64,000 bases of DNA from Neisseria bacilliformis. Lineage in GTDB: Bacteria > Pseudomonadota > Gammaproteobacteria > Burkholderiales > Neisseriaceae. Below, piece after piece: positions 1 through 64,000 of the stretch (within the stretch, counting starts at the first letter, position 1; each line of letters begins with the position of its first letter). Under the pieces are notes generated by a model that was not told where the DNA came from, searched no databases, and saw only the letters and a list, made by a program, of their open reading frames with translations. The DNA is taken from contig NZ_CP059571.1 of the NCBI RefSeq assembly GCF_014055025.1, forward strand, positions 2,418,001-2,482,000, given 5' to 3'. Both the position numbers and the translations under genes were made by a program.

Positions 1-472
1 TGGTCGCCCATTCGACCAAGTCGTTTTGGAACAGGCCGCCCAGCGCCATCAGCATTAGCGAAACGGTGCAGTTACCGCCGATGTAGTTTTTCACGCCGTT
101 TTTGAGGCCGTTGTCGATCACGTTGCGGTTGACGGGGTCGAGCACGATGATCGCGTCGTCTTTCATGCGCAGCGCGGAGGCCGCGTCGATCCAGTAGCCA
201 CTCCAGCCGGAATCGCGCAGGGGTTGGAACACGGATTTGGTGTAGTCGCCGCCCTGGCAGGTTACGACGATGTCCATTTTCGCCAGTTCGGCGATGTCGT
301 TTGCGTCAAGCAGCGTTTTGGCTGCCTGACCGAAATCGGGGGCTGCGCCGCCGACGTTGGATGTGGTGAAGAAATACGCTTCGGGGATGCGGGCGAAGTC
401 ATTTTCTTCGCGCATACGCTGCATCAGCACCGAGCCGACCATGCCGCGCCAGCCGACAAATCCTACTTTCAT
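1..472 (-). CDS. asd: Aspartate-semialdehyde dehydrogenase, N-terminal part (runs off the window)
   Basis: The reverse strand translates from an ATG at 472 as MKVGFVGWRGMVGSVLMQRM and continues without a stop to base 1. The N-terminal GxxGxVG-type nucleotide-binding loop and the downstream segment GGNCTVSLML, which contains the catalytic cysteine, are those of aspartate-semialdehyde dehydrogenase. The enzyme reduces aspartyl phosphate with NADPH in the shared route to lysine/diaminopimelate, threonine and methionine. About 157 residues of roughly 370 are present. dapD, a later step of the diaminopimelate branch, lies 10 kb away and is not in the same operon. Confidence 0.93.
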   Translation of the reverse strand, partial: MKVGFVGWRGMVGSVLMQRMREENDFARIPEAYFFTTSNVGGAAPDFGQAAKTLLDANDIAELAKMDIVVTCQGGDYTKSVFQPLRDSGWSGYWIDAASALRMKDDAIIVLDPVNRNVIDNGLKNGVKNYIGGNCTVSLMLMALGGLFQNDLVEWAT

Positions 473-586
473 GTGTGTCTCCGTGTGTTTGTCTGTTAAA
501 AAAAGAAACGCGCGTTTTAAACCTGCGCGGGGGAAAAGTAAAGTTTTTTATGCGCGGCGGGGTTTTGGCTGCATCGAAGTAGTGTT

Positions 587-622
587 TTCAGACGGCCTGT
601 ATGGGATTTGAGGCCGTCTGAA
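587..622. terminator. Inverted DUS pair
   Basis: TTCAGACGGCCT at 587-598 faces AGGCCGTCTGAA at 611-622, a perfect 12-base inverted repeat with a 12-base loop. It lies upstream of asd, so a terminator role for any gene here is unclear. Confidence 0.5.
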
Positions 623-710
623 AACCGTATTGCGTGGGTTTTGGCTGCATCGAAGCTGCGCTTTCAGACGGCCTCTGCCGCATAAAGTATCCGTGTCTTG
701 CGCTCAAACC

Positions 711-930
711 GTAACCGCGTGCGCGGCTGCGCCACACACCTACCTTAGCGGCGGAGGCCGTCTGAAAAAAACAGTTTTTCAGACGGCCTGTTCCATCCGA
801 CCCATGCAGAACCTAAGGTAGGGTGTGCCGCCCCGAGGCGACGCACGCGTTCTCTGCTGTCCAACAAATCTGCGCGTTTCACCCAAAAATCCAAACCGCG
901 TGCGTGGCTTGCGCCACACACCCTACCTAA
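711..930. repeat. Three REP-type palindromes (GTAGGGTGTGT family)
   Basis: Copies lie at about 711-745 (reverse), 819-853 (forward) and 895-928 (reverse). Each is a GTAGGGTGTG head followed by an imperfect palindrome ending in GCACGCG. Alternating orientation resembles bacterial interspersed mosaic elements. A DUS pair at 755-789 sits between the first two copies. Confidence 0.75.
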
Positions 931-937
931 GAGGCAG

Positions 938-977
938 AGGCCGTCTGAAAAGATGTTTTCGGTTTTTCAGACGGCCT
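938..977. terminator. DUS-pair terminator downstream of hemN
   Basis: AGGCCGTCTGAA at 938-949 and its reverse complement at 966-977 flank a T-rich loop. The pair lies just past the hemN stop codon and can fold into a hairpin with T-rich flanks, the usual neisserial arrangement. Confidence 0.7.
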
Positions 978-998
978 CTGCATATCCGTTTTGTCTGT

Positions 999-2408
999 TT
1001 ACACGGTTTGCGAGTATTGCGCTTTGGTTTCGCGGTGGCGCAGGTGGTAGTCGAACACCATGGCGATGTTGCGGATGAGGAAGCGGCCTTTGGGGGTTAC
1101 GGCGAGGCTGCGGGGGGTGAGGGCGACGAGGCCGAGTTGTTCCATCTGCCGCAAGTCGGCCAGCTCGGCGGCGAAGTAGCGGGCGAACGGGATGCCGAAG
1201 GCGGCTTCGTAGTCGCGGTAGTCGAGGGCGAAGCGGCACATGAGGTCTTGGATGATGTTGCGCCGCAGGATGTCGTCGCGGTTGAGGCGGTAGCCGCGCA
1301 TGACGGGCAGGCGGCCGGCGTCGAGGGCGGCGTAGTAGTCGGTGATGTTGCGCTCGTTTTGTTCGTAGGTGCCGCCGATTTTGCCGATGGCGGACACGCC
1401 CAGGGCGACGAGGTCGCAGTCGGCATAGGTGGAGTAGCCTTGGAAGTTGCGTTGCAGCAGGCCTTCGCGCAGGGCGATGGCGAGTTCGTCGTTCGGTTTG
1501 GCGAAATGGTCCATGCCGATGAAGACGTAGCCGGCTTCGCTGAGGCGGCGCACGGCGTATTGCAGGATGTCGAGTTTTTCTTCGCTGGACGGGACGGCGG
1601 CTGTGTCGATGCGCCGCTGGGGTTTGAAGATGTGCGGTAGGTGGGCGTAGTGGTAGAGGGCGAGGCGGTCGGGGTCGAGCGAGAGAACGGTGTCGATGGT
1701 GGGCTTGATGCTGTCGAGCGTTTGGTGCGGCAGGCCGTAAATCAGGTCGACGCTGACGGATTTGAAGCCGGCTTCGCGGGCGGCTTCGATGACGTTGCGG
1801 GTTTCTTCCACGCTTTGGATGCGGTTGACGGCGGCCTGCACTTTGGGATCAAAATCCTGTATGCCGACGCTCATGCGGTTGAAGCCGAGGCGGCCGAGGT
1901 GGTGCACGGTGTCGCGGCTGACTTTGCGGGGGTCGATTTCGATGGAGTATTCGCCTTCGCCCAGGAGGGTGAAATGGCGGCGTATCATGGCGAACACGCG
2001 GTCGAGTTGGCCATCTGAAAGAAAGGTGGGGGTGCCGCCGCCGAAGTGGAGCTGGGCGAGCGGGTTTTTGCCGTTCAGGTGGGGGGCGAGCAGTTCGGCT
2101 TCGCGTTCGAGGTAGTCGAGGTATTCGTCGGCGCGGGTTTTGTCTTTGGTGATGATTTTGTTGCAGCCGCAGTAGTAGCAGATGGTGTCGCAGAAGGGGA
2201 TGTGGATGTAGAGGGAAAGGGGTTTGTTCAACGCGCCCGCGCCGCGCTGGGCGAGGGTGGCGATATATTCGGCTTCGCCGAAGCCGCTGTGAAAGCGGTC
2301 GGCCGTGGGGTAGGAGGTGTAGCGCGGGCCGCTGGACGGGAGGGCGGCGATGAGTTCGCGGTCGAATTCGGGGGCGGCGTCGGCCTTGGCGATATGTATG
2401 GTTTTCAT
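999..2408 (-). CDS. hemN: Oxygen-independent coproporphyrinogen III oxidase
   Basis: A radical-SAM enzyme of about 469 residues that decarboxylates coproporphyrinogen III to protoporphyrinogen IX without oxygen, in cytoplasmic haem synthesis. The CxxxCxxC iron-sulfur motif is visible as PFCDTICYYCGC near residue 65, followed by the glycine-rich GGGTPTFLS stretch. I chose the ATG at 2408 (MKTIHIAKAD) because it matches the family N-terminus. A TTG 24 bases upstream (2432) would add eight residues and would overlap an FNR-like site. The gene diverges from fnr, which fits anaerobic control. Confidence 0.95.
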   Translation of the reverse strand: MKTIHIAKADAAPEFDRELIAALPSSGPRYTSYPTADRFHSGFGEAEYIATLAQRGAGALNKPLSLYIHIPFCDTICYYCGCNKIITKDKTRADEYLDYLEREAELLAPHLNGKNPLAQLHFGGGTPTFLSDGQLDRVFAMIRRHFTLLGEGEYSIEIDPRKVSRDTVHHLGRLGFNRMSVGIQDFDPKVQAAVNRIQSVEETRNVIEAAREAGFKSVSVDLIYGLPHQTLDSIKPTIDTVLSLDPDRLALYHYAHLPHIFKPQRRIDTAAVPSSEEKLDILQYAVRRLSEAGYVFIGMDHFAKPNDELAIALREGLLQRNFQGYSTYADCDLVALGVSAIGKIGGTYEQNERNITDYYAALDAGRLPVMRGYRLNRDDILRRNIIQDLMCRFALDYRDYEAAFGIPFARYFAAELADLRQMEQLGLVALTPRSLAVTPKGRFLIRNIAMVFDYHLRHRETKAQYSQTV

Positions 2409-2418
2409 GCGGTGGCGT

Positions 2419-2432
2419 TTGATATTAGTCAA
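2419..2432. promoter_or_regulatory. FNR-like site proximal to hemN
   Basis: TTGATATTAGTCAA matches the FNR consensus TTGAT-N4-ATCAA except for one base in the right half. It lies only 10 bases upstream of the chosen hemN start. That is too close for a classical activating position, so it may repress or be a remnant. Confidence 0.55.
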
Positions 2433-2477
2433 ATTTATCTTTGTTTGCTAGAATCGCACGAATTTGCCGCCCCCGCC

Positions 2478-2491
2478 TTGACGTGAGTCAA
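2478..2491. promoter_or_regulatory. FNR-like site in the hemN-fnr divergent region
   Basis: TTGACGTGAGTCAA is a perfect dyad with 5-base arms, one base per arm away from TTGAT-N4-ATCAA. It lies 69 bases from the hemN start and 60 bases from the fnr start. That position could activate hemN and let FNR control its own gene. Confidence 0.6.
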
Positions 2492-2551
2492 GCGTGCACG
2501 GCAAACAGCCGGCCAAGGCCTTCAAAATCAGAAAGATAAAGGACGGTATTT

Positions 2552-3286
2552 ATGCCCGCACACACTTTGCACCAACCGATAAAGACGCTGTGTTCGTCCT
2601 GCTCGCTGCGGGAGCTGTGCCTGCCGGTCGGCTTGCACCCCAATGAGTTCGAGCAGCTGGACACGGTGATCAAGCAGAGCCACCGCCTGAAAAAAGGCGA
2701 GTTTCTGTTCCGCGTGGGCGAAACCTTCCATTCGCTGTTTGCCATCCGCACCGGCTTCTTCAAAACCACCATCGCCACGCAGGACGGGCGCGACCAGGTA
2801 ACCGGCTTTTTTATGTCGGGCGAGCTGATCGGGATGGACGGCATCTGTATGCGCACCCACAGCTGCGACGCGGTCGCCCTGGAAGACAGCGAAGTGTGCG
2901 AGCTGCCCTTCGGCCACATCGAGGAATTGGGCAAAACCATCCCCAGCATCCAAAGCCATCTTTTCAGACTGATGAGCCGGGAAATCGTGCGCGACCAGGG
3001 CGTGATGCTGCTGCTGGGCAATATGCGTGCGGAAGAGCGGATTGCCGCCTTCCTGCTGAACCTGTCGCAGCGGCTGCACTATCGCGGCTTCGCCGCCAAC
3101 GATTTCATCCTGCGCATGTCGCGCGAGGAAATCGGCAGCTATCTGGGGCTGAAACTGGAAACGGTAAGCCGCACCCTTTCGCGCTTCCATCAGGAAGAGC
3201 TGATTGCGGTGGAACACAAGCACATCCGCCTGCTCAAACCCGAAATACTGAACAAAATGGTGTCCGGCGGCATGCATGCCGTCTGA
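2552..3286 (+). CDS. fnr: FNR-type oxygen-sensing transcription regulator
   Basis: A 244-residue Crp/Fnr family regulator. Cysteines at residues 14, 17 and 23, plus one in the CMRTHSCDA segment near residue 112, match the [4Fe-4S] ligands of FNR. A cyclic-nucleotide-binding-like fold follows. The C-terminal helix-turn-helix contains EIGSYLGLKLETVSRTLSR, with the E-SR contacts that read TTGAT half-sites. It switches on anaerobic genes; the neighbouring divergent hemN is a probable target. The stop codon is embedded in an ATGCCGTCTGAA uptake word (3276-3287), so the protein ends HAV from DUS sequence. Confidence 0.95.
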   Translation: MPAHTLHQPIKTLCSSCSLRELCLPVGLHPNEFEQLDTVIKQSHRLKKGEFLFRVGETFHSLFAIRTGFFKTTIATQDGRDQVTGFFMSGELIGMDGICMRTHSCDAVALEDSEVCELPFGHIEELGKTIPSIQSHLFRLMSREIVRDQGVMLLLGNMRAEERIAAFLLNLSQRLHYRGFAANDFILRMSREEIGSYLGLKLETVSRTLSRFHQEELIAVEHKHIRLLKPEILNKMVSGGMHAV

Positions 3287-3294
3287 AAAACAAA

Positions 3295-3330
3295 AAACAC
3301 GGTGCGGACAAAATTCTCCGCACCGTGTTT
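3295..3330. terminator. Bidirectional terminator between fnr and cysB
   Basis: A 14-base stem (3295-3308 with 3317-3330) with an 8-base loop is GC-rich in the middle and followed by T-rich sequence. It serves the convergent fnr and cysB genes. Confidence 0.85.
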
Positions 3331-3344
3331 TTTGTCTGCCCGCG

Positions 3345-4295
3345 TCAGATGGAAAAGTCTTCGACCATCGGCGAGTAAAGCAGCTGGTCCAGCCGCGCTT
3401 TGGTGAGATTCGGATTGAGCAGCTCGACAAACTCGTAAATATACCCGCGCAGATAGCTGTCGCCGCGCATAATGATGCCGCTGTCGCACGGCTCGATCAG
3501 CTGCGACACGTCCACCAGCGTCAAGCCCCGGTCGGCCTGCGGGTCGTAAGCGGCCTTGGCGATGATGCCGACGCCCAAACCCAGCCGGACATAGGTTTTC
3601 AGCACATCGCTGTCCGCCACCGACAAAGCGACATCCGGCTTGGCCACCCCCGCCTTGGCAAACGCGCGGGCGACGCCCGAATGCTTGTCGAACGCAAATT
3701 CGTAAGTAACCAGAGGATAGCCCGCAATCAGCGCAATGGTAAGTGCGCCGCGATGGTCGAGCAGCGGATGGCTGTCCGGCACAATCAGCGCGTAATGGTA
3801 GCGGGCGCAGGGAATGCCGCGCAGCTCGGCGGGCATTTCCGACAGCTCCGACGTTACCGCCAAATCGGCCAGGCCGTCTGAAACCGTCTGCCGCACCGCC
3901 TCCGGCGTGCCCTGCCTGATGTTCAGGCGCACTTTCGGATAAACAGCGGCAAACGAAGCCACCACCGGCGGCAGAATGTAGCGCGCCGCCGTATGCGTGG
4001 CCGCGATGGTCAGAACGCCGTCGTCCTGTTTGGCGAACTCGTTGCCGATATTTTTAATGTTCTGAATATCATGCAGAATCCGCTCCGCCATCTGCAACAC
4101 CGCCTTGCCCGGCTGCGACACCGATACAATCCGCTTGCCGCTGCGGATGAAAATCTGGATGCCCAGTTCCTCTTCCAGCAGGCGGATCTGCTTCGACACC
4201 CCCGGCTGCGAGGTAAACAGCGACTCGGCGGCTTCGGAAACGTTCAGATTGTGGCGGAAGACTTCAAGCGCGTAGCGCAACTGCTGTAACTTCAT
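3345..4295 (-). CDS. cysB: LysR-family regulator CysB
   Basis: This 316-residue protein starts MKLQQLRYALEVFRHN at the ATG at 4295. The N-terminal winged helix contains NVSEAAESLFTSQPGVSKQI, the LysR helix-turn-helix. The remainder is a periplasmic-binding-protein-like effector domain. Length and N-terminus match CysB, the activator of sulfate assimilation and cysteine genes that responds to N-acetylserine. No cys biosynthesis gene is in the window. The frame stays open upstream of 4295, but that stretch has no LysR-like sequence. Confidence 0.88.
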   Translation of the reverse strand: MKLQQLRYALEVFRHNLNVSEAAESLFTSQPGVSKQIRLLEEELGIQIFIRSGKRIVSVSQPGKAVLQMAERILHDIQNIKNIGNEFAKQDDGVLTIAATHTAARYILPPVVASFAAVYPKVRLNIRQGTPEAVRQTVSDGLADLAVTSELSEMPAELRGIPCARYHYALIVPDSHPLLDHRGALTIALIAGYPLVTYEFAFDKHSGVARAFAKAGVAKPDVALSVADSDVLKTYVRLGLGVGIIAKAAYDPQADRGLTLVDVSQLIEPCDSGIIMRGDSYLRGYIYEFVELLNPNLTKARLDQLLYSPMVEDFSI

Positions 4296-4520
4296 AACAA
4301 TAGCCGGTCGTTTGCAAAACAGCGGCGCAATGTAACATAAAAACAAATCCCGTTGGAAACTGCCGCCGCAGCCCGTCGCGCCGCCGTTCTTGTTGTTTTT
4401 GCGCAACTTCAAAGCGGCGCACGCCTGCTTTTTCAGATAAACGAATGACAGAAAATTGATTTTTTCGGCATAATGCGGCACTAGGAAACAGGCTGTTGCC
4501 GGGCAAACTGTCGCAGGATA

Positions 4521-4549
4521 TTGACAGTTTGCATCCGGATTTTTATAGT
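4521..4549 (+). promoter_or_regulatory. Strong sigma-70 promoter for rmpM
   Basis: TTGACA at 4521-4526, a 17-base spacer, and TATAGT at 4544-4549 are close to consensus. This predicts a leader of about 100 bases before rmpM, in keeping with an abundant outer-membrane protein. Confidence 0.8.
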
Positions 4550-4655
4550 GTGTCCCCAGATATTCTGGTTGCCGTAACTTTGCGGCCTGTATATTGTGCT
4601 TTGCAGCGGCCTTCCCGGCCCGTTGCAGTAACAATCTTTTGATGAGGGAATAATA

Positions 4656-5402
4656 ATGACCAAACAGCTTAAATTAGGTGCATTAATCGTTGCCGCCCTT
4701 GCTTCTGCCAACGCATTGGCAGCCAGTGAGCCGCATACCAAACACGGCTATGTAGTCAGCCGCGAATCTCAGGAAATCGTCCGCAACAACTATGAAGAGT
4801 GCTGGCGTACCACGTACTTCGACAAAGCGACACAGGGTCGTATCGAGTGCGGCGACGCAGAAGCCCAAGCTCCTGCCGCTCCCGAATTTGCAGACGAAAC
4901 CGTATCGCTGTCCGCCAACACCCTGTTCGGCTTCGACAAAGACAACCTGCGTCCGCAGGCCATCGACACCCTGAACGACTTGGCAGGCCGCCTGTCCAAC
5001 GAAAACGTACAGGCTGTCCGCGTAGAAGGCCACACCGACTTCATGGGCTCCGAGCAGTACAACCAGGCTCTGTCCGAACGCCGCGCCAACGTAGTGGCAA
5101 ACTACCTTGTAAACCAAGGCGTACCCGCAGGCAAGATTTCCGCAGTCGGTTTGGGCGAATCCCAAGCTCAGATGACCGCAACCTGCGAAGACCAGCTCAA
5201 AGGCAAAAAACTGTCCAAAGCCAAACGCCGTGCACAGTTGATCGCATGTATCGAACCCGACCGCCGCGTAGATGTGAAAATCCGCAGCATCGTTCAGCGT
5301 CAGGTTTCCGAGGGTGCGCAAGGCGTGGGCGAGCGTCCTGCCGAAGACAACCACTGGTTCCCCGGCGAACGTTCCAGCATCCACGGCTACACTATGTGGT
5401 AA
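4656..5402 (+). CDS. rmpM: Reduction-modifiable protein M (OmpA-family outer membrane protein)
   Basis: A 248-residue exported protein. The signal peptide [20 protein letters not shown] is followed by a short cysteine-containing N-terminal region and an OmpA-like peptidoglycan-binding domain from about residue 85. That domain shows [12 protein letters not shown] and [20 protein letters not shown], with the conserved Asp and Arg that hold diaminopimelate. RmpM tethers neisserial porins and other outer-membrane complexes to the cell wall. The near-consensus promoter and the strong terminator behind it fit a highly expressed single gene. Confidence 0.93.
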
Positions 5403-5413
5403 GCACGTTTTGG

Positions 5414-5440
5414 AAAAACCCCGCGAATGCGGGGTTTTTT
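5414..5440 (+). terminator. rmpM terminator
   Basis: An 11-base stem AAAAACCCCGC with a GAAT loop is followed by a run of T, 12 bases after the stop codon. It is a textbook intrinsic terminator. Confidence 0.92.
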
Positions 5441-5565
5441 TATGGTTTTCAGACGGCCGATTGCCGGAAAAACCGTAAAACATGCTGCTGCCGGAAACCG
5501 GTGTTGCCGCACTCCGTTTCGGTTTGGTTGCCGTCCCGAAAAATACGAAAATCTATGTCTTTACC

Positions 5566-5729
5566 AGGGTCTGCTGACATTCAGCTTGCGAGACGGTTTT
5601 TTTGAGTAAAAAATACCCGAATACAAGGAAAAAAGCGCAGCAAGGTTGAACACCTGCGGGCATTTTTGACGCGGCAGGCGGGTGTTTTCCGCCAAAAACA
5701 CGCCGCAAGGCTGATTGCCAACAGACCCT
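5566..5729. mobile_element. MITE-like element, copy A (164 bp)
   Basis: The left end AGGGTCTGCTGACATTCAGC and the right end, read in reverse as AGGGTCTGTTGGCAATCAGC, form imperfect terminal inverted repeats. The interior core at 5622-5672 is nearly identical to the core of the element at 56775-56936 and related to that at 42745-42906. It encodes no protein. I see no clear target-site duplication. It lies between rmpM and thiL. Confidence 0.72.
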
Positions 5730-5806
5730 ACGGCTTGCTGCTTTGCGCTTTGCTGCGCCGCTTCGACATATCCCGCAGGCAGCCCTGCCCGACAAAAGGA
5801 AAAACA

Positions 5807-6766
5807 ATGAACGAATTTGATTTTATCCGAACCTATCTGGCCGCAGCCGAACGGGATCGTTCCGTTTTGCTGGGCATCGGCGACGATGCCGCCATTGTCC
5901 GCCCCGATACAGACAGGGATTTGTGCATCAGCAGCGATATGTTATTGGCAGAAAGACATTTTTTTGCGAATGATGCACCGCAGGATGTGGCGCATAAAAT
6001 TCTGGCGGTCAATCTGTCCGACATGGCGGCGATGGGTGCCGTGCCGAGATGGGTGCTGCTCAGTGCCGCGCTGCCCGAGCTGGACGGCAAATGGCTGGAT
6101 GCGTTCTGCCGCCGTTTTTTTGCCGTCTGCCGCGAATACGGCGTATCGCTTATCGGCGGCGACACCACCAAAGGCGGTTTGGCGTTCAACATTACCATCA
6201 TCGGCGACGTACCCAAGGGCAAAGGCTTGCGCCGCAGCGGCGCGCGGGCGGGAGACGATATTTGGCTGTCGGGGCGGGTCGGCTCGGCGGCGGCGGGTTT
6301 GCAGCATATTTTGGGGAACGCCGCCCTCCCCCCCGCGCTGGCGGACGACTGCCGCCAAGCCCTGCTGCACCCGATACCGCGCGTGCGGCTCGGGCAGGCT
6401 TTGTTGGACACCGCCCATGCCGCGCAGGACGTTTCAGACGGCCTCGCGCAGGATTTGGGGCATATTTTGCAGGCATCGTCGCTGGCCGCAGAAATCCGGC
6501 TGGAATGCCTGCCCGTCTTGCCCGGCCTGGCGGAACATCTGACGCAGCCAATGTGGCGACAGTGCGTTTTGGCGGGCGGCGACGATTACGAGCTGCTGTT
6601 TACCGCCGCACCCGAACGGCGCGGCGCAGTCGAACGGGCGGCGGCGGATGCCGGCACGCCGGTCAGCCGCATCGGCAGAATCCGCAAAGGGCGCGGCCTG
6701 ACCGTGCTTGACGGCGGCGGATGCCCCGTGCCGCTTGCGGTAAGCGGATTTGACCATTTCGCCTGA
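5807..6766 (+). CDS. thiL: Thiamine-monophosphate kinase
   Basis: This 319-residue enzyme phosphorylates thiamine monophosphate to the cofactor thiamine diphosphate in the cytoplasm. The N-terminus carries the GIGDDAAIV metal/ATP motif. SDMAAMGA, GGDT and the C-terminal DVSDGLAQDLGH and AGGDDYELLF motifs are those of ThiL in order. The ATG at 5807 has an AAAGGA ribosome site 7 bases upstream; in-frame sequence farther upstream is repeat DNA. The natural VSDGL motif here is itself encoded by a DUS-like word (ttcagacggcct). Confidence 0.94.
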   Translation: MNEFDFIRTYLAAAERDRSVLLGIGDDAAIVRPDTDRDLCISSDMLLAERHFFANDAPQDVAHKILAVNLSDMAAMGAVPRWVLLSAALPELDGKWLDAFCRRFFAVCREYGVSLIGGDTTKGGLAFNITIIGDVPKGKGLRRSGARAGDDIWLSGRVGSAAAGLQHILGNAALPPALADDCRQALLHPIPRVRLGQALLDTAHAAQDVSDGLAQDLGHILQASSLAAEIRLECLPVLPGLAEHLTQPMWRQCVLAGGDDYELLFTAAPERRGAVERAAADAGTPVSRIGRIRKGRGLTVLDGGGCPVPLAVSGFDHFA

Positions 6767-6864
6767 ACGGCGCAAATCCGAATCGGGGCGGCATTCCTTA
6801 GCGGATGCCGCCCCAATGGCCACACGCTCTGTTTGCCAGCCGGAGGCCGTCTGAAAACAGAGTT

Positions 6865-7209
6865 TCAACGAAATTCAAACCGCCCTGCCCGCTCCGGCAT
6901 GCTGTTTTGCCCCTCTTCCGTTCCGTCCTGCTCACGCCGTGCATCCGCACGGTATGGCGGACGGGCGGAGCCGCCGCCGAAGCCGTGCTGCGGCCGGCCG
7001 GCCGATATGCCCGCCGCCTGACTGCCGAGCGGAATCCGCCCCTTGATGCCGACATACGAGCCGAAATCGCGCACCGCCGCTGTGGTTTCCGAACCACTCG
7101 GGCGGCTGCTGTGCACGGCCTCCACGCCCGAACGGATATTGCCGTACAGCTCCACTTCCGCCGCAGCGGGAAGGGCGGCGGCCAGCAGCGTCAAAAACAG
7201 TTTGTTCAT
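6865..7209 (-). pseudogene. Truncated porin gene (N-terminal remnant)
   Basis: The ATG at 7209, with an AAGGAAG ribosome site, gives a signal peptide (MNKLFLTLLAAALPAAA) and then EVELYGNIRSGVEAV and RDFGSYVGIKGRIPLGS. These match the first strands of neisserial trimeric porins. After about 75 residues similarity is lost, and the frame ends at residue 114 instead of the usual 330-370 or so. No further barrel sequence follows. A short secreted product could still be made, but not a working pore. Confidence 0.7.
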
Positions 7210-7247
7210 CTTTCTTCCTTTTAAATCAAAAGTTTGTATAGCAAACC

Positions 7248-7709
7248 TCAAAACGTCTTTTTCGAGTCCAACAACAGCGTAACCGGCCCGTCGTTGCACA
7301 GCGACACCTGCATATGCGTCTGGAAACACCCCGTTTCCACCCTGATGCCGTGCCCGCGCAGCATGTCGGCCACCGCCAGATACAGCCGCTCCGCCTGCTC
7401 CGGCCGCGCGGCGGCGGAAAACGAAGGCCGCCGCCCGCTGCGCGCGTCGGCATACAGCGTGAACTGCGACACCAGCAGCACCGCGCCGCCCGTGTCTTGC
7501 AGCGACAGATTCAGCTTTCCGGCCGCGTCCTCGAAAATCCGCAGTCCGGCGGTTTTGTCGGCGATATAGCGGGCGTCGTTTTCATCGTCGTCCAGACCCA
7601 CGCCCAGCAGCACCATGAGGCCGTCTGAAACCCGCCCGACGGTTTCGCGCCCTTCTTCCAACAAAACATCAACTTGGGCGCAGGTAACTTTCTGAATCAC
7701 AGCACGCAT
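7248..7709 (-). CDS. dtd: D-aminoacyl-tRNA deacylase
   Basis: A 153-residue protein starting [13 protein letters not shown]. It carries SQFTLYAD with the catalytic-site Ser-Gln and, near the C-terminus, [11 protein letters not shown], corresponding to the conserved Gly-Pro cross-subunit motif. Dtd hydrolyses D-amino acids from wrongly charged tRNA. Length is full. An internal DUS word is read as part of the RVSDGLMVL segment, where the family has a similar natural sequence. Confidence 0.94.
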
Positions 7710-7744
7710 AGTTTTTCCTTTCCCGATAACGGTTGGGCGGCAGG

Positions 7745-7795
7745 CCGTCTGAAAAACGGTTTCGGCGACGCCGGAGCGGCGTTTTCAGACGGCCT
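7745..7795. repeat. Inverted DUS pair upstream of dtd
   Basis: AGGCCGTCTGAA near 7743-7754 faces TTCAGACGGCCT near 7784-7795 around a GC-rich loop. It lies between the divergent dtd and lipoprotein genes, so its role is unlikely to be termination of either. Confidence 0.55.
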
Positions 7796-7838
7796 GAGCA
7801 AGATGCGCCATTGTAGCGCAGCACAAAGTCATGTTTGT

Positions 7839-7844
7839 TATAAT
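7839..7844 (+). promoter_or_regulatory. -10 element of the 7883 lipoprotein gene
   Basis: TATAAT is preceded by TGT, giving an extended -10 (TGTTATAAT). No good -35 hexamer is present. It lies about 40 bases before the start codon. Confidence 0.55.
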
Positions 7845-7882
7845 CGCCGCTCTTTTTTGTCAAACAAACGAAGGAACCGGAT

Positions 7883-8437
7883 ATGAAAAAATTCTCCCTC
7901 ACTGTTTGCGCCGCGCTGCTGCTGGCGGCCTGCGGCGGCGGTTACGAGCAATACGAAGGCTATTGGAAACGGCAGCAGGACAACGACAAGGCGCGGCCGG
8001 ATGTCATGCGCATTGTGAAGGAAGACAGCAAAACCTATCTGCTCAAAGAAAACGTCCTGCCCGACCGCAAGGGCGAAATCCATGAGAAAAGCATGGTTCT
8101 GTCGCAGAAGGACGACGGCACGCTGGCCGTCGATACCGGCTTCGGCAGCATCCCACTGGTGTTGTCGGAAGACGGCAAAACCCTGCGTGCCGAGCGCAGG
8201 GCGTTCGATAAAATCAGCGAGGGCGAGTTTGGCGAACTCAAACAGAAAATGGAGCAGGACCAGCAGCGTTGCGACGCATTGAAAAAAGAATACCAGGCGG
8301 AAAGAGACGCCAACCCCAGCCCGGCTCCGGGCAGCGGCGGCGATTGGAATGCGTGGAAGCAGAAAAACGAGGCGATGAAGGAGAAATACAAAACGCAGCG
8401 CGACCAGATTACCGGCTGCGACATATTTATTTTCTAA
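7883..8437 (+). CDS. Predicted lipoprotein of unknown function
   Basis: This 184-residue protein has a type II signal peptide with lipobox LLAACGGG (Cys at about residue 17), so it should be lipid-anchored in the envelope. Two parts follow: a region with YLLKENVLPDRKG and LVLSEDGKTLRAERR, which looks like a small beta-rich domain, and a charged helical tail rich in Lys, Glu and Gln. I recognise no family. Its terminator is split by the IS element that follows, which may lengthen its transcript. Confidence 0.82.
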   Translation: MKKFSLTVCAALLLAACGGGYEQYEGYWKRQQDNDKARPDVMRIVKEDSKTYLLKENVLPDRKGEIHEKSMVLSQKDDGTLAVDTGFGSIPLVLSEDGKTLRAERRAFDKISEGEFGELKQKMEQDQQRCDALKKEYQAERDANPSPAPGSGGDWNAWKQKNEAMKEKYKTQRDQITGCDIFIF

Positions 8438-8449
8438 GCTCCCTCCACA

Positions 8450-8460
8450 AAATACCGCCG
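8450..8460 (+). terminator. Left half of a terminator interrupted by an IS
   Basis: AAATACCGCCG here and CGGCGGTATTTTTTT at about 9689-9703 would form an 11-base stem plus a T-run if the intervening IS and its short target duplication were removed. The IS therefore landed in the loop-side of the terminator of the lipoprotein gene. Confidence 0.7.
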
Positions 8461-9677
8461 GAGACCTTTGCAAAATTTCTTTTCCCCCAACAGCCGAAAC
8501 CCAAACACAGGTTTTCGTCTGTTTTCGCCCCCAATACCTCCTGATTTTACCCAAATACCCCCTTAATCCTCCCGGGACGCCCGATAATCAGGCATCCGGG
8601 CCGCTTTTTAGGCGCAAACAGGCACACTTAGCCTGTTAGCCGCTTTCAACAGGTTTAAACACATCGCCTTCAGATGGCTTTGCGCACTCACTTTAATCAG
8701 CCCGAAATAGGCTGCCCGGGCGTAGCGGAATTTACGGTGCAGCGTACCGAAGCTCTGTTCGACCACATAACGGGTTTTCGACAAATATCGGTTACGTTTG
8801 GTTTGCGCTTCCGTCAGCGGACGGTTGCGGTGGGCTTTGCGCATAATGCCGTCCAGCAACCGATGCTCTTCCAGATGTTGCCGGTTTTCCGCACTGTCGT
8901 AGCCTTTATCGGCATAGACGGTCGTGCCTTCGGCTATCCCTTCCAGCAAAGGCGACAGATGGTTGCACTCATGGGTATTGGCGGGGGTAATGTGCAGTTT
9001 CTCGATATAGCCTTCCTCATCGGTGCGGGTATGTTGTTTGTAACCGAGTTTGTAGAGGCCGTTTTTCTTTGTCCAGCGAGCATCTTTATCTTTGCTCGGT
9101 GTGGTTTGGCTGCTGACTTGTCCTTCGTCATCGACTTCTATGGCTTGACGCTGTTTGCTGCCGGCGGTTTGAATAATGGTGGCGTCAATGACGGCGGCGG
9201 ATGCTTTCTCTACTTTTAGGTTTTTTTCGGTCAGTTGGCAGTTAATCAGTTCCAGCAATTCGGACAGGGTGTCGTCTTGCGCCGCCGGTTGCGGTAGCGG
9301 CATAAGGTGCTGTCATCGGGGATGCTCAGTTCGTCAAAACGGCAAAACAGGTTGAAATCGATGCGGGTAACGAGGCTGTGTTCGAGTTCGGGATCGGAGA
9401 GGCTGTGCCATTGTTCGAGCAGGATGGCTTTGAACATGGACAGCAGGGGATAGGCGGGACGGCCGCGGTGGTCTCGAAGGTAACGGGTTCTTTGACGATT
9501 CAGGTACTGTTCGATCGGCTGCCAATCAATCACTTGATCCAACTTCAATAGTGGGAAGCGGTCGATGTGTTTGGCAATCATGGCTTGTGCGGTTTGCCGG
9601 AAGAAGGTGCTCATGAGAAATCCCCTAAATGTCTTGATGGGAATTTAGGGGATTTGGGGGGATTTTGCAAAGGTCTC
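8461..9677. mobile_element. IS5-family insertion sequence (about 1.22 kb)
   Basis: The ends GAGACCTTTGCAAAAT and, in reverse, GAGACCTTTGCAAAAT form terminal inverted repeats. Flanking bases CGCCG on both sides could be a target duplication of about 3-5 bases; the exact border is ambiguous by one base. The single transposase gene reads on the minus strand and is frameshifted. Confidence 0.9.
8608..9614 (-). pseudogene. IS5-family transposase, frameshifted
   Basis: The 5' part (9614 to about 9285) encodes the N-terminal domain with DRFPLLKLDQVIDWQPIEQY and ends at the conserved STLCRYRN. The 3' part, in another frame, continues QDDTLSELLELIN and carries the DDE residues in VIDATIIQTAG, VYADKGYDSAEN and RYVVEQSFGTLHRKFRYAR. 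Five bases stand where six are expected between RN and AQDD, so a single-base deletion near 9285 explains the break. It may be inactive unless ribosomes shift there. Confidence 0.85.
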
Positions 9678-9827
9678 CGCCGGTAAAACGGCGGTATTTT
9701 TTTCGCAGGCGTTCCGCATCGGAAACCACGTGCGCGGCTGTGACACCTCCTGTCTGTCGTGCAAACAGCGGACGGATGTTTTCGTATTGCTGCACGATAT
9801 AGCGGATACAGATAAAAATTATCTGGT

Positions 9828-9895
9828 GTAGGCCGGGCTTCGGCCCGGCAAAATATCGGGAGAATAGTAAGTCAGCCGGCTAAATCCCGGCCTAC
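9828..9895. repeat. Inverted pair of REP-type palindromes (GTAGGCCGGG family)
   Basis: GTAGGCCGGGCTTCGGCCC at 9828-9846 begins a palindrome headed by GTAG. A second, degenerate copy in reverse orientation ends CCCGGCCTAC at 9895. The GTAG head plus palindrome is the layout of REPs mobilised by RAYT transposases; no RAYT gene is in the window. Confidence 0.72.
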
Positions 9896-9936
9896 GCTGG
9901 GTATCTTTTATTTTGTTTCACTATACGCAACGGCAG

Positions 9937-9975
9937 AGGCCGTCTGAAAAACGGATTGTGTTTTTCAGACGGCCT
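9937..9975. terminator. DUS-pair terminator downstream of dapD
   Basis: AGGCCGTCTGAA (9937-9948) pairs with TTCAGACGGCCT (9964-9975); A-rich and T-rich flanks give a U-run in the minus-strand transcript. Confidence 0.72.
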
Positions 9976-9999
9976 CTGTGCCGTGTTGCGGGCTGGGGT

Positions 10000-10821
10000 T
10001 TACACGCCGCGCAGCAGTTCGTTGACGCTGGTTTTGGTGTGGGTCTGCGCGTCCACTTTTTTCACGATGACGGCGCAGTAGAGGCTGTGCGAGCCGTCTT
10101 TGGCGGGCAGGCTGCCTGAGACGACGACCGAGCCGGCGGGTACGCGGCCGTAGTGGATTTCGCCGGTTTCGCGGTCGTAGATTTTGGTGGACTGGCCGAT
10201 GTACACGCCCATCGAGATGACGCTGCCTTCTTCCACGATCACGCCTTCGACGATTTCGCTGCGCGCGCCGATAAAGCAGTTGTCTTCGATGATGGTGGGG
10301 GCGGACTGCAAGGGTTCGAGCACGCCGCCGATGCCGACGCCGCCGCTCAAATGCACGTTTTTGCCGATTTGGGCGCAGGAGCCGACGGTGGCCCAGGTGT
10401 CCACCATCGCGCCTTCGTCCACATACGCGCCGATGTTGACATAAGAGGGCATGAGGACGACGTTTTTGCCGACGAAGCTTCCGCGCCGTGCCACGGCTCC
10501 GGGCACGGCGCGGAAGCCTGCGGCGCGGAATTCGTCTTCCGACCAGCCGGCGAATTTGGTGGGTACTTTGTCGAAATACTGGTTCACGCCGTCGTTGAGC
10601 ACTTCGTTGTCGGCGATGCGGAAGGAGAGGAGCACGGCTTTTTTCGCCCACTCGTTCACCTGCCACTGCCCCACGCCACGCCGCTCGGCCACGCGCAGCG
10701 TGCCGGAGTCGAGTTGGCGCAGGGTTTCTTCCACAGCCTGTTTCACTTCGGCGGACACGGTTTGCGGGGCGATTTGGGCGCGGTTTTCAAATGCGGTTTC
10801 GATGATGTTTTGCAGGGACAT
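10000..10821 (-). CDS. dapD: 2,3,4,5-tetrahydropyridine-2,6-dicarboxylate N-succinyltransferase
   Basis: This 273-residue enzyme succinylates tetrahydrodipicolinate in the succinylase branch of diaminopimelate and lysine synthesis. It shows left-handed beta-helix hexapeptide repeats from about residue 100 (for example [18 protein letters not shown] and [10 protein letters not shown]) and the N-terminal helical domain [17 protein letters not shown]. Full length. It is followed by a DUS terminator and separated from ackA by another, so it is probably transcribed alone. Confidence 0.96.
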
Positions 10822-10855
10822 GGTTTTCCTTTCGTTCGGATTACGGGTAAGGGAA

Positions 10856-10920
10856 AGGCCGTCTGAAAAAGCGGTTGCCTGACGTTTTGGCTGCGCCCAA
10901 GCTGTGCTTTCAGACGGCCT
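10856..10920. terminator. Inverted DUS pair with extended arm between ackA and dapD
   Basis: AGGCCGTCTGAA at 10856-10867 and TTCAGACGGCCT at 10909-10920. The right copy carries the TTTTGGCTGCGCCCAAGC tail of the extended DUS. It lies downstream of ackA on the minus strand. Confidence 0.6.
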
Positions 10921-10935
10921 CTATCCTATGCCTGT

Positions 10936-12132
10936 TTACAGGCCGGAGAGGGCGGCGGTGTCGTGGGCGATCATCAATTCTTCGTTGGTCGGCACGACGA
11001 CGACGGCGGGGGTTACGCCCTGCGGGCTGATGATGCCTTCTTTGCCGAAACGCACGGCAAGGTTGGCTTCGCCGTCGATGTTCAGACCGAGAAAGCCGAG
11101 GTGGGCGACGGTTTGGGCGCGGACGATGTCGGAGTTTTCGCCGATGCCGCCGGTGAACACCAGCGCGTCGATGCCGCCGGCGGCCACGGCCATGGCGGCG
11201 ACGTATTTGGCGAGGCGGTAGGCCATCACTTCCATCGCCAGTTTCGCGCCTTCGTGGCCTTCGGCGGCGGCTTCTTCCACGACGCGGCAGTCGTTGGAGA
11301 GTTCGGAAATGCCCAGAAGGCCGGATTTTTTGTTCAGCAGGTCGTTCACTTCTTCAACGCTCATGCCGGCGTTGTTGGCGAGGAAGGGGTAGATGCCCGC
11401 GTCCACGTCGCCGCTGCGGGTGCCCATTACCAGGCCTTCGAGCGGGGTGAAACCCATGCTGGTGTCTTGCGATTGGCCGTTTTTCACGGCGGTGATGGAC
11501 GCGCCGTTGCCGAGGTGGGCGATGACGAGGCGGCAGTTTTTCACGTCTTTGCCGATGATGCGGGCGGCTTCGGGGGCGACGAAGCGGAAGCTGGTACCGT
11601 GGAAGCCGTAGCGGCGGAAGGCGTAGTTTTTATACAGGGAGCGCGGCACGGCGTAGGTGTAGGCGTGCTCGGGCATGGTTTGGTGGAAGGCGGTGTCGAA
11701 CACGGCCACGTTGGGCAGGCCGACGAAGATGGCTTGGGCGGCGCGGATGCCGGTGAGGTTGGCGGGGTTGTGCAGCGGGGCGAGCGGGATGCAGGCTTCG
11801 AGCTGGGCGATGACGGCGTCGTCGATCAGCACCGACGCGCTGTATTTTTCGCCGCCGTGGACGACGCGGTGGCCGATGGCTTTCACGTCGGCATCGAGGC
11901 CGTATTTTTTCAGTTCGTCCAACAACGCGCCGACCGCGCCGGTGTGGTCGTGGCGGTCGGACAGCTCGACTTTGTGTTTCTGACCGTCTTTTTTGAAGGT
12001 GATGTAAGCGTCGGGGGTGGTAAGTTTTTCGCCGAGGCAGCTCAGCAGCACGTCGCCGTTTTGGTTGTCGATTACCGCGCCTTTGAGGGAGGACGAGCCG
12101 CAGTTCAGGACTAAAATCAGTTGTTTGGACAT
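10936..12132 (-). CDS. ackA: Acetate kinase
   Basis: This 398-residue enzyme interconverts acetate plus ATP and acetyl phosphate. It starts MSKQLILVLNCGSSSLKGAV, the phosphate-1 motif. HLGNGAS, GFTPLEGLVMGTRSGDVD and FTGGIGENS of the ASKHA fold follow. Full length. No pta gene is adjacent, so acetate metabolism is not organised here as the common ackA-pta pair. Confidence 0.96.
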   Translation of the reverse strand: MSKQLILVLNCGSSSLKGAVIDNQNGDVLLSCLGEKLTTPDAYITFKKDGQKHKVELSDRHDHTGAVGALLDELKKYGLDADVKAIGHRVVHGGEKYSASVLIDDAVIAQLEACIPLAPLHNPANLTGIRAAQAIFVGLPNVAVFDTAFHQTMPEHAYTYAVPRSLYKNYAFRRYGFHGTSFRFVAPEAARIIGKDVKNCRLVIAHLGNGASITAVKNGQSQDTSMGFTPLEGLVMGTRSGDVDAGIYPFLANNAGMSVEEVNDLLNKKSGLLGISELSNDCRVVEEAAAEGHEGAKLAMEVMAYRLAKYVAAMAVAAGGIDALVFTGGIGENSDIVRAQTVAHLGFLGLNIDGEANLAVRFGKEGIISPQGVTPAVVVVPTNEELMIAHDTAALSGL

Positions 12133-12254
12133 AAATGTTTTCCTTGTTTTGAAAATGGTTGAAACCGTGGTTTCAGACGGCCTGCATTATACAGGATAGA
12201 GACGGTCTGAAAGGCGGCGGAGGCAGAGAGGCCGTCTGAAAACGGCCTGTGCGT

Positions 12255-13181
12255 TCAATGCGCAGCGATGAAGGCTTCCACCTGCTCTTTGCCGGTGAGC
12301 GCGGTGCAGACGGCTTCTTTGCTGATGCGTTTGGCCAGACCGGCCAGCACTTTGCCCGGGCCGCATTCGGCGGATTCGGTGAGGCCGTCTGAAACCAGCA
12401 GGCCGACGGTTTCCGTCCAGCGCACGGGGCTGTAAAGCTGGCGCACCAGCGCGTCTTTGATAAGCGCGGGGTCTTGGTGGGCGGCGACGTCGGCATTGTG
12501 GATGACGCGGATTTGCGGCGCGGACACGGCGACGGTTTGCAGGGCGGCGGCCAGCTTTTCGGCGGCGGGCTTCATCAGGCTGCAATGCGAGGGCACGGAC
12601 ACGGGCAGCGGCAGGGCGCGTTTCGCACCCGCCTCTTTGGCGGCGGCCATCGCGCGTTCCACCGCTGCGGCGTGTCCGGCGATGACCACCTGCCCGGGCG
12701 AATTGAAATTGACGGCTTCAACCACTTCGCCTTCGGCGGCGGCGGCGCAGAGGGCCTGCACCTGCGCGTCTTCCAGCCCGAGGATGGCGGCCATCGCGCC
12801 CACGCCCTGCGGCACGGCGTTCTGCATCAGTTCGGCGCGCAGGCGCACGAGTTTCACCGCGTCGGCAAAACCGAGCGCGCCGGCGGCAACCAGCGCGCTG
12901 TATTCGCCCAGACTGTGCCCCGCCACGGCCTGCGGCGTTTTGCCGCCTGCTTCGAGATAGGCGCGGTAGGTGGCCACGCCCGCCGCCAGCATCAGCGGCT
13001 GGGTGTTGACGGTCTGCCCGATGAGTTCGGCGTCTTCGCCGTTCATCATCGCCCACAGGTCTTGGCCGAGCGCGGCGGAGGCTTCGTCGAAGGTGTTTCT
13101 GACCACGGACGCGCCGTCGAAGCCGTCCATCATATGCAGGCTCTGCGAGCCCTGCCCTGGGAAGAAGAATGCGAAAGACAT
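12255..13181 (-). CDS. fabD: Malonyl-CoA:acyl carrier protein transacylase
   Basis: A 308-residue protein starting MSFAFFFPGQGSQSLHMMDG at the ATG at 13181, with AGGAATCC before it. The nucleophile elbow GHSLGEYSAL, the active-site Arg in RAELMQNAVPQG and the later HCSLMKPA histidine are present. It loads malonate on acyl carrier protein for fatty-acid synthesis. fabH and plsX lie just upstream in the same direction, but DUS pairs and another gene separate them. Loose functional clustering is kept without a tight operon. Confidence 0.95.
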   Translation of the reverse strand: MSFAFFFPGQGSQSLHMMDGFDGASVVRNTFDEASAALGQDLWAMMNGEDAELIGQTVNTQPLMLAAGVATYRAYLEAGGKTPQAVAGHSLGEYSALVAAGALGFADAVKLVRLRAELMQNAVPQGVGAMAAILGLEDAQVQALCAAAAEGEVVEAVNFNSPGQVVIAGHAAAVERAMAAAKEAGAKRALPLPVSVPSHCSLMKPAAEKLAAALQTVAVSAPQIRVIHNADVAAHQDPALIKDALVRQLYSPVRWTETVGLLVSDGLTESAECGPGKVLAGLAKRISKEAVCTALTGKEQVEAFIAAH

Positions 13182-13299
13182 GGGATTCCTTTGGTTTGAA
13201 AGAGAAAATGCGGCGGCGGCAGACGGAAAACGCCGTCTGCGGCAGGGGCACAAACGACGCGGAGTGTAACAGAAAGGGGATGGGCGTTCTATCGCGTCG

Positions 13300-13340
13300 A
13301 GGCCGTCTGAAAACGGGTTTTGCGGGTTTTCAGACGGCCT
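13300..13340. terminator. DUS-pair terminator downstream of the 13391 gene
   Basis: AGGCCGTCTGAA at 13300-13311 and TTCAGACGGCCT at 13329-13340 with a GGGTTTTGCGGG-type loop. Confidence 0.65.
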
Positions 13341-13390
13341 CGAAGGCTGCGGCGGCCGCTGCCGTATGGTGCAGAGGCCGCCGCGCGCAA

Positions 13391-13909
13391 TTATTGTTCC
13401 GCAACCGGCTCTTCAAGCGCGTCCTGCGCTTCGGGATAGACGATGTCGATGCCGGTGAGCAGCCATTGGCCGTTGGCGTGGCGTTTCAGACGGCCTGTGA
13501 GGATGTCGCCCACCTGCGGCACGTTGAACTGGTTGAGGTATTGGCCGAGTGCAAACACGGGGATTTCGGGTTCGCTGGCGAGCATGCCGAAGCCGCCGTT
13601 TTTCTTGATGTCCCACGCGTCCACTTTGATGCGCACCAAGTCGCCTTCGCGCACCACCGCGCCCGCTGCGGACATTTGCTGCGCGCCGTTGCCGACCAGG
13701 TGCGGCGAGAGGGCGCAGGGACGGTTTTTGTTGTCGGTGCCGGCGATGTAGGTGATTTCGTCGCCGACTTTCGGCTCGCGGTAGCCTGCGGGCAGGTCTG
13801 CCGCCAGAAGGAGCAGGCGCGAGCCTGTGTCGTCTTTGTCGCGCACCACGCCGAGCTGTTTGTCTTGAAACCATGAGATGACGATGCCGTAATGTTGTAT
13901 TGCCTGCAT
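13391..13909 (-). CDS. Predicted tandem cold-shock-domain-like protein
   Basis: This 172-residue protein starts MQAIQHYGIVISWFQDKQLG. The first half resembles a cold-shock (OB-fold) domain: an initial GIVxxWF-Q-KQLGVV strand pair, then PKVGDEITYIAG. The second half repeats the pattern with KKNGGFGMLAS, PQVGDILTGRL and HANGQWLLTGIDIV. Classical RNA-binding aromatic motifs are only partly kept. A nucleic-acid-binding role is therefore an inference. It lies between fabD and fabH in the same direction. Confidence 0.75.
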   Translation of the reverse strand: MQAIQHYGIVISWFQDKQLGVVRDKDDTGSRLLLLAADLPAGYREPKVGDEITYIAGTDNKNRPCALSPHLVGNGAQQMSAAGAVVREGDLVRIKVDAWDIKKNGGFGMLASEPEIPVFALGQYLNQFNVPQVGDILTGRLKRHANGQWLLTGIDIVYPEAQDALEEPVAEQ

Positions 13910-13944
13910 TTTTAAAACCCCGTTATTTAGATAGTGAATGGTTA

Positions 13945-13956
13945 CGGTATATACCG
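13945..13956. promoter_or_regulatory. 12-base palindrome upstream of the cold-shock-like gene
   Basis: CGGTATATACCG is a perfect dyad 36 bases before the minus-strand start at 13909. It could be an operator or part of an AT-rich -10 region. Evidence is only its symmetry and position. Confidence 0.35.
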
Positions 13957-14072
13957 CTTGTCTTTAAAATTTGCCGTTTGGCTTGTCGCACATTATACAA
14001 TCCTGACGAACGGTTGCAAGACGGATTAAACGGTATATGTGTTATATTTTGTTAATTGCGCGGGGATTCGGT

Positions 14073-14120
14073 AAAAAAACACGGATACGCGTGTTTTCAA
14101 TGGCGTATCCGTGTTTTTTT
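14073..14120. terminator. Terminator downstream of fabH
   Basis: An 18-base inverted repeat (AAAAAAACACGGATACGC at 14073-14090 with its complement at 14103-14120) has A/T tails on both sides. It can stop transcription in either direction. Confidence 0.85.
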
Positions 14121-14150
14121 GCGGGGCGATGCCGCCGTGTCGGCCGGAAA

Positions 14151-15110
14151 TCAGTATTTGAGCAGCACCGCGCCCCATGCGAAGCCGCCGCCTATGCCTT
14201 CGAGCAGCAGGGTTTGCCCGCGCTTGATTTGGCCGCGCCGGATGCCTGCGTCGAGGGCGAGCGGGATGGAGGCGGCGGAGGTGTTGCCGTGATCCTGTAC
14301 GGTGAGGATGACTTTTTCGGCGGGCAGGCCGAGGTGTTTGGCGGTGCTGTCGATGATGCGTTTGTTGGCCTGGTGGGGCACGATCCAGTCGATTTGGTCG
14401 GCGGCGTATCCGGCTTCGGCGAGTACGTCTTCGGCCACTTTGACCAGCATTTTCACGGCGAATTTGAACACGCCCGGCCCGTCCATTTCGATATAGGGGT
14501 TGCCGCAGATTTTGCCGTCGGCCATTTGCGCGGGCACTTTCAAAAGGTCGAGGTAGCCGCCGTCGGCTTGCAGCCTGCTGCCGATGATGCCGGGTTCGTC
14601 GGACGCGCCCAGCACCACCGCGCCCGCGCCGTCGCCGAACAGCACGCAGGTGGTGCGGTCGCGCCAGTCGAGGATGCGGCTGAACGTTTCCGCGCCGATG
14701 ACCAGCACTTTGTCGGCCATGCCGCTGCGGATATAGGCGTTGGCGGTGGAGAGGGCGTACATGAAGCCGGCGCAGACGGCCTGCACGTCAAAGGCGGGGC
14801 AGCCGGCGATGCCGAGTTTGTGCTGGACGATGGTGGCGGTGGCGGGAAACTGCATGTCGGGGGTGGCGGTGGCGACGATGATCAGGCCGATTTCCGCCGC
14901 AGACACGCCGGCATCGTCCAGCGCACGGCGAGCGGCGGCGACAGCGAGGTCGCTGGTTTTCTCGTGTTCGGCGGCGATGTGGCGGAATTTGATGCCGGTG
15001 CGGGTGGTGATCCATTCGTCGGAGGTGTCGACAAATTCGGCCAGGTCGTTGTTGCTGAGGCGTTTCTCGGGCAGGTAGCTGCCTGTGCCGAGAATTTTCG
15101 CGTATTTCAT
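14151..15110 (-). CDS. fabH: Beta-ketoacyl-ACP synthase III
   Basis: This 319-residue thiolase-fold enzyme condenses acetyl-CoA with malonyl-ACP to start fatty-acid chains. The catalytic Cys is in [11 protein letters not shown] near residue 113, His in PHQANKRI and Asn in [10 protein letters not shown]. Full length. It follows plsX with a DUS pair between them, keeping the plsX-fabH-fabD order known from E. coli with extra sequence inserted. Confidence 0.96.
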
Positions 15111-15157
15111 GTTGCGTTCCTTTCGGAAGGGATGGGGTCATCCGGTGGTTTGAACAG

Positions 15158-15195
15158 AGGCCGTCTGAAAAGCATCTGCGGTTTTCAGACGGCCT
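15158..15195. terminator. DUS pair between plsX and fabH
   Basis: AGGCCGTCTGAA at 15158-15169 and the reverse at 15184-15195, just past the plsX stop. It may attenuate read-through into fabH. Confidence 0.65.
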
Positions 15196-15223
15196 CTTTG
15201 TCGCTGTGTCGGCACCCGGCCGC

Positions 15224-16282
15224 TCAATCGATGCTGATGGCGGCCTGTTCGGCTTCGATTTTTTTCTCGGCGAGAAAGGCAAGCTGTTCGGCCACGCCCT
15301 GCTGGATGCGGGCGAGGCTGTCGGCCTTGGCTTCGTGGAAGGCTTCTTCGAGCGCGTAGGCGAAGCCGACGGCGTCGGTGCCGCCGTGGCTTTTGACCAC
15401 CACGCCGCGCAGTCCGAGGAAAATCGCGCCGTTGAATTTGCGCGGGTCGAGTTTGTTTCTGAACCCTTTGAGCGCGGGCAGGGCGGCCAGCGCGCCCAGT
15501 TTGGTCAGCAGGTTGGTTTGGAATTCCTGCCGGATGGCAGTGGTGAGGAAACGCACCGAGCCTTCGATGGTTTTCAGCACGATGTTGCCGACAAAGCCGT
15601 CGGCCACCACCACGTCTGCCTCGCCGCTGAATATGCTGCCGCCTTCGACGTTGCCGACGAAGTTGAGGCGGCTGCTTTGCAGCAGTTTGAACGTCTGCTT
15701 GACGGTGTCCGTGCCTTTGATGTCTTCCGTGCCGACGTTGAGCAGGCCGACGCGCGGCGCACCGGCCTGCGGGTAGAGCGCGTGCACCAGTTCGCTGCCG
15801 ATGACGGCAAACTGGACAAGCTGCTCGGGCGTGCAATCGACGTTCGCGCCCAAATCCAGCACCAGCGTCATGTGCCCGTCTTTCGAGGGAATGAATTTGG
15901 CAATGGCCGGCCGCTCGATACCCGGGATGGTTTTCAGCACGAAACGCGCGGTCGCCATCAGCGCACCGGTATTGCCCGCCGACACGGCCGCCTGCGCCAA
16001 GCCTTCTTTGACTTGGTTGACGGCGACGCGCATCGAGGAATCTTTTTTGTTTTTCAAAGCCGACTGCGGCTGCTCGTCCATCTCCACCACCTGCGTGGCG
16101 GGTATGACGTCAATCCTGTCCATGGGCGCGGCGGCGGACGACAAAGCGCGGACGATAGCCGCTTCGTCGCCCACCATCAGCAGGCGCGCGTCCGCCTGCC
16201 GCCGCAGAAAGGATACCGCGCCGGGCACGGTAACGGACAAGCCCGCATCGCCGCCCATTGCGTCAACGGCCAAAGTAATCAT
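15224..16282 (-). CDS. plsX: Phosphate acyltransferase
   Basis: This 352-residue enzyme makes acyl phosphate from acyl-ACP, the first step of glycerophospholipid synthesis. It starts MITLAVDAMGGDAGLSVTVP at the ATG at 16282, preceded by GGGGAA. DLGANVDCTPEQLVQFA, LNVGTEDIKGTDTVKQ and the glycine-rich GGSIFSGEADVVV segment are typical of PlsX. It sits between a phosphoribosyltransferase gene and fabH, all on the minus strand. Confidence 0.95.
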   Translation of the reverse strand: MITLAVDAMGGDAGLSVTVPGAVSFLRRQADARLLMVGDEAAIVRALSSAAAPMDRIDVIPATQVVEMDEQPQSALKNKKDSSMRVAVNQVKEGLAQAAVSAGNTGALMATARFVLKTIPGIERPAIAKFIPSKDGHMTLVLDLGANVDCTPEQLVQFAVIGSELVHALYPQAGAPRVGLLNVGTEDIKGTDTVKQTFKLLQSSRLNFVGNVEGGSIFSGEADVVVADGFVGNIVLKTIEGSVRFLTTAIRQEFQTNLLTKLGALAALPALKGFRNKLDPRKFNGAIFLGLRGVVVKSHGGTDAVGFAYALEEAFHEAKADSLARIQQGVAEQLAFLAEKKIEAEQAAISID

Positions 16283-16330
16283 CGGATTCCCCTTCTCTTC
16301 CAAACCTGTTTGCCTGTTTTTCAGACGGCC

Positions 16331-16870
16331 TCATTCGGGCTGCGCCTCACCGTGTCCGGCAGCCAGGAGATTGTGCGCGGCAATGTCTTCCGCGTCCCAC
16401 GGATAATTGATCCACCAGTCTTCGACGGTGATGCCGCTGAAATAACGGATGCCTTCAGGCAGCTTGCCCGCCTTTTCCTTGATTTTTTCGTGCAGCACGG
16501 CAACGCCGATTTCAGCGAAATTTTCCTTTTGCAGCTCGTTCAGCACGAATTCGAGCGTTACGCGCGAATCGTCCACTTCGTCCACCACCAGCACGTTTTT
16601 GCCGGCCAGGTTTTCCGGCATCGGATCAAGCCACTGTATTTTTTTAATTTCGCTGTTGGTTTCGTAACCAAAGTCGTTGGCGTAATAAGCCGTGCTGACC
16701 GCGTAAATCGGAATGTTCAAAAAACAGCGCAAAATGCGCGCCGGAATGAAGCCCCCGCCGCCGATGGCGATCATGGCGTCATAGCGCACGCCGCTTGCCT
16801 GTATTTTTCCGGCCAACTCTTTCAAAACACGATGAACATCATCATAGGTGTACCAAATTTTTTTAACCAT
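16331..16870 (-). CDS. Purine-type phosphoribosyltransferase
   Basis: This 179-residue protein starts MVKKIWYTYDDVHRVLKELA at the ATG at 16870. MIAIGGGGFIPARIL and the PRPP-binding loop NVLVVDEVDDSRVTLEF show a type I phosphoribosyltransferase. The C-terminal EDWWINYPWD stretch resembles xanthine/hypoxanthine-type enzymes. The substrate is inferred only as a 6-oxopurine. Its place between rpmF and plsX is not part of the usual gene order. Confidence 0.85.
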   Translation of the reverse strand: MVKKIWYTYDDVHRVLKELAGKIQASGVRYDAMIAIGGGGFIPARILRCFLNIPIYAVSTAYYANDFGYETNSEIKKIQWLDPMPENLAGKNVLVVDEVDDSRVTLEFVLNELQKENFAEIGVAVLHEKIKEKAGKLPEGIRYFSGITVEDWWINYPWDAEDIAAHNLLAAGHGEAQPE

Positions 16871-16945
16871 AACCGTCTGTCCGCTGGTTGGAGTCCGCCA
16901 AAGTCCCGCGCCGGCCAATGCAGGGCGCGGTATCGGCAAAAACAA

Positions 16946-16975
16946 AAACGGAAACCCTGCGACGGATTTCCGTTT
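16946..16975. terminator. rpmF terminator
   Basis: AAACGGAAA (16946-16954) pairs with TTTCCGTTT (16967-16975). Read on the minus strand it is followed by a T-rich run, just after the rpmF stop at 16992. Confidence 0.7.
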
Positions 16976-16991
16976 GACATCCGCCTCCGGC

Positions 16992-17171
16992 TTATTCGCC
17001 TTTGGCTTTCATGACTTTGCGGCCGCGGTACATGCCGTTGGGCGACACATGGTGCGGGCGGTGCACTTCACCGGTTGCACTGTCCACGGAAAGGGCGGGC
17101 GCGGTCAGGGCGTCATGCGAGCGGTGCATACCGCGTTTGGAGGGGGATTTTTTGTTTTGTTGAACAGCCAT
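16992..17171 (-). CDS. rpmF: Ribosomal protein bL32
   Basis: A 59-residue basic protein starting [20 protein letters not shown] at the ATG at 17171, with GGAG 7-10 bases upstream. The ending [17 protein letters not shown] is typical of the proteobacterial form without zinc-ribbon cysteines. It follows yceD closely, the usual yceD-rpmF pair of the fatty-acid gene neighbourhood. Confidence 0.95.
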
Positions 17172-17200
17172 TTCAAGCTCCTGGAAAAATGATGAAAAAT

Positions 17201-17704
17201 TCAGTTGTTGCTTTTCAGCCCGGATAATACCGCAAACGGATTGGGTTTGCCGCAACCGGCATCCGCATATTCTGCAATCACGCAGTTTTCATGACGCGGC
17301 GCGTAAGGCATCGCCATCAGAATCTGATCTTCGGCCAAGGTGCGCACGGACAAAACATCGGGGCAAAGCATGCCGTCCAAACCGTCATCCGCCGCCATGG
17401 CGGCATCCAATGCCACCTCATCGTCAAACAACACAATGCGCGCGCATTCGTCCAATTCAAACGCCAGCGGCTGCATGCAGCACTGGCAGACCAGCGTCAT
17501 CCCGCCGTGCACGGAAAAATCAAGAAACGGACGGCTTAGTTTGTCTGTTCCGCCGCGCAACGAAATCCGCAAAGGCTTCGTCTTGTCTGCCAAATATTCA
17601 TGCGACTTTACCCGCTCGTCCATCTCCTCGGGAGACAAACAGCCTTCCAGCACGCATCCCTGCGCCGCAAACGTTCGCGGGTCAATCAAATCAGGCTCTA
17701 ACAT
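17201..17704 (-). CDS. yceD: YceD/DUF177 family protein
   Basis: A 167-residue protein starting [16 protein letters not shown] at the ATG at 17704. It carries the conserved cysteine pair in [19 protein letters not shown] and the C-terminal [15 protein letters not shown]. The family is found almost always next to rpmF, as here, and has been linked to 23S rRNA handling in plants and bacteria. It diverges from maf with a shared upstream region of about 50 bases. Confidence 0.9.
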
Positions 17705-17717
17705 AAACTGTGCATGA

Positions 17718-17723
17718 TATAAT
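17718..17723 (+). promoter_or_regulatory. -10 element for maf
   Basis: TATAAT lies 33-38 bases before the maf start inside the yceD-maf divergent region; the -35 region is weak. Confidence 0.5.
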
Positions 17724-17755
17724 CCGGCTGGTTTGACGTCAATGTTTTTATTACT

Positions 17756-18340
17756 ATGAATCTGCCGATTATCCTCGGCTCGAGTTCCGTTTTCCGCCGC
17801 CAGCAGCTCGAACGGCTGGGACTGCCTTTTCAGACGGCCGCGCCCGATTTTGACGAAACGCCCATTCCCGGGGAAACCGCCGCCGAAACCGCACTGCGGC
17901 TGGCGGTCGGCAAAGCCCGTTTGCTGGCCGACCGCTTCCCCGCCGCCCTGATTATCGGCGCGGATCAGGTAGTATGGTGCGGCGGCAGGCAGCTCGGCAA
18001 GCCGATGAGCGTGGCAAACGCACAACAGATGCTGACGGAATTGAGCGGACAACGCATCGAGTTTTACAGTGCAATCTGCCTGCTCAACAGTTTTTCAGAC
18101 GGCCTGCAATGTCATGTGGACACAACGGTAGTAACCATGCGGCAACTGTCTGCGGAACAAATCAGCCGCTATCTGGCGCGCGAACCCGATGCGCTTTACT
18201 GCGCCGGAGCCGCCAAAAGCGAGGGATTAGGCTCGGTCTTGTTGGAAAAAGTGGAGAGCAGCGACCCAAACGCGCTGATTGGACTGCCGTTGTTCCGGCT
18301 GATTGATTTTTTGCAGCGCGAAGGCGTATCCCTTATTTAG
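17756..18340 (+). CDS. Maf-family nucleotide pyrophosphatase (YceF type)
   Basis: This 194-residue protein starts MNLPIILGSSSVFRRQQLER, the Maf signature. It then shows DETP, IIGADQVV with the catalytic Asp and the C-terminal SSDPNALIGLPL. Maf proteins hydrolyse non-canonical or modified nucleoside triphosphates; the YceF branch prefers 7-methyl-GTP. A DUS word is read through as NSFSDGLQC near residue 115. The TAG stop is formed where a degenerate inverted-repeat end (AGGATCTGTTGACAATCAG) begins. Confidence 0.9.
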   Translation: MNLPIILGSSSVFRRQQLERLGLPFQTAAPDFDETPIPGETAAETALRLAVGKARLLADRFPAALIIGADQVVWCGGRQLGKPMSVANAQQMLTELSGQRIEFYSAICLLNSFSDGLQCHVDTTVVTMRQLSAEQISRYLAREPDALYCAGAAKSEGLGSVLLEKVESSDPNALIGLPLFRLIDFLQREGVSLI

Positions 18341-18366
18341 GATCTGTTGACAATCAGCCCCTAGAT
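18339..18366. repeat. Degenerate MITE end at the maf stop codon
   Basis: AGGATCTGTTGACAATCAG followed by CCCCTAG matches the outer termini of the 162-164 bp elements found elsewhere in the window but lacks an interior. It overlaps the maf stop codon. Confidence 0.55.
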
Positions 18367-18444
18367 TTCCGTTCGGCTGCATCAATGCAAACCAACTTTG
18401 AGGCCGTCTGAAAAGCCGTCTGTTTCCTCTGTTATAGGAAAATT

Positions 18445-19152
18445 ATGCAGCCTACGCTCTATCTGATCCCCACACCCCTCGGCACACCCGATACCCCTTG
18501 CCTGCTGCCTCACGAACAGGCTCAAATCACCGCCTTGACGGATTTCATCGTCGAAGCGGAAAAAACCGCCCGCGCCCACCTGAAACATTTGGGCATCACT
18601 ACCTCCGTCCGCGAACTGAACCTACAAACATTGAACGAACACACCGACCGCAACACCTTGCCACAATTGCTGCAACCGCTGCACGAAGGCCGCAACATGG
18701 GTTTGCTCAGCGAGGCGGGTTGCCCGGCTGTGGCCGACCCGGGAGCGGATTTGGTTGCGCTGGCGCATGAGAACGGCTTTGCAGTGCATCCCCTGATCGG
18801 TCCGTCGAGCATCATGCTGGCTTTGATGGCCTCGGGGGCAAACGGGCAGAGCTTTGTCTTTAAAGGTTATCTGCCGTCTGAAAAAAACGAACGCGCCGCC
18901 GCGCTGAAAAGTGTAGAGCAACATTCGCGGCAATCGGGAGAAACCATACTGTTTATTGAGACGCCATACCGGAATGACGCCCTCCTGTCCGACGCCGTCG
19001 CCCTGCTCCATCCGAAGACACGACTTTGCATTGCCTGCGATCTAACCACGCCGAACGAGTTAATTATCAGCCAACCTGTTTCCGTATGGAAAGAATCGGA
19101 AAAACTCCCCTGTCTGAAAAAACGCCCGACGATTTTTGTCTTGCAGGCATAA
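18445..19152 (+). CDS. Tetrapyrrole-methylase-fold SAM methyltransferase (RsmI-like)
   Basis: This 235-residue protein starts [16 protein letters not shown]. It has [20 protein letters not shown] and the [16 protein letters not shown] loop of the tetrapyrrole methylase/RsmI superfamily, and [10 protein letters not shown] further on. It is shorter than RsmI (about 280) and lacks its C-terminal extension. It is probably a paralogous methylase whose substrate I cannot name. SEKNER near residue 150 is encoded by a DUS word. tRNA-Pro follows closely. Confidence 0.82.
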
Positions 19153-19180
19153 GCTGCTTGCAAAAGCATGAGTACCACCC

Positions 19181-19186
19181 TATAAT
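19181..19186 (+). promoter_or_regulatory. -10 element of tRNA-Pro
   Basis: TATAAT lies 14-19 bases before the tRNA 5' end. Confidence 0.6.
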
Positions 19187-19199
19187 CCGTGCTTCATTA

Positions 19200-19276
<77 letters not shown>

Positions 19277-19280
19277 AATT

Positions 19281-19310
19281 AAAAAAAGCAACCTAAACGG
19301 TTGCTTTTTT
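19281..19310 (+). terminator. tRNA-Pro terminator
   Basis: AAAAAAAGCAACC (19281-19293) and GGTTGCTTTTTT (19299-19310) form a hairpin with a T-run right after the tRNA. Confidence 0.9.
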
Positions 19311-19364
19311 TAATTTTTTTTGATTCACCAATCTTTTCATCCAATCAAACTGCCGCAATCGTTT

Positions 19365-19400
19365 TTCAGACGGCCTATCCAACCAAATAGGCCGTCTGAA
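19365..19400. terminator. DUS-pair terminator downstream of carA
   Basis: TTCAGACGGCCT at 19365-19376 and AGGCCGTCTGAA at 19389-19400. The right-hand copy is the last DUS before a stretch of about 6.4 kb without any. Confidence 0.65.
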
Positions 19401-19433
19401 AAACATTCCGCAAGCCAGACAAAAAGCGTTTTC

Positions 19434-20567
19434 TCAGTTAGCTGAAGCCTCAGCCATATTGGCAACGAATTTGTCAAAAAGGCAAGCTACGTCATGCGGA
19501 CCGGGACTGGCTTCGGGATGGCCTTGAAAACTGAATATAGGGCGGTCTGCCAATTCGATGCCTTGCAGAGAGCCGTCAAACAGCGAACGATGGGTAATTT
19601 TGACACCCTCGGGCAAACTGTCCGCATCCACCTCGAAACCGTGGTTTTGACTGGTAATCATCACCCTGCCCGTCTGCAAATCCTGCACCGGATGATTTGC
19701 TCCGTGATGGCCGAACGGCATCTTTTTGGTTTTCCCTCCCAAAGCCAAACCAATCAATTGATGCCCCAAACAAATACCGAATATGGGTTTTCCGCAAGCC
19801 AGCAATTCTTTAACGGCGGCTACGGCATAATCACATACTTCAGGATCTCCCGGCCCGTTAGACAAGAATATACCGTCTGGATTCATTGCCAACACGTCTT
19901 TTGCTAACGTTTGAGCAGGCACAACCGTCAAACGACAGCCTCGTGAAGCCAACATCCGCAAAATATTGGTTTTAACACCATAATCATACGCAACGACATG
20001 ATAAGGTTGCACTTCCGGCGTAACAAATCCCTTGCCTAATACCCATTCGCCTTCTGTCCATTCATAAGGTTGTCCGCAAGTTACCTCTTTTGCCAAATCT
20101 TTTCCTACCATACTGCCGAAAGCATCAATTAATTCCCGAGCTTTGGCTTCGGTTGCATCCTCACCTGTCAATATCGCACCGGCCTGCGCGCCTTTATCAC
20201 GCAAAACCCGTGTAAGACGGCGCGTATCTATACCCGCAATGGCAACCGTTTTATTACGTATCAAATATTCCTGCAAACTTTCTTCTGAACGAAAACTACT
20301 GGGTAATATGGGAATATCCCGGATGACTAATCCTGCCGCATAGACGGTTTTACCTTCAATATCTTCCGAATTGGTACCGGTGTTTCCGACATGCGGATAG
20401 GTAAGGGTAACAATCTGTTTGCAATATGAAGGATCCGTTAATATTTCTTGATACCCGGTCATAGAAGTATTAAAAACAACCTCACCGGAAGTAGTTCCCT
20501 GATAACCTACCGAACGTCCGTAGAATACACTACCATCTGCTAGAACAAGAAGAGCTGGAATTGTCAT
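19434..20567 (-). CDS. carA: Carbamoyl-phosphate synthase small subunit
   Basis: This 377-residue glutamine amidotransferase subunit supplies ammonia to CarB for arginine and pyrimidine synthesis. It starts [17 protein letters not shown] at the ATG at 20567, seven bases after AGGA; an ATG six bases earlier is too near that site. The catalytic Cys is in [11 protein letters not shown] and the His/Glu pair is in [15 protein letters not shown]. carB is not in the window. The gene is visibly AT-richer than the fab and dap genes nearby. Confidence 0.96.
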
Positions 20568-20606
20568 TACCATATCCTAATATAATATCTCAATATTTCG
20601 TAAAAA

Positions 20607-20647
20607 AACACGCATATGCTTGATGCTATCAAGCATAGTGCGTGTTT
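20607..20647 (-). terminator. Terminator of the roadblock/GTPase operon
   Basis: A long stem (AAACACGC plus ATGCTTGAT paired with ATCAAGCAT and GCGTGTTT) is followed on the minus strand by a run of seven T. It lies between the last gene of the operon and carA. Confidence 0.82.
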
Positions 20648-20788
20648 GGCCAATATTTTATTTGACTAAACAAAACTGACACATACAAACTTATTGGATT
20701 CTAAATAAACATTCGTTTAAATTCAAGCTCAACAGCTTGCACCCTGATAAATTAGGCTATCACAGGGCTTTCGGGCTGCTTCCCATAC

Positions 20789-21151
20789 TCAAATAATATC
20801 TGCAATATGTTTGGCTGCGCGTTTCGCATCCAATAAAATCAAACCAAGTTTGCCACTCTCATTAGCAATAAGAGCCAATACCGCATCTGCCCCCGCCTGA
20901 TTCAACAGAATATAACCGTTTTTGCCTTTAACCATGACCTGATCCAAATCCCCGCAATTTAATTCGGCAGCAGCATGACTACCCAAGGCGAGTAACGTAG
21001 CTGACATTGCACCAACACGATCGGCATCTAAACCCTGAGGAATCAGCGTAGCAATAGGAAGCCCGTCGCTCGAAATAACGGCAGAAGCAGTAATATCTGA
21101 TGATGTTGCGTTCAAATCACTCAATACAGAAATTAGAAGTTGTTCACGCAT
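20789..21151 (-). CDS. Roadblock/LC7 domain protein (MglB-like)
   Basis: This 120-residue single-domain protein starts MREQLLISVLSDLNATSSD. It has VISSDGLPIATLIP, VGAMSATLLALGSHAAAEL and MVKGKNGYILLNQAG...LALIANESGKLGLILLDAKRA, the alternating helix-strand pattern of Roadblock/LC7 folds. Relatives such as MglB act on small Ras-like GTPases. It is the last gene of a minus-strand operon that also encodes a GTPase, so a GTPase-regulator role is a fair inference. Confidence 0.85.
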   Translation of the reverse strand: MREQLLISVLSDLNATSSDITASAVISSDGLPIATLIPQGLDADRVGAMSATLLALGSHAAAELNCGDLDQVMVKGKNGYILLNQAGADAVLALIANESGKLGLILLDAKRAAKHIADII

Positions 21152-21237
21152 ATTTTATAATCCAGTTTCATTTATATTTTTAAGACGTTTACATTGAAGC
21201 ATTAATAAGGTTTTAGTAGCCTCAACATCGAACCCAC

Positions 21238-21873
21238 TCAGGCATACCGGTTACACAGCACTTTAATTAAAGAAACAAACGCTTCTTTATTCAAGTCCGG
21301 CATACCTGCAACTACCAGTACTAATTTTACCTTACCCGCATACAAAGGAAAGAAAGTCAGTTCGGTTTGACCTGATGGATCACAAATACCCCAAGCATTA
21401 TGATGTATATTCAAATTATTCTTAACCAGAAGCTGATGTTTCTCCCCTAGTGCAGATACTTCACTAGACATGAGCCCAACTTCTTCAGCAGTTTCATGAT
21501 GGAATCCTGCATTGGCAAAGTAAAGACCATTTGCATCGGCAAGCAACGCTTTACCATTACTGGAAAGCTGAGCCAGCAATTCAGGGAGCTGATCGTCAGT
21601 CATCGCTGATTCCTGATATACAGGCTGCTCATCTCCATATAAGAATTCAAGCCTTTGCAAACGATAGAGCAAATTCAAAGCCGAATCCGCATCATTGGTC
21701 TCCGCCCACGACAAAAGATTTTCAGCACTGACTGTATCATTAGGTGATGCTCTCAACAGACCGTGCAAAAGTGTACGGCTGGCACTTGGTACATTACTGG
21801 ATACTGCGTAATAAGCCCCTGCGGGTGTTACACGCGGATATAAATTTGATTGTAAAGAAAGTGTCGAATCCAT
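21238..21873 (-). CDS. Unknown protein, probable winged-helix plus degenerate roadblock domain
   Basis: A 211-residue protein that I assign to no named family. The N-terminal 90 residues (TLLHGLLRASPNDTVSAENL and the LNLLYRLQRLEFLYGDEQPV helix-strand run) look like a small winged-helix or wHTH-type domain. The C-terminal part (LLADANGLYFANAGF, LTFFPLYAGKVKLVLVVAG, FVSLIKVLCNRYA) repeats the strand order of a roadblock fold. It starts one base after the end of the GTPase gene, so the two are probably translationally coupled. Confidence 0.72.
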   Translation of the reverse strand: MDSTLSLQSNLYPRVTPAGAYYAVSSNVPSASRTLLHGLLRASPNDTVSAENLLSWAETNDADSALNLLYRLQRLEFLYGDEQPVYQESAMTDDQLPELLAQLSSNGKALLADANGLYFANAGFHHETAEEVGLMSSEVSALGEKHQLLVKNNLNIHHNAWGICDPSGQTELTFFPLYAGKVKLVLVVAGMPDLNKEAFVSLIKVLCNRYA

Positions 21874-21874
21874 T

Positions 21875-22411
21875 TTATACCTCTAATCCAGGATCAATTG
21901 AAAATAACATTGCGCTCACCAACTGCTTTACATCTTCCTCTTCCCGAGCATCTACCTCAAACACAGGAACATTGAAATTATGCTGCGCCAAATATTTTTG
22001 ATAGACATCAATCCCCGGTAACGAACGGACATCCATTTTGGTAACACCAACAACCAATGGTGCGGTTTTTAATAAATCTTTAAATGCATCCAAAAAAAAT
22101 GTTAAATCTTTCAGTGGATTAGCTCTTGTATTATCCAACAGTAGTATCAAACCCATACTACCTTTACTAAGAATCTCCCACATAAAATTAAAACGTTCCT
22201 GCCCCGGAGTGCCATAAAGATGTACCTTAGTATCCTCATCTAAACGAATGACACCATAATCCATTGCTACGGTAGTATGACCTTTCCGAACCAAGGTCAT
22301 ATCGGAAGCCCGCGCATCTGTCTTAACAGGAGGGTCGTCAGAAAGTGCAGAAATAGCTGTGGTTTTACCTACACCAACAGGACCAGTAAAAATTATTTTA
22401 TTCTCTTTCAT
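21875..22411 (-). CDS. Small Ras-like GTPase (MglA/Arf-like)
   Basis: This 178-residue GTPase shows all main G motifs: GPVGVGKTTAISAL (P-loop, residues 10-23), a switch I region near MTLVRKGHTTVAMDYG, YGTPGQERFNFMWE (switch II) and GVTKMDVR (the base-binding TKxD). It resembles MglA and the GTPases encoded next to roadblock genes. The Gly of the canonical DxxG is present as TPGQ. It sits between the roadblock-like gene and a receiver-domain gene with gaps of 1 and 13 bases. Confidence 0.88.
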   Translation of the reverse strand: MKENKIIFTGPVGVGKTTAISALSDDPPVKTDARASDMTLVRKGHTTVAMDYGVIRLDEDTKVHLYGTPGQERFNFMWEILSKGSMGLILLLDNTRANPLKDLTFFLDAFKDLLKTAPLVVGVTKMDVRSLPGIDVYQKYLAQHNFNVPVFEVDAREEEDVKQLVSAMLFSIDPGLEV

Positions 22412-22424
22412 TGCATTTCTTTCT

Positions 22425-23540
22425 TTATTTGCCGCCTGATAATTTGCGCATTAATCGTTGCAGCAAACCTCTCGGCTGGGTTTGCGACGGAGTAACCGCA
22501 CTCATTGCATCCTTAGACATCTTATTATCAGGAACATGCGTACTTACCTTCATTGTACCTGTTGCCAATTCTTTATCCGACTGTCCATTTTGAACAGAGA
22601 ACTGACTATCCGTTGCCAAATAACCTGTGACAAATGTGGCTGCCAAATAATTTAGAATATCTGCCATATCCAAGGGCATGACTTTATAGAGGATATTTAG
22701 ATTAACCGAAGTTTTGGTTAAAAACGCCGATAATCTCATTGATTCCGGAACAGATGCTAGCCTAGTCAGATTCGGCCATCTTTTCAATGTAAAAACCGTT
22801 TGAGGGGTCATCGGAAATATCAATCTGCCCTGAGCTGTCCAAATAGCCATTTGCCACAAACATGACATAATGGTTACTTTGGCTTTTTCTTTCCATTGCG
22901 GATTATCAGGTACGGATTTACATATTACAGATACATGGTCATCGCGACACATTCTTTCCAACTCTTCCGCACTAACAGTCAGCAAAACACGTTGTATACT
23001 GGGGAATACAATCAAAACAGGCTTCCCTCCTACCAATACAGCCGTATCTTGCTGCCTCTCACTGGAAGCGCGTAATGCACCTAGCAATCCCCTCTGCGGA
23101 TTAAAACGACGGATGGTTGTTTTCCGAGGCTTTACGTCGGCGGAATGCGATGATTCAACCTGCTTTCCAGCATCACCGCCACCTTGCACGGCCTCAAAAA
23201 CATTCCCGCCTTGTGCAAGACTTCTTAATATGGGGAATAAGGTGTCAAACTTCACAGGCTTAGGCAAATATGGCGCAGTGATAACAGGATCATGTGCAGA
23301 AAAAACCACAACAGGAATATTCTGATAATTTTTCTTGGCCTCATGCCAAGCCAAAATTCCTTTACCACCATCTACATCAACCAACACCATATCCGGCTGA
23401 TGAGCAGAGCCGGGTTCGACAATCTCATAGTTCGTAGTATTGTGCATCTTGAATGCCATTTTGAATACAGCATTCTGTTGCTCGCCCATCTCTAGCAGCA
23501 TTACCCGTACTGTTTTTACTTTCGGTATCAAATTATCCAT
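22425..23540 (-). CDS. Receiver-domain protein with an unrecognised C-terminal region
   Basis: A 371-residue protein. Residues 8-112 fit a response-regulator receiver: DMVLVDVDGGKG supplies the phospho-acceptor Asp, VVVFSAHD the Ser/Thr position and LPKPVKFDTLF the Lys-Pro. A low-complexity linker with paired Arg follows. The C-terminal region (SAEELERMCRDDHVSVICKS, QMAIWTAQGRLIFP, MPLDMADILNYLAATFVTGY) is helical and beta-mixed but matches no domain I know. No histidine kinase is nearby. It shares the operon with the GTPase. Confidence 0.75.
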   Translation of the reverse strand: MDNLIPKVKTVRVMLLEMGEQQNAVFKMAFKMHNTTNYEIVEPGSAHQPDMVLVDVDGGKGILAWHEAKKNYQNIPVVVFSAHDPVITAPYLPKPVKFDTLFPILRSLAQGGNVFEAVQGGGDAGKQVESSHSADVKPRKTTIRRFNPQRGLLGALRASSERQQDTAVLVGGKPVLIVFPSIQRVLLTVSAEELERMCRDDHVSVICKSVPDNPQWKEKAKVTIMSCLWQMAIWTAQGRLIFPMTPQTVFTLKRWPNLTRLASVPESMRLSAFLTKTSVNLNILYKVMPLDMADILNYLAATFVTGYLATDSQFSVQNGQSDKELATGTMKVSTHVPDNKMSKDAMSAVTPSQTQPRGLLQRLMRKLSGGK

Positions 23541-23552
23541 TAGCCTGCACTC

Positions 23553-25072
23553 TTATTTATTGGAATTGCGATGAATTCGCTGCTGTAACTGACTGATCGC
23601 CAAAATAACTTCCTCCGGCAGATTAGCTTCTTTTTCGCGCAGAACTCGCAAGAACTGCTCCAATTTAACCCAATCTTCCGAACGCTCGTACAAATCGAAC
23701 AACATAATATAAAGCTGAGATTCTTGCGGATACTTCAATACAGCCTGTTCCAAAGTACTGATCGCCTGATCCAACTGTCCATACATCAACAGAGACTCAA
23801 CTTCTTTCAGAGCCAATTCAGCAGGCGAGGTACTCTCGTTTAAAATAGAATCGTTGCGATGAACCAGCTCGCGATATTTGACTTTCGACTGACGCGCCGA
23901 ACCTTGCAGATAACCTTGTCGCAGACCGATTTCACGTACTTGTTGCTCCGTGAGTGATTTCTCCAAGTTATCAAATACTTCATGCTGTCCGAGACTATAC
24001 CCCCAGCCAAGCATACGTTCTTTAACCTGACGACCATTAGAACCGAGAGAATAGTAAAGCCTCCACAAATGCGCAGCAAATTCGTTGACATCGGCATGCT
24101 GATAATCAAGTTTTAATGCATCAATGATTAACCCGGCAGGTTTTTCCGATTTCTGAATAGCCTTATTGTACTGACGACGAGCAGTTTCATAATCAACTTG
24201 GTTTTCAGCAATTTGGCCGATTTTTCAGGTTTTACAAACCCAATAACCGCGCTCATTTCTTCCTCGGTCATTTCGCCCACTTCCGCACGACCGATAATCA
24301 GCGGGCTATGTTTACTCAGGCGTTTCACCTCCCGACCTGCGTCATCGACAGTAACTTCCATGGCAGCTGAACTGGAAGACATGCCGTCAGAATCCGAACT
24401 TTCCAAGCCGGTCTGCTCGCCAATCTGACGGGCAACTTCCTGCATGTTCCAATTCAGCTTAGACTCAGCCAAAACGCGCAAACCCAAATGATTGGGATCA
24501 ATACCCAAGCCAGCTTTAATATATTCGGATAACTTATCCGGCGACAATAAAGCCGCATGGCGATCAAGCGTTGCCGCCAACAAATCGGCATCACCGATAT
24601 TTAGGCAAAGACCGATCAGCTCGTTTACCAGCTTTTCCGGCGCACTGGTTTTCAGATTATTCAAATAAGCAGCGAGGGAAGCCGCTGCCTTATCTTCATA
24701 ACCAAATTGCTTGTAAACCTGATACTCGGTAAGCGGATCAACTTCTTGCGCAGAAACGGAAGCGGTGGACATATCGACATTCCCGTCACCCTCCCATTCC
24801 CAGCTTTGCAAACCATCAGACGGAGCTTCGGCCTGAACCTCCCATTCGTCAGTTTCAGGTTCATCTTCCGCCTCGTCTTGCGCACGGAGATTCGCATGTT
24901 TGTTTGCGGATTTAGTGTTGGTGCCTGACTGGTTTTTACCCTTCTGTTTGAGCAGAACGACGACCAGCACAACCACCACAACAATCCCGATTATAAGCAT
25001 GTAATCCAAGAATATCTCCCAATATCCGGCATATTCGAAAACAAATCGATACGCATCAACCAAAACCGGCAC
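23553..25072 (-). pseudogene. FimV/TspA-like membrane protein, frameshifted
   Basis: The first frame (25072 to about 24225) gives one membrane segment, LIIGIVVVVVLVVVLLK, an acidic linker and a FimV-like region (LTEYQVYKQFGYEDKAAASL, LNIGDADLLAATLDRH). At the A-run near 24223 the frame breaks. Reading on in the other frame gives AENQVDYETARRQYNKAIQ and then the tetratricopeptide-like C-terminal part that ends at 23553. Restoring one A joins both into about 500 residues. Start is uncertain: GTG 25072, TTG 25009 or ATG 25000. FimV proteins organise pili and poles. Confidence 0.78.
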
Positions 25073-25179
25073 GCGTAAATTTTTGTTTTAGATTTGTTAA
25101 TCCCTTAGCTCGCTATAATAGCATGACTTACAAAAAACCGAACGTTTATCCCAATGTTTTACCAAATTAAACACACCGC

Positions 25180-26511
25180 TTATCTCTCAAAGCAACCGAC
25201 AGACTCAACGTGCTCAGTTTGCGGGAAAAGATTAACCAGTCCTAATAATTTGAATTTATAGCCTTTATCCACCAACACTGCGGCATCGCGCGCGAATGTT
25301 GCCGGATTGCACGAAACATACACAATCCTGTCGGGCTGCCGGGACAACCCCAGCGATTTGACAATTTCATACGCGCCCGCACGCGGCGGATCAATCAGCA
25401 ATTTGTCCGCATTCTGCCATATCCGGCTTTGCCTGCCGCCTGTTTTGAACAGGTTGGCAACCTCAAACGACACATTGCCGCCGAAGCCGTTTAGCCGCGC
25501 GTTGCCTGCTGCCCGACGAACCAAAGCCGGCGAGCCTTCCACGCCGACCACCTGCGCACCACTCTGCGCCAGCGGCAGAGTGAAATTGCCCAGCCCGCAA
25601 AACAGATCCGCTATTTTATCGCCGTGTGCCGGATCCAGCATGTCTACCGCGCGGCGCACCATAATATTGTTTACCGCTGCATTGGCCTGCGTGAAGTCGC
25701 CCACGCAGAACGGCATTTCAATGTCGAAGTCAGCCAAACGGTAGCTCAAACCATCCTGCCCTTCGTAAAGCATCTCCTCGCCCACGCCATATTGCCAACT
25801 GATCAGCCAGTCCCCACCCAGTTCCTGCGACAAGTTCCGCAACACACCGCGCTGTTTTTCAGACGGCCTCTTATCCGTAAGCAGACACAAAGCCGTCCTC
25901 CTCCCGCCCACGGCAAAAGCAATGCCGCGCAACACGTCCGCCAGCGGCTGCAAGGCTGTTTGCAGCAGCGGCAACGCATCCGACAAATGAGACGGCAGCA
26001 CCTTGCAACTTTGAACAGCAGCGATTCTGTTGCTTTTCTTGGCACGGAAACCGATTTTCAGACGGCCTCTCCCGTCGGTTTCCGCCCCCAGCCTGCCGCG
26101 TTCGCGGTAATGCCAGGCCGCACCGTAAACCGGCGCAAGCATCTGCTGCGGCCGCAGCCCGCCGATGCGGGCAAACTGCTCCTCCACCACCCGCTGCTTC
26201 AAAGCCACCTGCGCCTCGAAACGGATATGCTGCATCGAACAGCCGCCGCATTCCTCATAATGCGGACACGGCGGCGTTTGCCGGAAAGACGACGGACGCA
26301 GGATTTCTACCGCTTCGGCTTCGTCAAACCGCCTGTCCGCGCGCGTCATGCGGCAACGCACCCGCTCCCCCGGCAGCGCATTACCCACGAAAACAGCCTT
26401 CCCGTTGCGCCGCGCCACCCCACGCCCCGTGCTGTCGAAACCCGTTATCTCCGCCTCAAACACCATTTCCGCTGCCGCAGAAACTTCCCGTTGTACCGCC
26501 GCTATTGCCAT
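25180..26511 (-). CDS. rlmD: 23S rRNA (uracil-1939-C5)-methyltransferase
   Basis: An about 443-residue enzyme with an N-terminal TRAM domain (FEAEITGFDSTGRGVARRNG), the iron-sulfur cysteines in CPHYEECGGCSMQH, and a SAM-binding core ADLFCGLGNFTLPLA. LLIDPPRAGAYE and YVSCNPATFARD hold the catalytic Cys. I chose the ATG at 26511; an ATG at 26538 would add nine residues. KRPSEKQRG and LKIG-type insertions near the middle are encoded by DUS words. Confidence 0.94.
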   Translation of the reverse strand: MAIAAVQREVSAAAEMVFEAEITGFDSTGRGVARRNGKAVFVGNALPGERVRCRMTRADRRFDEAEAVEILRPSSFRQTPPCPHYEECGGCSMQHIRFEAQVALKQRVVEEQFARIGGLRPQQMLAPVYGAAWHYRERGRLGAETDGRGRLKIGFRAKKSNRIAAVQSCKVLPSHLSDALPLLQTALQPLADVLRGIAFAVGGRRTALCLLTDKRPSEKQRGVLRNLSQELGGDWLISWQYGVGEEMLYEGQDGLSYRLADFDIEMPFCVGDFTQANAAVNNIMVRRAVDMLDPAHGDKIADLFCGLGNFTLPLAQSGAQVVGVEGSPALVRRAAGNARLNGFGGNVSFEVANLFKTGGRQSRIWQNADKLLIDPPRAGAYEIVKSLGLSRQPDRIVYVSCNPATFARDAAVLVDKGYKFKLLGLVNLFPQTEHVESVGCFER

Positions 26512-26621
26512 TTCGCCACGCTTGTTTAACAAAACCATAAAAAAACATGACATTTTCCCACAAAACGGCGGCGGTTGCGGTATCATACCGCCCCTTTATT
26601 GCCCTTACCGAACACAACACA

Positions 26622-27596
26622 ATGAAAAAACTAGGATTCGCACTACTCACACTTTCGGCCTCCGCCGCCTTCGCCGCCACCTCCGTCCCCGATGTTTCCC
26701 CCGTTTCCGAGGGCACCCACGTCGTCATCAACATCCCGCAGCAACGCCTGTTCCTCTATTCAGACGGCAAACTCAGCAAAATCTATCCCGTCGCCGTCGG
26801 CAAAGCGATGACGCAAACCAACATCGGCTCGCACAAAATCGGCGCGAAAGCCTTCAACCCCACCTGGCACATCCCCAAATCCATCCAAAAAGAATTGAAA
26901 AACGGCATCACCAGCGTGCCGCCCGGCCCGAAAAACCCGCTCGGCCCCGTATTCGTGCGCCTGGGCGACCCCAAACTCGGCCTCGGCATCCATGGCACCA
27001 ACGCCCCCGCCAGCGTGCCCGGCGTGCGCAGCCACGGCTGCGTGCGCATGAAGTCGCCCGACGCGCTGCAATTTGCCAAAACCGTGTCCACCGGCTCGCC
27101 CGCCGACGTGATTTACCAAATGGCCGCCCTCAACGAAGACGGCGCGGGCAACCTCTGGCTGGCCGCCTTCCGCGACCCCTATAATAAGAAAAACCTCGAC
27201 ACCGCCGCCCTGCGCAAAAGCATCGCCGCATGGTCGAAAGCCAAGGGCAAAACCGTTTCCGCCAAACAAATCGACGCCGTTCTGAAAAGCCGAACCGGCG
27301 CGCTTCACTGCATCAGCTGCGGCGGCACGAAAAGCAAAATCAGCGGCGAACTCAAATCGCTGGCCTGGATTTCCGGCTCGGGCAGCCTGAGCAAAGCCAA
27401 AGCCGCCGCCAAAGCCGCCACACCGGCCGACGACCAGATTCTGCCCGAAGGCAGCGAAATCGAAATCGACGCTGATACCGACGCAGGCATCCGAACCCTG
27501 ACACCGGCCACCGCCCTACCCCCGAAAAACCGCGCCGCCTCGCAGCCCGAAGCCCCTGCCTCCGATGCCGCACAGGGCGAAGACAACCTGTTCTAA
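26622..27596 (+). CDS. L,D-transpeptidase of the YkuD family
   Basis: This 324-residue secreted protein has a signal peptide MKKLGFALLTLSASAAFAA. A YkuD domain from about residue 35 begins VVINIPQQRLFLYSDGKL and ends with IHGTNAPASVPGVRSHGCVRM, which carries the catalytic His and Cys. These enzymes make 3-3 cross-links or attach proteins to peptidoglycan in the periplasm. The C-terminal 120 residues are Ala/Lys- and Pro-rich with a CISCGG pair and look unstructured. Confidence 0.92.
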   Translation: MKKLGFALLTLSASAAFAATSVPDVSPVSEGTHVVINIPQQRLFLYSDGKLSKIYPVAVGKAMTQTNIGSHKIGAKAFNPTWHIPKSIQKELKNGITSVPPGPKNPLGPVFVRLGDPKLGLGIHGTNAPASVPGVRSHGCVRMKSPDALQFAKTVSTGSPADVIYQMAALNEDGAGNLWLAAFRDPYNKKNLDTAALRKSIAAWSKAKGKTVSAKQIDAVLKSRTGALHCISCGGTKSKISGELKSLAWISGSGSLSKAKAAAKAATPADDQILPEGSEIEIDADTDAGIRTLTPATALPPKNRAASQPEAPASDAAQGEDNLF

Positions 27597-27640
27597 CAAG
27601 CGTTTTCCGGCCTGCGGGCAACCACCGGATACAGGCCAAT

Positions 27641-27679
27641 AGGCCGTCTGAAAACTGTTTTTTGGTTTTCAGACGGCCT
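27641..27679. terminator. DUS-pair terminator downstream of the L,D-transpeptidase gene
   Basis: AGGCCGTCTGAA at 27641-27652 and TTCAGACGGCCT at 27668-27679 around a T-rich loop; A and T flanks favour termination. Confidence 0.75.
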
Positions 27680-27890
27680 ATTGCATGTAAACCGGCGCAA
27701 CAAAGGCTTTCCACCGCCTTTGCAATTAAAATCAGACGTGTGTCTTCTGCATATTTTGAGTACAAGCCAAGCCGTATGGATGTATTTCGTTTTCCGTATC
27801 CATTTATTCGGCATGGAAAGATGTCAAAACTCAGATAATTCATAACGGAATAATTTAACAAATTATGCTGATAATTTAATAATCAAAGCA

Positions 27891-27896
27891 TATAAT
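27891..27896 (+). promoter_or_regulatory. -10 element for the 27940 lipoprotein gene
   Basis: TATAAT lies 44-49 bases before the start codon in a markedly AT-rich stretch (27760-27930); there is no strong -35. Confidence 0.5.
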
Positions 27897-27939
27897 TACC
27901 GAATTACAAACTTATTTTAACAAAGTAGGTAAATTAACC

Positions 27940-28350
27940 ATGAAATCTTTATCCGTCTTTCTTGTTGCTTTGACACTTTCGGCCTGCGCCGCAACCGGAA
28001 CACAGTTTGACAGTTTCAAACAACCTTCCGAAGGCCAATCAATGATTTATGTTTACCGGCCCAAAGCGTTTATCGGTGGCGGCGTACACTTCAAAGTTGC
28101 CGCGAACGATACAATCATCGGCCGTTTGCGCAACGGAGGCTATGTGGAAAAAGAACTGCCGCCGGGAGAATATGATATTTGGGCGCAAACGGAAGCAAAA
28201 CGCAGCATATTGGTGGAATTGAAGCCGAATGAAACGCGATGCGTCAGAGCGGGCGTGAATATGGGCATGTGGGTTGGCCGACCCTATTTCGAAACCGTTT
28301 CGCTGAACGAATGCAAAAAAGGCATTCAGGGTTTGAAACAGAGTTCATAG
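27940..28350 (+). CDS. Small DUF2846-like lipoprotein
   Basis: A 136-residue protein with lipobox LTLSACAAT (Cys at about 16). SMIYVYRPKAFIGGG, IIGRLRNGGYVEKELPPGEY and VELKPNETRCVRAGV follow, the pattern of short DUF2846-type lipoproteins of unknown function. Base composition is AT-richer than the neighbours. The stop codon overlaps a fragment (AGAGTCTGTTGGCATTCA) that matches the terminal repeat of the MITE-like elements. Confidence 0.8.
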   Translation: MKSLSVFLVALTLSACAATGTQFDSFKQPSEGQSMIYVYRPKAFIGGGVHFKVAANDTIIGRLRNGGYVEKELPPGEYDIWAQTEAKRSILVELKPNETRCVRAGVNMGMWVGRPYFETVSLNECKKGIQGLKQSS

Positions 28351-28367
28351 AGTCTGTTGGCATTCAA
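28349..28367. repeat. Degenerate MITE end at the stop codon of the lipoprotein gene
   Basis: AGAGTCTGTTGGCATTCAA matches the left terminus of the elements at 5566 and 56775; nothing of the interior or opposite end is recognisable downstream. Confidence 0.5.
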
Positions 28368-28430
28368 CGTGTTGTCGCTTTACACCATAACAAGCAGGCG
28401 CAACCCAAACACCGTATCCAACCCACTACC

Positions 28431-28700
28431 GTGGCATGGATAAGTGATAAATACAAGAAAATTACCTTTGGCTACACCGCCACCATCAACGGCATGCCAC
28501 AGCAAATTACCTTCGCCGACCGCCCCAACCTTATCCGCTATCGCAACAAATTTCTCGCCATCGCCCCGCGCCACGGCGGCGCGCCCGCGTTGATAGACGA
28601 CACATTAAGCACCATTCGCGGCTTAACCCGCGCCGAGCGGCAAGATTTAATCCGCCAAATCCAAGCGTTGCTTGATGCAGAGATGGATGAGGCAGCCTGA
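28431..28700 (+). CDS. Short unknown protein, possibly a gene remnant
   Basis: The frame is open from 28239 but overlaps the lipoprotein gene there. The credible part reads WISDKYKKITFGYTATINGM, ITFADRPNLIRYRNKFLAIA and LTRAERQDLIRQIQALLDA, protein-like sequence with no family I recognise. No ATG precedes it; a GTG at 28431 is the best start, without a clear ribosome site. The gene may have lost its 5' end. The TGA stop lies inside an AGGCAGCCTGAA word, the Kingella-type DUS. Confidence 0.45.
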   Translation: MAWISDKYKKITFGYTATINGMPQQITFADRPNLIRYRNKFLAIAPRHGGAPALIDDTLSTIRGLTRAERQDLIRQIQALLDAEMDEAA

Positions 28701-28767
28701 AAAACCCCAAAGTCGTCTGAAAACAGCATGAGAAGTTTTCAGACGGCCTTACAAATGCCAAAGAACG

Positions 28768-28798
28768 CGTGCGTGGCAGAGCCACACACCCTACGGCA
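28768..28798. repeat. REP-type palindrome (GTAGGGTGTGT family)
   Basis: A single reverse copy, ACGCGTGCGTGGCAGAGCCA then CACACCCTAC, preceded by a DUS pair (about 28711-28749) of which the left word is the variant AGTCGTCTGAA. Confidence 0.65.
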
Positions 28799-28835
28799 TG
28801 CAGGCTACGCTTGCTAATCTAGTACAGCCCCTTGT

Positions 28836-29102
28836 TTAAAGCGAAGTCAGAAAAGTCAGAAATCCCAATATCACGCCGACTGCGTTGGGTATAATCAGAA
28901 TCCAGTCTTTCCGGGGTTCTTTGCTCCAACCGTACAAAACCCAAATCAGACAGGATGCTGCTGCAAACAGGGGTTGCCACGGCTGCGCCTTTGCCCCTTG
29001 CATATTGGCGATAATTTGGGGGATATAGGCGACAAATACGAAAATACCCATTGCCGCCCCTATGCTGCCGACAAAGGTATTGAATTTTGCCTTGCTTATC
29101 AT
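28836..29102 (-). CDS. SemiSWEET-type sugar transporter
   Basis: An 88-residue membrane protein with three predicted helices: FVGSIGAAMGIFVFVAYIPQ, the AAASCLIWVLYGW segment and ILIIPNAVGVILGFLTFL. The PQ motif in helix 1 and the short three-helix layout are those of bacterial SemiSWEETs, which dimerise to carry sugars by facilitated diffusion. It stands alone, flanked by Kingella-type DUS words on both sides (28690 and 29155), hinting at acquisition from another Neisseriaceae genus. Confidence 0.85.
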   Translation of the reverse strand: MISKAKFNTFVGSIGAAMGIFVFVAYIPQIIANMQGAKAQPWQPLFAAASCLIWVLYGWSKEPRKDWILIIPNAVGVILGFLTFLTSL

Positions 29103-29349
29103 GGTGGTAAGTCTCCTTTGGGGTTTAACGGTTCTGCCGTTGCCGAAACGGCGTTTCAGGCTGCCTTATTGTACCACAAAGGCAGCCCGAAAGACGGATT
29201 CCGAATCTATATCTCGTTTTGCACGGATGGTCTTGCCGGATATCTGCTGCACCTGTAAAAATCTGCCATTTCGAATAGAAAAACGGCATCGGCGGTTTTC
29301 AGACTGCCTGAAAACCTATCGGACACAGAAAGCAAGCGTAGCCTGCATT

Positions 29350-29383
29350 GTAGGGTGTGTCGCCCAAGCGACGCACGCGGTTT
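29350..29383. repeat. REP-type palindrome (GTAGGGTGTGT family)
   Basis: A forward copy reading GTAGGGTGTGTCGCCCAAGC and ending GCACGCGGTTT. Confidence 0.7.
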
Positions 29384-29572
29384 CCAATCCCCCAAAGGCA
29401 GCCTGAAAAAACCAAAACCGTTTGGCGTTTCCACCAAACGGTTTTTTCTCGGCAATCTACTTTTAACCTCGTTAAAATCTGCGGCTTTCAGGCTGCCATC
29501 CCTCCCCAGTCATCGCATCAAAAATCCCCGCATCAAAAATGATGCACAATCAATTTTTTCCCTTAAACGAAG

Positions 29573-29601
29573 AGGCCGTCTGAAAACTTTTCAGACGGCC
29601 T
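29573..29601. terminator. DUS-pair terminator downstream of tldD
   Basis: AGGCCGTCTGAA and its complement are separated by only five bases, giving a compact hairpin. A further DUS lies at the tldD stop codon. Confidence 0.65.
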
Positions 29602-29632
29602 CAACCGTATGTTTTGTATGCTTTCGCCGTTT

Positions 29633-31123
29633 TCAGACGGCCTGTGCCTCGCTGCCGCCCACGGTCAGTCCCGCGTCGATGCGCAGGGTGGGCTGGCCGA
29701 CGCCGACGGGTACGCTTTGGCCGTCTTTGCCGCACACGCCGATGCCGCTGTCGAGGGTGGTGTCGTTGCCGATCATGGAGACGTGTTTGAGCACTTCGGG
29801 GCCGTTGCCGATAATGGTTGCGCCTTTGACGGGGTATTGCAGCCGGCCGTTTTCCACCCACCACGCTTCGGAGGCGGAGAAGACGAATTTGCCGCTGGTG
29901 ATGTCCACTTGTCCGCCGCCGAAGTTGACGGCGTAGATGCCTTTGTCGAGCGAGGCGATGATTTCTTCGGGGTCGTGGGTGCCGTTTTCCATGAAGGTGT
30001 TGGTCATGCGCGGCATGGGGGCGGCGGCGTAGCTTTCGCGGCGGCCGTTGCCGGTAATCTGCGCGCCCGTCAGGCGGGCGTTGGTTTCGTCCTGCATGTA
30101 GCCTGCGAGTATGCCGTCTTCGATGAGCACGGTGCGGCGGGTTTCGTTGCCTTCGTCGTCGGTGTTGAGCGAGCCGCGCCGGCCGGCAATGTCGCCCTGA
30201 TCGATCACGGTTACCCCTTTTGCGGCCACGCGCTGGCCGATGCGGCCGGAGAACGCGCTGGTTTGTTTGCGGTTGAAATCGCCCTCCAAGCCGTGGCCGA
30301 CGGCTTCGTGCAGCAGTACGCCCGGCCAGCCGCCGGCAAGGACGACGCTCATCGCGCCGGCGGGGGCGGGGCGGGCTTCGAGGTTGGTGAGGGCTTGGGC
30401 GACGGCGGTGTCCACGTAACCGCGCACCCGTTGCCCGTCGAAGAAGGCGAGGTCGTAACGGCCGCCGCCGCCCGCGCTGCCCATTTCGCGCCTTTCGCCC
30501 TGTTTGGCGATGACGGTTACGCTCAGGCGCACCAGCGGGCGGATGTCGGCGGCGTGGCGGCCGTCGAGGCGGGCGATGTAGATCAGGTCGTATTCGCAGG
30601 TCAGCCCGGCCATGACCTGCACGATGCGCGGGTCGGCGGCTTTGGCGAGGGTTTCGATGCGTTGCAGCAGGGCGACTTTGGCGGCGGCGTCCATGCTGTG
30701 TATCGGGTTGGCGGCGGTGTGCACGCGTGGGGCGTTTTTTGCGCCGCGCCCGTTGAGGCCGTCTGAAAACTTTTCAGACGGCCTTTCCATTCGCGTGTCC
30801 CGTCCCGCCGCGCCGATGGCGCGCACGGTTTGGGCGCAGCGGCGGATGCCGTCGGCGTCGAGGCTGTCGGTGTAGGCGAAGGCGGTTTTTTCGCCCGACA
30901 CGGCGCGCACGCCCGCGCCCTGATCGATTTGGAAGCTGCCGGATTTGACCATGCCTTCTTCCAAGTGCCAGCTTTCAAAGGCGGTGCGCTGGCAGTAGAT
31001 GTCGGCGTAATCGACGTGGCACGCACCGATGAGGGCGAGGCTGCGGGCGAGTTCTTCGGCATCAAGGCCGTTGGCGGCCAGGAGGTCTTGGCGGACGGTG
31101 CGGGAGGGGTCGTTGTGTGTCAT
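29633..31123 (-). CDS. tldD: Metalloprotease TldD
   Basis: A 496-residue protein with the zinc motif HEAVGHGLEGDF (HExxxH) near residue 260 and the conserved GxxGGQVDITSGKFVF and GIGVCGKDGQ segments. TldD with TldE trims modified peptides and other substrates; tldE is not in the window. Residues 114-123 (RPSEKFSDGL) come from an inverted DUS pair at 30756-30784 inside the gene, an apparent insertion of about ten residues. The C-terminal AQAV and stop are also encoded by a DUS. Confidence 0.93.
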   Translation of the reverse strand: MTHNDPSRTVRQDLLAANGLDAEELARSLALIGACHVDYADIYCQRTAFESWHLEEGMVKSGSFQIDQGAGVRAVSGEKTAFAYTDSLDADGIRRCAQTVRAIGAAGRDTRMERPSEKFSDGLNGRGAKNAPRVHTAANPIHSMDAAAKVALLQRIETLAKAADPRIVQVMAGLTCEYDLIYIARLDGRHAADIRPLVRLSVTVIAKQGERREMGSAGGGGRYDLAFFDGQRVRGYVDTAVAQALTNLEARPAPAGAMSVVLAGGWPGVLLHEAVGHGLEGDFNRKQTSAFSGRIGQRVAAKGVTVIDQGDIAGRRGSLNTDDEGNETRRTVLIEDGILAGYMQDETNARLTGAQITGNGRRESYAAAPMPRMTNTFMENGTHDPEEIIASLDKGIYAVNFGGGQVDITSGKFVFSASEAWWVENGRLQYPVKGATIIGNGPEVLKHVSMIGNDTTLDSGIGVCGKDGQSVPVGVGQPTLRIDAGLTVGGSEAQAV

Positions 31124-31472
31124 GGTTTCTGCAACGGTTGGAATCGGGCGCGATTATACGCCATCGCCGAGCCCCCGGCAGGTGGCGGCTCGGGCAGAAA
31201 ATGCGGATCGAAGCTAAAAACATCTGATTTTCTTTCTTTATAAAACATGATGTTATGATAAAACGCCTAAAAAAATGTGTTTACAGTCTTGGTAATTGTT
31301 ATTGTTGGCGATATTATGCGCACATCGGTAACGCGCCGATGCCTTTAAACAAAGCTGTTTCAGTCATTTTCAACCAACTTCGGAGGCTTCCTTATACGAT
31401 TCAGTCTTTATTCCTCGATACTCAAAACCGAACCGGCCAAGCCCGCAGCGCATGTTGCGGGCTTGTGCTTTG
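31124..31472. other. Intergenic region between tldD and recG
   Basis: The divergent upstream regions of tldD and recG. A 72-codon open frame at 31255-31473 has no ribosome site or family similarity, and I do not accept it as a gene. The stretch around 31235-31300 is AT-rich. Confidence 0.65.
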
Positions 31473-31504
31473 AGGCCGTCTGAAACCGCGTTTTCAGACG
31501 GCCT
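31473..31504. repeat. Inverted DUS pair directly before the recG promoter
   Basis: AGGCCGTCTGAA at 31473-31484 and TTCAGACGGCCT at 31493-31504; four bases later comes the TATAAT of recG. Termination from upstream would insulate recG. Confidence 0.6.
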
Positions 31505-31507
31505 TGC

Positions 31508-31513
31508 TATAAT
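31508..31513 (+). promoter_or_regulatory. -10 element of recG
   Basis: TATAAT lies 32-37 bases before the recG ATG; the upstream DUS hairpin occupies the -35 region. Confidence 0.5.
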
Positions 31514-31544
31514 CCGCGCCTGCCCGACCGCATTCGAGCCGCCC

Positions 31545-33584
31545 ATGACTCCCGAAACCCGAAAACAGCTCAAAATCACCGACACCGCCGCCAAAAAGTT
31601 GGAAAAGCTCCATCTGCACACCGCTTGGGATTTGGTGCTGCACCTGCCGCTGCGCTACGAAGACGAAACCCACATCATGCCGCTGCAAGACGCGCCCGTC
31701 GGCGTGCCCTGTCAGGTGGAAGGCACGGTGCTGCATCAGGAAGTCATGTTCAAACCGCGCAAACAACTGATTGTGCAAATCGGCGACAACGCGGGCAACG
31801 TGTTGTTTTTGCGCTTTATTCATTTTTACCCGAGTCAGCAGAAGCAGCTGGCCGTCGGTAAACGCATTCGCGCCGTGGGCGAAATCAAACACGGTTTTTA
31901 CGGCGACGAGATGATTCATCCCAAAATACGCGATGCCGAAACCGGCGGCCTTGCCGAGAGCCTCACGCCGGTTTATCCCACCGTAAACGGGCTGAACCAG
32001 CCCACCCTACGCCGCATCATCCAGACGGCCTTAGACGACACTCCGCTGCACGACACACTGCCCGACGCGCTGTTAGGCCGTCTGAAACTGCCGCATCTGG
32101 CCGAAAGCCTGCGCCTTTTGCACGCTCCGCCGCCGAGCCTGAGCGTGCAACAGTTGTCCGACGGCGCACTGCCCGCATGGCAGCGGCTCAAATTCGACGA
32201 ACTTTTGGCGCAACAGCTTTCCATGCGGCTGGCGCGGCAGAAACGCATCAGCGGGCAGGCCGCGCCGCTGACCGGCAACGGCACGCTGTCGCAGCCCCTG
32301 TTAAACGCGCTGCCCTTCGCCCTTACCTGCGCCCAAGAAAAAGCCCTTGCCGAAATCCGGCAGGACATGGCGCAAACCTTTCCCATGCACCGCCTGTTGC
32401 AGGGCGATGTCGGCAGCGGCAAAACCATCGTTGCCGCGCTCTCCGCGCTTGCCGCCATCGAAGCCGGCGCACAAGTGGCCGTGATGGCCCCCACCGAAAT
32501 CCTCGCCGAACAGCACTTTATCAAGTTCAAACAATGGTTTGATCCGCTCGGTCTCGACATCGCATGGCTCTCGGGCAGCCAGCGCAAAAAAGCCAAAGAC
32601 GAAGCCAAAGCGCAGCTTTCAGACGGCCTGGTCAAAATCGCCGTCGGCACGCACGCCCTGTTTCAAGACGACGTGGCCTTTCAAAACCTCGGCCTCGTGA
32701 TTGTGGACGAACAGCACCGCTTCGGCGTGGCGCAGCGTCTCGCCCTCAAAAACAAAGGCCGCGACGTACACCAGCTGATGATGTCCGCCACCCCCATCCC
32801 GCGTACCCTCGCCATGAGCTTTTTCGCCGACCTCGATGTGTCCTTGATCGACGAACTCCCGCCCGGCCGCACGCCCATCCAAACCCGCCTCGTCAACAGC
32901 CTGCGCCGCGCCGAAGTCGAAGGCTACCTGCTGGGTATCTGCCGCAAAGGGCAGCAGGCATACTGGGTCTGCCCCCTGATTGAAGAGAGCGAAACCCTCC
33001 AGCTGCAAACCGCCACCGAAACTCTGGAGCAGCTTCAGACGGCCTTGCCCGAACTCAACATCGGCCTTGTACACGGCCGCATGAAAGCCACCGAAAAAGC
33101 CACCGTGATGGCCGAATTTGCCGCAGGCCGTCTGAATGTGTTGGTGGCCACTACCGTGATCGAAGTCGGCGTAGACGTACCCAACGCCGCTCTGATGGTG
33201 ATCGAACACGCCGAACGCATGGGCTTGGCGCAGCTTCACCAACTGCGCGGACGCGTCGGGCGCGGCGCGGCCAAAAGCGTGTGCGTCCTTTTGTTTGCCG
33301 AACCCTTGAGCGAACTGGCCAAAGCGCGGCTGAAAGTGATTTACGAGCACACCGACGGCTTTGAAATCGCCCGCCAAGACCTCAACATCCGCGGCCCCGG
33401 CGAATTTCTCGGCGCACGCCAAAGCGGCGTCCCCATGCTGCGCTTCGCCAACTTGGAACAGGATTTGCACCTGTTGGAACGCGCCCGCGACATCGCCCCG
33501 CAGTTAATCGAACAGAATCCCGACATCGTCAAAGCCCATTTAGACAGATGGCTCGCCAGCCGCGCCGCCTACATGGGCGCGTAA
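31545..33584 (+). CDS. recG: ATP-dependent DNA helicase RecG
   Basis: This 679-residue branch-migration helicase remodels stalled forks and Holliday junctions. The N-terminal wedge domain has the OB-fold run ending HFYPSQQKQLAVGKRIRAVG. The motor shows LLQGDVGSGKTIVAAL (Walker A), LVIVDEQHRFGVAQR (DExH), SATPIPRTLAM, ATTVIEVGVDVPNA and QLRGRVGRG (motif VI). I chose the ATG at 31545 (MTPETRKQLKI). AQLSDGLVK and QTALP stretches coincide with DUS-like words. Confidence 0.96.
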   Translation: MTPETRKQLKITDTAAKKLEKLHLHTAWDLVLHLPLRYEDETHIMPLQDAPVGVPCQVEGTVLHQEVMFKPRKQLIVQIGDNAGNVLFLRFIHFYPSQQKQLAVGKRIRAVGEIKHGFYGDEMIHPKIRDAETGGLAESLTPVYPTVNGLNQPTLRRIIQTALDDTPLHDTLPDALLGRLKLPHLAESLRLLHAPPPSLSVQQLSDGALPAWQRLKFDELLAQQLSMRLARQKRISGQAAPLTGNGTLSQPLLNALPFALTCAQEKALAEIRQDMAQTFPMHRLLQGDVGSGKTIVAALSALAAIEAGAQVAVMAPTEILAEQHFIKFKQWFDPLGLDIAWLSGSQRKKAKDEAKAQLSDGLVKIAVGTHALFQDDVAFQNLGLVIVDEQHRFGVAQRLALKNKGRDVHQLMMSATPIPRTLAMSFFADLDVSLIDELPPGRTPIQTRLVNSLRRAEVEGYLLGICRKGQQAYWVCPLIEESETLQLQTATETLEQLQTALPELNIGLVHGRMKATEKATVMAEFAAGRLNVLVATTVIEVGVDVPNAALMVIEHAERMGLAQLHQLRGRVGRGAAKSVCVLLFAEPLSELAKARLKVIYEHTDGFEIARQDLNIRGPGEFLGARQSGVPMLRFANLEQDLHLLERARDIAPQLIEQNPDIVKAHLDRWLASRAAYMGA

Positions 33585-33592
33585 ACGGCAAT

Positions 33593-33632
33593 AGGCCGTC
33601 TGAAAACGCGTTTCCACCTTTTCAGAAGGCCT
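33593..33632 (+). terminator. Imperfect DUS pair downstream of recG
   Basis: AGGCCGTCTGAA at 33593-33604 faces TTCAGAAGGCCT at 33621-33632, which has one mismatch to the DUS complement. Confidence 0.6.
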
Positions 33633-33658
33633 GTTTGCGCACGGTATCCGCCCCCCCC

Positions 33659-33771
33659 GTAGGTCGGATTCTCGAATCCGACAACCGTTGGCAAAACGGC
33701 AAAGGCCGTCTGAAATCCGCGCGGCGTTTTTTTGACGTTGGCACAATGTCGGATACAAGTATCCGACCTAC
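33659..33771. repeat. Inverted pair of REP-type palindromes (GTAGGTCGGAT family)
   Basis: GTAGGTCGGATTCTCGAATC begins the forward copy (33659-33682); the reverse copy (33748-33771) ends GTATCCGACCTAC. Each is a GTAG head plus palindrome, and a DUS word lies between them. Confidence 0.75.
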
Positions 33772-33790
33772 ATGGGCGCACAAACGCAAG

Positions 33791-33830
33791 AGGCCGTCTG
33801 AAAACGCGTTTCCGGCTTTTCAGACGGCCT
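33791..33830. repeat. Inverted DUS pair upstream of the YgjP-like gene
   Basis: AGGCCGTCTGAA at 33791-33802 and TTCAGACGGCCT at 33819-33830, 33 bases before the start codon at 33863. Confidence 0.6.
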
Positions 33831-33862
33831 CAAATACCGAATATGAAAACAGAAAACCCAAC

Positions 33863-34564
33863 ATGACCGAATTCATCCACCACCTTCCCGACGGCCGCCC
33901 CGTGCGCATCGCCGTGCGCTTTACCGCCAAGAAAAACATCATCCTGCGCCCGCTTGCCGCCGACGCGCTGCGCGTCAGCGCACCCAAATGGCTGGGGCGG
34001 CGCGGCTTGCAAGACTGGCTGGCGCAAAACGGCGAAACACTGCGGCGGACGCTGGGGCGTTGGCAGGAGCGGCCGTCTGAAAACCTTTCAGACGGCCTGC
34101 CGCAGGCGGTGTGGCTGCACGGCAGGCTGGCGCAAGTGGCAACCGATGCGGGCGTGGCGGCGGCGATGTTTGACGGGCGGCGGATTCTGCTGCCGCCCAT
34201 TGAAGCAGCCGCACAAAGGCGGCTGCTGAAAGACGCGCTATACGCCTGCGCCGCGCAAACCCTGCCGCCGCGCCTGTGGGCGCACGCGCGGCGGCTGAAC
34301 CTGCGCCCCGCCGCCGTCGCCCTCTCCGACGCCAAAACCTTCTGGGGCGTGTGCCGCGCGCGCACGGGGATACGGCTCAACTGGCGGCTGGCCGGCGCGC
34401 CCGATTTCGTCGCCGACTATGTCTGCGTGCACGAACTCTGCCACCTGCCGCACCCGAACCACAGCGCGGCGTTTTGGGAACTGGTTTCCCGCCACACGCC
34501 GCACACGCAGGCGGCGAAAGACTGGCTCAAACGGCACGGGCGCGAGCTGTTTGCGCTGGGCTAG
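33863..34564 (+). CDS. YgjP-type (DUF45) zinc metallopeptidase
   Basis: A 233-residue protein with the C-terminal zinc site VCVHELCHLPHPNHSAAFWE (HExxH plus a third His), preceded by KTFWGVCRARTGIRLNWRL, both typical of YgjP/WLM-like proteins. The biological substrate is unknown. Residues 70-79 (RPSENLSDGL) are encoded by an inverted DUS pair at 34070-34098 inside the gene. The TAG stop overlaps the left end of a short MITE-like element. Confidence 0.88.
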   Translation: MTEFIHHLPDGRPVRIAVRFTAKKNIILRPLAADALRVSAPKWLGRRGLQDWLAQNGETLRRTLGRWQERPSENLSDGLPQAVWLHGRLAQVATDAGVAAAMFDGRRILLPPIEAAAQRRLLKDALYACAAQTLPPRLWAHARRLNLRPAAVALSDAKTFWGVCRARTGIRLNWRLAGAPDFVADYVCVHELCHLPHPNHSAAFWELVSRHTPHTQAAKDWLKRHGRELFALG

Positions 34565-34639
34565 GGGCTGTCGACATTTGGTATTGCGGCGGCTTTCTGA
34601 CGCAAAATCCGCTTCGCAAACCAATTGTCAACAGCCCCT
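34563..34639. mobile_element. Short MITE-like element, copy C (77 bp)
   Basis: AGGGGCTGTCGACATTTGG at the left and, in reverse, AGGGGCTGTTGACAATTGG at the right form terminal inverted repeats. Inner sequence (GCAAAATCCGCTTCGCAAAC) matches the subterminal CGCTTCGCAAG of the 56775 element, but the shared core is absent. It begins inside the upstream stop codon. Confidence 0.62.
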
Positions 34640-34676
34640 GGGGCGTGTTGCCGCAGTGGGATCGGAGATGGAAAAG

Positions 34677-34706
34677 AGGCCGTCTGAAAAGGGTTTCAGA
34701 CGGCCT
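34677..34706. terminator. DUS-pair terminator
   Basis: AGGCCGTCTGAA and its complement with a short loop, next to the stop of the minus-strand membrane protein gene. Confidence 0.65.
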
Positions 34707-34711
34707 TCGGT

Positions 34712-35380
34712 TTAATGCTCCTGTTTGCGCGCAAGCCGTTTGTAGCGGCGGACAAACCAAATCAGCGGCGGAGTAAACAGCAGTAGGACAAGCGGCTGGC
34801 GGCGCAGTTGCGACTGTTCGCGCTCGAAAACGGCGGCCTGTTCTTCGTAGCGGTATACGGCGGTGTTGCCGACGTTCATTTCGTAGAGCCGGCCGCCGTG
34901 GTAGCGGACGCGGGCGGTTTGGCCTGCGTGGCGGTAGGCGCGGGTGCAGCTGTCTTTGTCAACCGTTTGGCAGTAAAGGTGCAGGTCTTCCGTGGCAGGC
35001 AGGTAGCAGACTCTGAAGCGGTTGCCGCCGCTGCATTCGGGGGCTTGGGGCACGGTAAAGTCGATGGCGGAAAGTTGGTCGCGCGGGATGCGGTAGTCGG
35101 CGGTGTAGTAATCGGCGTAGATCAGGATGTCCATGCCCTGCATCAGCCAGATCACGATGAGCAAACCGGTCAGGTAGCTGCCGATGCCGGCAGGCGCTGC
35201 GTCCTGCCCGCGCCGCAGCCGCCGCGCCACAATAAAGCCGTGCAGGGCGCAAAAGGCGGTAAGGGCGCTCCATGCCGGCCAGGTAGCGGGAGGGTTGGGG
35301 AGGGCAAACTGAAAGATGCAGGCGGAAACGGCGGCATAGAGCAGAAGCAGGACGTTGAGTTTGTTAAGTGTGACGGTCAT
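34712..35380 (-). CDS. Predicted membrane protein of unknown function
   Basis: A 222-residue protein starting MTVTLNKLNVLLLLYAAVSA at the ATG at 35380. Three hydrophobic segments lie in the first 110 residues and one, LVLLLFTPPLIWFV, near the C-terminus. Between them a soluble region of about 90 residues carries three cysteines (in PQAPECSGGNRFRVCYLP and HLYCQTVDKDSC) and probably faces the periplasm. I recognise no family. It has DUS terminators on both sides and is likely monocistronic. Confidence 0.75.
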   Translation of the reverse strand: MTVTLNKLNVLLLLYAAVSACIFQFALPNPPATWPAWSALTAFCALHGFIVARRLRRGQDAAPAGIGSYLTGLLIVIWLMQGMDILIYADYYTADYRIPRDQLSAIDFTVPQAPECSGGNRFRVCYLPATEDLHLYCQTVDKDSCTRAYRHAGQTARVRYHGGRLYEMNVGNTAVYRYEEQAAVFEREQSQLRRQPLVLLLFTPPLIWFVRRYKRLARKQEH

Positions 35381-35406
35381 GGTGGGGCTTTCGGTTGGCA
35401 GTTTGG

Positions 35407-35447
35407 AGGCCGTCTGAAAACCGTAAAACACGTTTTTCAGACGGCCT
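35407..35447. repeat. Inverted DUS pair upstream of the membrane protein gene
   Basis: AGGCCGTCTGAA at 35407-35418 and TTCAGACGGCCT at 35436-35447. Confidence 0.6.
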
Positions 35448-35489
35448 TTTGGTGTGGGCGCACGCGGTCTGTGTTGTTCGGACGTCCTG

Positions 35490-35523
35490 AAACCGCGTGC
35501 GTAGCTGCGCCACATACCCTACT
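35490..35523. repeat. REP-type palindrome (GTAGGGTGTGT family)
   Basis: A reverse copy reading AAACCGCGTGCGTAGCTGCG and ending ACCCTACT. Confidence 0.65.
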
Positions 35524-35554
35524 TCATGTGCCGCATTTGCGTTATCGGCACACG

Positions 35555-36280
35555 TCAGTGCATCACCTGCGCGAGGAACTGTTTGGCGCGTTCGCTTTGC
35601 GGGTTTTTGAAGAAGGCTTCGGGCGGGGCGTCTTCGACGATTTGGCCGTGGTCGACGAAAATCACGCGGTCGGCCACTTCACGGGCGAAGCCCATTTCGT
35701 GGGTTACGCACATCATGGTCATGCCGCTTTGGGCGAGGTCTTTCATCACTTTCAGCACTTCGCCGACCATTTCGGGGTCGAGGGCGGAGGTGGGTTCGTC
35801 AAACAGCATCACCGCCGGCTCCATCGCCAGGCCGCGCGCGATGGCCACGCGCTGCTGCTGGCCGCCGGAGAGTTCGCCCGGCAGCGCGTCCTGCTTGTGG
35901 GCGAGGCCGACGCGTTCGAGCAGGCTCATGGCTTTGAGCACGGCTTCCTCGCGTTTTTGCTTTTTGACGCGCACGGGCGAGAGGATGATGTTTTCCAGCA
36001 CGGTCAGATGCGGGTAGAGGTTGAAGTGCTGGAAGACGAAGCCGACTTCGGTGCGCACTTTGTTGAGGTCGGTTTTCGGGTCGGCAACGTTGATGCCGTC
36101 CACCCAGATTTCGCCGCTCTGGATTTTTTCGAGCTGGTTGATGGTGCGGATGAGGGTGGATTTGCCGCTGCCGGAGGGGCCGCAGATGACGACGACTTCG
36201 CCCTGTTTCACTTCGAGGTTGACGTTGTTGACCACATGCAGGTCTTTGAAATATTTGTTGACGTTTTTCAGTTTGATCAT
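35555..36280 (-). CDS. Polar amino-acid ABC transporter ATP-binding protein (GlnQ-like)
   Basis: This 241-residue ATPase has Walker [16 protein letters not shown], the Q-loop [15 protein letters not shown], the signature [17 protein letters not shown] and Walker [16 protein letters not shown]. Sequence and length fit the polar amino-acid (PAAT) class. No permease or binding protein is adjacent. A matching permease gene lies about 22 kb away at 58430-59179, so the transporter genes are dispersed or belong to different systems. Confidence 0.92.
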
Positions 36281-36306
36281 GGTGTTTCCAATGGGGTTGT
36301 GTTTTT

Positions 36307-37086
36307 TCAGACGGCCTTCCGCAGCAGATAATTGCTTAATCCGACGTATTTTTCCGGCGCGATATGTTCGGGGCGGTCTTGCGGGTTGATGCCGGCGGCC
36401 TGCAAGTCGCCGTCGGCGGCCAGCTCTTTGAGGTTGTTGCGTATGGTTTTGCGCCGCTGGTGGAAGGCGGCTTTGACCAGGCGGGCGAAAGCGTCGAAAT
36501 CGTCGGCGCGGCCGATGCGGTGTTTGAGCGGGATCATGCGCACCACGGCGGAATCGACTTTCGGCGCGGGCGAGAAGGCTTCGGGCGGCACGTTTATCAG
36601 CGGCTCCATCTCGAAAAAGTATTGCAGCATCACGCTGAGGCGGCCGTAGTCGTTGCTGCCGGGGGCGGCGGTCATGCGTTCGACCACTTCTTTTTGCAGC
36701 ATGAAGTGCATGTCGGCAACGTCGTCGGCGATTTCGCTCAGGCGGAACAGCAGCGGCGTGGAGATGTTGTAGGGCAGGTTGCCGACGATTTTCTTTTTGC
36801 CCGCGATGCTGTTGAAATCAAACTGCAAAACGTCGCCTTCGTGGATGACGAGTTTGTCGGCGAAGGGCAGGTTTTTTAAGCGGGCGACGATGTCGCGGTC
36901 GATTTCGACCACGTGCAGGCGGTTGAGTTTGGCCGCCAGCGGCGCGGTGATGGCGGCGAGGCCGGGGCCGATTTCGATGACGGTGTCGTCCGGCTGCGGG
37001 CGCACGGCGTTGACGATGTCGGCGATGATACGCGTATCCTGCAAAAAATTCTGCCCGAAACGCTTGCGGGCTTGGTGTTCTTTCAT
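36307..37086 (-). CDS. rsmA: 16S rRNA dimethyladenosine transferase
   Basis: A 259-residue KsgA-family enzyme starting [20 protein letters not shown] at the ATG at 37086. [19 protein letters not shown] (SAM site), [11 protein letters not shown] and [15 protein letters not shown] (the NLPY catalytic motif) are present. It dimethylates two adenines of the 3' hairpin of 16S rRNA. Full length. A DUS overlaps its 3' end. Confidence 0.96.
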
Positions 37087-37226
37087 GGTGGCACGCTTTG
37101 CGGTAAAGTCGCGCATTGTAGCCGAAAAGGCCGTCTGAAAGCGCGGCTTCGGCGAAGTTTCGCCATCGGCAAAGCCGTTTTTCAGGCGGCCTCAAACGCT
37201 ATTTTTGTCCATCGAAAGGAATCACC

Positions 37227-37358
37227 ATGAAACCGCTGCTCTGTACCCTCTGCCTGTCCCTGCTGTTGTCCGCCTGCGCCGCCGCGCCCTCTTCTTCGGG
37301 CGGCAGCGAGCTGTACGGCGAAATCAAGGCGGGCGTGGAAACTTCGCATACGCGTTGA
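37227..37358 (+). CDS. Tiny lipoprotein with a porin-like N-terminal signature
   Basis: The ATG at 37227, with AAAGGAATC before it, opens a 43-residue frame. A lipoprotein signal peptide (MKPLLCTLCLSLLLSACAAA, lipobox LSAC) is followed by SELYGEIKAGVETSHTR and a stop. The second part looks like the first strand of a neisserial porin, as if a porin gene had been truncated and fused to a lipoprotein leader. It may be a remnant or a very small lipoprotein; expression is likely, function unknown. Confidence 0.5.
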   Translation: MKPLLCTLCLSLLLSACAAAPSSSGGSELYGEIKAGVETSHTR

Positions 37359-37362
37359 AAAC

Positions 37363-37677
37363 ATGGCGGAAAACACGATGGAAAACGCCGCCGTCGCCCT
37401 GACGCCGAACGAGGCCGACGCCCTCATCCGGCTGGTTTTGTACGCCAAGTTTGAAACGCGGGATGAAGATTCGCTGCTGTTCGCGGGCAGCCCGTTTGCG
37501 AACGCGGCCTTGGAAAAGCTGCTGCACGCCCACCCGCTTTACGGCGGGGCGGCGTTTTCCGGCCGCCCGCTGCCGGAACAATACGGAAAACTGCTGGCGG
37601 ACAAACTTGCCGGCGCGGGTTTCGCCCCGCCCGACGAAGCGGCTTGGGCTGCACTGGCGTTTCCCTATCAGCCCTAA
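37363..37677 (+). CDS. Unknown protein of 104 residues
   Basis: It starts MAENTMENAAVALTPNEADA four bases after the tiny lipoprotein gene, so the two may be co-translated. The sequence contains LIRLVLYAKFETRDEDSLLF, ALEKLLHAHPLYGGAAF and YGKLLADKLAGAGF, probably all-helical and soluble. No domain is recognised. An alternative start is the ATG at 37378. Codon use and GC match the neighbourhood. Confidence 0.65.
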   Translation: MAENTMENAAVALTPNEADALIRLVLYAKFETRDEDSLLFAGSPFANAALEKLLHAHPLYGGAAFSGRPLPEQYGKLLADKLAGAGFAPPDEAAWAALAFPYQP

Positions 37678-37698
37678 AAACTTGATGAAAACACAAAA

Positions 37699-37731
37699 AG
37701 GCCGTCTGAAAAAACGTTTTTCAGACGGCCT
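37699..37731. terminator. DUS-pair terminator between convergent genes
   Basis: AGGCCGTCTGAA at 37699-37710 and TTCAGACGGCCT at 37720-37731 lie between the 37363 gene and the convergent glycine-zipper gene and can serve both. Confidence 0.75.
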
Positions 37732-37749
37732 GATGCAAAGGGAAGCGGT

Positions 37750-37962
37750 TTAGCGGTGGCGGTGAACCTGGCTGCCGATGACGCCGCCGAGTGCCGCGCC
37801 GCCGAGTGTCGAACCGGTGTCGCCGCCGATCAGGTTGCCGGCCACGCCGCCGATTACCGCGCCGGTGGCGGTGTTGCGCTGGGTCTGCGTCAGACCGTTG
37901 CACGCGCTGAGGGAGGCGGTCAGGGCGATGAGGGCGGCGGTTTTCACGAATAACGGTTTCAT
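37750..37962 (-). CDS. Glycine-zipper lipoprotein (OsmB/Rickettsia 17-kDa type)
   Basis: A 70-residue protein starting MKPLFVKTAALIALTASLSA with lipobox LSAC. GAVIGGVAGNLIGGDTGS and LGGAALGGVIGSQVHRHR form a two-helix glycine zipper. Such small lipoproteins sit in the outer membrane and are often stress-induced. Full length for the short form of the family. Confidence 0.85.
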   Translation of the reverse strand: MKPLFVKTAALIALTASLSACNGLTQTQRNTATGAVIGGVAGNLIGGDTGSTLGGAALGGVIGSQVHRHR

Positions 37963-38074
37963 ATGTACTCCTTGGTAGAAAAACGCCATTGCGTTTGCTA
38001 AAATGGCGGCGTAAGAATACACACGCCCCGCGTTGGCGGGCGTTTGCCGGAGTTAAACTTTCAAAAGGTTTGTT

Positions 38075-38524
38075 ATGTCTGCCTATCCGCTGCTGCACAT
38101 CGTGCACCTGTTTTGCGCCATCGCCTTTGTCGGCGGCGTGTTTTTCGAGGGGCTGGTGCTGGGCGTGATGCATACCAAAGCCGTGTCGCGCGAGGCGCGG
38201 CGCGAGGTGGAGCGGGCCTTGTCGAAACGGGCGGTGAAGGTGATGCCGTGGATTGTGGCGGGCGTGTTCCTCTCGGGCGCGGGTATGGCCTATCTGCGCT
38301 ACCTGCCCAATCTGGCGCAGCCCTTTGCCGCCTCGTTCAACACCCAGCTCGCGCTGAAAATCTGCATCGCGCTGAGCATACTCGTCCATTTCGTCATCGC
38401 GGTAACGAAAATGCGGCGCGGCACGCTGACGAAAAACTGGTCGCGCTACATCCACGCCGCCGTGCTGGCGCATATGGTATTGATCGTGCTGCTGGCGAAA
38501 ACGATGTTTTATGTGGTGTGGTGA
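38075..38524 (+). CDS. CopD-like four-helix membrane protein
   Basis: A 149-residue protein with four hydrophobic segments: LLHIVHLFCAIAFVGGVFFE, the PWIVAGVFLSGAGMAYL stretch, LKICIALSILVHFVIAV and HMVLIVLLAKTMFYVVW. Conserved His residues in helices 1, 3 and 4 resemble CopD/YcnJ-like or haem-binding four-helix proteins. Metal or haem binding is an inference. It stands alone between DUS terminators. Confidence 0.75.
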   Translation: MSAYPLLHIVHLFCAIAFVGGVFFEGLVLGVMHTKAVSREARREVERALSKRAVKVMPWIVAGVFLSGAGMAYLRYLPNLAQPFAASFNTQLALKICIALSILVHFVIAVTKMRRGTLTKNWSRYIHAAVLAHMVLIVLLAKTMFYVVW

Positions 38525-38542
38525 AGGGCGCGAAACGGCATG

Positions 38543-38574
38543 AGGCCGTCTGAAAAACGGTTTTCAGACGGCCT
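38543..38574 (+). terminator. DUS-pair terminator
   Basis: AGGCCGTCTGAA at 38543-38554 and TTCAGACGGCCT at 38563-38574, 19 bases after the CopD-like stop. Confidence 0.7.
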
Positions 38575-38648
38575 CATGCCGTTTTTCCAACCCCCGCGCC
38601 ACCAAATGCCTATAATCCGCAATACCCGTCTCCCACAAGGATCCTCCC

Positions 38649-39920
38649 ATGAAACACACCGTCATCATCGGCGGCGGCTTTGCCGGCGTGAACCTCGCCC
38701 GCGAACTCGCCCGAAGCGCAGACCACCGCATCACCCTCATCGACAAAAACAACTACAACTTCTTCCCGCCGCTGATTTACCAAGTGGCCGCCGGCTTCAT
38801 GTCGCCCTCCGACATCAGCTACCCCTTCCGCAAACTGTTCAACCGCCGCCCGAACGCCCGCTTCCGCCAGGGCGAAGTGCGCCGCATCGACTCCGCCGAG
38901 TGCCGCGTCTATTTGCAACACGGCGGGAGCGTGGACTACGACCTCCTCGTCATCGCCACCGGCACCCGCCCCAACTTCTTCGGCAACCAAGAAATCGAAC
39001 GCCACGCCTACGCCATGAAAACCCTCGGCGACGCGCTGGCCATCCGCAACAACATCCTCGCCCGACTCGAAGCCGCCTGCGCCCTGCCGCCCGCCGAGCG
39101 CGCGCCCTACCTGCATTTCGTCGTCGCCGGCGGCGGCGCGAGCGGCGTGGAACTCACCGGCATCTTCGCCGAAATGCGCCGCGACATATTCAACAAAGAC
39201 TACCCCGAGCTGCAAGGCGAACACAGCCGCCTCACCCTCGTTACCGCCGACCCCGTGCTGCTGCCGCCCATGAGCGCGTCCGCCCAACGCTACACCGCCG
39301 CCGAGCTGCACCGCCTCGGCGCGGACGTCATCTGCAACGACCGCGTAACCGGCTACGACGGCCACACCGTCCGCCTCGAAAGCGGCCGCAGCATCGCCGC
39401 CAAAAGCCTGATTTGGACGGCCGGCGTAACCGCCCGGCGCACCGACGGCATCCCCGACGAATGCTACACACGCGGCAACCGCCTGCGCACCGATCGCCAA
39501 CTGCGCGTCATTGGGCTGGACAACGTGTACGCCCTCGGCGACTGCGCCCTCGTCGAAGGCGACTCCGCCTACCCGAACGGCCACCCCCAGCTCGGCCAAG
39601 TCGCCAAAGCGCAGGGGCTGTACCTCGCCCGCGCCCTGATTCGCGGCGGCGGCGAAGCTTTTGCATACAAACACCAGGGCGACATGGCCATCATCGGCCG
39701 CCTCTCCGCCGTCGCCGACTTCCCCGGCGGGCGCAGCAGCCACGGCATCCTCACCTGGGCGGTGTGGGTCGCCGTCCACATCCTCGCCCTCGTAACCTTC
39801 CGCAACCGCCTCGCCGCCGCCTACAACTGGGGCATCGCCTTCCTCACCCGCAACCAAACCCTGCGCATGATCATCCGTCCCACCCCGCCCGCCGACGCGC
39901 AAAACGGGCGCGACGGCTAG
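38649..39920 (+). CDS. ndh: Type II NADH dehydrogenase (NAD(P)/FAD oxidoreductase)
   Basis: This 423-residue flavoprotein starts MKHTVIIGGGFAGVNLAREL, an FAD-binding GxGxxG fold. It has a second dinucleotide fold, FVVAGGGASGVELTGIFAEM, and the late FAD motif NVYALGDCALVEGD. A C-terminal hydrophobic segment, LTWAVWVAVHILALVTF, probably attaches it to the membrane, where it passes electrons from NADH to quinone without pumping protons. ATG with AAGGATCC upstream. Confidence 0.93.
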   Translation: MKHTVIIGGGFAGVNLARELARSADHRITLIDKNNYNFFPPLIYQVAAGFMSPSDISYPFRKLFNRRPNARFRQGEVRRIDSAECRVYLQHGGSVDYDLLVIATGTRPNFFGNQEIERHAYAMKTLGDALAIRNNILARLEAACALPPAERAPYLHFVVAGGGASGVELTGIFAEMRRDIFNKDYPELQGEHSRLTLVTADPVLLPPMSASAQRYTAAELHRLGADVICNDRVTGYDGHTVRLESGRSIAAKSLIWTAGVTARRTDGIPDECYTRGNRLRTDRQLRVIGLDNVYALGDCALVEGDSAYPNGHPQLGQVAKAQGLYLARALIRGGGEAFAYKHQGDMAIIGRLSAVADFPGGRSSHGILTWAVWVAVHILALVTFRNRLAAAYNWGIAFLTRNQTLRMIIRPTPPADAQNGRDG

Positions 39921-39947
39921 CCGTTTTGCCGCGAGGAAAGTACGCAG

Positions 39948-39979
39948 AGGCCGTCTGAAAACCCATTTTCAGACGGCCT
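39948..39979 (+). terminator. DUS-pair terminator downstream of ndh
   Basis: AGGCCGTCTGAA at 39948-39959 and TTCAGACGGCCT at 39968-39979. Confidence 0.7.
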
Positions 39980-39998
39980 CTGCCGTTTGCATCAGTAA

Positions 39999-40106
39999 GT
40001 AGGGTGTGTGGCGCAAGCCGCGCACGCGGTTTCGGTTTTGCGAAAGGCACGGATTTGTGGTGCGGCATAAACCGCGTGCGTCGCCTCGGGGCGACACACC
40101 CTGCCT
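39999..40106. repeat. Inverted pair of REP-type palindromes (GTAGGGTGTGT family)
   Basis: A forward copy at 39999-40032 (GTAGGGTGTGTGGCGCAAGC start) and a reverse copy at 40069-40106 ending GACACACCCTGCCT. The region 39980-40231 holds no gene; a DUS with tail lies at about 40152-40192. Confidence 0.75.
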
Positions 40107-40231
40107 AAGGTTCGGCATCCGCAAAAAACGAAGGCATGATTGGAACGGCAAAAGGCCGTCTAAAAGCACAGCTTCGGCGCAGCCAAAAACCGTTTTCAAG
40201 GTTTTCAGACGGCCTTTTTGTTTGCGCCGCT

Positions 40232-41092
40232 TTATTCTTTGTGCGGCTCCCTGCCGTGTTCTTTGTCTTTCATGCGCACGGCCATGAGGGTGTGCAGGCG
40301 GCGGTGGTCGGCGCGGGCGACGGTGAACAGCAGCGGCGGCAGGGCGATTTTGTCGCCGCGCACGGGCAGGCGGCCGAGTTCCTGGATGACGAGGCCGCCG
40401 ATGGTGTCGGCTTCTTCGCCGGAATAATCCGTACCGAAGTAGGCGTTGATGTCTTCGATTTCGGTTACGGCGTTGATGCGCCAGCGTTCGGCGGATACGG
40501 GGAAGATGTTGTCGGCGGAGTCGTCTTCGTCGAATTCGTCTTCGATATTGCCGATGATTTGTTCGATGACGTCTTCAAAGGTTACGAGGCCGGAGGTGCC
40601 ACCGTATTCGTCGACGACGATGGCCATGTGCAGGCGTTGTTCGCGGAAGGTTTTCAAGAGGGCGTTGAGCGATTTGCCTTCGGGGACGAAGCAGGCGGGG
40701 CGCAGCAGGCTTTCGAGGTCGAAGGGTTCGCTGCTGCCGATGTATTTGAGCAGGTCTTTGGCGTGGAGGATGCCGAGGATGGTGTCTTTGTCGCCGTCGA
40801 TGACGGGGAAACGGGAGTGGGCGGTTTCGATGATGTAGGGGATGATGCGTTCCAGGCTGTCGCCGGCTTTGACGACGCTCATCTGCGAGCGGGTAATCAT
40901 GGCGTCGCGCACTTCGAGTTCGGCGAAGTCGAGGACTTTTTCCAGCCGCTGCATGGTGTCGGCGTCGAAGGCTTGTTGTTCGTGCGCCTGTTGCAGAAGG
41001 GCGAGCACGCCTTCGGCGGTGTCGGGGGCGTTGCCGCTGAGGCGGTGGATGATGCGTTCGAGGAGGTTGGGTTTCGACGGGCTGCCGTCCAT
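40232..41092 (-). CDS. corC: CorC/HlyC-type CBS-domain protein
   Basis: A 286-residue protein. Tandem CBS domains span roughly residues 65-190 (MITRSQMSVVKAGDSLERII, FPVIDGDKDTILGILHAKDL, MAIVVDEYGGTSGLVTFEDV). A C-terminal CorC/HlyC domain follows with EIEDINAYFGTDYSGEEADT. This soluble form is linked to magnesium/cobalt efflux and appears in Gram-negatives next to ybeY, as here (11-base gap), and often lnt. Confidence 0.93.
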   Translation of the reverse strand: MDGSPSKPNLLERIIHRLSGNAPDTAEGVLALLQQAHEQQAFDADTMQRLEKVLDFAELEVRDAMITRSQMSVVKAGDSLERIIPYIIETAHSRFPVIDGDKDTILGILHAKDLLKYIGSSEPFDLESLLRPACFVPEGKSLNALLKTFREQRLHMAIVVDEYGGTSGLVTFEDVIEQIIGNIEDEFDEDDSADNIFPVSAERWRINAVTEIEDINAYFGTDYSGEEADTIGGLVIQELGRLPVRGDKIALPPLLFTVARADHRRLHTLMAVRMKDKEHGREPHKE

Positions 41093-41103
41093 TGCGTTTG
41101 TTC

Positions 41104-41601
41104 CTATTTGTATGGGTCGGGGTATGCTAACTGATTCAGCAATTCGGTTTCAAGGGTTTCCATTTCTTCGGCTTCGGTGTCTTCGATGTGGTCGTAGCCC
41201 ATGAGGTGCAGGGTGCCGTGGATGGTGAGGTGGGCGTAGTGCTGCTCGGGGGTTTTGCCTTGTTCGGCGGCTTCTTTGAGGACGATTTGGGGGCAGATGA
41301 CGAGGTCGCCGTGCAGGCCGTCTGAAAGGGGGGCGCAGGTTTCGCCTTCGTCGAGGGCGAAGCTCAATACGTTGGTGGCGTAGTCTTTGCCACGGTAGTC
41401 GCGGTTGCAGGCGCGGGCGGCGGGTTCGTCGAGGAGGATGAGGGAGATTTCGGCGCGGCGGTAGTGCCGTTTGACGGCCTGCCATATCCAGAGGCGGAAT
41501 TGGTTTTCGGCGGGGGCTTGGGCGGATGATTGGTTGTCGAAATGGAGGTCGAGGCGTTGGCGCAGGATTTTTTGAAAGGGGTGGCGTTTGGCGCGTTTCA
41601 T
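41104..41601 (-). CDS. ybeY: Endoribonuclease YbeY
   Basis: A 165-residue RNase for 16S rRNA 3' maturation and ribosome quality control. The zinc site is HLTIHGTLHLMGYDHIEDTE (three His), preceded by RGKDYATNVLSFALDEGE. LSDGLHGDLVICP shows a DUS-encoded LSDGL where the family has a short variable loop. It is the first gene of the ybeY-corC pair. Confidence 0.95.
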   Translation of the reverse strand: MKRAKRHPFQKILRQRLDLHFDNQSSAQAPAENQFRLWIWQAVKRHYRRAEISLILLDEPAARACNRDYRGKDYATNVLSFALDEGETCAPLSDGLHGDLVICPQIVLKEAAEQGKTPEQHYAHLTIHGTLHLMGYDHIEDTEAEEMETLETELLNQLAYPDPYK

Positions 41602-41667
41602 GGCGGGTTTGCGGGAAAAAGGGGGGATGATACTGGAAAACGGCGCGGGCGGGCGCAGCTTGTGTTA

Positions 41668-41707
41668 AGGCCGTCTGAAAACCTGTTTTACAGCTTTCAG
41701 ACGGCCT
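41668..41707. terminator. DUS-pair terminator downstream of the fHbp-like gene
   Basis: AGGCCGTCTGAA at 41668-41679 and TTCAGACGGCCT at 41696-41707, 25 bases after the minus-strand stop at 41732. Confidence 0.7.
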
Positions 41708-41731
41708 CTATGCATATGCGGGTAAGGCAGC

Positions 41732-42556
41732 CTATTGTTTTTTGCCCGCCATGCCGACGCTTTGTTTGCTGTCGGGGAAATACGCGCCGCCGGCGATTTC
41801 GTTGTATTTCGGGCCGAACAGGATGGCGTTGTAGCTACCGCTGCCCCAGTCGGCGGAGCGGGCGTTGCCGTCCACGCCGGTGGTGTTGTCGGGGCGGGTG
41901 GCAAGGGCGGCTTCTTCCAGCGTGATGTCGCTTTTGCCGGGCAGGCCGCTAATGCTGCCGCGCCCTTTGCGGGTGGCGAAGTTGACGGTGTAATCGAGTT
42001 TGCCGTAGTCCTTTTGGCCGTAGCCGGCTTCGGCGAACGCGCTGCCGGTGTAGTGCGCCTCGCCGCTTTGCGGGATGTCGGCGGCGCGGGTGTGCTCGCC
42101 CTGCGCGCCGGCGATGTGCAGTTTGCCGCTTTCCAAACCGCTGCCCTTGGCGGCAACATAAGACGGAATCAGTCCGGCCACTGCCGAGTAGTCCTGCCGG
42201 TAGAGCACCAGTTTGCCCCGGTCGGACACTTTGCCGCTGCCGTCTTTGCGCTCGTATTCCAGTTCGGTGATTCTGTCCAACAGTTTGTTGCCCATGTCGA
42301 AACCGTCGCCGCTGCGGTAGGTTTTCGTGCGCTCTGCGCCCTGTTTTTCGCTGTCGGTGATGGTGAGGGACGAGTCGGCATCGGGCAGCAGGGTGTTCGA
42401 TTGCGACGCTTCGATTTTCAGCGTGCGGTAATGGCCTTTGGGCGCGGGAGACGGGGTGAGCGCGTCGCCCAGAGCCTCGCCCGCGCTGCTGCAAGCGGAC
42501 AATGCCGCCGCTGCGGCAATAAGGCAGATAAAATGGCTTTGTTTCAAAGTTTCCAC
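41732..42556 (-). CDS. Factor H binding protein-like surface lipoprotein
   Basis: About 274 residues with signal peptide and lipobox LSACSSAGEALGDALTP. The order of motifs parallels meningococcal fHbp (GNA1870): GAERTKTYRSGDGFDMGNKL, IAGAQGEHTRAADIPQSG, ..HYTGSAFAEAGYG, YGKLDYTVNFATRKGRGSI and the end YNEIAGGAYFP...VGMAGKKQ. fHbp binds complement factor H; whether this form does is unknown, since the binding residues are not conserved enough to tell. I prefer the GTG at 42556 with GAGG eight bases upstream; an ATG at 42580 lacks one. Confidence 0.82.
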   Translation of the reverse strand: METLKQSHFICLIAAAAALSACSSAGEALGDALTPSPAPKGHYRTLKIEASQSNTLLPDADSSLTITDSEKQGAERTKTYRSGDGFDMGNKLLDRITELEYERKDGSGKVSDRGKLVLYRQDYSAVAGLIPSYVAAKGSGLESGKLHIAGAQGEHTRAADIPQSGEAHYTGSAFAEAGYGQKDYGKLDYTVNFATRKGRGSISGLPGKSDITLEEAALATRPDNTTGVDGNARSADWGSGSYNAILFGPKYNEIAGGAYFPDSKQSVGMAGKKQ

Positions 42557-42671
42557 GGCATAATCCTCGTTTTTTCTCATAAAGAAAGGCAGATAATAGC
42601 AGTATTACCGTATAACTTCCATTGCACGGCCTGACCTGCGTCAAATCTTGGGCATGTTAACAATCAGACAG

Positions 42672-42722
42672 AGGCCGTCTGAAAACGCGGTTTCCCCGCC
42701 CAAGCGCACGCTTTCAGACGGC
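42672..42722. repeat. Inverted DUS pair upstream of the fHbp-like gene
   Basis: AGGCCGTCTGAA at about 42672-42683 and TTCAGACGGCCT at about 42711-42722, the right one with a CGC-type tail. Confidence 0.6.
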
Positions 42723-42744
42723 CTGTGTTTTGTTTACAATATTA

Positions 42745-42906
42745 AGAACCCGTATTCGCCATTTTCACAGGCAGATTTTATGACATAAAAACACGGCTAC
42801 TGCGTTAAAAATGCTCGCAAGGTACCTAACCTTGCTGCACTTTTTGCCTTGTATCCGCGCTTTTATGTCATAAAATCTGCCTGTGAAAATGGCGAATACA
42901 GGTTCT
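42745..42906. mobile_element. MITE-like element with 52-base terminal inverted repeats (162 bp)
   Basis: The left arm 42745-42796 and right arm 42855-42906 are near-perfect inverted repeats starting AGAACC and containing GTATTCGCCATTTTCACAGG. The 58-base interior, read on the minus strand, is a core (42802-42853) very like that of copies A and B (AGCAAGGTTA, ACCT, GCATTTTTAACGC) although the arms are unrelated. It ends 31 bases before the regulator gene start. No protein is encoded. Confidence 0.8.
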
Positions 42907-42937
42907 GAGAGAATATTTACATTACCGGAAACAACGG

Positions 42938-44533
42938 ATGAGCTCGAAACACCAAAGCGAACGCAGCGACTGGCGCGCGCAGGAAATGCTGCTTTTGCAA
43001 CAGGTTGTCCAAAACCTCGGCAAAGACGGCGGCGCGCACCACAGCGCGCTGAAAATCATGCTGCAACTGATGAGCGAATTTTTCGGCCTCAACCAGGGGC
43101 GCATCGTGTTGCAGCACCTCCACGACGAAAACGCCTCCATCCGCTACGCCTACGGCATGTCGCCCGAACAGGTCGCGCGCGGCGTTTACGCCCCCGGCGA
43201 AGGCATCACCGGCACGGTTTTGCAGCAGTCGCACATGATCGCCGCCGACAACGTGCGCACCGACCCCCTATTTCTCGGCCGCACCGTCCTGCGCAAAGAC
43301 ATCCCCGCCGAACAAACCATGTTCATCGCCCTGCCCGTGGCCGCGCACAACCGCACCTTCGGCGTGCTCGCCTGCCTGCGCGCCCGTTACAGCCCCCGCC
43401 CGCTGCACGACGACATCTCCCTGCTGAAAATCCTCGCCACCCTCATCGGCCAGCTCCTTTATATACAGGAAAGCAGCGAAGCCAGCCGCCGCGAGCTGCA
43501 AACGCAAAACCGCAAACTCAAACAAACCCTGCAATCGCACAGCCGCCGCTACGGCATCATCGGCTCCTCCGCCCCCCTGCTCAACGCCGTCAGCGAACTC
43601 GAACGCGTCGCACACAGCAACGCCAACGTCCTGCTGCTGGGCGAAAACGGCACCGGCAAAGAAATGTTCGCCCGCACCCTGCACACCGCCGGCCGCCGCG
43701 TCGGCCAGCCCTTTATCAAAGTCCGCTGCGCCAACAGGGAAAACGGCGAACTCGCCCGCGAAATCTTCGGCAGCGGCGACACCCCCGGCCTGCTCGAACA
43801 GGCCGACGGCGGCACCATCTTTTTCGACGAAATCGCCGCCCTGCCCCCCGAACAGCAAAACCGCCTGCTGCAAGTGTTGCAGGAAAACACCGTCTGCCGC
43901 ACCGACAGCACCGCCGGGCGCAACATCAACGTGCGCATCATCACCGCCACCACCCGCGACTTGGCCGAAGAAGTAGAAAACGGCCGCTTCGACGCCGAGC
44001 TTTACTACCGCCTCTACGTCGTCCCCATCCGCCTCCCCTCCCTGCGCGAACGCCGCAGCGACATCCCCGAACTGGCCGCCTTCCTCATGCACCGCATCAA
44101 CCGCGAAACCGGCAAAAACCTCAACCTCACCGCCGAAGCCGTCGAACAGCTGCAACACTACGCCTGGCCGGGCAACGTATACGAACTCGAACGCTTCCTC
44201 ACCAAACTCGCCGTGCAAAGCAAAGGCAACATCGCCGACGAAAACGCCGTCTGGCAGCTCCTCACCCGCCAGTCCGCCGCCCCCCTCCCCCGCCCCGCCC
44301 CGCCCGCAGGCAAACCCCGCGCCGTCGGCTTCGCCATCCAGGGCAGCCAGCCGCGCCCCTACCTGCAAGCCGACTCCCACTCCCCCGAAAAAATCGAACA
44401 AACCCTCGCCTACTGCCGGGGCAACAAAACCCAGGCCGCGCAAATGCTCGGCCTGTCCACCCGCCAGCTCTACTACCGCCTGGACAAAATCAGAAAAAAC
44501 AAAGAGAAAAAACAACAGGCAAAACAGCGGTAA
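42938..44533 (+). CDS. NifA/NtrC-like AAA+ regulator lacking the GAFTGA loop
   Basis: A 531-residue protein with a GAF domain at about residues 30-175, an AAA+ domain at 210-430 and a Fis-type helix-turn-helix at the end (TQAAQMLGLSTRQLYYRLDK). Walker A is GENGTGKEMFART and Walker B GGTIFFDEIAAL. Between EIFG and LLEQADGG only SGDTPG stands where related activators have HEKGAFTGA plus about ten residues, so the sigma-54 contact loop is deleted. It may regulate without sigma-54 or be decaying. A MITE lies directly upstream. Confidence 0.88.
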   Translation: MSSKHQSERSDWRAQEMLLLQQVVQNLGKDGGAHHSALKIMLQLMSEFFGLNQGRIVLQHLHDENASIRYAYGMSPEQVARGVYAPGEGITGTVLQQSHMIAADNVRTDPLFLGRTVLRKDIPAEQTMFIALPVAAHNRTFGVLACLRARYSPRPLHDDISLLKILATLIGQLLYIQESSEASRRELQTQNRKLKQTLQSHSRRYGIIGSSAPLLNAVSELERVAHSNANVLLLGENGTGKEMFARTLHTAGRRVGQPFIKVRCANRENGELAREIFGSGDTPGLLEQADGGTIFFDEIAALPPEQQNRLLQVLQENTVCRTDSTAGRNINVRIITATTRDLAEEVENGRFDAELYYRLYVVPIRLPSLRERRSDIPELAAFLMHRINRETGKNLNLTAEAVEQLQHYAWPGNVYELERFLTKLAVQSKGNIADENAVWQLLTRQSAAPLPRPAPPAGKPRAVGFAIQGSQPRPYLQADSHSPEKIEQTLAYCRGNKTQAAQMLGLSTRQLYYRLDKIRKNKEKKQQAKQR

Positions 44534-44581
44534 AGGCGGCAGCCGAATAAACCCGCAGGCATACCCCCGCAGGCATACAAA

Positions 44582-44622
44582 AGGCCGTCTGAAAAACCGT
44601 TTTCCGGTTTTTCAGACGGCCT
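44582..44622 (+). terminator. DUS-pair terminator
   Basis: AGGCCGTCTGAA at 44582-44593 and TTCAGACGGCCT at 44611-44622, 49 bases past the regulator stop. Confidence 0.7.
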
Positions 44623-44633
44623 CCGATATTCAG

Positions 44634-45124
44634 GTAGGGGGTGTCGCCCCAGCGACGCACGCGGTTTCTGGGCTGCGGAAAGCGTGCAGATTCATTGCAT
44701 TGCACAAACCGCCTGCGCGGCTTGTGCCACACACCACACCTCGGCGGCAGAGGCCGTCTGAAAGCGCAGCTTCGGCGCAGCCAAAACCCTGATTCCGTCC
44801 TTATTCATTCCGTTATTTCCGCCTGCGCGAGAATGACGGAAGGGAGGGGCTAACGTAGCGTGCGTCGCCCCAAGGCGACGCACGCGTTCCCTGCCGCTTC
44901 AACCAATCCGCGCTTTTCCCTAAATCCGAACCGCGTGCGTGGCTTGCGCCACACACCCTACCCAATGGCGGAGGCCGTCTGAAAATACCAGCCCATGCTG
45001 AACCTGACGTAGGGTGTGTCGCCCTGAGGCGACGCACGCGCTCCCTGCCGCCCAAAGGCCGTCTGAAAACGCAGCTTCCGCTGCACCCCGAAAACCGCGT
45101 GCGTGGCTGCGCCACACACCCTAC
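44634..45124. repeat. REP/DUS cluster (three inverted REP pairs)
   Basis: Six GTAGGGTGTGT-family REPs alternate in orientation at about 44634-44668, 44705-44739, 44851-44888, 44928-44960, 45009-45045 and 45090-45124, with DUS words between them. The region 44534-45243 has no gene. This is the largest repeat cluster in the window. Confidence 0.78.
44815..44834. repeat. dRS3-like 20-mer
   Basis: ATTTCCGCCTGCGCGAGAAT differs at two positions from the neisserial dRS3 pattern ATTCCC-N8-GGGAAT. Confidence 0.45.
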
Positions 45125-45200
45125 TTTGGCGTTGGAGGCCGTCTGAAAAACCTTCAAATACGGTTTCTACACTGACGAAACCATGTTTTCAGACGGCCTC

Positions 45201-45233
45201 AAAAAGAAAAACAGCCGCTTGAAACGGCTGTTT
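45201..45233 (-). terminator. Terminator of tRNA-Pro(GGG)
   Basis: AAACAGCCG and CGGCTGTTT form a hairpin followed by a T-rich run on the minus strand, 11 bases past the tRNA 3' end. Confidence 0.85.
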
Positions 45234-45243
45234 GTTTGTATTT

Positions 45244-45320
45244 TGGTCGGAGTGAAAGGATTCGAACCTTCGACCCCTTGCACCCCATGCAAGTGCGCTA
45301 CCAGACTGCGCCACACTCCG
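45244..45320 (-). tRNA. tRNA-Pro (anticodon GGG)
   Basis: On the minus strand the acceptor CGGAGTG pairs with CACTCCG, the anticodon stem CTTGC/GCAAG encloses ATGGGGT, and the T arm reads GAAGGTTCGAATCCTTTC. CCA is encoded. 77 bases. Confidence 0.96.
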
Positions 45321-45357
45321 ACTTGGAAAGACGCGCATTATATTGAAGCGTGCCGGA

Positions 45358-45684
45358 TTAGGCAAGTGCCTTTTCGATTTTATCCAGCAGGCCGCCCAAT
45401 GCGGTGCCGACCTCTTGCGCCGTAGCGGCGGGGCGGCCTTCGGCGTCCAAGCCGTTATGGTTGAACCCGTCGACAAACGGCGCAAACGTGTCTTTCAGCT
45501 TCCTGATTTTCACCACATCCGCACGGGTGTATTTGTCCGCACCATAGCCGACAACCATGCCGTGCTCATGCTGCCACTGGGCAAACTGCGCGGGGCTGAT
45601 CTGCGAGAGCTCGCACAATTCGGCCAGGCTGAAATAACGCCTGGCCGGAATGTCGGGCAGCTTAGCGTTGACGCTGCTTGTCAT
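45358..45684 (-). CDS. MerR-like helix-turn-helix protein
   Basis: A 108-residue protein starting [20 protein letters not shown] at the ATG at 45684. [20 protein letters not shown] is a MerR-type winged helix-turn-helix, and [16 protein letters not shown] continues it. There is no effector domain. The gene overlaps the end of ihfA by 23 bases and is therefore co-transcribed with it. The target is unknown; proteobacterial ihfA genes are often followed by such a MerR-like gene. Confidence 0.85.
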
Positions 45685-45970
45685 AGTAATGCTCCACCAT
45701 GCCTTTGAGCTTCTGGCTGGCATGGAAAGTTACCACGCGGCGGGCGGTAATCGGCACTTCCTCGCCGGTTTTCGGGTTGCGGCCGGGTCGTTGCGGCTTG
45801 TCGCGCAACTGGAAATTGCCAAAGCCGGAAATTTTGATTTCCTCGCCGCGCGCCAGCGTGGTGCGGATTTCCTCAAAAAAGAGTTCGACGATTTCTTTGG
45901 CATCGTTTTTGCTTACTTTGCTGACTTTATCGACCAAAATATCGGCCAATTCTGCTTTTGTTAGAGTCAT
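45662..45970 (-). CDS. ihfA: Integration host factor subunit alpha
   Basis: A 102-residue DNA-bending protein starting [20 protein letters not shown]. It has the beta-arm region [20 protein letters not shown] with the intercalating Pro in RPGRNP. IHF binds specific sites with its beta subunit (not in the window) and shapes promoters and recombination sites. It lies 67 bases downstream of pheT, the standard pheST-ihfA order. Confidence 0.96.
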
Positions 45971-46037
45971 GTGTTTACCTTTTGTTGTAACAAGTTGGGG
46001 GATTTTACCAATTTTTGTTTGAGATTCAAGCGAATAT

Positions 46038-48401
46038 TCATCCGCGCAATTGTGCGCCCACGGCCTCTGCCGCTGCCACGAGCTGCTGCACCACGGGTTC
46101 GACGGCCTCGTCGGTGAGCGTGTTTTCCATGTCTTGCAGGATGATTTTCACCGCCATGCTTTTGCTGTTTTCGGGCAGCCCTGCGCCGCGATACACGTCA
46201 AACAGCGCGATTTCCCGCACCAGCGGGCTGTTTACGGCTTTCAGGCTGCCTTCCAGCTCGGCGTATGACACGTTTTCAGGCAGCACAAACGCCAGATCGC
46301 GGCGCACACTTTGGAATTTGGACACGGCCTGATAGCGTGTTTTTTCACGGCGGCACACGGCGGCCATGTCGATTTCAAACACCAGCGGGGCTTGCGGCAG
46401 GTCGTATTTTTGCAGCCATTTCGGGTGCAGTTCGCCGACAAAGCCGATGGCTTGGCCGTCTGAAACAATTTTGGCGGCGCGGCCGGGGTGCAGCGCGGGA
46501 TGGGCTGTTTTCACAAACTCAACCGCGCGGCCTTTGAGCAGGTTTTCCACATCGGCCTTGATGTCGTAAAAATCGGCGTTGCGCGTTTTTTCGCCCCACT
46601 GCTCAGGCATGGCCGCGCCGTACCACAGGCCGCCGATGCGCTCGTTTTGCGCGAAGCCGCCGTCAGCGTTTTTGGCGAACACACGGGCGATTTCAAAAAT
46701 GCGCACGCGGTTTTGCTTGCGGTTGAGGTTGTTCTGCAACACTTCCACCAGCCCGCCGATGAGCGTCGAGCGCATCACGGCATACTGCGCTGCCAGCGGG
46801 TTTTGCAGGCGGATGGAGTTGTCGTTGGCGGCAAAATCGCATTCCCACGCTTCATCGACAAAGGCGTAGCTGACCACTTCGCGGTAGCCGCGCGCGGCCA
46901 TTTCGTTGTACACGGCAAAGCGCGGGCGGCGGGTTTCGGGCAGCGGCAGCATTTTCAGGCTGCCTGATGTGGCTTCGTCGGGGATGTTTTCGTAGCCGTA
47001 CACGCGGCCGATTTCTTCGATTAAATCGGCTTCGATTTCGATGTCGAAACGGAAGCCCGGCGAGGTCGTCTGAAAGCCGTCGGCGGTTTTTTCAGGCTGC
47101 AAACCGAGCGTGCGCAGGATGGTTTCAACCTGATCGGCGGCGATGTCCACGCCCAATACTTTGGCTACGCGGTTCAAACGTACGCCCACGCGTTTTTCAG
47201 GCAGCAAATCGCCCACGGCCTCCACCATTTCGCCCGCCTGGCCGCCGCAGATTTGCAACACCAATTCGGTGGCGCGCTCGATGGCATCGGCTTGCAAACG
47301 GTAGTCCACGCCGCGCTCGAAGCGAAACGAAGAATCCGAGCCGAAGCCGTATTGGCGCGATTTGCCCGCAATCACGGCGGGCGCAAACCACGCCGCTTCC
47401 AGCACGATATTGCACGTGCCGTCTGAAACCGCGCTGGCCGCGCCGCCCATCATGCCCGCAATGCTCAACGCGCCTTTTTCGTCGGCAATCACCAGTGTGT
47501 TGTCGGCGAGCGTAACGGTTTTTTCGTTCAAACATGCCAACACTTCGCCGTTTTCGGCGCGGCGCACAATGATGCTGCCTGAAATTTTGTCGGCATCAAA
47601 CACGTGCATCGGCTGGCCGATTTCCAGCATCACATAATTGCCGATGTCTACCAGCGCCGAAATGCTGCGGATGCCGCTGCGTTCCAGCCGCTGCCGCATC
47701 CACGCGGGCGTGGCGGCCTGCGCGTTTACATTTTCAATTACGCGGCTGATAAAGCGGCCGCAGTCGGCCGGCGCATCAATACGCACCGGCTGGGTTTTGC
47801 CGCTGACTATTGGGGCAGCCTGAATTTTAGTCGACGCAAATTCACAGCCGGTCAGCGCCGCCACTTCGCGGGCAATGCCCTTGATGCTCAAACAATCGGC
47901 GCGGTTGGGCGTGATTTTCAGCGTAAACAGCGTGTCGTCCAAATCCAAATAATCGCGGATATTGCCGCCCACCGGCGCATCGCCGGGCAGGATGTGCAGG
48001 CCGTCCACGCCGTCATCGGGCAAGCCCAACTCTTTGGCGGAACACAACATTCCGTTCGATACCACCCCGCGCATCTTGGTCGGCTTGATTTTGAAATTGC
48101 CCGGCAACACCGCGCCCGGCAGCGAACAGGGCACCTTAATGCCCGGCCGCACATTCGGCGCACCGCAGACAATCTGCACCAACTCGCCCGTACCCGCATC
48201 AACTTGGGTTACGTTCAAACGGTCGGCATCCGGATGTTTTTCAACAGATTTTACTTCCGCCACCACCACACCCGAAAACGCAGGCGCAGCAGGCTCGCTC
48301 TCTTCCACTTCCAGACCGGACATGGTCAGCAAGTGCGAAAGCTCATCGGCAGAAAGATTAGGATTGGCTTGGGTTTTGAGCCAGGAGTAGGAGAATTGCA
48401 T
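46038..48401 (-). CDS. pheT: Phenylalanyl-tRNA synthetase beta subunit
   Basis: A 787-residue subunit starting [20 protein letters not shown]. It has the tRNA-binding (EMAP-like) domain near residues 40-150, B3/B4 editing and B5 domains in the middle, and the C-terminal anticodon-binding ferredoxin-like part ([20 protein letters not shown]). Two exact Kingella-type DUS (46240-46251 and 46954-46965) and one mucosa-type DUS (47063-47074) lie inside, suggesting recombination with DNA from other Neisseriaceae. pheS is 437 bases upstream with an insert between. Confidence 0.97.
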
Positions 48402-48419
48402 GGTTTTGCTCTTTCGGAT

Positions 48420-48801
48420 TTAAAATTTGATGGTTGTCCTGTTTTGGATATTTTCTTCTTCAAGCAATGCTGCCAAATCGTTATAGAGACCTGACAAAGG
48501 TCTCAGAAAATCTGTACCGTTGATATTCTTTGGCATTTCATGATTCTGCCGCTGATAAAATTCTCTGACTTCTTCATAAGTACTTATTTCTGCTTCCTGC
48601 TGATCTCGGGAAACCGGAACATCCGGCAGATATATAGCCAAAAATCCGACCCTTTGAAAATTGCGGATTTTTGCCTTGTTCGGCGGTCAGTCTGTCCATC
48701 AGAATAGGTCGTCTGAAACGTTTGCTAAAAACCTGTGTGAATTCAGGACGTAATGCGTCGCGAATTTGGGAGCCGGCGTCTCTATCGAATCGCTCTTGTA
48801 C
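48420..48801 (-). pseudogene. Decayed gene fragment between pheS and pheT
   Basis: The minus strand from about 48801 reads VKVQERFDRDAGSQIRDALR, EFTQVFSKRFRRPILMDRLT and AEQGKNPQFSKGRI. At the A5 run at 48640-48644 the frame shifts and continues LAIYLPDVPVSRDQQEAEIS through HEMPKNINGTDFLRPLSGLY to a stop at 48420. There is no upstream start; the fragment begins next to a Kingella-type DUS (48808-48819). It contains a mucosa-type DUS (48706-48717). The family is not recognised. Confidence 0.65.
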
Positions 48802-48838
48802 TTTAACAGGCAGCCTGAAAACTTTTCAGATGGCCTTT

Positions 48839-49915
<1,077 letters not shown>

Positions 49916-50006
49916 TCACGGCCAATCCGTTTAATATTGAATTGGCGGTATTTTATCGCAAACCCGATTGAAAAAACAGGGGTTTCGTTAAAAAAATCAA
50001 ATATAT

Positions 50007-50036
50007 AAAAAAAGGAAACCGAAGTTTCCTTTTTAA
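50007..50036 (-). terminator. rplT terminator
   Basis: A hairpin of AAAAAGGAAAC with GTTTCCTTTTT, followed on the minus strand by a T-rich stretch, eight bases after the rplT stop. Confidence 0.85.
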
Positions 50037-50043
50037 ATTCAAA

Positions 50044-50403
50044 TTAAGCTGCCAATGCGGCTTTTGCTTTTTCAACCAACTGTGCAAACACAGCTTTGTC
50101 GAATACTGCCAAATCAGCCAATACTTTGCGGTCGATTTCGATCGCAGCGCGTTTCAGGCCGTTCATGAATTTGCTGTAAGACAGACCGTTTTCACGCGCA
50201 CCAGCGTTGATACGGGCAATCCAAAGCTGACGGAACTGACGTTTGCGCTGACGACGGTCACGGTAGGCGTACTGACCTGCCTTCATTACCGCCTGTTTGG
50301 CAATACGATAGACGTTTTTGCGACGACCGCGATAGCCTTTGGCTAACGCTAATACTTTTTTATGACGGGCACGTGCGGTTACACCGCGTTTTACGCGTGG
50401 CAT
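50044..50403 (-). CDS. rplT: Ribosomal protein bL20
   Basis: This 119-residue basic protein starts [20 protein letters not shown] and contains [20 protein letters not shown], the bL20 signature. It is a 23S rRNA assembly protein and in many bacteria represses its own operon (infC-rpmI-rplT), the order seen here. Confidence 0.98.
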
Positions 50404-50417
50404 AGTTCAAACTCCTT

Positions 50418-50615
50418 TTAAGCGTAGGGTAACATTTTGGCAACGGAAGCCAAATCGCGGTCGTTCACCATAGAAGTACCACGCAGTTGGCGTTTGTTTT
50501 TCGTTGTCTTTTTGGTCAAAATATGGCGTTTGAACGCATGGGCGCGTTTGACACCACCGTTACCCAGCACTTTAAAGCGTTTTTTCGCACTGGATTTGGT
50601 TTTCATTTTAGGCAT
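50418..50615 (-). CDS. rpmI: Ribosomal protein bL35
   Basis: A 65-residue protein starting [20 protein letters not shown] at the ATG at 50615 and ending [16 protein letters not shown]. It precedes rplT by 14 bases. Confidence 0.97.
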
Positions 50616-50749
50616 AGGAAAACTCCGTTCGTTATTAGATAAGGCATCAGGGGGTTTTAACATAAAACACTTAACCCAAAACACCACGGTTTTTTGTCGT
50701 CTGATAAAAATGCCCTTACGACAATCAGAGCAATTTTATAATTTTAACG

Positions 50750-51268
50750 TTATTTTTTCTTAGGTGCAATCATCATCACCATTTGGCGGCCTTCCATTTT
50801 TGGAAACTGCTCGATTTGAGCCACTTCGGCCAAATCCTCTTTCACCCGTTCCAAAAGCTGTGCGCCCAACTGTTGGTGCGCCATTTCGCGGCCACGGAAA
50901 CGCAAGGTTACTTTCACTTTGTCGCCGTCTGCCAAAAAACGGTTGATATTGCGCATTTTAATTTGGTAATCACCTTCGTCCGTACCCGGACGGAATTTGA
51001 TTTCCTTGATTTGCACCTGTTTTTGGTTTTTCTTGGCTTCGTCGCGTTTTTTGGCCTGCTGGTATTTGTATTTGCCAAAATCCATGAGTTTGCATACAGG
51101 AGGCTTGGCAGTTGGGGAGATTTCCACCAAATCCACATCCTGTTCTTCAGCCATAGCCAAAGCCTCACGGACAGATACGACACCAAGCTGCTCGCCTGTA
51201 CCACTGATCAATCGCACTTCTTTAGCGGTAATTTCACCGTTGATTCGTGCTTCGCGTTCTTGAGCGAT
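50750..51268 (-). CDS. infC: Translation initiation factor IF-3, non-AUG start
   Basis: The protein keeps subunits apart and checks start codons. No ATG fits. The best start is an ATC at 51268 (reading [23 protein letters not shown]), seven bases after an AGGAG ribosome site. An ATT two codons upstream is too close to that site. Rare AUU/AUC starts in infC allow IF-3 to limit its own synthesis. The domains [20 protein letters not shown]-type linker and [20 protein letters not shown] are present. 172 residues. Confidence 0.93.
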
Positions 51269-51296
51269 GGTAATACTCCTTTAAAAAATTAATTAG

Positions 51297-53201
51297 TTAC
51301 AAAGATTCGGCGATTTCGCGTTTCAATTGGGCGATAAAATCGTCAACCTTTAAAGAACCCAAATCTTCTGCCTTGCGGCGCACGGCCACTTGGCCGTTTT
51401 CTTTTTCCTTGTCGCCCACCACAATTTGGTAAGGGAAACGGTATTGGCTGTTGTCGCGGATTTTGTAGCCGATTTTTTCGTTACGCAAATCCAGCTCCAC
51501 CCTGAAACCTTCCGCACGCAGTTTTTCCACCACTTTGCGGCAGTAATCAGCCTGATGTTCGGTGATATTCATGACCACCATTTGAACAGGTGCCAGCCAC
51601 AACGGGAACGAACCGGCGTGGTTTTCAATCAAAATGCCGATAAAGCGTTCCAGCGAACCCAAAATAGCGCGGTGCAGCATAACAGGGCGGGCACGGCCGT
51701 TGCTTTCGGTAACGTATTCAGCATCCAAACGCTCGGGAAGAACAAAGTCCAATTGCAGCGTGCCGCACTGCCAAGAACGGCCGATGGCATCTTTGACGTG
51801 GTATTCGATTTTCGGCCCGTAGAACGCGCCCTCTCCCGGCAGCTCTTCCCATTCGACACCGCAGGCAGTCAGCGCATCGCGCAGACCTTGTTCGGCCTTA
51901 TCCCAAATGTCGTCTGAACCTGCACGCTTTTCCGGACGCAGGGACAATTTCACCGCAACATCATGGAAACCGAATTGTTTGTAGATGCGCACCAGCAGCT
52001 CGTTAAAACGGCGTGCTTCTTCAACAATCTGATCTTCGGTGCAGAAAATATGGGCATCATCCTGCACAAAGCCGCGCACACGCATCAAACCGTGCAGCGC
52101 ACCGCTCGGCTCATTGCGGTGGCACGAGCCGAATTCGGCCAAGCGCATGGGTAGATCGCGGTAGGAACGCAGGCTGTTGTTGAAAATCTGGACATGGCCG
52201 GGGCAGTTCATCGGTTTGACCGCATATTCGCGTTTTTCCGATTGGGTAACAAACATATTGTCTTTGTAGTTATCCCAGTGTCCGGAACGCTCCCAGAAGG
52301 TTTTGTCCATAATCTGCGGGGTTTTGACTTCGCGATAGCCCGCAGCGTCCAACTCTTTGCGCATATGCTGTTCGATAGCCTGCCACAAAGCCCAACCGCG
52401 CGGATGCCAGAACACCATGCCCGGTGCTTCTTCTTGCAGATGGAACAAATCCAACTGTTTGCCCAATTTGCGGTGGTCGCGTTTTTCGGCTTCTTCGATA
52501 CGCTGGATATAGGCTTTCAATTCGTCTTTGCTTGCCCACGCCGTGCCGTAGATGCGTTGCAGCATTTCGTTGTTGCTGTCGCCGCGCCAGTATGCGCCCG
52601 CCAGTTTGGTCAGCTTAAAATTTTTGAGGAAACGGGTGTTCGGCACATGGGGACCGCGACACATATCGACGTATTCCTGATGATGATACAAGCCCATCGC
52701 TTCGACTTCGGGCATGTCTTCAATCAGGCGCAGTTTGTATTCTTCGCCGCGATCTTGGAAAGTTTTGATGGTTTCGGCACGCGGTGTCATCACTTTGACG
52801 ACATCGTAATCCTGATTGATCAGCTCTTTCATGCGCGCTTCGATGGCGGCAACATCTTCGGGCGTAAACGGTTTTTCTGTGGCGATGTCGTAATAAAAGC
52901 CGTCTTCAATTACAGGACCGATCACCATTTTGGCATCGGGATAGAGCTGTTTGACTGCGTGTCCGACCAAGTGGGCGCAGGAGTGGCGGATGATTTCCAC
53001 GCCTTCTTTGTCTTTCGGGGTAATGATTTGAACGGTCGAATCCTCGGTAATCGGGTCGCACGCGTCAACCAATCTGCCGTTTACCTTGCCCGCCACCGTC
53101 GCTTTCGCCAGGCCCGCACCGATAGAGGCGGCAATCTGCGCCACGGTTACAGGGGCTTCGTACTGGCGGACGGAACCGTCGGGCAGGGTAATGTTCAACA
53201 T
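51297..53201 (-). CDS. thrS: Threonyl-tRNA synthetase
   Basis: A 634-residue class II synthetase starting [20 protein letters not shown] at the ATG at 53201. TGS domain, second additional (editing) domain with [16 protein letters not shown] and CRGPHVPNT, catalytic core with [30 protein letters not shown]-type motif 2 and [19 protein letters not shown], then the anticodon-binding domain. It heads the infC cluster. The ATG is preceded by CCGGAG. Confidence 0.97.
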
Positions 53202-53223
53202 CAAAAACTCCGGAAACATTATA

Positions 53224-53248
53224 AAAATAACGGCATAAATGCCGTTTT
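53224..53248 (-). terminator. Hairpin between tRNA-Val and thrS
   Basis: AACGGCA and TGCCGTT with a TTTA loop, followed by T-rich sequence on the minus strand. It may terminate the tRNA transcript or attenuate thrS. Confidence 0.65.
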
Positions 53249-53256
53249 GAGAATTC

Positions 53257-53333
53257 TGGTAGGCACGATTGGACTCGAACCAACGACCCCCACCATGTCA
53301 AGGTGGTGCTCTAACCAACTGAGCTACGTGCCT
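53257..53333 (-). tRNA. tRNA-Val (anticodon GAC)
   Basis: Minus strand: acceptor AGGCACG pairs with CGTGCCT, D arm AGCTCAGTTGGTTAGAGC, anticodon loop TTGACAT in a CCACC/GGTGG stem, T arm GTTGGTTCGAGTCCAAT, encoded CCA. 77 bases. Confidence 0.96.
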
Positions 53334-53482
53334 GTATAAGAAAGCGCGGATTGTACCGACCGGCGGCGGGGTTTGCAAGCGGGTTTGCGTTTTTCAGACG
53401 GCCTGTTGCCTGTTTGCCGCCGCATTTTGTTTTTCAGACGGCCTCAAACGCTGCCCAAACATATCATGAGGCCGTCTGAAAA

Positions 53483-54340
53483 CTATGCCGTCTGTTTTGC
53501 GCGTTTGCCGAACCAAACGAAGCCAGCCACGCCCAGCACCAGCATCGGCAGGCTGAGCCACTGCCCCATCGACAGCCCCAGCGTCAGCAGGCCGAGGTAG
53601 TCGTCGGGCTGGCGGGCGTATTCGGCGATGAAGCGGAACAGGCCGTAACCGGCGAGGAACAGCATGGCGGTCTGCCCCGTCGGGCGCGGTTTGCCTGAAA
53701 ACCACCACACGATTGCGAACAGCAGCACGCCTTCGAGGGCGAACTGGTAAAGCTGGGAAGGGTGGCGCGGCAGCGCGCCGTATTGCGCGAGCCACCCGCC
53801 CCACTGCGCATTGCCCGCCGCCAGCCGCGCGTCGGCTTCGGCGGCCTGCGGGAAACCCATCGCCCAGAAGGCGGCGGGGTCGGTGATCCGCCCCCACAAC
53901 TCGCCGTTGATGAAATTGCCGATGCGCCCCGAGGCGAGGCCGAGCGGCACGAGCGGGGCGATGAAATCGAGCACCTGCATCCATTTGAGACCGTTTTTGC
54001 GGGCAAACAGGCAGCTTGCCGCCAGCACGCCGAGAAAGCCGCCGTGGAAGGACATGCCGCCGTTCCATACCTTGACAATGTCCGCCGGATGGGCGAGGTA
54101 GTATTCCGGCTGGTAAAACAGCACAAAGCCGAGCCGCCCGCCGAGTATCACGCCGAGCACGCCCCAGGTGAGGAAGTCGTCGAGCATTTCCACGGTAAAC
54201 GGCGTGCCGCCTTGTTTGATGCGGTATCGGCCGAGCCACATAAACAGCACGAAGCCGACGATGTAGCTGAGCGCGTACCAGCGGATGGCGAGCGGCCCCA
54301 GTTGCAGGGCAACCGGGTCGAACTGCGGGTGGATAATCAT
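53483..54340 (-). CDS. lgt: Prolipoprotein diacylglyceryl transferase
   Basis: A 285-residue inner-membrane enzyme that attaches diacylglycerol to the lipobox cysteine of prolipoproteins. It starts [20 protein letters not shown] at the ATG at 54340. [21 protein letters not shown] with the catalytic-region His, the signature [15 protein letters not shown] and [13 protein letters not shown] are present, with about seven membrane segments. It acts on the several lipoproteins seen in this window. Confidence 0.96.
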
Positions 54341-54453
54341 GTTTTGCTGTGTTCCTGAAAACGCAAAAGGCGGCATTATACGCAAAACCCGCTTTTCAGA
54401 CGGCCTTTCGGCTATAATCGCCCGCTTTTCAACCGTTTTCAAAACATTACGCC

Positions 54454-55515
54454 ATGCAGCCCCTGAAAAACGACACTTTTTTACGCGCCCTGTTGAAACA
54501 GCCCGTCGAATACACCCCGATTTGGATGATGCGCCAGGCCGGCCGCTATCTGCCCGAATACAAAGCCACCCGCGCACAGGCGGGCAGTTTTTTGGATTTG
54601 TGCAAAAACACCGAACTGGCCACCGAAGTAACCGTCCAGCCGCTCGAACGCTTTGATTTGGATGCGGCGATTCTGTTTTCCGACATTCTCACCGTGCCCG
54701 ACGCGATGGGCTTGGGGCTGTATTTTGCCGAGGGCGAGGGGCCGAAATTCGAGCGGCCGCTGCAAAACGAGGCGGATATTGCCAAGCTGCAAGTGCCCGA
54801 TATGGCGCGTTTGCAGTATGTGTTTGACGCAGTGTCATCCATCCGCCGCACCTTAAACGGCCGCGTGCCGCTGATCGGTTTTTCCGGCAGCCCGTTCACG
54901 CTGGCGTGTTATATGGTTGAGGGCGGCAGCAGCAAGGAATTCCGCACCATCAAAACCATGATGTATTCGCGCCCCGATCTGCTGCACAAAATTTTGGACG
55001 TGAACGCGCAGGCCGTTACCGCCTACCTCAACGCCCAAATCGACGCGGGCGCACAGGCGGTGCAGATTTTCGACACCTGGGGCGGCGTGTTGAGCGACGC
55101 GGCGTTTGAAGAGTTCAGTCTGCGCTATATGAAACAGATTGTGTCGGGTTTGAAACGCGAAAGCGAAGGCCGCCGCGTGCCCGTGATTCTGTTTGCCAAA
55201 GGCGGCGGGCTGTGGCTGGAAAAAATGGCCGACGCGGGTGCGGACGCGCTGGGCTTGGATTGGACGTGCAACATCGGCGAAGCCCGCCGCCGCGTGGGCG
55301 GCAAAATGGCCTTGCAGGGCAATTTCGACCCGTTCGCGCTGTTTGGCACGCCCGAAGCCATCCGCGCCGAAGCGGGGCGGATTCTGGCCGACTACGGCAG
55401 CGGCAGCGGCCATGTGTTCAACTTGGGACACGGCATCAGCCAGTTTGCCGACCCCGAACACGCCAAAATTTTGGTGGACGCGGTGCACGAACTTTCGCGC
55501 CAATACCACGCCTGA
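54454..55515 (+). CDS. hemE: Uroporphyrinogen decarboxylase
   Basis: This 353-residue enzyme decarboxylates uroporphyrinogen III to coproporphyrinogen III, the substrate of HemN at the start of the window. It starts [20 protein letters not shown]. The signatures [15 protein letters not shown] and [17 protein letters not shown] are intact and [17 protein letters not shown] lies near the end. It diverges from lgt. Confidence 0.97.
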
Positions 55516-55534
55516 ACAACATCAATCACGAATA

Positions 55535-55567
55535 AGGCCGTCTGAAAAACCGTTTTTCAGACGGCCT
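55535..55567 (+). terminator. DUS-pair terminator downstream of hemE
   Basis: AGGCCGTCTGAA at 55535-55546 and TTCAGACGGCCT at 55556-55567, 20 bases after the stop. Confidence 0.75.
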
Positions 55568-55642
55568 TTACGCAGATTTCCAACACCTGCCGCCAACCGC
55601 CCTTTCGGCCGCATCCCGCAAAAAATCCGCCCGAAAACACCG

Positions 55643-55670
55643 TTACAATATAACTGAATGTTGTTATAAT
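55643..55670 (+). promoter_or_regulatory. Promoter of the ClpP-fold proteinase gene
   Basis: TTACAA (55643-55648), 16 bases, TATAAT (55665-55670). GTTACA before and TGTAAC after it form an imperfect inverted repeat around the promoter that could be an operator. Confidence 0.55.
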
Positions 55671-55758
55671 ATGTAACAAACAAAGAAAGGCCGTCTGAAA
55701 AGCGTTTCGCCGCTACCGCAGCGGCCTCATCCCAAAAACCGTTAACAAAGGAAACATC

Positions 55759-56769
55759 ATGGGCGAGAACGAAGCCGCCGCCATCAAACAACCCCCGCGC
55801 CTGTTTGCCGAAACCCAGCAAATCATCGCCGAAATCGAAAACCGCCTCAACGCCCCGCTTTTGTGCTACTGGAACAGCCTCGGCGGCAGCATCTACCGCA
55901 ACGACGTACTCGCCCTCTACCGCATCCTCGAACACGCCGGCCGCCACGACACACTCTACCTCTTCATCAAAAGCGACGGTGGTTCGGGCAAAGAAGCCCT
56001 GCGCATGATCAACCTCATCCGCAGCAGGTGCAACCGCCTGGTCAGCCTCATCCCCCTGCAATGCGCCTCCGCCGCCACCATGATGGCCATCGGCGCGGAC
56101 GAAATCCAAATGGGTCCCATGGCCTATTTAAGCTCCGTGGACACCTCCCTCACCCACGACCTCTCCCCCATCGACCGCGACAACGACCGCGTCTCCGTCA
56201 GCCTCGACGAACTCAACCGCGTCGTCAAACTCTGGCAGAAAAACACCGAAGACACCGGCTCCAACCCCTACAAATCCCTGTTCGACTACGTCCACCCCCT
56301 CGTCATCGGCGCAGTGGACAGAGCCGAATCCCTCTCCATCAAACTGTGCGAAGAGCTGCTTTCCTACCACATCGACGACCCCGTCCACGTCCGCAGCATC
56401 GCCGAAACCCTCAACTCCGGCTACCCCTCGCACGGCTACCCCATCCTCACCAAAGAAGCCCGCCGCATCGGCCTCAATGCCGGCGAACTCGACAAAACCG
56501 CCAACGACCTCCTGCTCGCCCTCAACGCCCGATACAGCGAAATGGGGCAGCGCGCCATCACCGACTTCGACGACACCCGCTCCCACTCCAACGAAATCCT
56601 CAACATCCTCGAAGCGCGCGGCATCCAGGTTTTCTACCAAAACGACAAAGAATGGTTCTACCGCACCGAAGAACGCCGCTGGATCACCCTCAACGACAAC
56701 TCCCACTGGCACGTAACCGAAAGCGACGGCAACGGCGGCGAAAAACAATCCATCCTCCACCTCTCGTAA
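55759..56769 (+). CDS. SDH/ClpP-fold serine proteinase family protein
   Basis: This 336-residue cytosolic protein has no signal peptide. The central ClpP/crotonase-like fold shows LYLFIKSDGGSGKEALRMIN and SLIPLQCASAATMMAIGADE, where the Ser after QCA is the likely nucleophile, then MGPMAYLSSVDTSLTH. It most resembles the serine-dehydrogenase-proteinase (SppA-related) family. Substrates are unknown. RBS AAAGGAAAC precedes the ATG. It stands alone; a full-length MITE copy starts six bases after its stop. Confidence 0.8.
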   Translation: MGENEAAAIKQPPRLFAETQQIIAEIENRLNAPLLCYWNSLGGSIYRNDVLALYRILEHAGRHDTLYLFIKSDGGSGKEALRMINLIRSRCNRLVSLIPLQCASAATMMAIGADEIQMGPMAYLSSVDTSLTHDLSPIDRDNDRVSVSLDELNRVVKLWQKNTEDTGSNPYKSLFDYVHPLVIGAVDRAESLSIKLCEELLSYHIDDPVHVRSIAETLNSGYPSHGYPILTKEARRIGLNAGELDKTANDLLLALNARYSEMGQRAITDFDDTRSHSNEILNILEARGIQVFYQNDKEWFYRTEERRWITLNDNSHWHVTESDGNGGEKQSILHLS

Positions 56770-56774
56770 ACCCA

Positions 56775-56936
56775 GGGGTCTGTTGGCACTCGGCTTGCAA
56801 GCGGTTTTTTGAGAAAAAATGCCCGAATGCAAGGAAAAAAGCACAGCAAGGTTAGACACCTGCGGGCATTTTTGACGCGGCAGGCGGGTGTTTTTTACCA
56901 AAAAACCGCTTCGCAAGCCGAGTGTCAACAGACCCC
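56775..56936. mobile_element. MITE-like element, copy B (162 bp)
   Basis: Ends GGGGTCTGTTGGCACTCGGC and, in reverse, GGGGTCTGTTGACACTCGGC begin inverted repeats of about 35 bases that continue to GCGGTTTTTTG. The core at 56828-56878 matches copy A (5622-5672) almost base for base. No coding capacity. No target duplication is evident. It directly follows the proteinase gene. Confidence 0.8.
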
Positions 56937-57022
56937 ATGGCCGTCTGAAAACGCAGTTCCGGCGCAACCAAAACGGAAAACCCGTTTTTCAGACGGCCTC
57001 AAACCACCCGAACGGACAACCC

Positions 57023-57682
57023 ATGCACACTTGGACCCAAGCCCTCGCCGCCGAAAAACAACAGCCCTACTTCCGACACATCCTCGACACCGTCCGCGCC
57101 GAACGCGCCGCCGGCCAAACAATCTACCCCCCCGCCGCCGACGTATTCAACGCCTTCAAAGCCACCGAATTTGCCGCCGTCAAAGCCGTCATCCTCGGCC
57201 AAGACCCCTACCACGGCGCAGGCCAGGCACACGGCCTCGCCTTCTCCGTGCGCCCGAACATCCCCGTTCCCCCCTCCCTGCAAAACATCTACAAAGAACT
57301 CGCCGACGACCTCCCCGGCTTTACCATCCCCGCCCACGGCTGCCTGCAACACTGGGCGGAACAAGGCGTGCTCCTGCTCAACACCGTCCTCACCGTCCGC
57401 GCCGGACAAACCCACTCCCACGCCGCACTCGGCTGGGAAACCTTCACCGACACCGTCATCCGCCGCCTCGCCCAAGAGCGCGAACACCTCGTCTTCATCC
57501 TCTGGGGCAGCCACGCCCAAAAAAAGGGCGCGTTCATCGACCGCAGCCGCCACCTCGTCCTCACCTCCCCCCACCCCTCCCCCCTCTCCGCCTACCGGGG
57601 CTTCTTCGGCAGCCACCCCTTCTCCAAAACCAACGCCTACCTCGCCGCCCACGGCCAAACCCCCATCGACTGGCAGGTATAG
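57023..57682 (+). CDS. ung: Uracil-DNA glycosylase
   Basis: A 219-residue base-excision enzyme that removes uracil from DNA. It starts [20 protein letters not shown]. The water-activating loop [20 protein letters not shown], the [12 protein letters not shown] stretch and the DNA-insertion loop [16 protein letters not shown] are all present. Sequence between the MITE and the ATG is a DUS pair (about 56938-57000). Confidence 0.97.
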
Positions 57683-57691
57683 CAAACAAAA

Positions 57692-57731
57692 AGGCCGTCT
57701 GAAAACCCGTTTTACGGTTTTCAGACGGCCT
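57692..57731. terminator. DUS-pair terminator between convergent genes
   Basis: AGGCCGTCTGAA at 57692-57703 and TTCAGACGGCCT at 57720-57731, serving ung and the convergent lipoprotein gene. Confidence 0.75.
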
Positions 57732-57754
57732 CACACCTGCGGTTTATCCCAAAA

Positions 57755-58273
57755 CTAATGCCGCCGCCGCAGCGAAAACATCCCCGTTTTATCGACATCG
57801 AACACAAACCGCCCGTCCTGTACCGCCGCATAAGTGCGCTGCGCCGACACCGGCTGCAAACCCGCGTGTTCCAGCAGATAGGCCGTTACCTCATCCGGTT
57901 TGGCGGTAACGGCGGCGGCCAGTTTGCCGAACAGCTCGCGGCAGACACTGCCCGCCGCCCAGCCCGCCGACGGCTGCTCCATGCACTGCCCGTTGATTGT
58001 ATGCATGTTTTCCGGCGTTTTACCGCTGATTTCGACAAAATTTCCCTCCGGCAAACCCTTGACCGGATAACGGTAGGTCTTCGTGCCGTCCGCCGCCTCG
58101 GAAACCGCAGGCTCGCCCAACGGAAGCTGCGGCACCAGCACCGAAATATCGAGAAACTTCACCGTAAACTCAGGCTTGGGCGGCTGCGGCACGGCATCGG
58201 CGGCCTCCTTGCCGCCGCAGGCTGCCAGCGCGAAGGCAACGGCGAAAAACAGGGGCAGGCGCGTTTTCATCAT
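57755..58273 (-). CDS. Predicted lipoprotein of unknown function
   Basis: A 172-residue protein starting MMKTRLPLFFAVAFALAACG at the ATG at 58273, six bases after AGGA. Lipobox ALAACGGK. The rest (FTVKFLDISVLVPQLPLGEP, TYRYPVKGLPEGNFVEISGK, TAYLLEHAGLQPVSAQRTY) suggests a small periplasmic domain with two cysteines. I recognise no family. An extended inverted DUS pair lies just upstream. Confidence 0.78.
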   Translation of the reverse strand: MMKTRLPLFFAVAFALAACGGKEAADAVPQPPKPEFTVKFLDISVLVPQLPLGEPAVSEAADGTKTYRYPVKGLPEGNFVEISGKTPENMHTINGQCMEQPSAGWAAGSVCRELFGKLAAAVTAKPDEVTAYLLEHAGLQPVSAQRTYAAVQDGRFVFDVDKTGMFSLRRRH

Positions 58274-58317
58274 GCGGATTCCTTTGTAAAAAATAGCTGC
58301 CATTATAAAGAAAGCAC

Positions 58318-58401
58318 AGGCCGTCTGAAAGCGCAGCTTCGGCGCAGCCAAAACCTGTTTTACGGTTTTGGCTGCGCCGAAGCTGCGCTTTCAGACGGCC
58401 T
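58318..58401. repeat. Inverted pair of extended DUS repeats
   Basis: AGGCCGTCTGAA followed by a tail AGCGCAGCTTCGGCGCAGCC at 58318-58350 faces the same extended unit in reverse at 58365-58401. Arms of more than 30 bases can form a very stable stem. It is the clearest example of the DUS-plus-tail repeat and lies between the permease and lipoprotein genes. Confidence 0.8.
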
Positions 58402-58429
58402 CTGTCCGCATCAAAACGGCATTTAACGA

Positions 58430-59179
58430 TTAACGGTGCCGTTGCAGGCTGTACCGTTTTTCCAGCGAGGAAAACAGCCAGCTCAGGCACAGCGTCATCG
58501 CCAGATAAATCAGCGCGATGGCATACAGCGGCTCTTCATACACGGTGTAGCGTCCCGAAATGGTGCGCTGCACGTAGGCCAGCTCGGCCACGGCGATGGC
58601 CGAGAGCAGCGAACTGTCTTTGAGCAGCGTGATGAACTCGTTGGCCAGGGGAGGCAGCATCCGGCGCACGGCCTGCGGCAGGATGACGAAACGCATCGCC
58701 TGTGTGTAGGTCATGCCCAGCGAACGGGCGGCCTCCATCTGGCCTTTGTCAATCGACTGGATGCCCGCGCGGAAAATTTCGGTGATGTACGCGCCCGAGT
58801 TGGCAGTGAGGGCGAGCACACCGGCGATGAGCGCGCCGTAGTTGCGGCGCAGCTCCACCGCCGCCGTACCGCTCACCAGCCAGCCGTCGGCCGGATGGAT
58901 CAGCGCGGGCAGCCAGACGAAATACCAGATAAAAATCTGCACAAACAAGGGCGTGCCCCGGAACACCGTTACATAGAGCAGCGACAGATTGCGCACCACC
59001 CACGCGGCGGCGCGCAGCGGCGCACTGCCTTTCTCAAAACGGATAATCCGCGCCAGCGCGCCCAAAAGTCCCAACAGCGTGCCGCCCAGCGTGGCAACAA
59101 AGGTCAGACCCAGCGTCATCAGTGCGCCGGTGAGAAACATCCAGCGGTATTCGTAAAGAATGTCGAAACGGAAATTCAT
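58430..59179 (-). CDS. Polar amino-acid ABC transporter permease
   Basis: A 249-residue inner-membrane protein starting MNFRFDILYEYRWMFLTGAL at the ATG at 59179. Five to six membrane segments. The EAA-type loop for ATPase contact is EAARSLGMTYTQAMRFVILP; the family words FRGTPLFVQIFIWYF and YITEIFRAGIQSI are intact. It fits the GltK/GlnP class. Its likely ATPase partner type is encoded at 35555-36280; no binding-protein gene is nearby. Confidence 0.92.
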   Translation of the reverse strand: MNFRFDILYEYRWMFLTGALMTLGLTFVATLGGTLLGLLGALARIIRFEKGSAPLRAAAWVVRNLSLLYVTVFRGTPLFVQIFIWYFVWLPALIHPADGWLVSGTAAVELRRNYGALIAGVLALTANSGAYITEIFRAGIQSIDKGQMEAARSLGMTYTQAMRFVILPQAVRRMLPPLANEFITLLKDSSLLSAIAVAELAYVQRTISGRYTVYEEPLYAIALIYLAMTLCLSWLFSSLEKRYSLQRHR

Positions 59180-59609
59180 AAAAAGGCAATTCGGACGAAA
59201 ACAGAAAAAAGCGGCAGACGGCGCAAGCCGCAGGGGCTGCCGACACACGGAAAACCGCGCATTTTACAAGAAAAAACACAAGACGCGCGATTTAATTGGA
59301 CTTCGCCTTTTTGGCATAGCGGAAACAAAATGGAAAAGGCACAAGGCAGGAAGCCGCAGCCGTCGCATGTGATACAGGGTTGGTTTTCTTGGAGTTTTTC
59401 TATTTCAGCAAGCTCTGCTCTCTGTAAAGCAAAGCGTAACAACGACGCGGATTTGTATATTGCTGCACCATATAAAACGCGTGTGTCGTTTGGCACGGCA
59501 TATTCTGCCTTAACGTCAGAGGCCGTCTGAAAGCGCAGCTTCGGCGCAGCCAAAACCCGTTTTACAGGTTTTCAGACGGCCTCTTTGCCCTGTGCGGCGG
59601 GCGTTTGGT
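59180..59609. other. Intergenic region between the permease and lptG genes
   Basis: The permease lies on the minus strand and lptG ends at 59610, so this is the upstream region of the permease gene and the downstream region of lptG. I see no gene. An extended DUS unit faces a plain DUS at 59520-59582 (about 33 bases from the lptG stop), a plausible lptG terminator. Confidence 0.7.
59520..59582. terminator. Extended DUS pair downstream of lptG
   Basis: AGGCCGTCTGAA with the AGCGCAGCTTCGGCGCAGCC tail at 59520-59552 and TTCAGACGGCCT at 59571-59582. Confidence 0.65.
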
Positions 59610-60680
59610 TCAGCGCACTTCGTGGCGGCGGATGAGCCATACCGCCCATGCGGCGAACAGGAGGGTGGGCAGAACGGCGGCGAGGAAGGGGGGGATGCCG
59701 TAGAGGCGGCTGGTGAAGCCGAACAGGCGGCCGGCGAAGTGGAAGGCGAGGCCGAGGCAGATGCCGCCGAAGAGTTTGAGCCCCATGTTGCCGTGCCGCG
59801 CCGACTGGGGGGTGAAGGCGAAGGCGACGAAGGCCATGACGACGGTGGCGGCGGGGTACATGAGTTTGCGCCACCATTCGATGCGGTAGAGGTCGGTTTT
59901 CTGGCGGTTTTCTTCGAGGTGGGCGATGTAGGCGGTGAGCGCGGCGAGCGACATTTGGTCGGGGCTGACCAGGAGGACGTCGAGCAGGCCGCTGCGGATG
60001 CCGGCCTGCCAGTTTTCGCGTTCGTGCCGTTCGGTGCGCACGCGCTCGCCGCCGAGGATGCTGCGGCGGACGTTTTCGAGCCGCCAGGTGCCGTCGGGGG
60101 CGACGGTGGCGGCGTCGGCCTGCCAGCTCTCGATGAGTTGGAAGGCGTCGTTGTGGCGGAAGGCTTTGATGCCGCGCAGGGTTTGGTCAGGCAGCATTTC
60201 GCGCACGTTGACGATGCTGTTTTGTTCTTTTATCCACAGCCCCTCTGCGCCGGTGCTGATTTTGCCGTTTTTGGCGGTGGTCTTGAGGTTTTCGGCGTAG
60301 CGGTTGGCGGCGGGGGCGGCCAGTTCGCCGAGCAGGGCGGTGGCGGTGGCGAAGATAAGGCCGAAGATGAGGAAGACGGTGAGCAGGTTGGCGGTGCTCA
60401 TGCCGCTGGTTTTGATGACGGTGAGTTCGCTGTTGGCGGCGAGGCGGCTGAGGGCAAGCAGGCTGCCGATGAGGACGGCCAGCGGCATGAGCTGGTAGGC
60501 GTGGTCGGGGATTTGCAGGAAGACGTACTGCGCCATTTTGCCGGCGGTGTAGCCGCCTTCGCCGATGCCGCCGGCTTCGGCGACGATGTCGAAAAAGCTG
60601 TACAGGGCGAGCAGGGCAAACATGGCGTAGAGGCTCATGACGCTGAGCTGGCGGATGAGGTAGCGGGGGATGGTTTTCAT
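59610..60680 (-). CDS. lptG: LPS export ABC transporter permease LptG
   Basis: A 356-residue inner-membrane subunit of the LptB2FG pump that extracts lipopolysaccharide/lipooligosaccharide. It starts MKTIPRYLIRQLSVMSLYAM. Transmembrane segments are near both ends and a periplasmic beta-jellyroll lies between (residues about 130-260). GIHGIPPF-like and LYRIEWWRKLMYPAATVVMA segments are family-typical. Its ATG overlaps the unshifted lptF stop as ATGA, a sign of coupling. Confidence 0.95.
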   Translation of the reverse strand: MKTIPRYLIRQLSVMSLYAMFALLALYSFFDIVAEAGGIGEGGYTAGKMAQYVFLQIPDHAYQLMPLAVLIGSLLALSRLAANSELTVIKTSGMSTANLLTVFLIFGLIFATATALLGELAAPAANRYAENLKTTAKNGKISTGAEGLWIKEQNSIVNVREMLPDQTLRGIKAFRHNDAFQLIESWQADAATVAPDGTWRLENVRRSILGGERVRTERHERENWQAGIRSGLLDVLLVSPDQMSLAALTAYIAHLEENRQKTDLYRIEWWRKLMYPAATVVMAFVAFAFTPQSARHGNMGLKLFGGICLGLAFHFAGRLFGFTSRLYGIPPFLAAVLPTLLFAAWAVWLIRRHEVR

Positions 60681-60693
60681 GCTTTACCGCCTT

Positions 60694-61788
60694 TCAGTGC
60701 GGCTTTGAGGGCTTGGCCGAAGGGCTGCGCGGGCATGGTGCGGATGCGCAGGAGGAGGAGGCGGCAGCGAGCATCAGGATGTGCAGGGGCAGAAAGCCCG
60801 CCCAGAAGCCGATTTTGCCGTTTTCGATGGCGTTGCGCAGCAGGGTGAGGCCGTTTTGGTACACGAGGAAGAAGCCGATGGCAAACAGGATGTTGTAGGT
60901 GTGGCCGGTGCGCGGGTTGAAGTAGGAGAGGGGCACGGCGAGGATGGCGAGGATGACGGCGGCCAGCGGCAGGCTGACGCGCCACATGAGTTCGGCGCGG
61001 TATTGCGGGTTGTCGCTGCCGATGAGGCGGGCGGTGGGGATGGTGCGGCGGTGGTCGACGGGGTTGACGATTTTCGGGGTGGTGCTGATGACGAGGCTGA
61101 GGTGCTCGAAGCCGACGCGGTTGTAGTCGGCTTCTCCCGGAATGCCGCCGTAGCGGTAGCCCTGGGTGAGTTCGAGCGTGCGTTTGTGGTCGGTGAGGGC
61201 GAAGCGGCCTTCTTTGGCGAAGACGACGTTTTCGCGGCCTTTGTCGTCCTGTTCACGCAGAAACAGGTTTTTCATCACGCCCGATTCGGTATCGAAGGTT
61301 TCGACGAAATAAACGCGGCCGTTGCGTTTGCCCAGCGTGCGGAATTCGCCCGCCTCCACCAGCGAAAGTTCCTGTTTCTGTTTCAAAAGTTCAGCAAACT
61401 CGCGGCTGCGCAGCTCCGCCCACGGCAAAACGGCAAGCTGCATGGCGGCCACCAGCGCGGCAAAAGGCAGGGCGAAGGCGAGCACGGGGCGCAGCCATTG
61501 TTTTAGCGACAGGCCGCAGGAGAGCCACACCGCCATTTCGCTGTCGCGCCAGAAGCGGGTGAGCACGGTGAGCACGGAAATGTAGGCGGTGAGCACCAGC
61601 AGCAGCGGGGTCATCCCCAGCGTCCAAAAGCCGATCAGCGCGGCGACGGCGTCGGCCGCCACGCGTCCGTCGGCGGCGCGGCCGAGCAGGTTCACGGCCT
61701 GCGTGGACACCAGCACCGCCAGTATCACGACGAAAATACCGACGGCGGTGTAGGTGAGTTCTTTGATGAAGTTTTGGCGGTAAATCAT
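60694..61788 (-). CDS. lptF: LPS export ABC transporter permease LptF, 3' end frameshifted
   Basis: A 364-residue partner of LptG starting MIYRQNFIKELTYTAVGIFV at the ATG at 61788. The membrane and jellyroll parts are complete up to LPLHILMLAAA. After a CTCCTCCTCCT-type run near 60755 the frame gives SSSCASAPCPRSPSAKPSKP and stops at 60694. One base more would give LLLLRIRTMPAQPFGQALKA and a stop at 60677 overlapping the lptG start. A one-base deletion, in the strain or the assembly, is likely. The altered tail is cytoplasmic and may be tolerated. Confidence 0.9.
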   Translation of the reverse strand: MIYRQNFIKELTYTAVGIFVVILAVLVSTQAVNLLGRAADGRVAADAVAALIGFWTLGMTPLLLVLTAYISVLTVLTRFWRDSEMAVWLSCGLSLKQWLRPVLAFALPFAALVAAMQLAVLPWAELRSREFAELLKQKQELSLVEAGEFRTLGKRNGRVYFVETFDTESGVMKNLFLREQDDKGRENVVFAKEGRFALTDHKRTLELTQGYRYGGIPGEADYNRVGFEHLSLVISTTPKIVNPVDHRRTIPTARLIGSDNPQYRAELMWRVSLPLAAVILAILAVPLSYFNPRTGHTYNILFAIGFFLVYQNGLTLLRNAIENGKIGFWAGFLPLHILMLAAASSSCASAPCPRSPSAKPSKPH

Positions 61789-61805
61789 AGGCGCATTATC
61801 GGCAA

Positions 61806-61840
61806 AGGCCGTCTGAAAAGCGGCGGTTTTCAGACGGCCT
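61806..61840. repeat. Inverted DUS pair between lptF and pepA
   Basis: AGGCCGTCTGAA at 61806-61817 and TTCAGACGGCCT at 61829-61840 in the divergent promoter region. Confidence 0.6.
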
Positions 61841-61893
61841 GAATGGAGTACAATCCCGCCGTTTTCACAACAGCCGACAGGAAATTTAAGAAA

Positions 61894-63309
61894 ATGGAAT
61901 TTATCACAAAAGCCGGATCTTTGCAGCCGCAGGCCGAAGACGCGGTGCTGTACCTCCTTCCCGCAAACGCGCAGCCGGGTGCCGACCAAACCGCCGCCCT
62001 GCTCTTTGCTTCTTTAACCGAAGGCGACACCTTCGCCGCCGCGCAAACCATGTCCGAGGGCAAACTGCGCCCCGTTGCCGTGTGCCGCCCCGCCGGCCTT
62101 GAACGCGCCGATCTTGAAAAAGCCGCCGCCGAAGCCGCCGCCTGGGCGCAGCGGCAGGCAAGCGTCGCCGTTGATTTTTCCGTATTGGACGAAACCGCCG
62201 CCGCTCTGGCCGCCGAAGTGTTCGTCCTCGCCTTCGGCGCGGCGGTTTACCGTTTCGACCGTTTCAAAAAAGAAGCCAAACCCGCCAAGCTGCAAAACGC
62301 CGCTTTTTACGCGCCCGAACACGCAGCCGCCGTTCAGACGGCCTTAACCGCCGCCGAAGCCGCCCTCTACGGCATCAATCTCTGCAAAGACCTCGGCAAC
62401 ACCGCCCCCAACGTCTGCACCCCGCAATACCTCGCCGACACCGCCCGCGCCGAAGCCGAAAAATTCGGCGCAACCGCCAAAATCCTCGGCAAAGACTACA
62501 TCCGCGAACACATGGGCGCGTTCTGGTCGGTGGCCAAAGGCAGCGTGCAGGAACCGTTCTTAATCGAACTGCGCTGGACGGGCGCGGCCGACCCCGAAGC
62601 CGCGCCCGTCGTCCTCGTCGGCAAAGGCATCACCTTTGACTCCGGCGGCATCTCGCTCAAACCCGGCGAAGCGATGGACGAAATGAAATACGACATGTGC
62701 GGCGCGGCCGGCGTCATCAGCGCATTCGCCGCCGCCGCCAAAGCCCGCCTGCCGATCAACCTCGTCGCCATCGTCCCCACCTGCGAAAACATGCCCGACG
62801 CGGGCGCAAGCAAACCCGGCGACATCGTAACCGCCATGAACGGCACCACCATCGAAATCCTCAACACCGACGCCGAAGGCCGCCTCATCCTCTGCGACGC
62901 CCTCACCTACGCCGCGCAGTTCAAACCCGCCGCCCTCATCGACGCCGCCACCCTCACCGGCGCGTGCATCATCGCCCTCGGCCACGTTGCCAGCGGCCTG
63001 ATGGCCAACAATCAGGATTTGGCCGACCGACTCCTTGCCGCCTCGCGCAAAAGCGGCGACAAACTCTGGCAGCTCCCCCTGTTCCCCGAATACAAAGAAC
63101 AGCTCAAATCCAACTTCGCCGACCTGCAAAACATCGGCGGCCGCCCCGCCGGCACCATCACCGCCGCCGCCTTCCTGTCGCACTTCACCGAAAACCACCC
63201 CTGGGCGCATCTGGACATCGCCGGCACCGCCTGGAAATCCGGCAAGGAAAAAGGCGCGACCGGCCGCCCCGTGCCCCTGCTGCTGCAATTTCTGCGCGAC
63301 TGGGCGTAA
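61894..63309 (+). CDS. pepA: Leucyl aminopeptidase (M17)
   Basis: A 471-residue dizinc aminopeptidase starting [20 protein letters not shown]. The C-terminal catalytic domain shows [20 protein letters not shown], the signature [17 protein letters not shown] and [20 protein letters not shown], with Lys and Arg of the active site in place. It is cytosolic and releases N-terminal residues from peptides. Full length. Divergent to lptFG. Confidence 0.96.
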
Positions 63310-63321
63310 AAACACGGCGAA

Positions 63322-63384
63322 AGGCCGTCTGAAAAACCTGTTTTCGGGTTTTGGCTGCGCCGAAACTGCGCTTTCAGACGGCCT
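63322..63384 (+). terminator. DUS pair with extended arm downstream of pepA
   Basis: AGGCCGTCTGAA at 63322-63333 and TTCAGACGGCCT at 63373-63384, the latter with the TTTTGGCTGCGCCGAAAC tail. Confidence 0.65.
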
Positions 63385-63396
63385 CTGCCGTCGCAT

Positions 63397-63505
63397 GGAA
63401 TGTGCCACTCTGCGACGCACGCGGTTTTTGCAGTTTGCGGGCAACTCGGAATCCGCTGCGCGGCATAAAACACGTGCGTTGCCTTAGGGCGACACATCCT
63501 GCCTT
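63397..63505. repeat. Degenerate pair of REP-type palindromes
   Basis: A truncated forward copy ends CGACGCACGCGGTTT near 63427 and a reverse copy ends GGGCGACACATCCTGCCT near 63503. Confidence 0.6.
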
Positions 63506-63517
63506 TGATACGGCGAA

Positions 63518-63557
63518 AGGCCGTCTGAAAACCTGTTTTCGGGTTTTCAGACGGCCT
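63518..63557. terminator. DUS-pair terminator
   Basis: AGGCCGTCTGAA at 63518-63529 and TTCAGACGGCCT at 63546-63557, between pepA and the convergent efflux-channel gene. Confidence 0.75.
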
Positions 63558-63593
63558 TTTTGTACCTGAACGGCGTGCGCTTTGCCGCAGCCG

Positions 63594-64000
63594 TTAATTG
63601 CGCGGCTGCGGCAGGGCGGTTTCGCTGCCGTCGAGGGTGTGGCGTTTGAGGCCGCCGCCGAGTGCTTTGTAGAGGTCGGCCATGTTTTCCAGGCGGGTGA
63701 GCTGGTTGGCCAGCAGGGTGGTGTCGGCGGTGTAGCTGCTGCGTTCGGCGTCGAGCAGGTCGAGAGCGCTGGATACGCCGTGTTTGTAGCGCAGGCGCAC
63801 GAGGCGGAGCTGGTCGGCGTAGGCGGTGCTTTGACGGGCGTTGGCCTGATAGGTTTTGTCGAGCTGTTCGCGGGCGACGAGGGCGTTGGAAACGTCTTGG
63901 AACGCGCTCTGTACAGCGGCTTCGTAGTTGACGACCTGGATTTCCTTGCGGATTTTCGCGGCGTTGAGGCTGCCTTTGAGGCTGCCCCAGGTGAAGATGG
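63594..64000 (-). CDS. mtrE: Outer-membrane efflux channel, C-terminal part (MtrE-like)
   Basis: The minus strand reads without a stop from the window edge as TWGSLKGSLNAAKIRKEIQV, NYEAAVQSAFQDVSNALVAR, LVRLRYKHGVSSALDLLDAE and ends LYKALGGGLKRHTLDGSETA then LPQPRN. This is the last 135 residues of a TolC/OprM-family channel; the ending GGGL is typical of NodT-type lipoprotein channels such as neisserial MtrE. Partner pump genes would lie beyond the window. Confidence 0.9.
   Translation of the reverse strand, partial: IFTWGSLKGSLNAAKIRKEIQVVNYEAAVQSAFQDVSNALVAREQLDKTYQANARQSTAYADQLRLVRLRYKHGVSSALDLLDAERSSYTADTTLLANQLTRLENMADLYKALGGGLKRHTLDGSETALPQPRN

Follow-up and report, generated by a model that had tools for sequence, protein, structure and literature searches.

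A hairpin module conserved within exchangeable ends in MITEs of Neisseria, and its possible selection as a folded single strand

MITEs are usually viewed as decayed remnants in which the ends are kept and the middle is lost. MITEPsy1 of Pseudomonas syringae, as described in PMC3189936, is a gene-less element of 100 nt whose 18-nt inverted ends are like those of ISPsy2 (IS5; the MITE itself is given as 'IS5?'); it inserts at CTAG or YTAA and was shown to move. The account of the Correia or NEMIS elements in PMC2229807 presents them as MITEs of Neisseria in two sizes, about 107 and 155 bp, that have TA at their ends; the long form has a 50-bp internal stretch. For QMITE1 of Coxiella, PMC5896051 describes variable ends, a conserved core and a source of small RNAs, so the bare idea of a core kept between changing ends has a precedent in one species. 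In the Neisseria elements analyzed here, the middle is conserved and the ends change. These ends also differ from the sequence that we take to be the Correia terminal repeat.

One family with many ends in Neisseria

Our starting point was a window of 64,000 nucleotides, the whole stretch of DNA that was analyzed, from a home genome of 2.49 Mb in one contig. The preliminary description had placed three elements of about 162 bp in this window, and its coordinates were right:

5566..5729, plus strand: first element, end type A (GGGTCTGCTG)
5598..5690, plus strand: core of the first element; model R1, 89 bits; folds weakly (z -1.0)
56775..56936, plus strand: second element, end type A (GGGTCTGTTG)
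56804..56896, plus strand: core of the second element; model R1, 96.7 bits; fold z -3.8
42745..42906, minus strand (core read on the minus strand): third element, end type C, 162 bp
42784..42877, minus strand: hairpin core of the third element; model R1, 99.1 bits
42745..42770, plus strand: outer end of the third element, type C (AGAACCCGTATTCGCC...), resembling the ends of a resident IS5-type transposon
42881..42906, minus strand: inverted partner of that outer end, type C

The core model R1 has three strong places in the window, one per element, at 89-99 bits; it was built from 39 sequences that include the three window elements or close copies, which match by construction. The remaining six R1 rows are the opposite strands of the three cores (26-36 bits) and weak matches of 17-20 bits, at 14064 and 58314. 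When compared with the whole home genome, the third element recovered the second with an E-value of 2.6e-12 and the first with 1.3e-9, a likeness beyond chance. The core had likewise been described correctly. The third element is a single long inverted repeat whose 70-nt arms are 86% complementary, and the RNA fold of its core (42782-42874) reaches -43.2 kcal/mol with a z of -8.5. Its 52-base arms had been called unrelated to those of the other two; this holds for the outer ~25 bp, but the inner arm (GGCAGATTTTATGACATAAAAGCGCGGATACAAGG) aligns with the inner arms of other end types.

The third element sits between divergent genes. Next to it, the reading frame at 41732-42580 (-) encodes a protein that matches the C-terminal domain of factor H binding protein (PF08794, 93.8 bits), and the one at 42938-44533 (+) encodes a sigma-54 activator that has GAF as well as Fis-type domains. 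A clean target-site duplication was not found at its borders. In G012, one of five relatives examined, the flanks of the element abut with 6 bp between them, which makes this a candidate empty site; the corresponding stretch in the other four has no such site. The window also contains 109 exact copies of GCCGTCTGAA, presumably the neisserial uptake sequence, against 0.16 expected.

The three elements are MITEs of one family, with a conserved interior of ~115 bp and differing outer ends of ~20-28 bp. When 145 genus loci were aligned on the core (three without the core; duplicates removed), most elements were ~160 bp long with the core at the center. The outer ends include GGGTCTGTTGACA, GGGGCTGTTTGCAATTGG, AGAACCTGTATTC, GGGTCTGTCGACAATTAACC and GGGCTTCCTGACAATTC, as well as GGGTGTCCTGACAATTC, GGGAGTGTAGTCAGAAGG, GGGCGAGCCGACCATTC, AGGGGTTGCGGAGATTTAGC and others, and the types align with one another from ~25 bp inward. 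At least nine end types, sorted by eye and some of them alike, surround the core in Neisseria, in agreement with the earlier view of a core inside exchangeable ends. Matches to the third element were found in 21 of 46 genus genomes, home genome included (E 1e-6). At the level of the family, 36 of 83 genomes match the core model (E 1e-3), and these belong to 6 of 12 genera. The home genome alone has 29 matches to the third element, counting its own reverse strand and some that cover an arm only, and 51 scored core-model matches.

Two outcomes had been named that would have undone this view, a core tied to one terminus type and a third element that was a one-off recombinant, and neither was found. 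End type C with the core recurs at full length in G001 (L058). The home genome shows reassortment of ends and cores: among 39 elements, 21 have A ends with an A core, 6 have B ends with a B core, 2 join B ends to an A core, 1 joins A ends to a B core, 3 have A ends with an alternative apical hairpin, and 6 are partial or other, including the third element, which the loose sorting pattern scores as "A-core" and which has a core variant of its own. Coreless elements also exist, namely L026 (75 bp, end type C, home genome) and L179 (74 bp), showing that the core is not needed for every insertion. TA is present at both sides of 39 of 86 Neisseria elements and missing from at least one side of the other 47, elements without GG/CC ends having been dropped from this count. 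Near-identical copies within single genomes suggest recent bursts. Two variants of ~207 bp were seen in G034 (L185 on C53 and L186 on C89), the former with ~43 extra bases within the core stem. In G034 and G038, adjoining elements are fused at CCCTAGGG (L078, L079, L188, L191 and L193); these junctions correspond to insertion into another copy's end, with the CTAG target within the junction.

Transposons with similar ends reside in some of the same genomes. In the home genome, one with type C-like ends lies at about 2324814-2325642 of C1 (L150) and, judged by sequence, is the likely parent of the third element. Its two overlapping reading frames match PF13340 and DDE_Tnp_1 above the Pfam cut-offs and score 74.7 and 97.5 bits against NCBIfam transpos_IS5_3, below the whole-protein cut-off of 110. 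By eye, the transposon in the L150 locus (G000:C1 2323375-2326569) is inserted in a gene resembling an IS1016-type transposase. Resident IS5-type transposons whose first ~12-16 bp agree with MITE ends are present in G034 (L152), G038 (L157, a copy that appears damaged), G010 (L146) and G028 (L147). Outside the family, the MITE end GGGCACCTCTATTTA in G139 matches a 1260-bp transposon (L376), the product of which reaches 242 bits against IS5_4, where the cut-off is 140. The NCBIfam scan of parents covered L152, L146, L376 and L150, and L152 and L146 are above the IS5_3 cut-off. Look-alike parents are thereby resident in six genomes (G000, G010, G028, G034, G038 and G139).

PF13340 was present in 8 of 16 genus genomes searched. 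Six of the ten loci read (L148, L149, L150, L151, L153 and L158) had no clear match to MITE ends; L150 was settled by further comparison, and the genome of L151 (G006) has 22 PF13340 matches. Among twelve non-Neisseria genomes, for which the fetched PF01609 loci were considered, a clear parent was found in one and none in the other 11. The end of an IS1182-type transposon in G232 (CTAGCAGCCTGT) resembles that of an Acidobacteriota MITE, but the two are in different genomes and the parent link is therefore weak. A full-size transposon with two inverted cores was not found among the loci examined with a strict regex, which misses decayed copies; a pair at L258 considered as a two-core element proved to be two separate copies.

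Folding, covariation and recurrence across phyla

The module consists of helix P1, an internal loop in which CAAGGC faces AACGC, helix P2, a 3/2-nt internal loop and the apical hairpin P3. RNAalifold applied to 40 genus sequences (alignment A2) gave 32 pairs, 20 of them with compensatory double changes. For a 27-pair structure on 39 genus sequences (A3), 95.1% of cells were paired, with 119 double-change cells against 37.0 when shuffled and 5-23 when slid, and 14 pairs with a double change against 9.7. Both sets were hand-picked from about 120 distinct genus elements, spreading genomes and end types; from 46 candidates, A2 left out L027, L069, L075, L077, L084 and L113, and A3 also L097. Whole stems can be replaced in a compensatory manner, as in L184, where GCCTATG-CCGTC-CATAGGC stands in place of GCAAGGT-TGGAC-ACCTTGC on an unchanged scaffold; L181 and L182, also in G000, have the same alternative tip with small changes. 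This covariation supports the earlier suggestion that the core is the selected part. No Rfam family was above the gathering threshold at the core in six Neisseria loci and eight distant loci. The third element as a whole is similar to MIR9486 at a score under the threshold (66.5 bits, threshold 100; E 2.3e-12), a similarity that we take to reflect the shape of a long inverted repeat.

At the class level, 26 of 274 genomes (home genome included) and 24 of 222 genera match at E 1e-4, three genomes having twelve or more matches. Of 18 distant class loci, 15 are part of inverted-repeat elements that have other ends and measure 160-175 or 215-274 bp, and elements with clear ends outside the genus span 160-326 bp. 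The two-flank pattern GATGCAAGGC...AACGCMGCAGATG, which fixes only two short flanks and leaves the 34-46 bases between them unconstrained, found at least 119 stretches in a collection of bacterial and archaeal genomes, where ~0.2 would be expected by chance (our own arithmetic, with uniform letters). By record title, the matches listed fall in about ten phyla: Pseudomonadota, Acidobacteriota, Desulfobacterota-type, Planctomycetota, Bacillota, Bacteroidota, Verrucomicrobiota, Actinomycetota, Omnitrophota, Elusimicrobia and a few others. Many of the matches listed are metagenome bins; those not marked as bins include records from Streptomyces, Guyparkeria, Microbulbifer, Thioalkalivibrio, Nitrosomonas, Pasteurella testudinis and Neisseria. 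Some cross-phylum matches are just a hairpin of ~100 bp with no clear ends. The pattern was found in no viral contigs, and BLAST of plasmids and phages with the third element gave no matches. The element in Pasteurella testudinis (L326) is close to the Neisseria G034/G038 type, a likeness that suggests transfer between families. In an Omnitrophota bin, a core-bearing hairpin of ~105 bp (L258, about 3290-3400) lies within an unbroken reading frame of 535 aa.

Pairing across phyla was examined without alignment. All of the at least 119 pattern loci were used, Neisseria-type spacers were removed by letter pattern, and the 99 distinct spacers gave 36 clusters outside the Neisseria type; the control exchanged halves between clusters in 5000 shuffles. 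Among the matches listed, Watson-Crick pairs fill 162 of the 252 pair positions of P2, the re-paired control giving 85.4 +/- 7.0 (best of 5000: 111), and 94 of the 216 of P3, where the control gives 62.8 +/- 6.8 (best of 5000: 90). A fold z below -2 was reached by 24 of the 36 spacers and not by the other 12. P1 is paired at 137 of 180 positions against 58.8 +/- 4.2, although the arms of any inverted repeat would pair. A 3/2 loop fits better than a 2/2 loop, with 84 against 68 of 186 when P2 has 8 pairs and 87 against 76 when it has 9. The loop-fit, P1, energy-free wobble and some other counts used 80 of the at least 119 pattern loci, and four Neisseria loci were left out of these three. Pairing in the spacer is thus kept with different letters across phyla, which suggests a selected structure not described before.

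The pairs that deviate from Watson-Crick are unevenly divided between the strands. When spacers of the at least 119 pattern loci were folded without wobble, single mismatches within helices on the core strand were G.T in 44 cases and A.C in 10, and the reverse-complement control gave 10 to 40; an energy-free count over 31 clusters gave 19 and 7. Such a bias suggests one functional single strand, but it extends beyond the core: in 91 Neisseria elements, whose copies are not independent of one another, the outer 28 bp have the same G.T excess (83 to 39) as the inner part (77 to 33), elements without an inverted repeat of 145-175 bp having been dropped. A second arm is present in twelve clusters of long elements (264-279 bp), with the inverted core recognized by motif in 5 of the 12. 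Divided by arm, their G.T and A.C counts are 11 and 5 in arm 1, 0 and 7 in arm 2, and 10 and 5 in the end stem, small numbers that come from the class loci and 80 of the at least 119 pattern loci. If the opposite bias of arm 2 holds, the bias follows each hairpin rather than a transcript of the element, and we therefore lean to single-stranded DNA.

A proposed explanation and its rivals

We propose, with a probability of roughly 0.7, that these elements are MITEs moved in trans by differing IS5-type transposases and that they carry a hairpin selected in single-stranded form. On this proposal, which is drawn from sequence comparison, short non-autonomous MITEs would be moved by resident IS5-type transposases; the outer ~16-28 bp would be the part seen by the transposase, varying by type to suit different transposases, and the interior module would be retained because it is functional as a folded single strand. 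We infer movement in trans and selection on the element's own propagation; what was observed of movement is multi-copy spread and the single candidate empty site in G012. Because the module persists irrespective of the transposase that the ends fit, it may serve the element's spread or survival via a host factor shared by many bacteria. The form of this that we prefer, held tentatively and with the odds close to balanced, is a cis-acting hairpin of single-stranded DNA, which a widely conserved host factor would recognize in DNA that has become single-stranded. It is also conceivable, although we would lean somewhat against the full claim, that an unnamed module spanning phyla is carried independently of the transposase by several IS5/IS1182-like end types and has its folded strand read by broadly conserved host machinery. 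If true, the module would give bacterial MITEs a second determinant of propagation, one that is neutral to the transposase.

The main alternative is a hairpin of RNA. The core would act in read-through transcripts from neighboring genes, altering their processing or stability or rendering the insertion harmless, so that insertions with the core would persist; we consider this possible but doubtful. The large excess of G.T over A.C on the core-oriented strand and the conserved loops with covarying stems would suit such a role, as would the nearness of elements to genes (median distances of 78 and 119 bp, with ORFs of at least 100 aa called crudely) and the transcripts that the accounts of Neisseria Correia repeats (PMC2229807) and Coxiella QMITEs (PMC5896051) report. 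However, no orientation bias to neighboring genes was seen among 64 Neisseria elements (++ 11, -- 13, +- 11 and -+ 10, with 12 within an ORF and 7 with one side missing), in long elements the wobble bias is reversed at the second hairpin (0 to 7), something that one transcript would not produce, and the core itself has no Rfam family above threshold. Template-switch correction is known for quasi-palindromes and could yield concerted changes in both arms, so that pairing in imperfect palindromes might be restored with no selection at all, by common descent and horizontal spread, with which the recent bursts suggested by near-identical copies would agree. We find this unlikely: such correction should erase the asymmetric loops, yet they are kept, and it leaves unexplained both the unpaired flank letters that recur across phyla and the strand-biased wobble.

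The roles first offered for the core were a protein site, a small RNA and a terminator, and these have fared differently. A small RNA, or a folded single-stranded DNA site, still stands. A double-stranded binding site, for example for the nucleoid protein IHF, which binds the long Correia form in vitro according to PMC2229807, would find A-tracts in many Neisseria cores, but elsewhere A-tracts and stem letters are lost with pairing retained, and in three G000 elements the apical stem is swapped for another. With stems replaced and pairing kept, a plain double-stranded protein site is disfavored, and we think any such site quite improbable. We give less credence still to an intrinsic terminator module; in several Neisseria types the hairpin is followed by a T-run on both strands, but G000 type B (GGATTTG) has lost the run, as have most of the listed cross-phylum spacers, and this loss, with the absence of a preferred gene arrangement or orientation, argues against termination. 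Least credible of all is a REP- or REPIN-like unit moved by a Y1 transposase (RAYT). Hairpins do occur singly or as inverted doubles, PMC3116915 reports compensatory changes for REPINs, and some core-rich genomes have Y1 matches (three in G000, two in G010 and one in G034), but the elements have IS5-like ends and TA flanks, and a search for PF01797 (Y1) at E 1e-5 was negative in seven genomes that bear the core (G011, G015, G020, G023, G028, G031 and G038), which makes a REP-type mechanism unlikely.

Comparison with known systems

We class the elements as a variety of MITE on the features tested. They are within 50-500 bp and too short to hold a transposase gene; terminal inverted repeats are found in the genus and at 15 of 18 class-level loci; a target-site duplication was counted as present, TA being on both sides in 39 of 86; and ends in common with a resident autonomous transposon were seen in the six genomes named above, none being found in many others examined. 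The literature searched, with most subscription journals outside the scope, gave no description of such elements that we recognized, and a letter search with six motif pieces matched three papers, by title on papillomavirus and trypanosome. If our proposal is right, bacterial MITEs share a transposase-independent functional part that recurs across phyla and is a candidate class of structured RNA or single-stranded DNA, and the motif, model and controls are available to ask what makes a MITE succeed.

REPINs, as described in PMC3116915, are alike in being mobile hairpin units of inverted doublets with compensatory changes, but they are linked to Y1 RAYTs, whereas core-bearing elements have IS5-like ends and occur in seven genomes with no Y1 match. 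The Correia elements are set apart, by their description in PMC2229807, by one 24-bp end type and an IHF site in the internal stretch. QMITE1, compared by its description in PMC5896051, is 300-400 bp long with variable direct repeats of 2-3 nt and was suggested to be restricted to Coxiella. MITEPsy1, again by description (PMC3189936), has one likely parent, whereas the Neisseria elements combine one interior with many ends.
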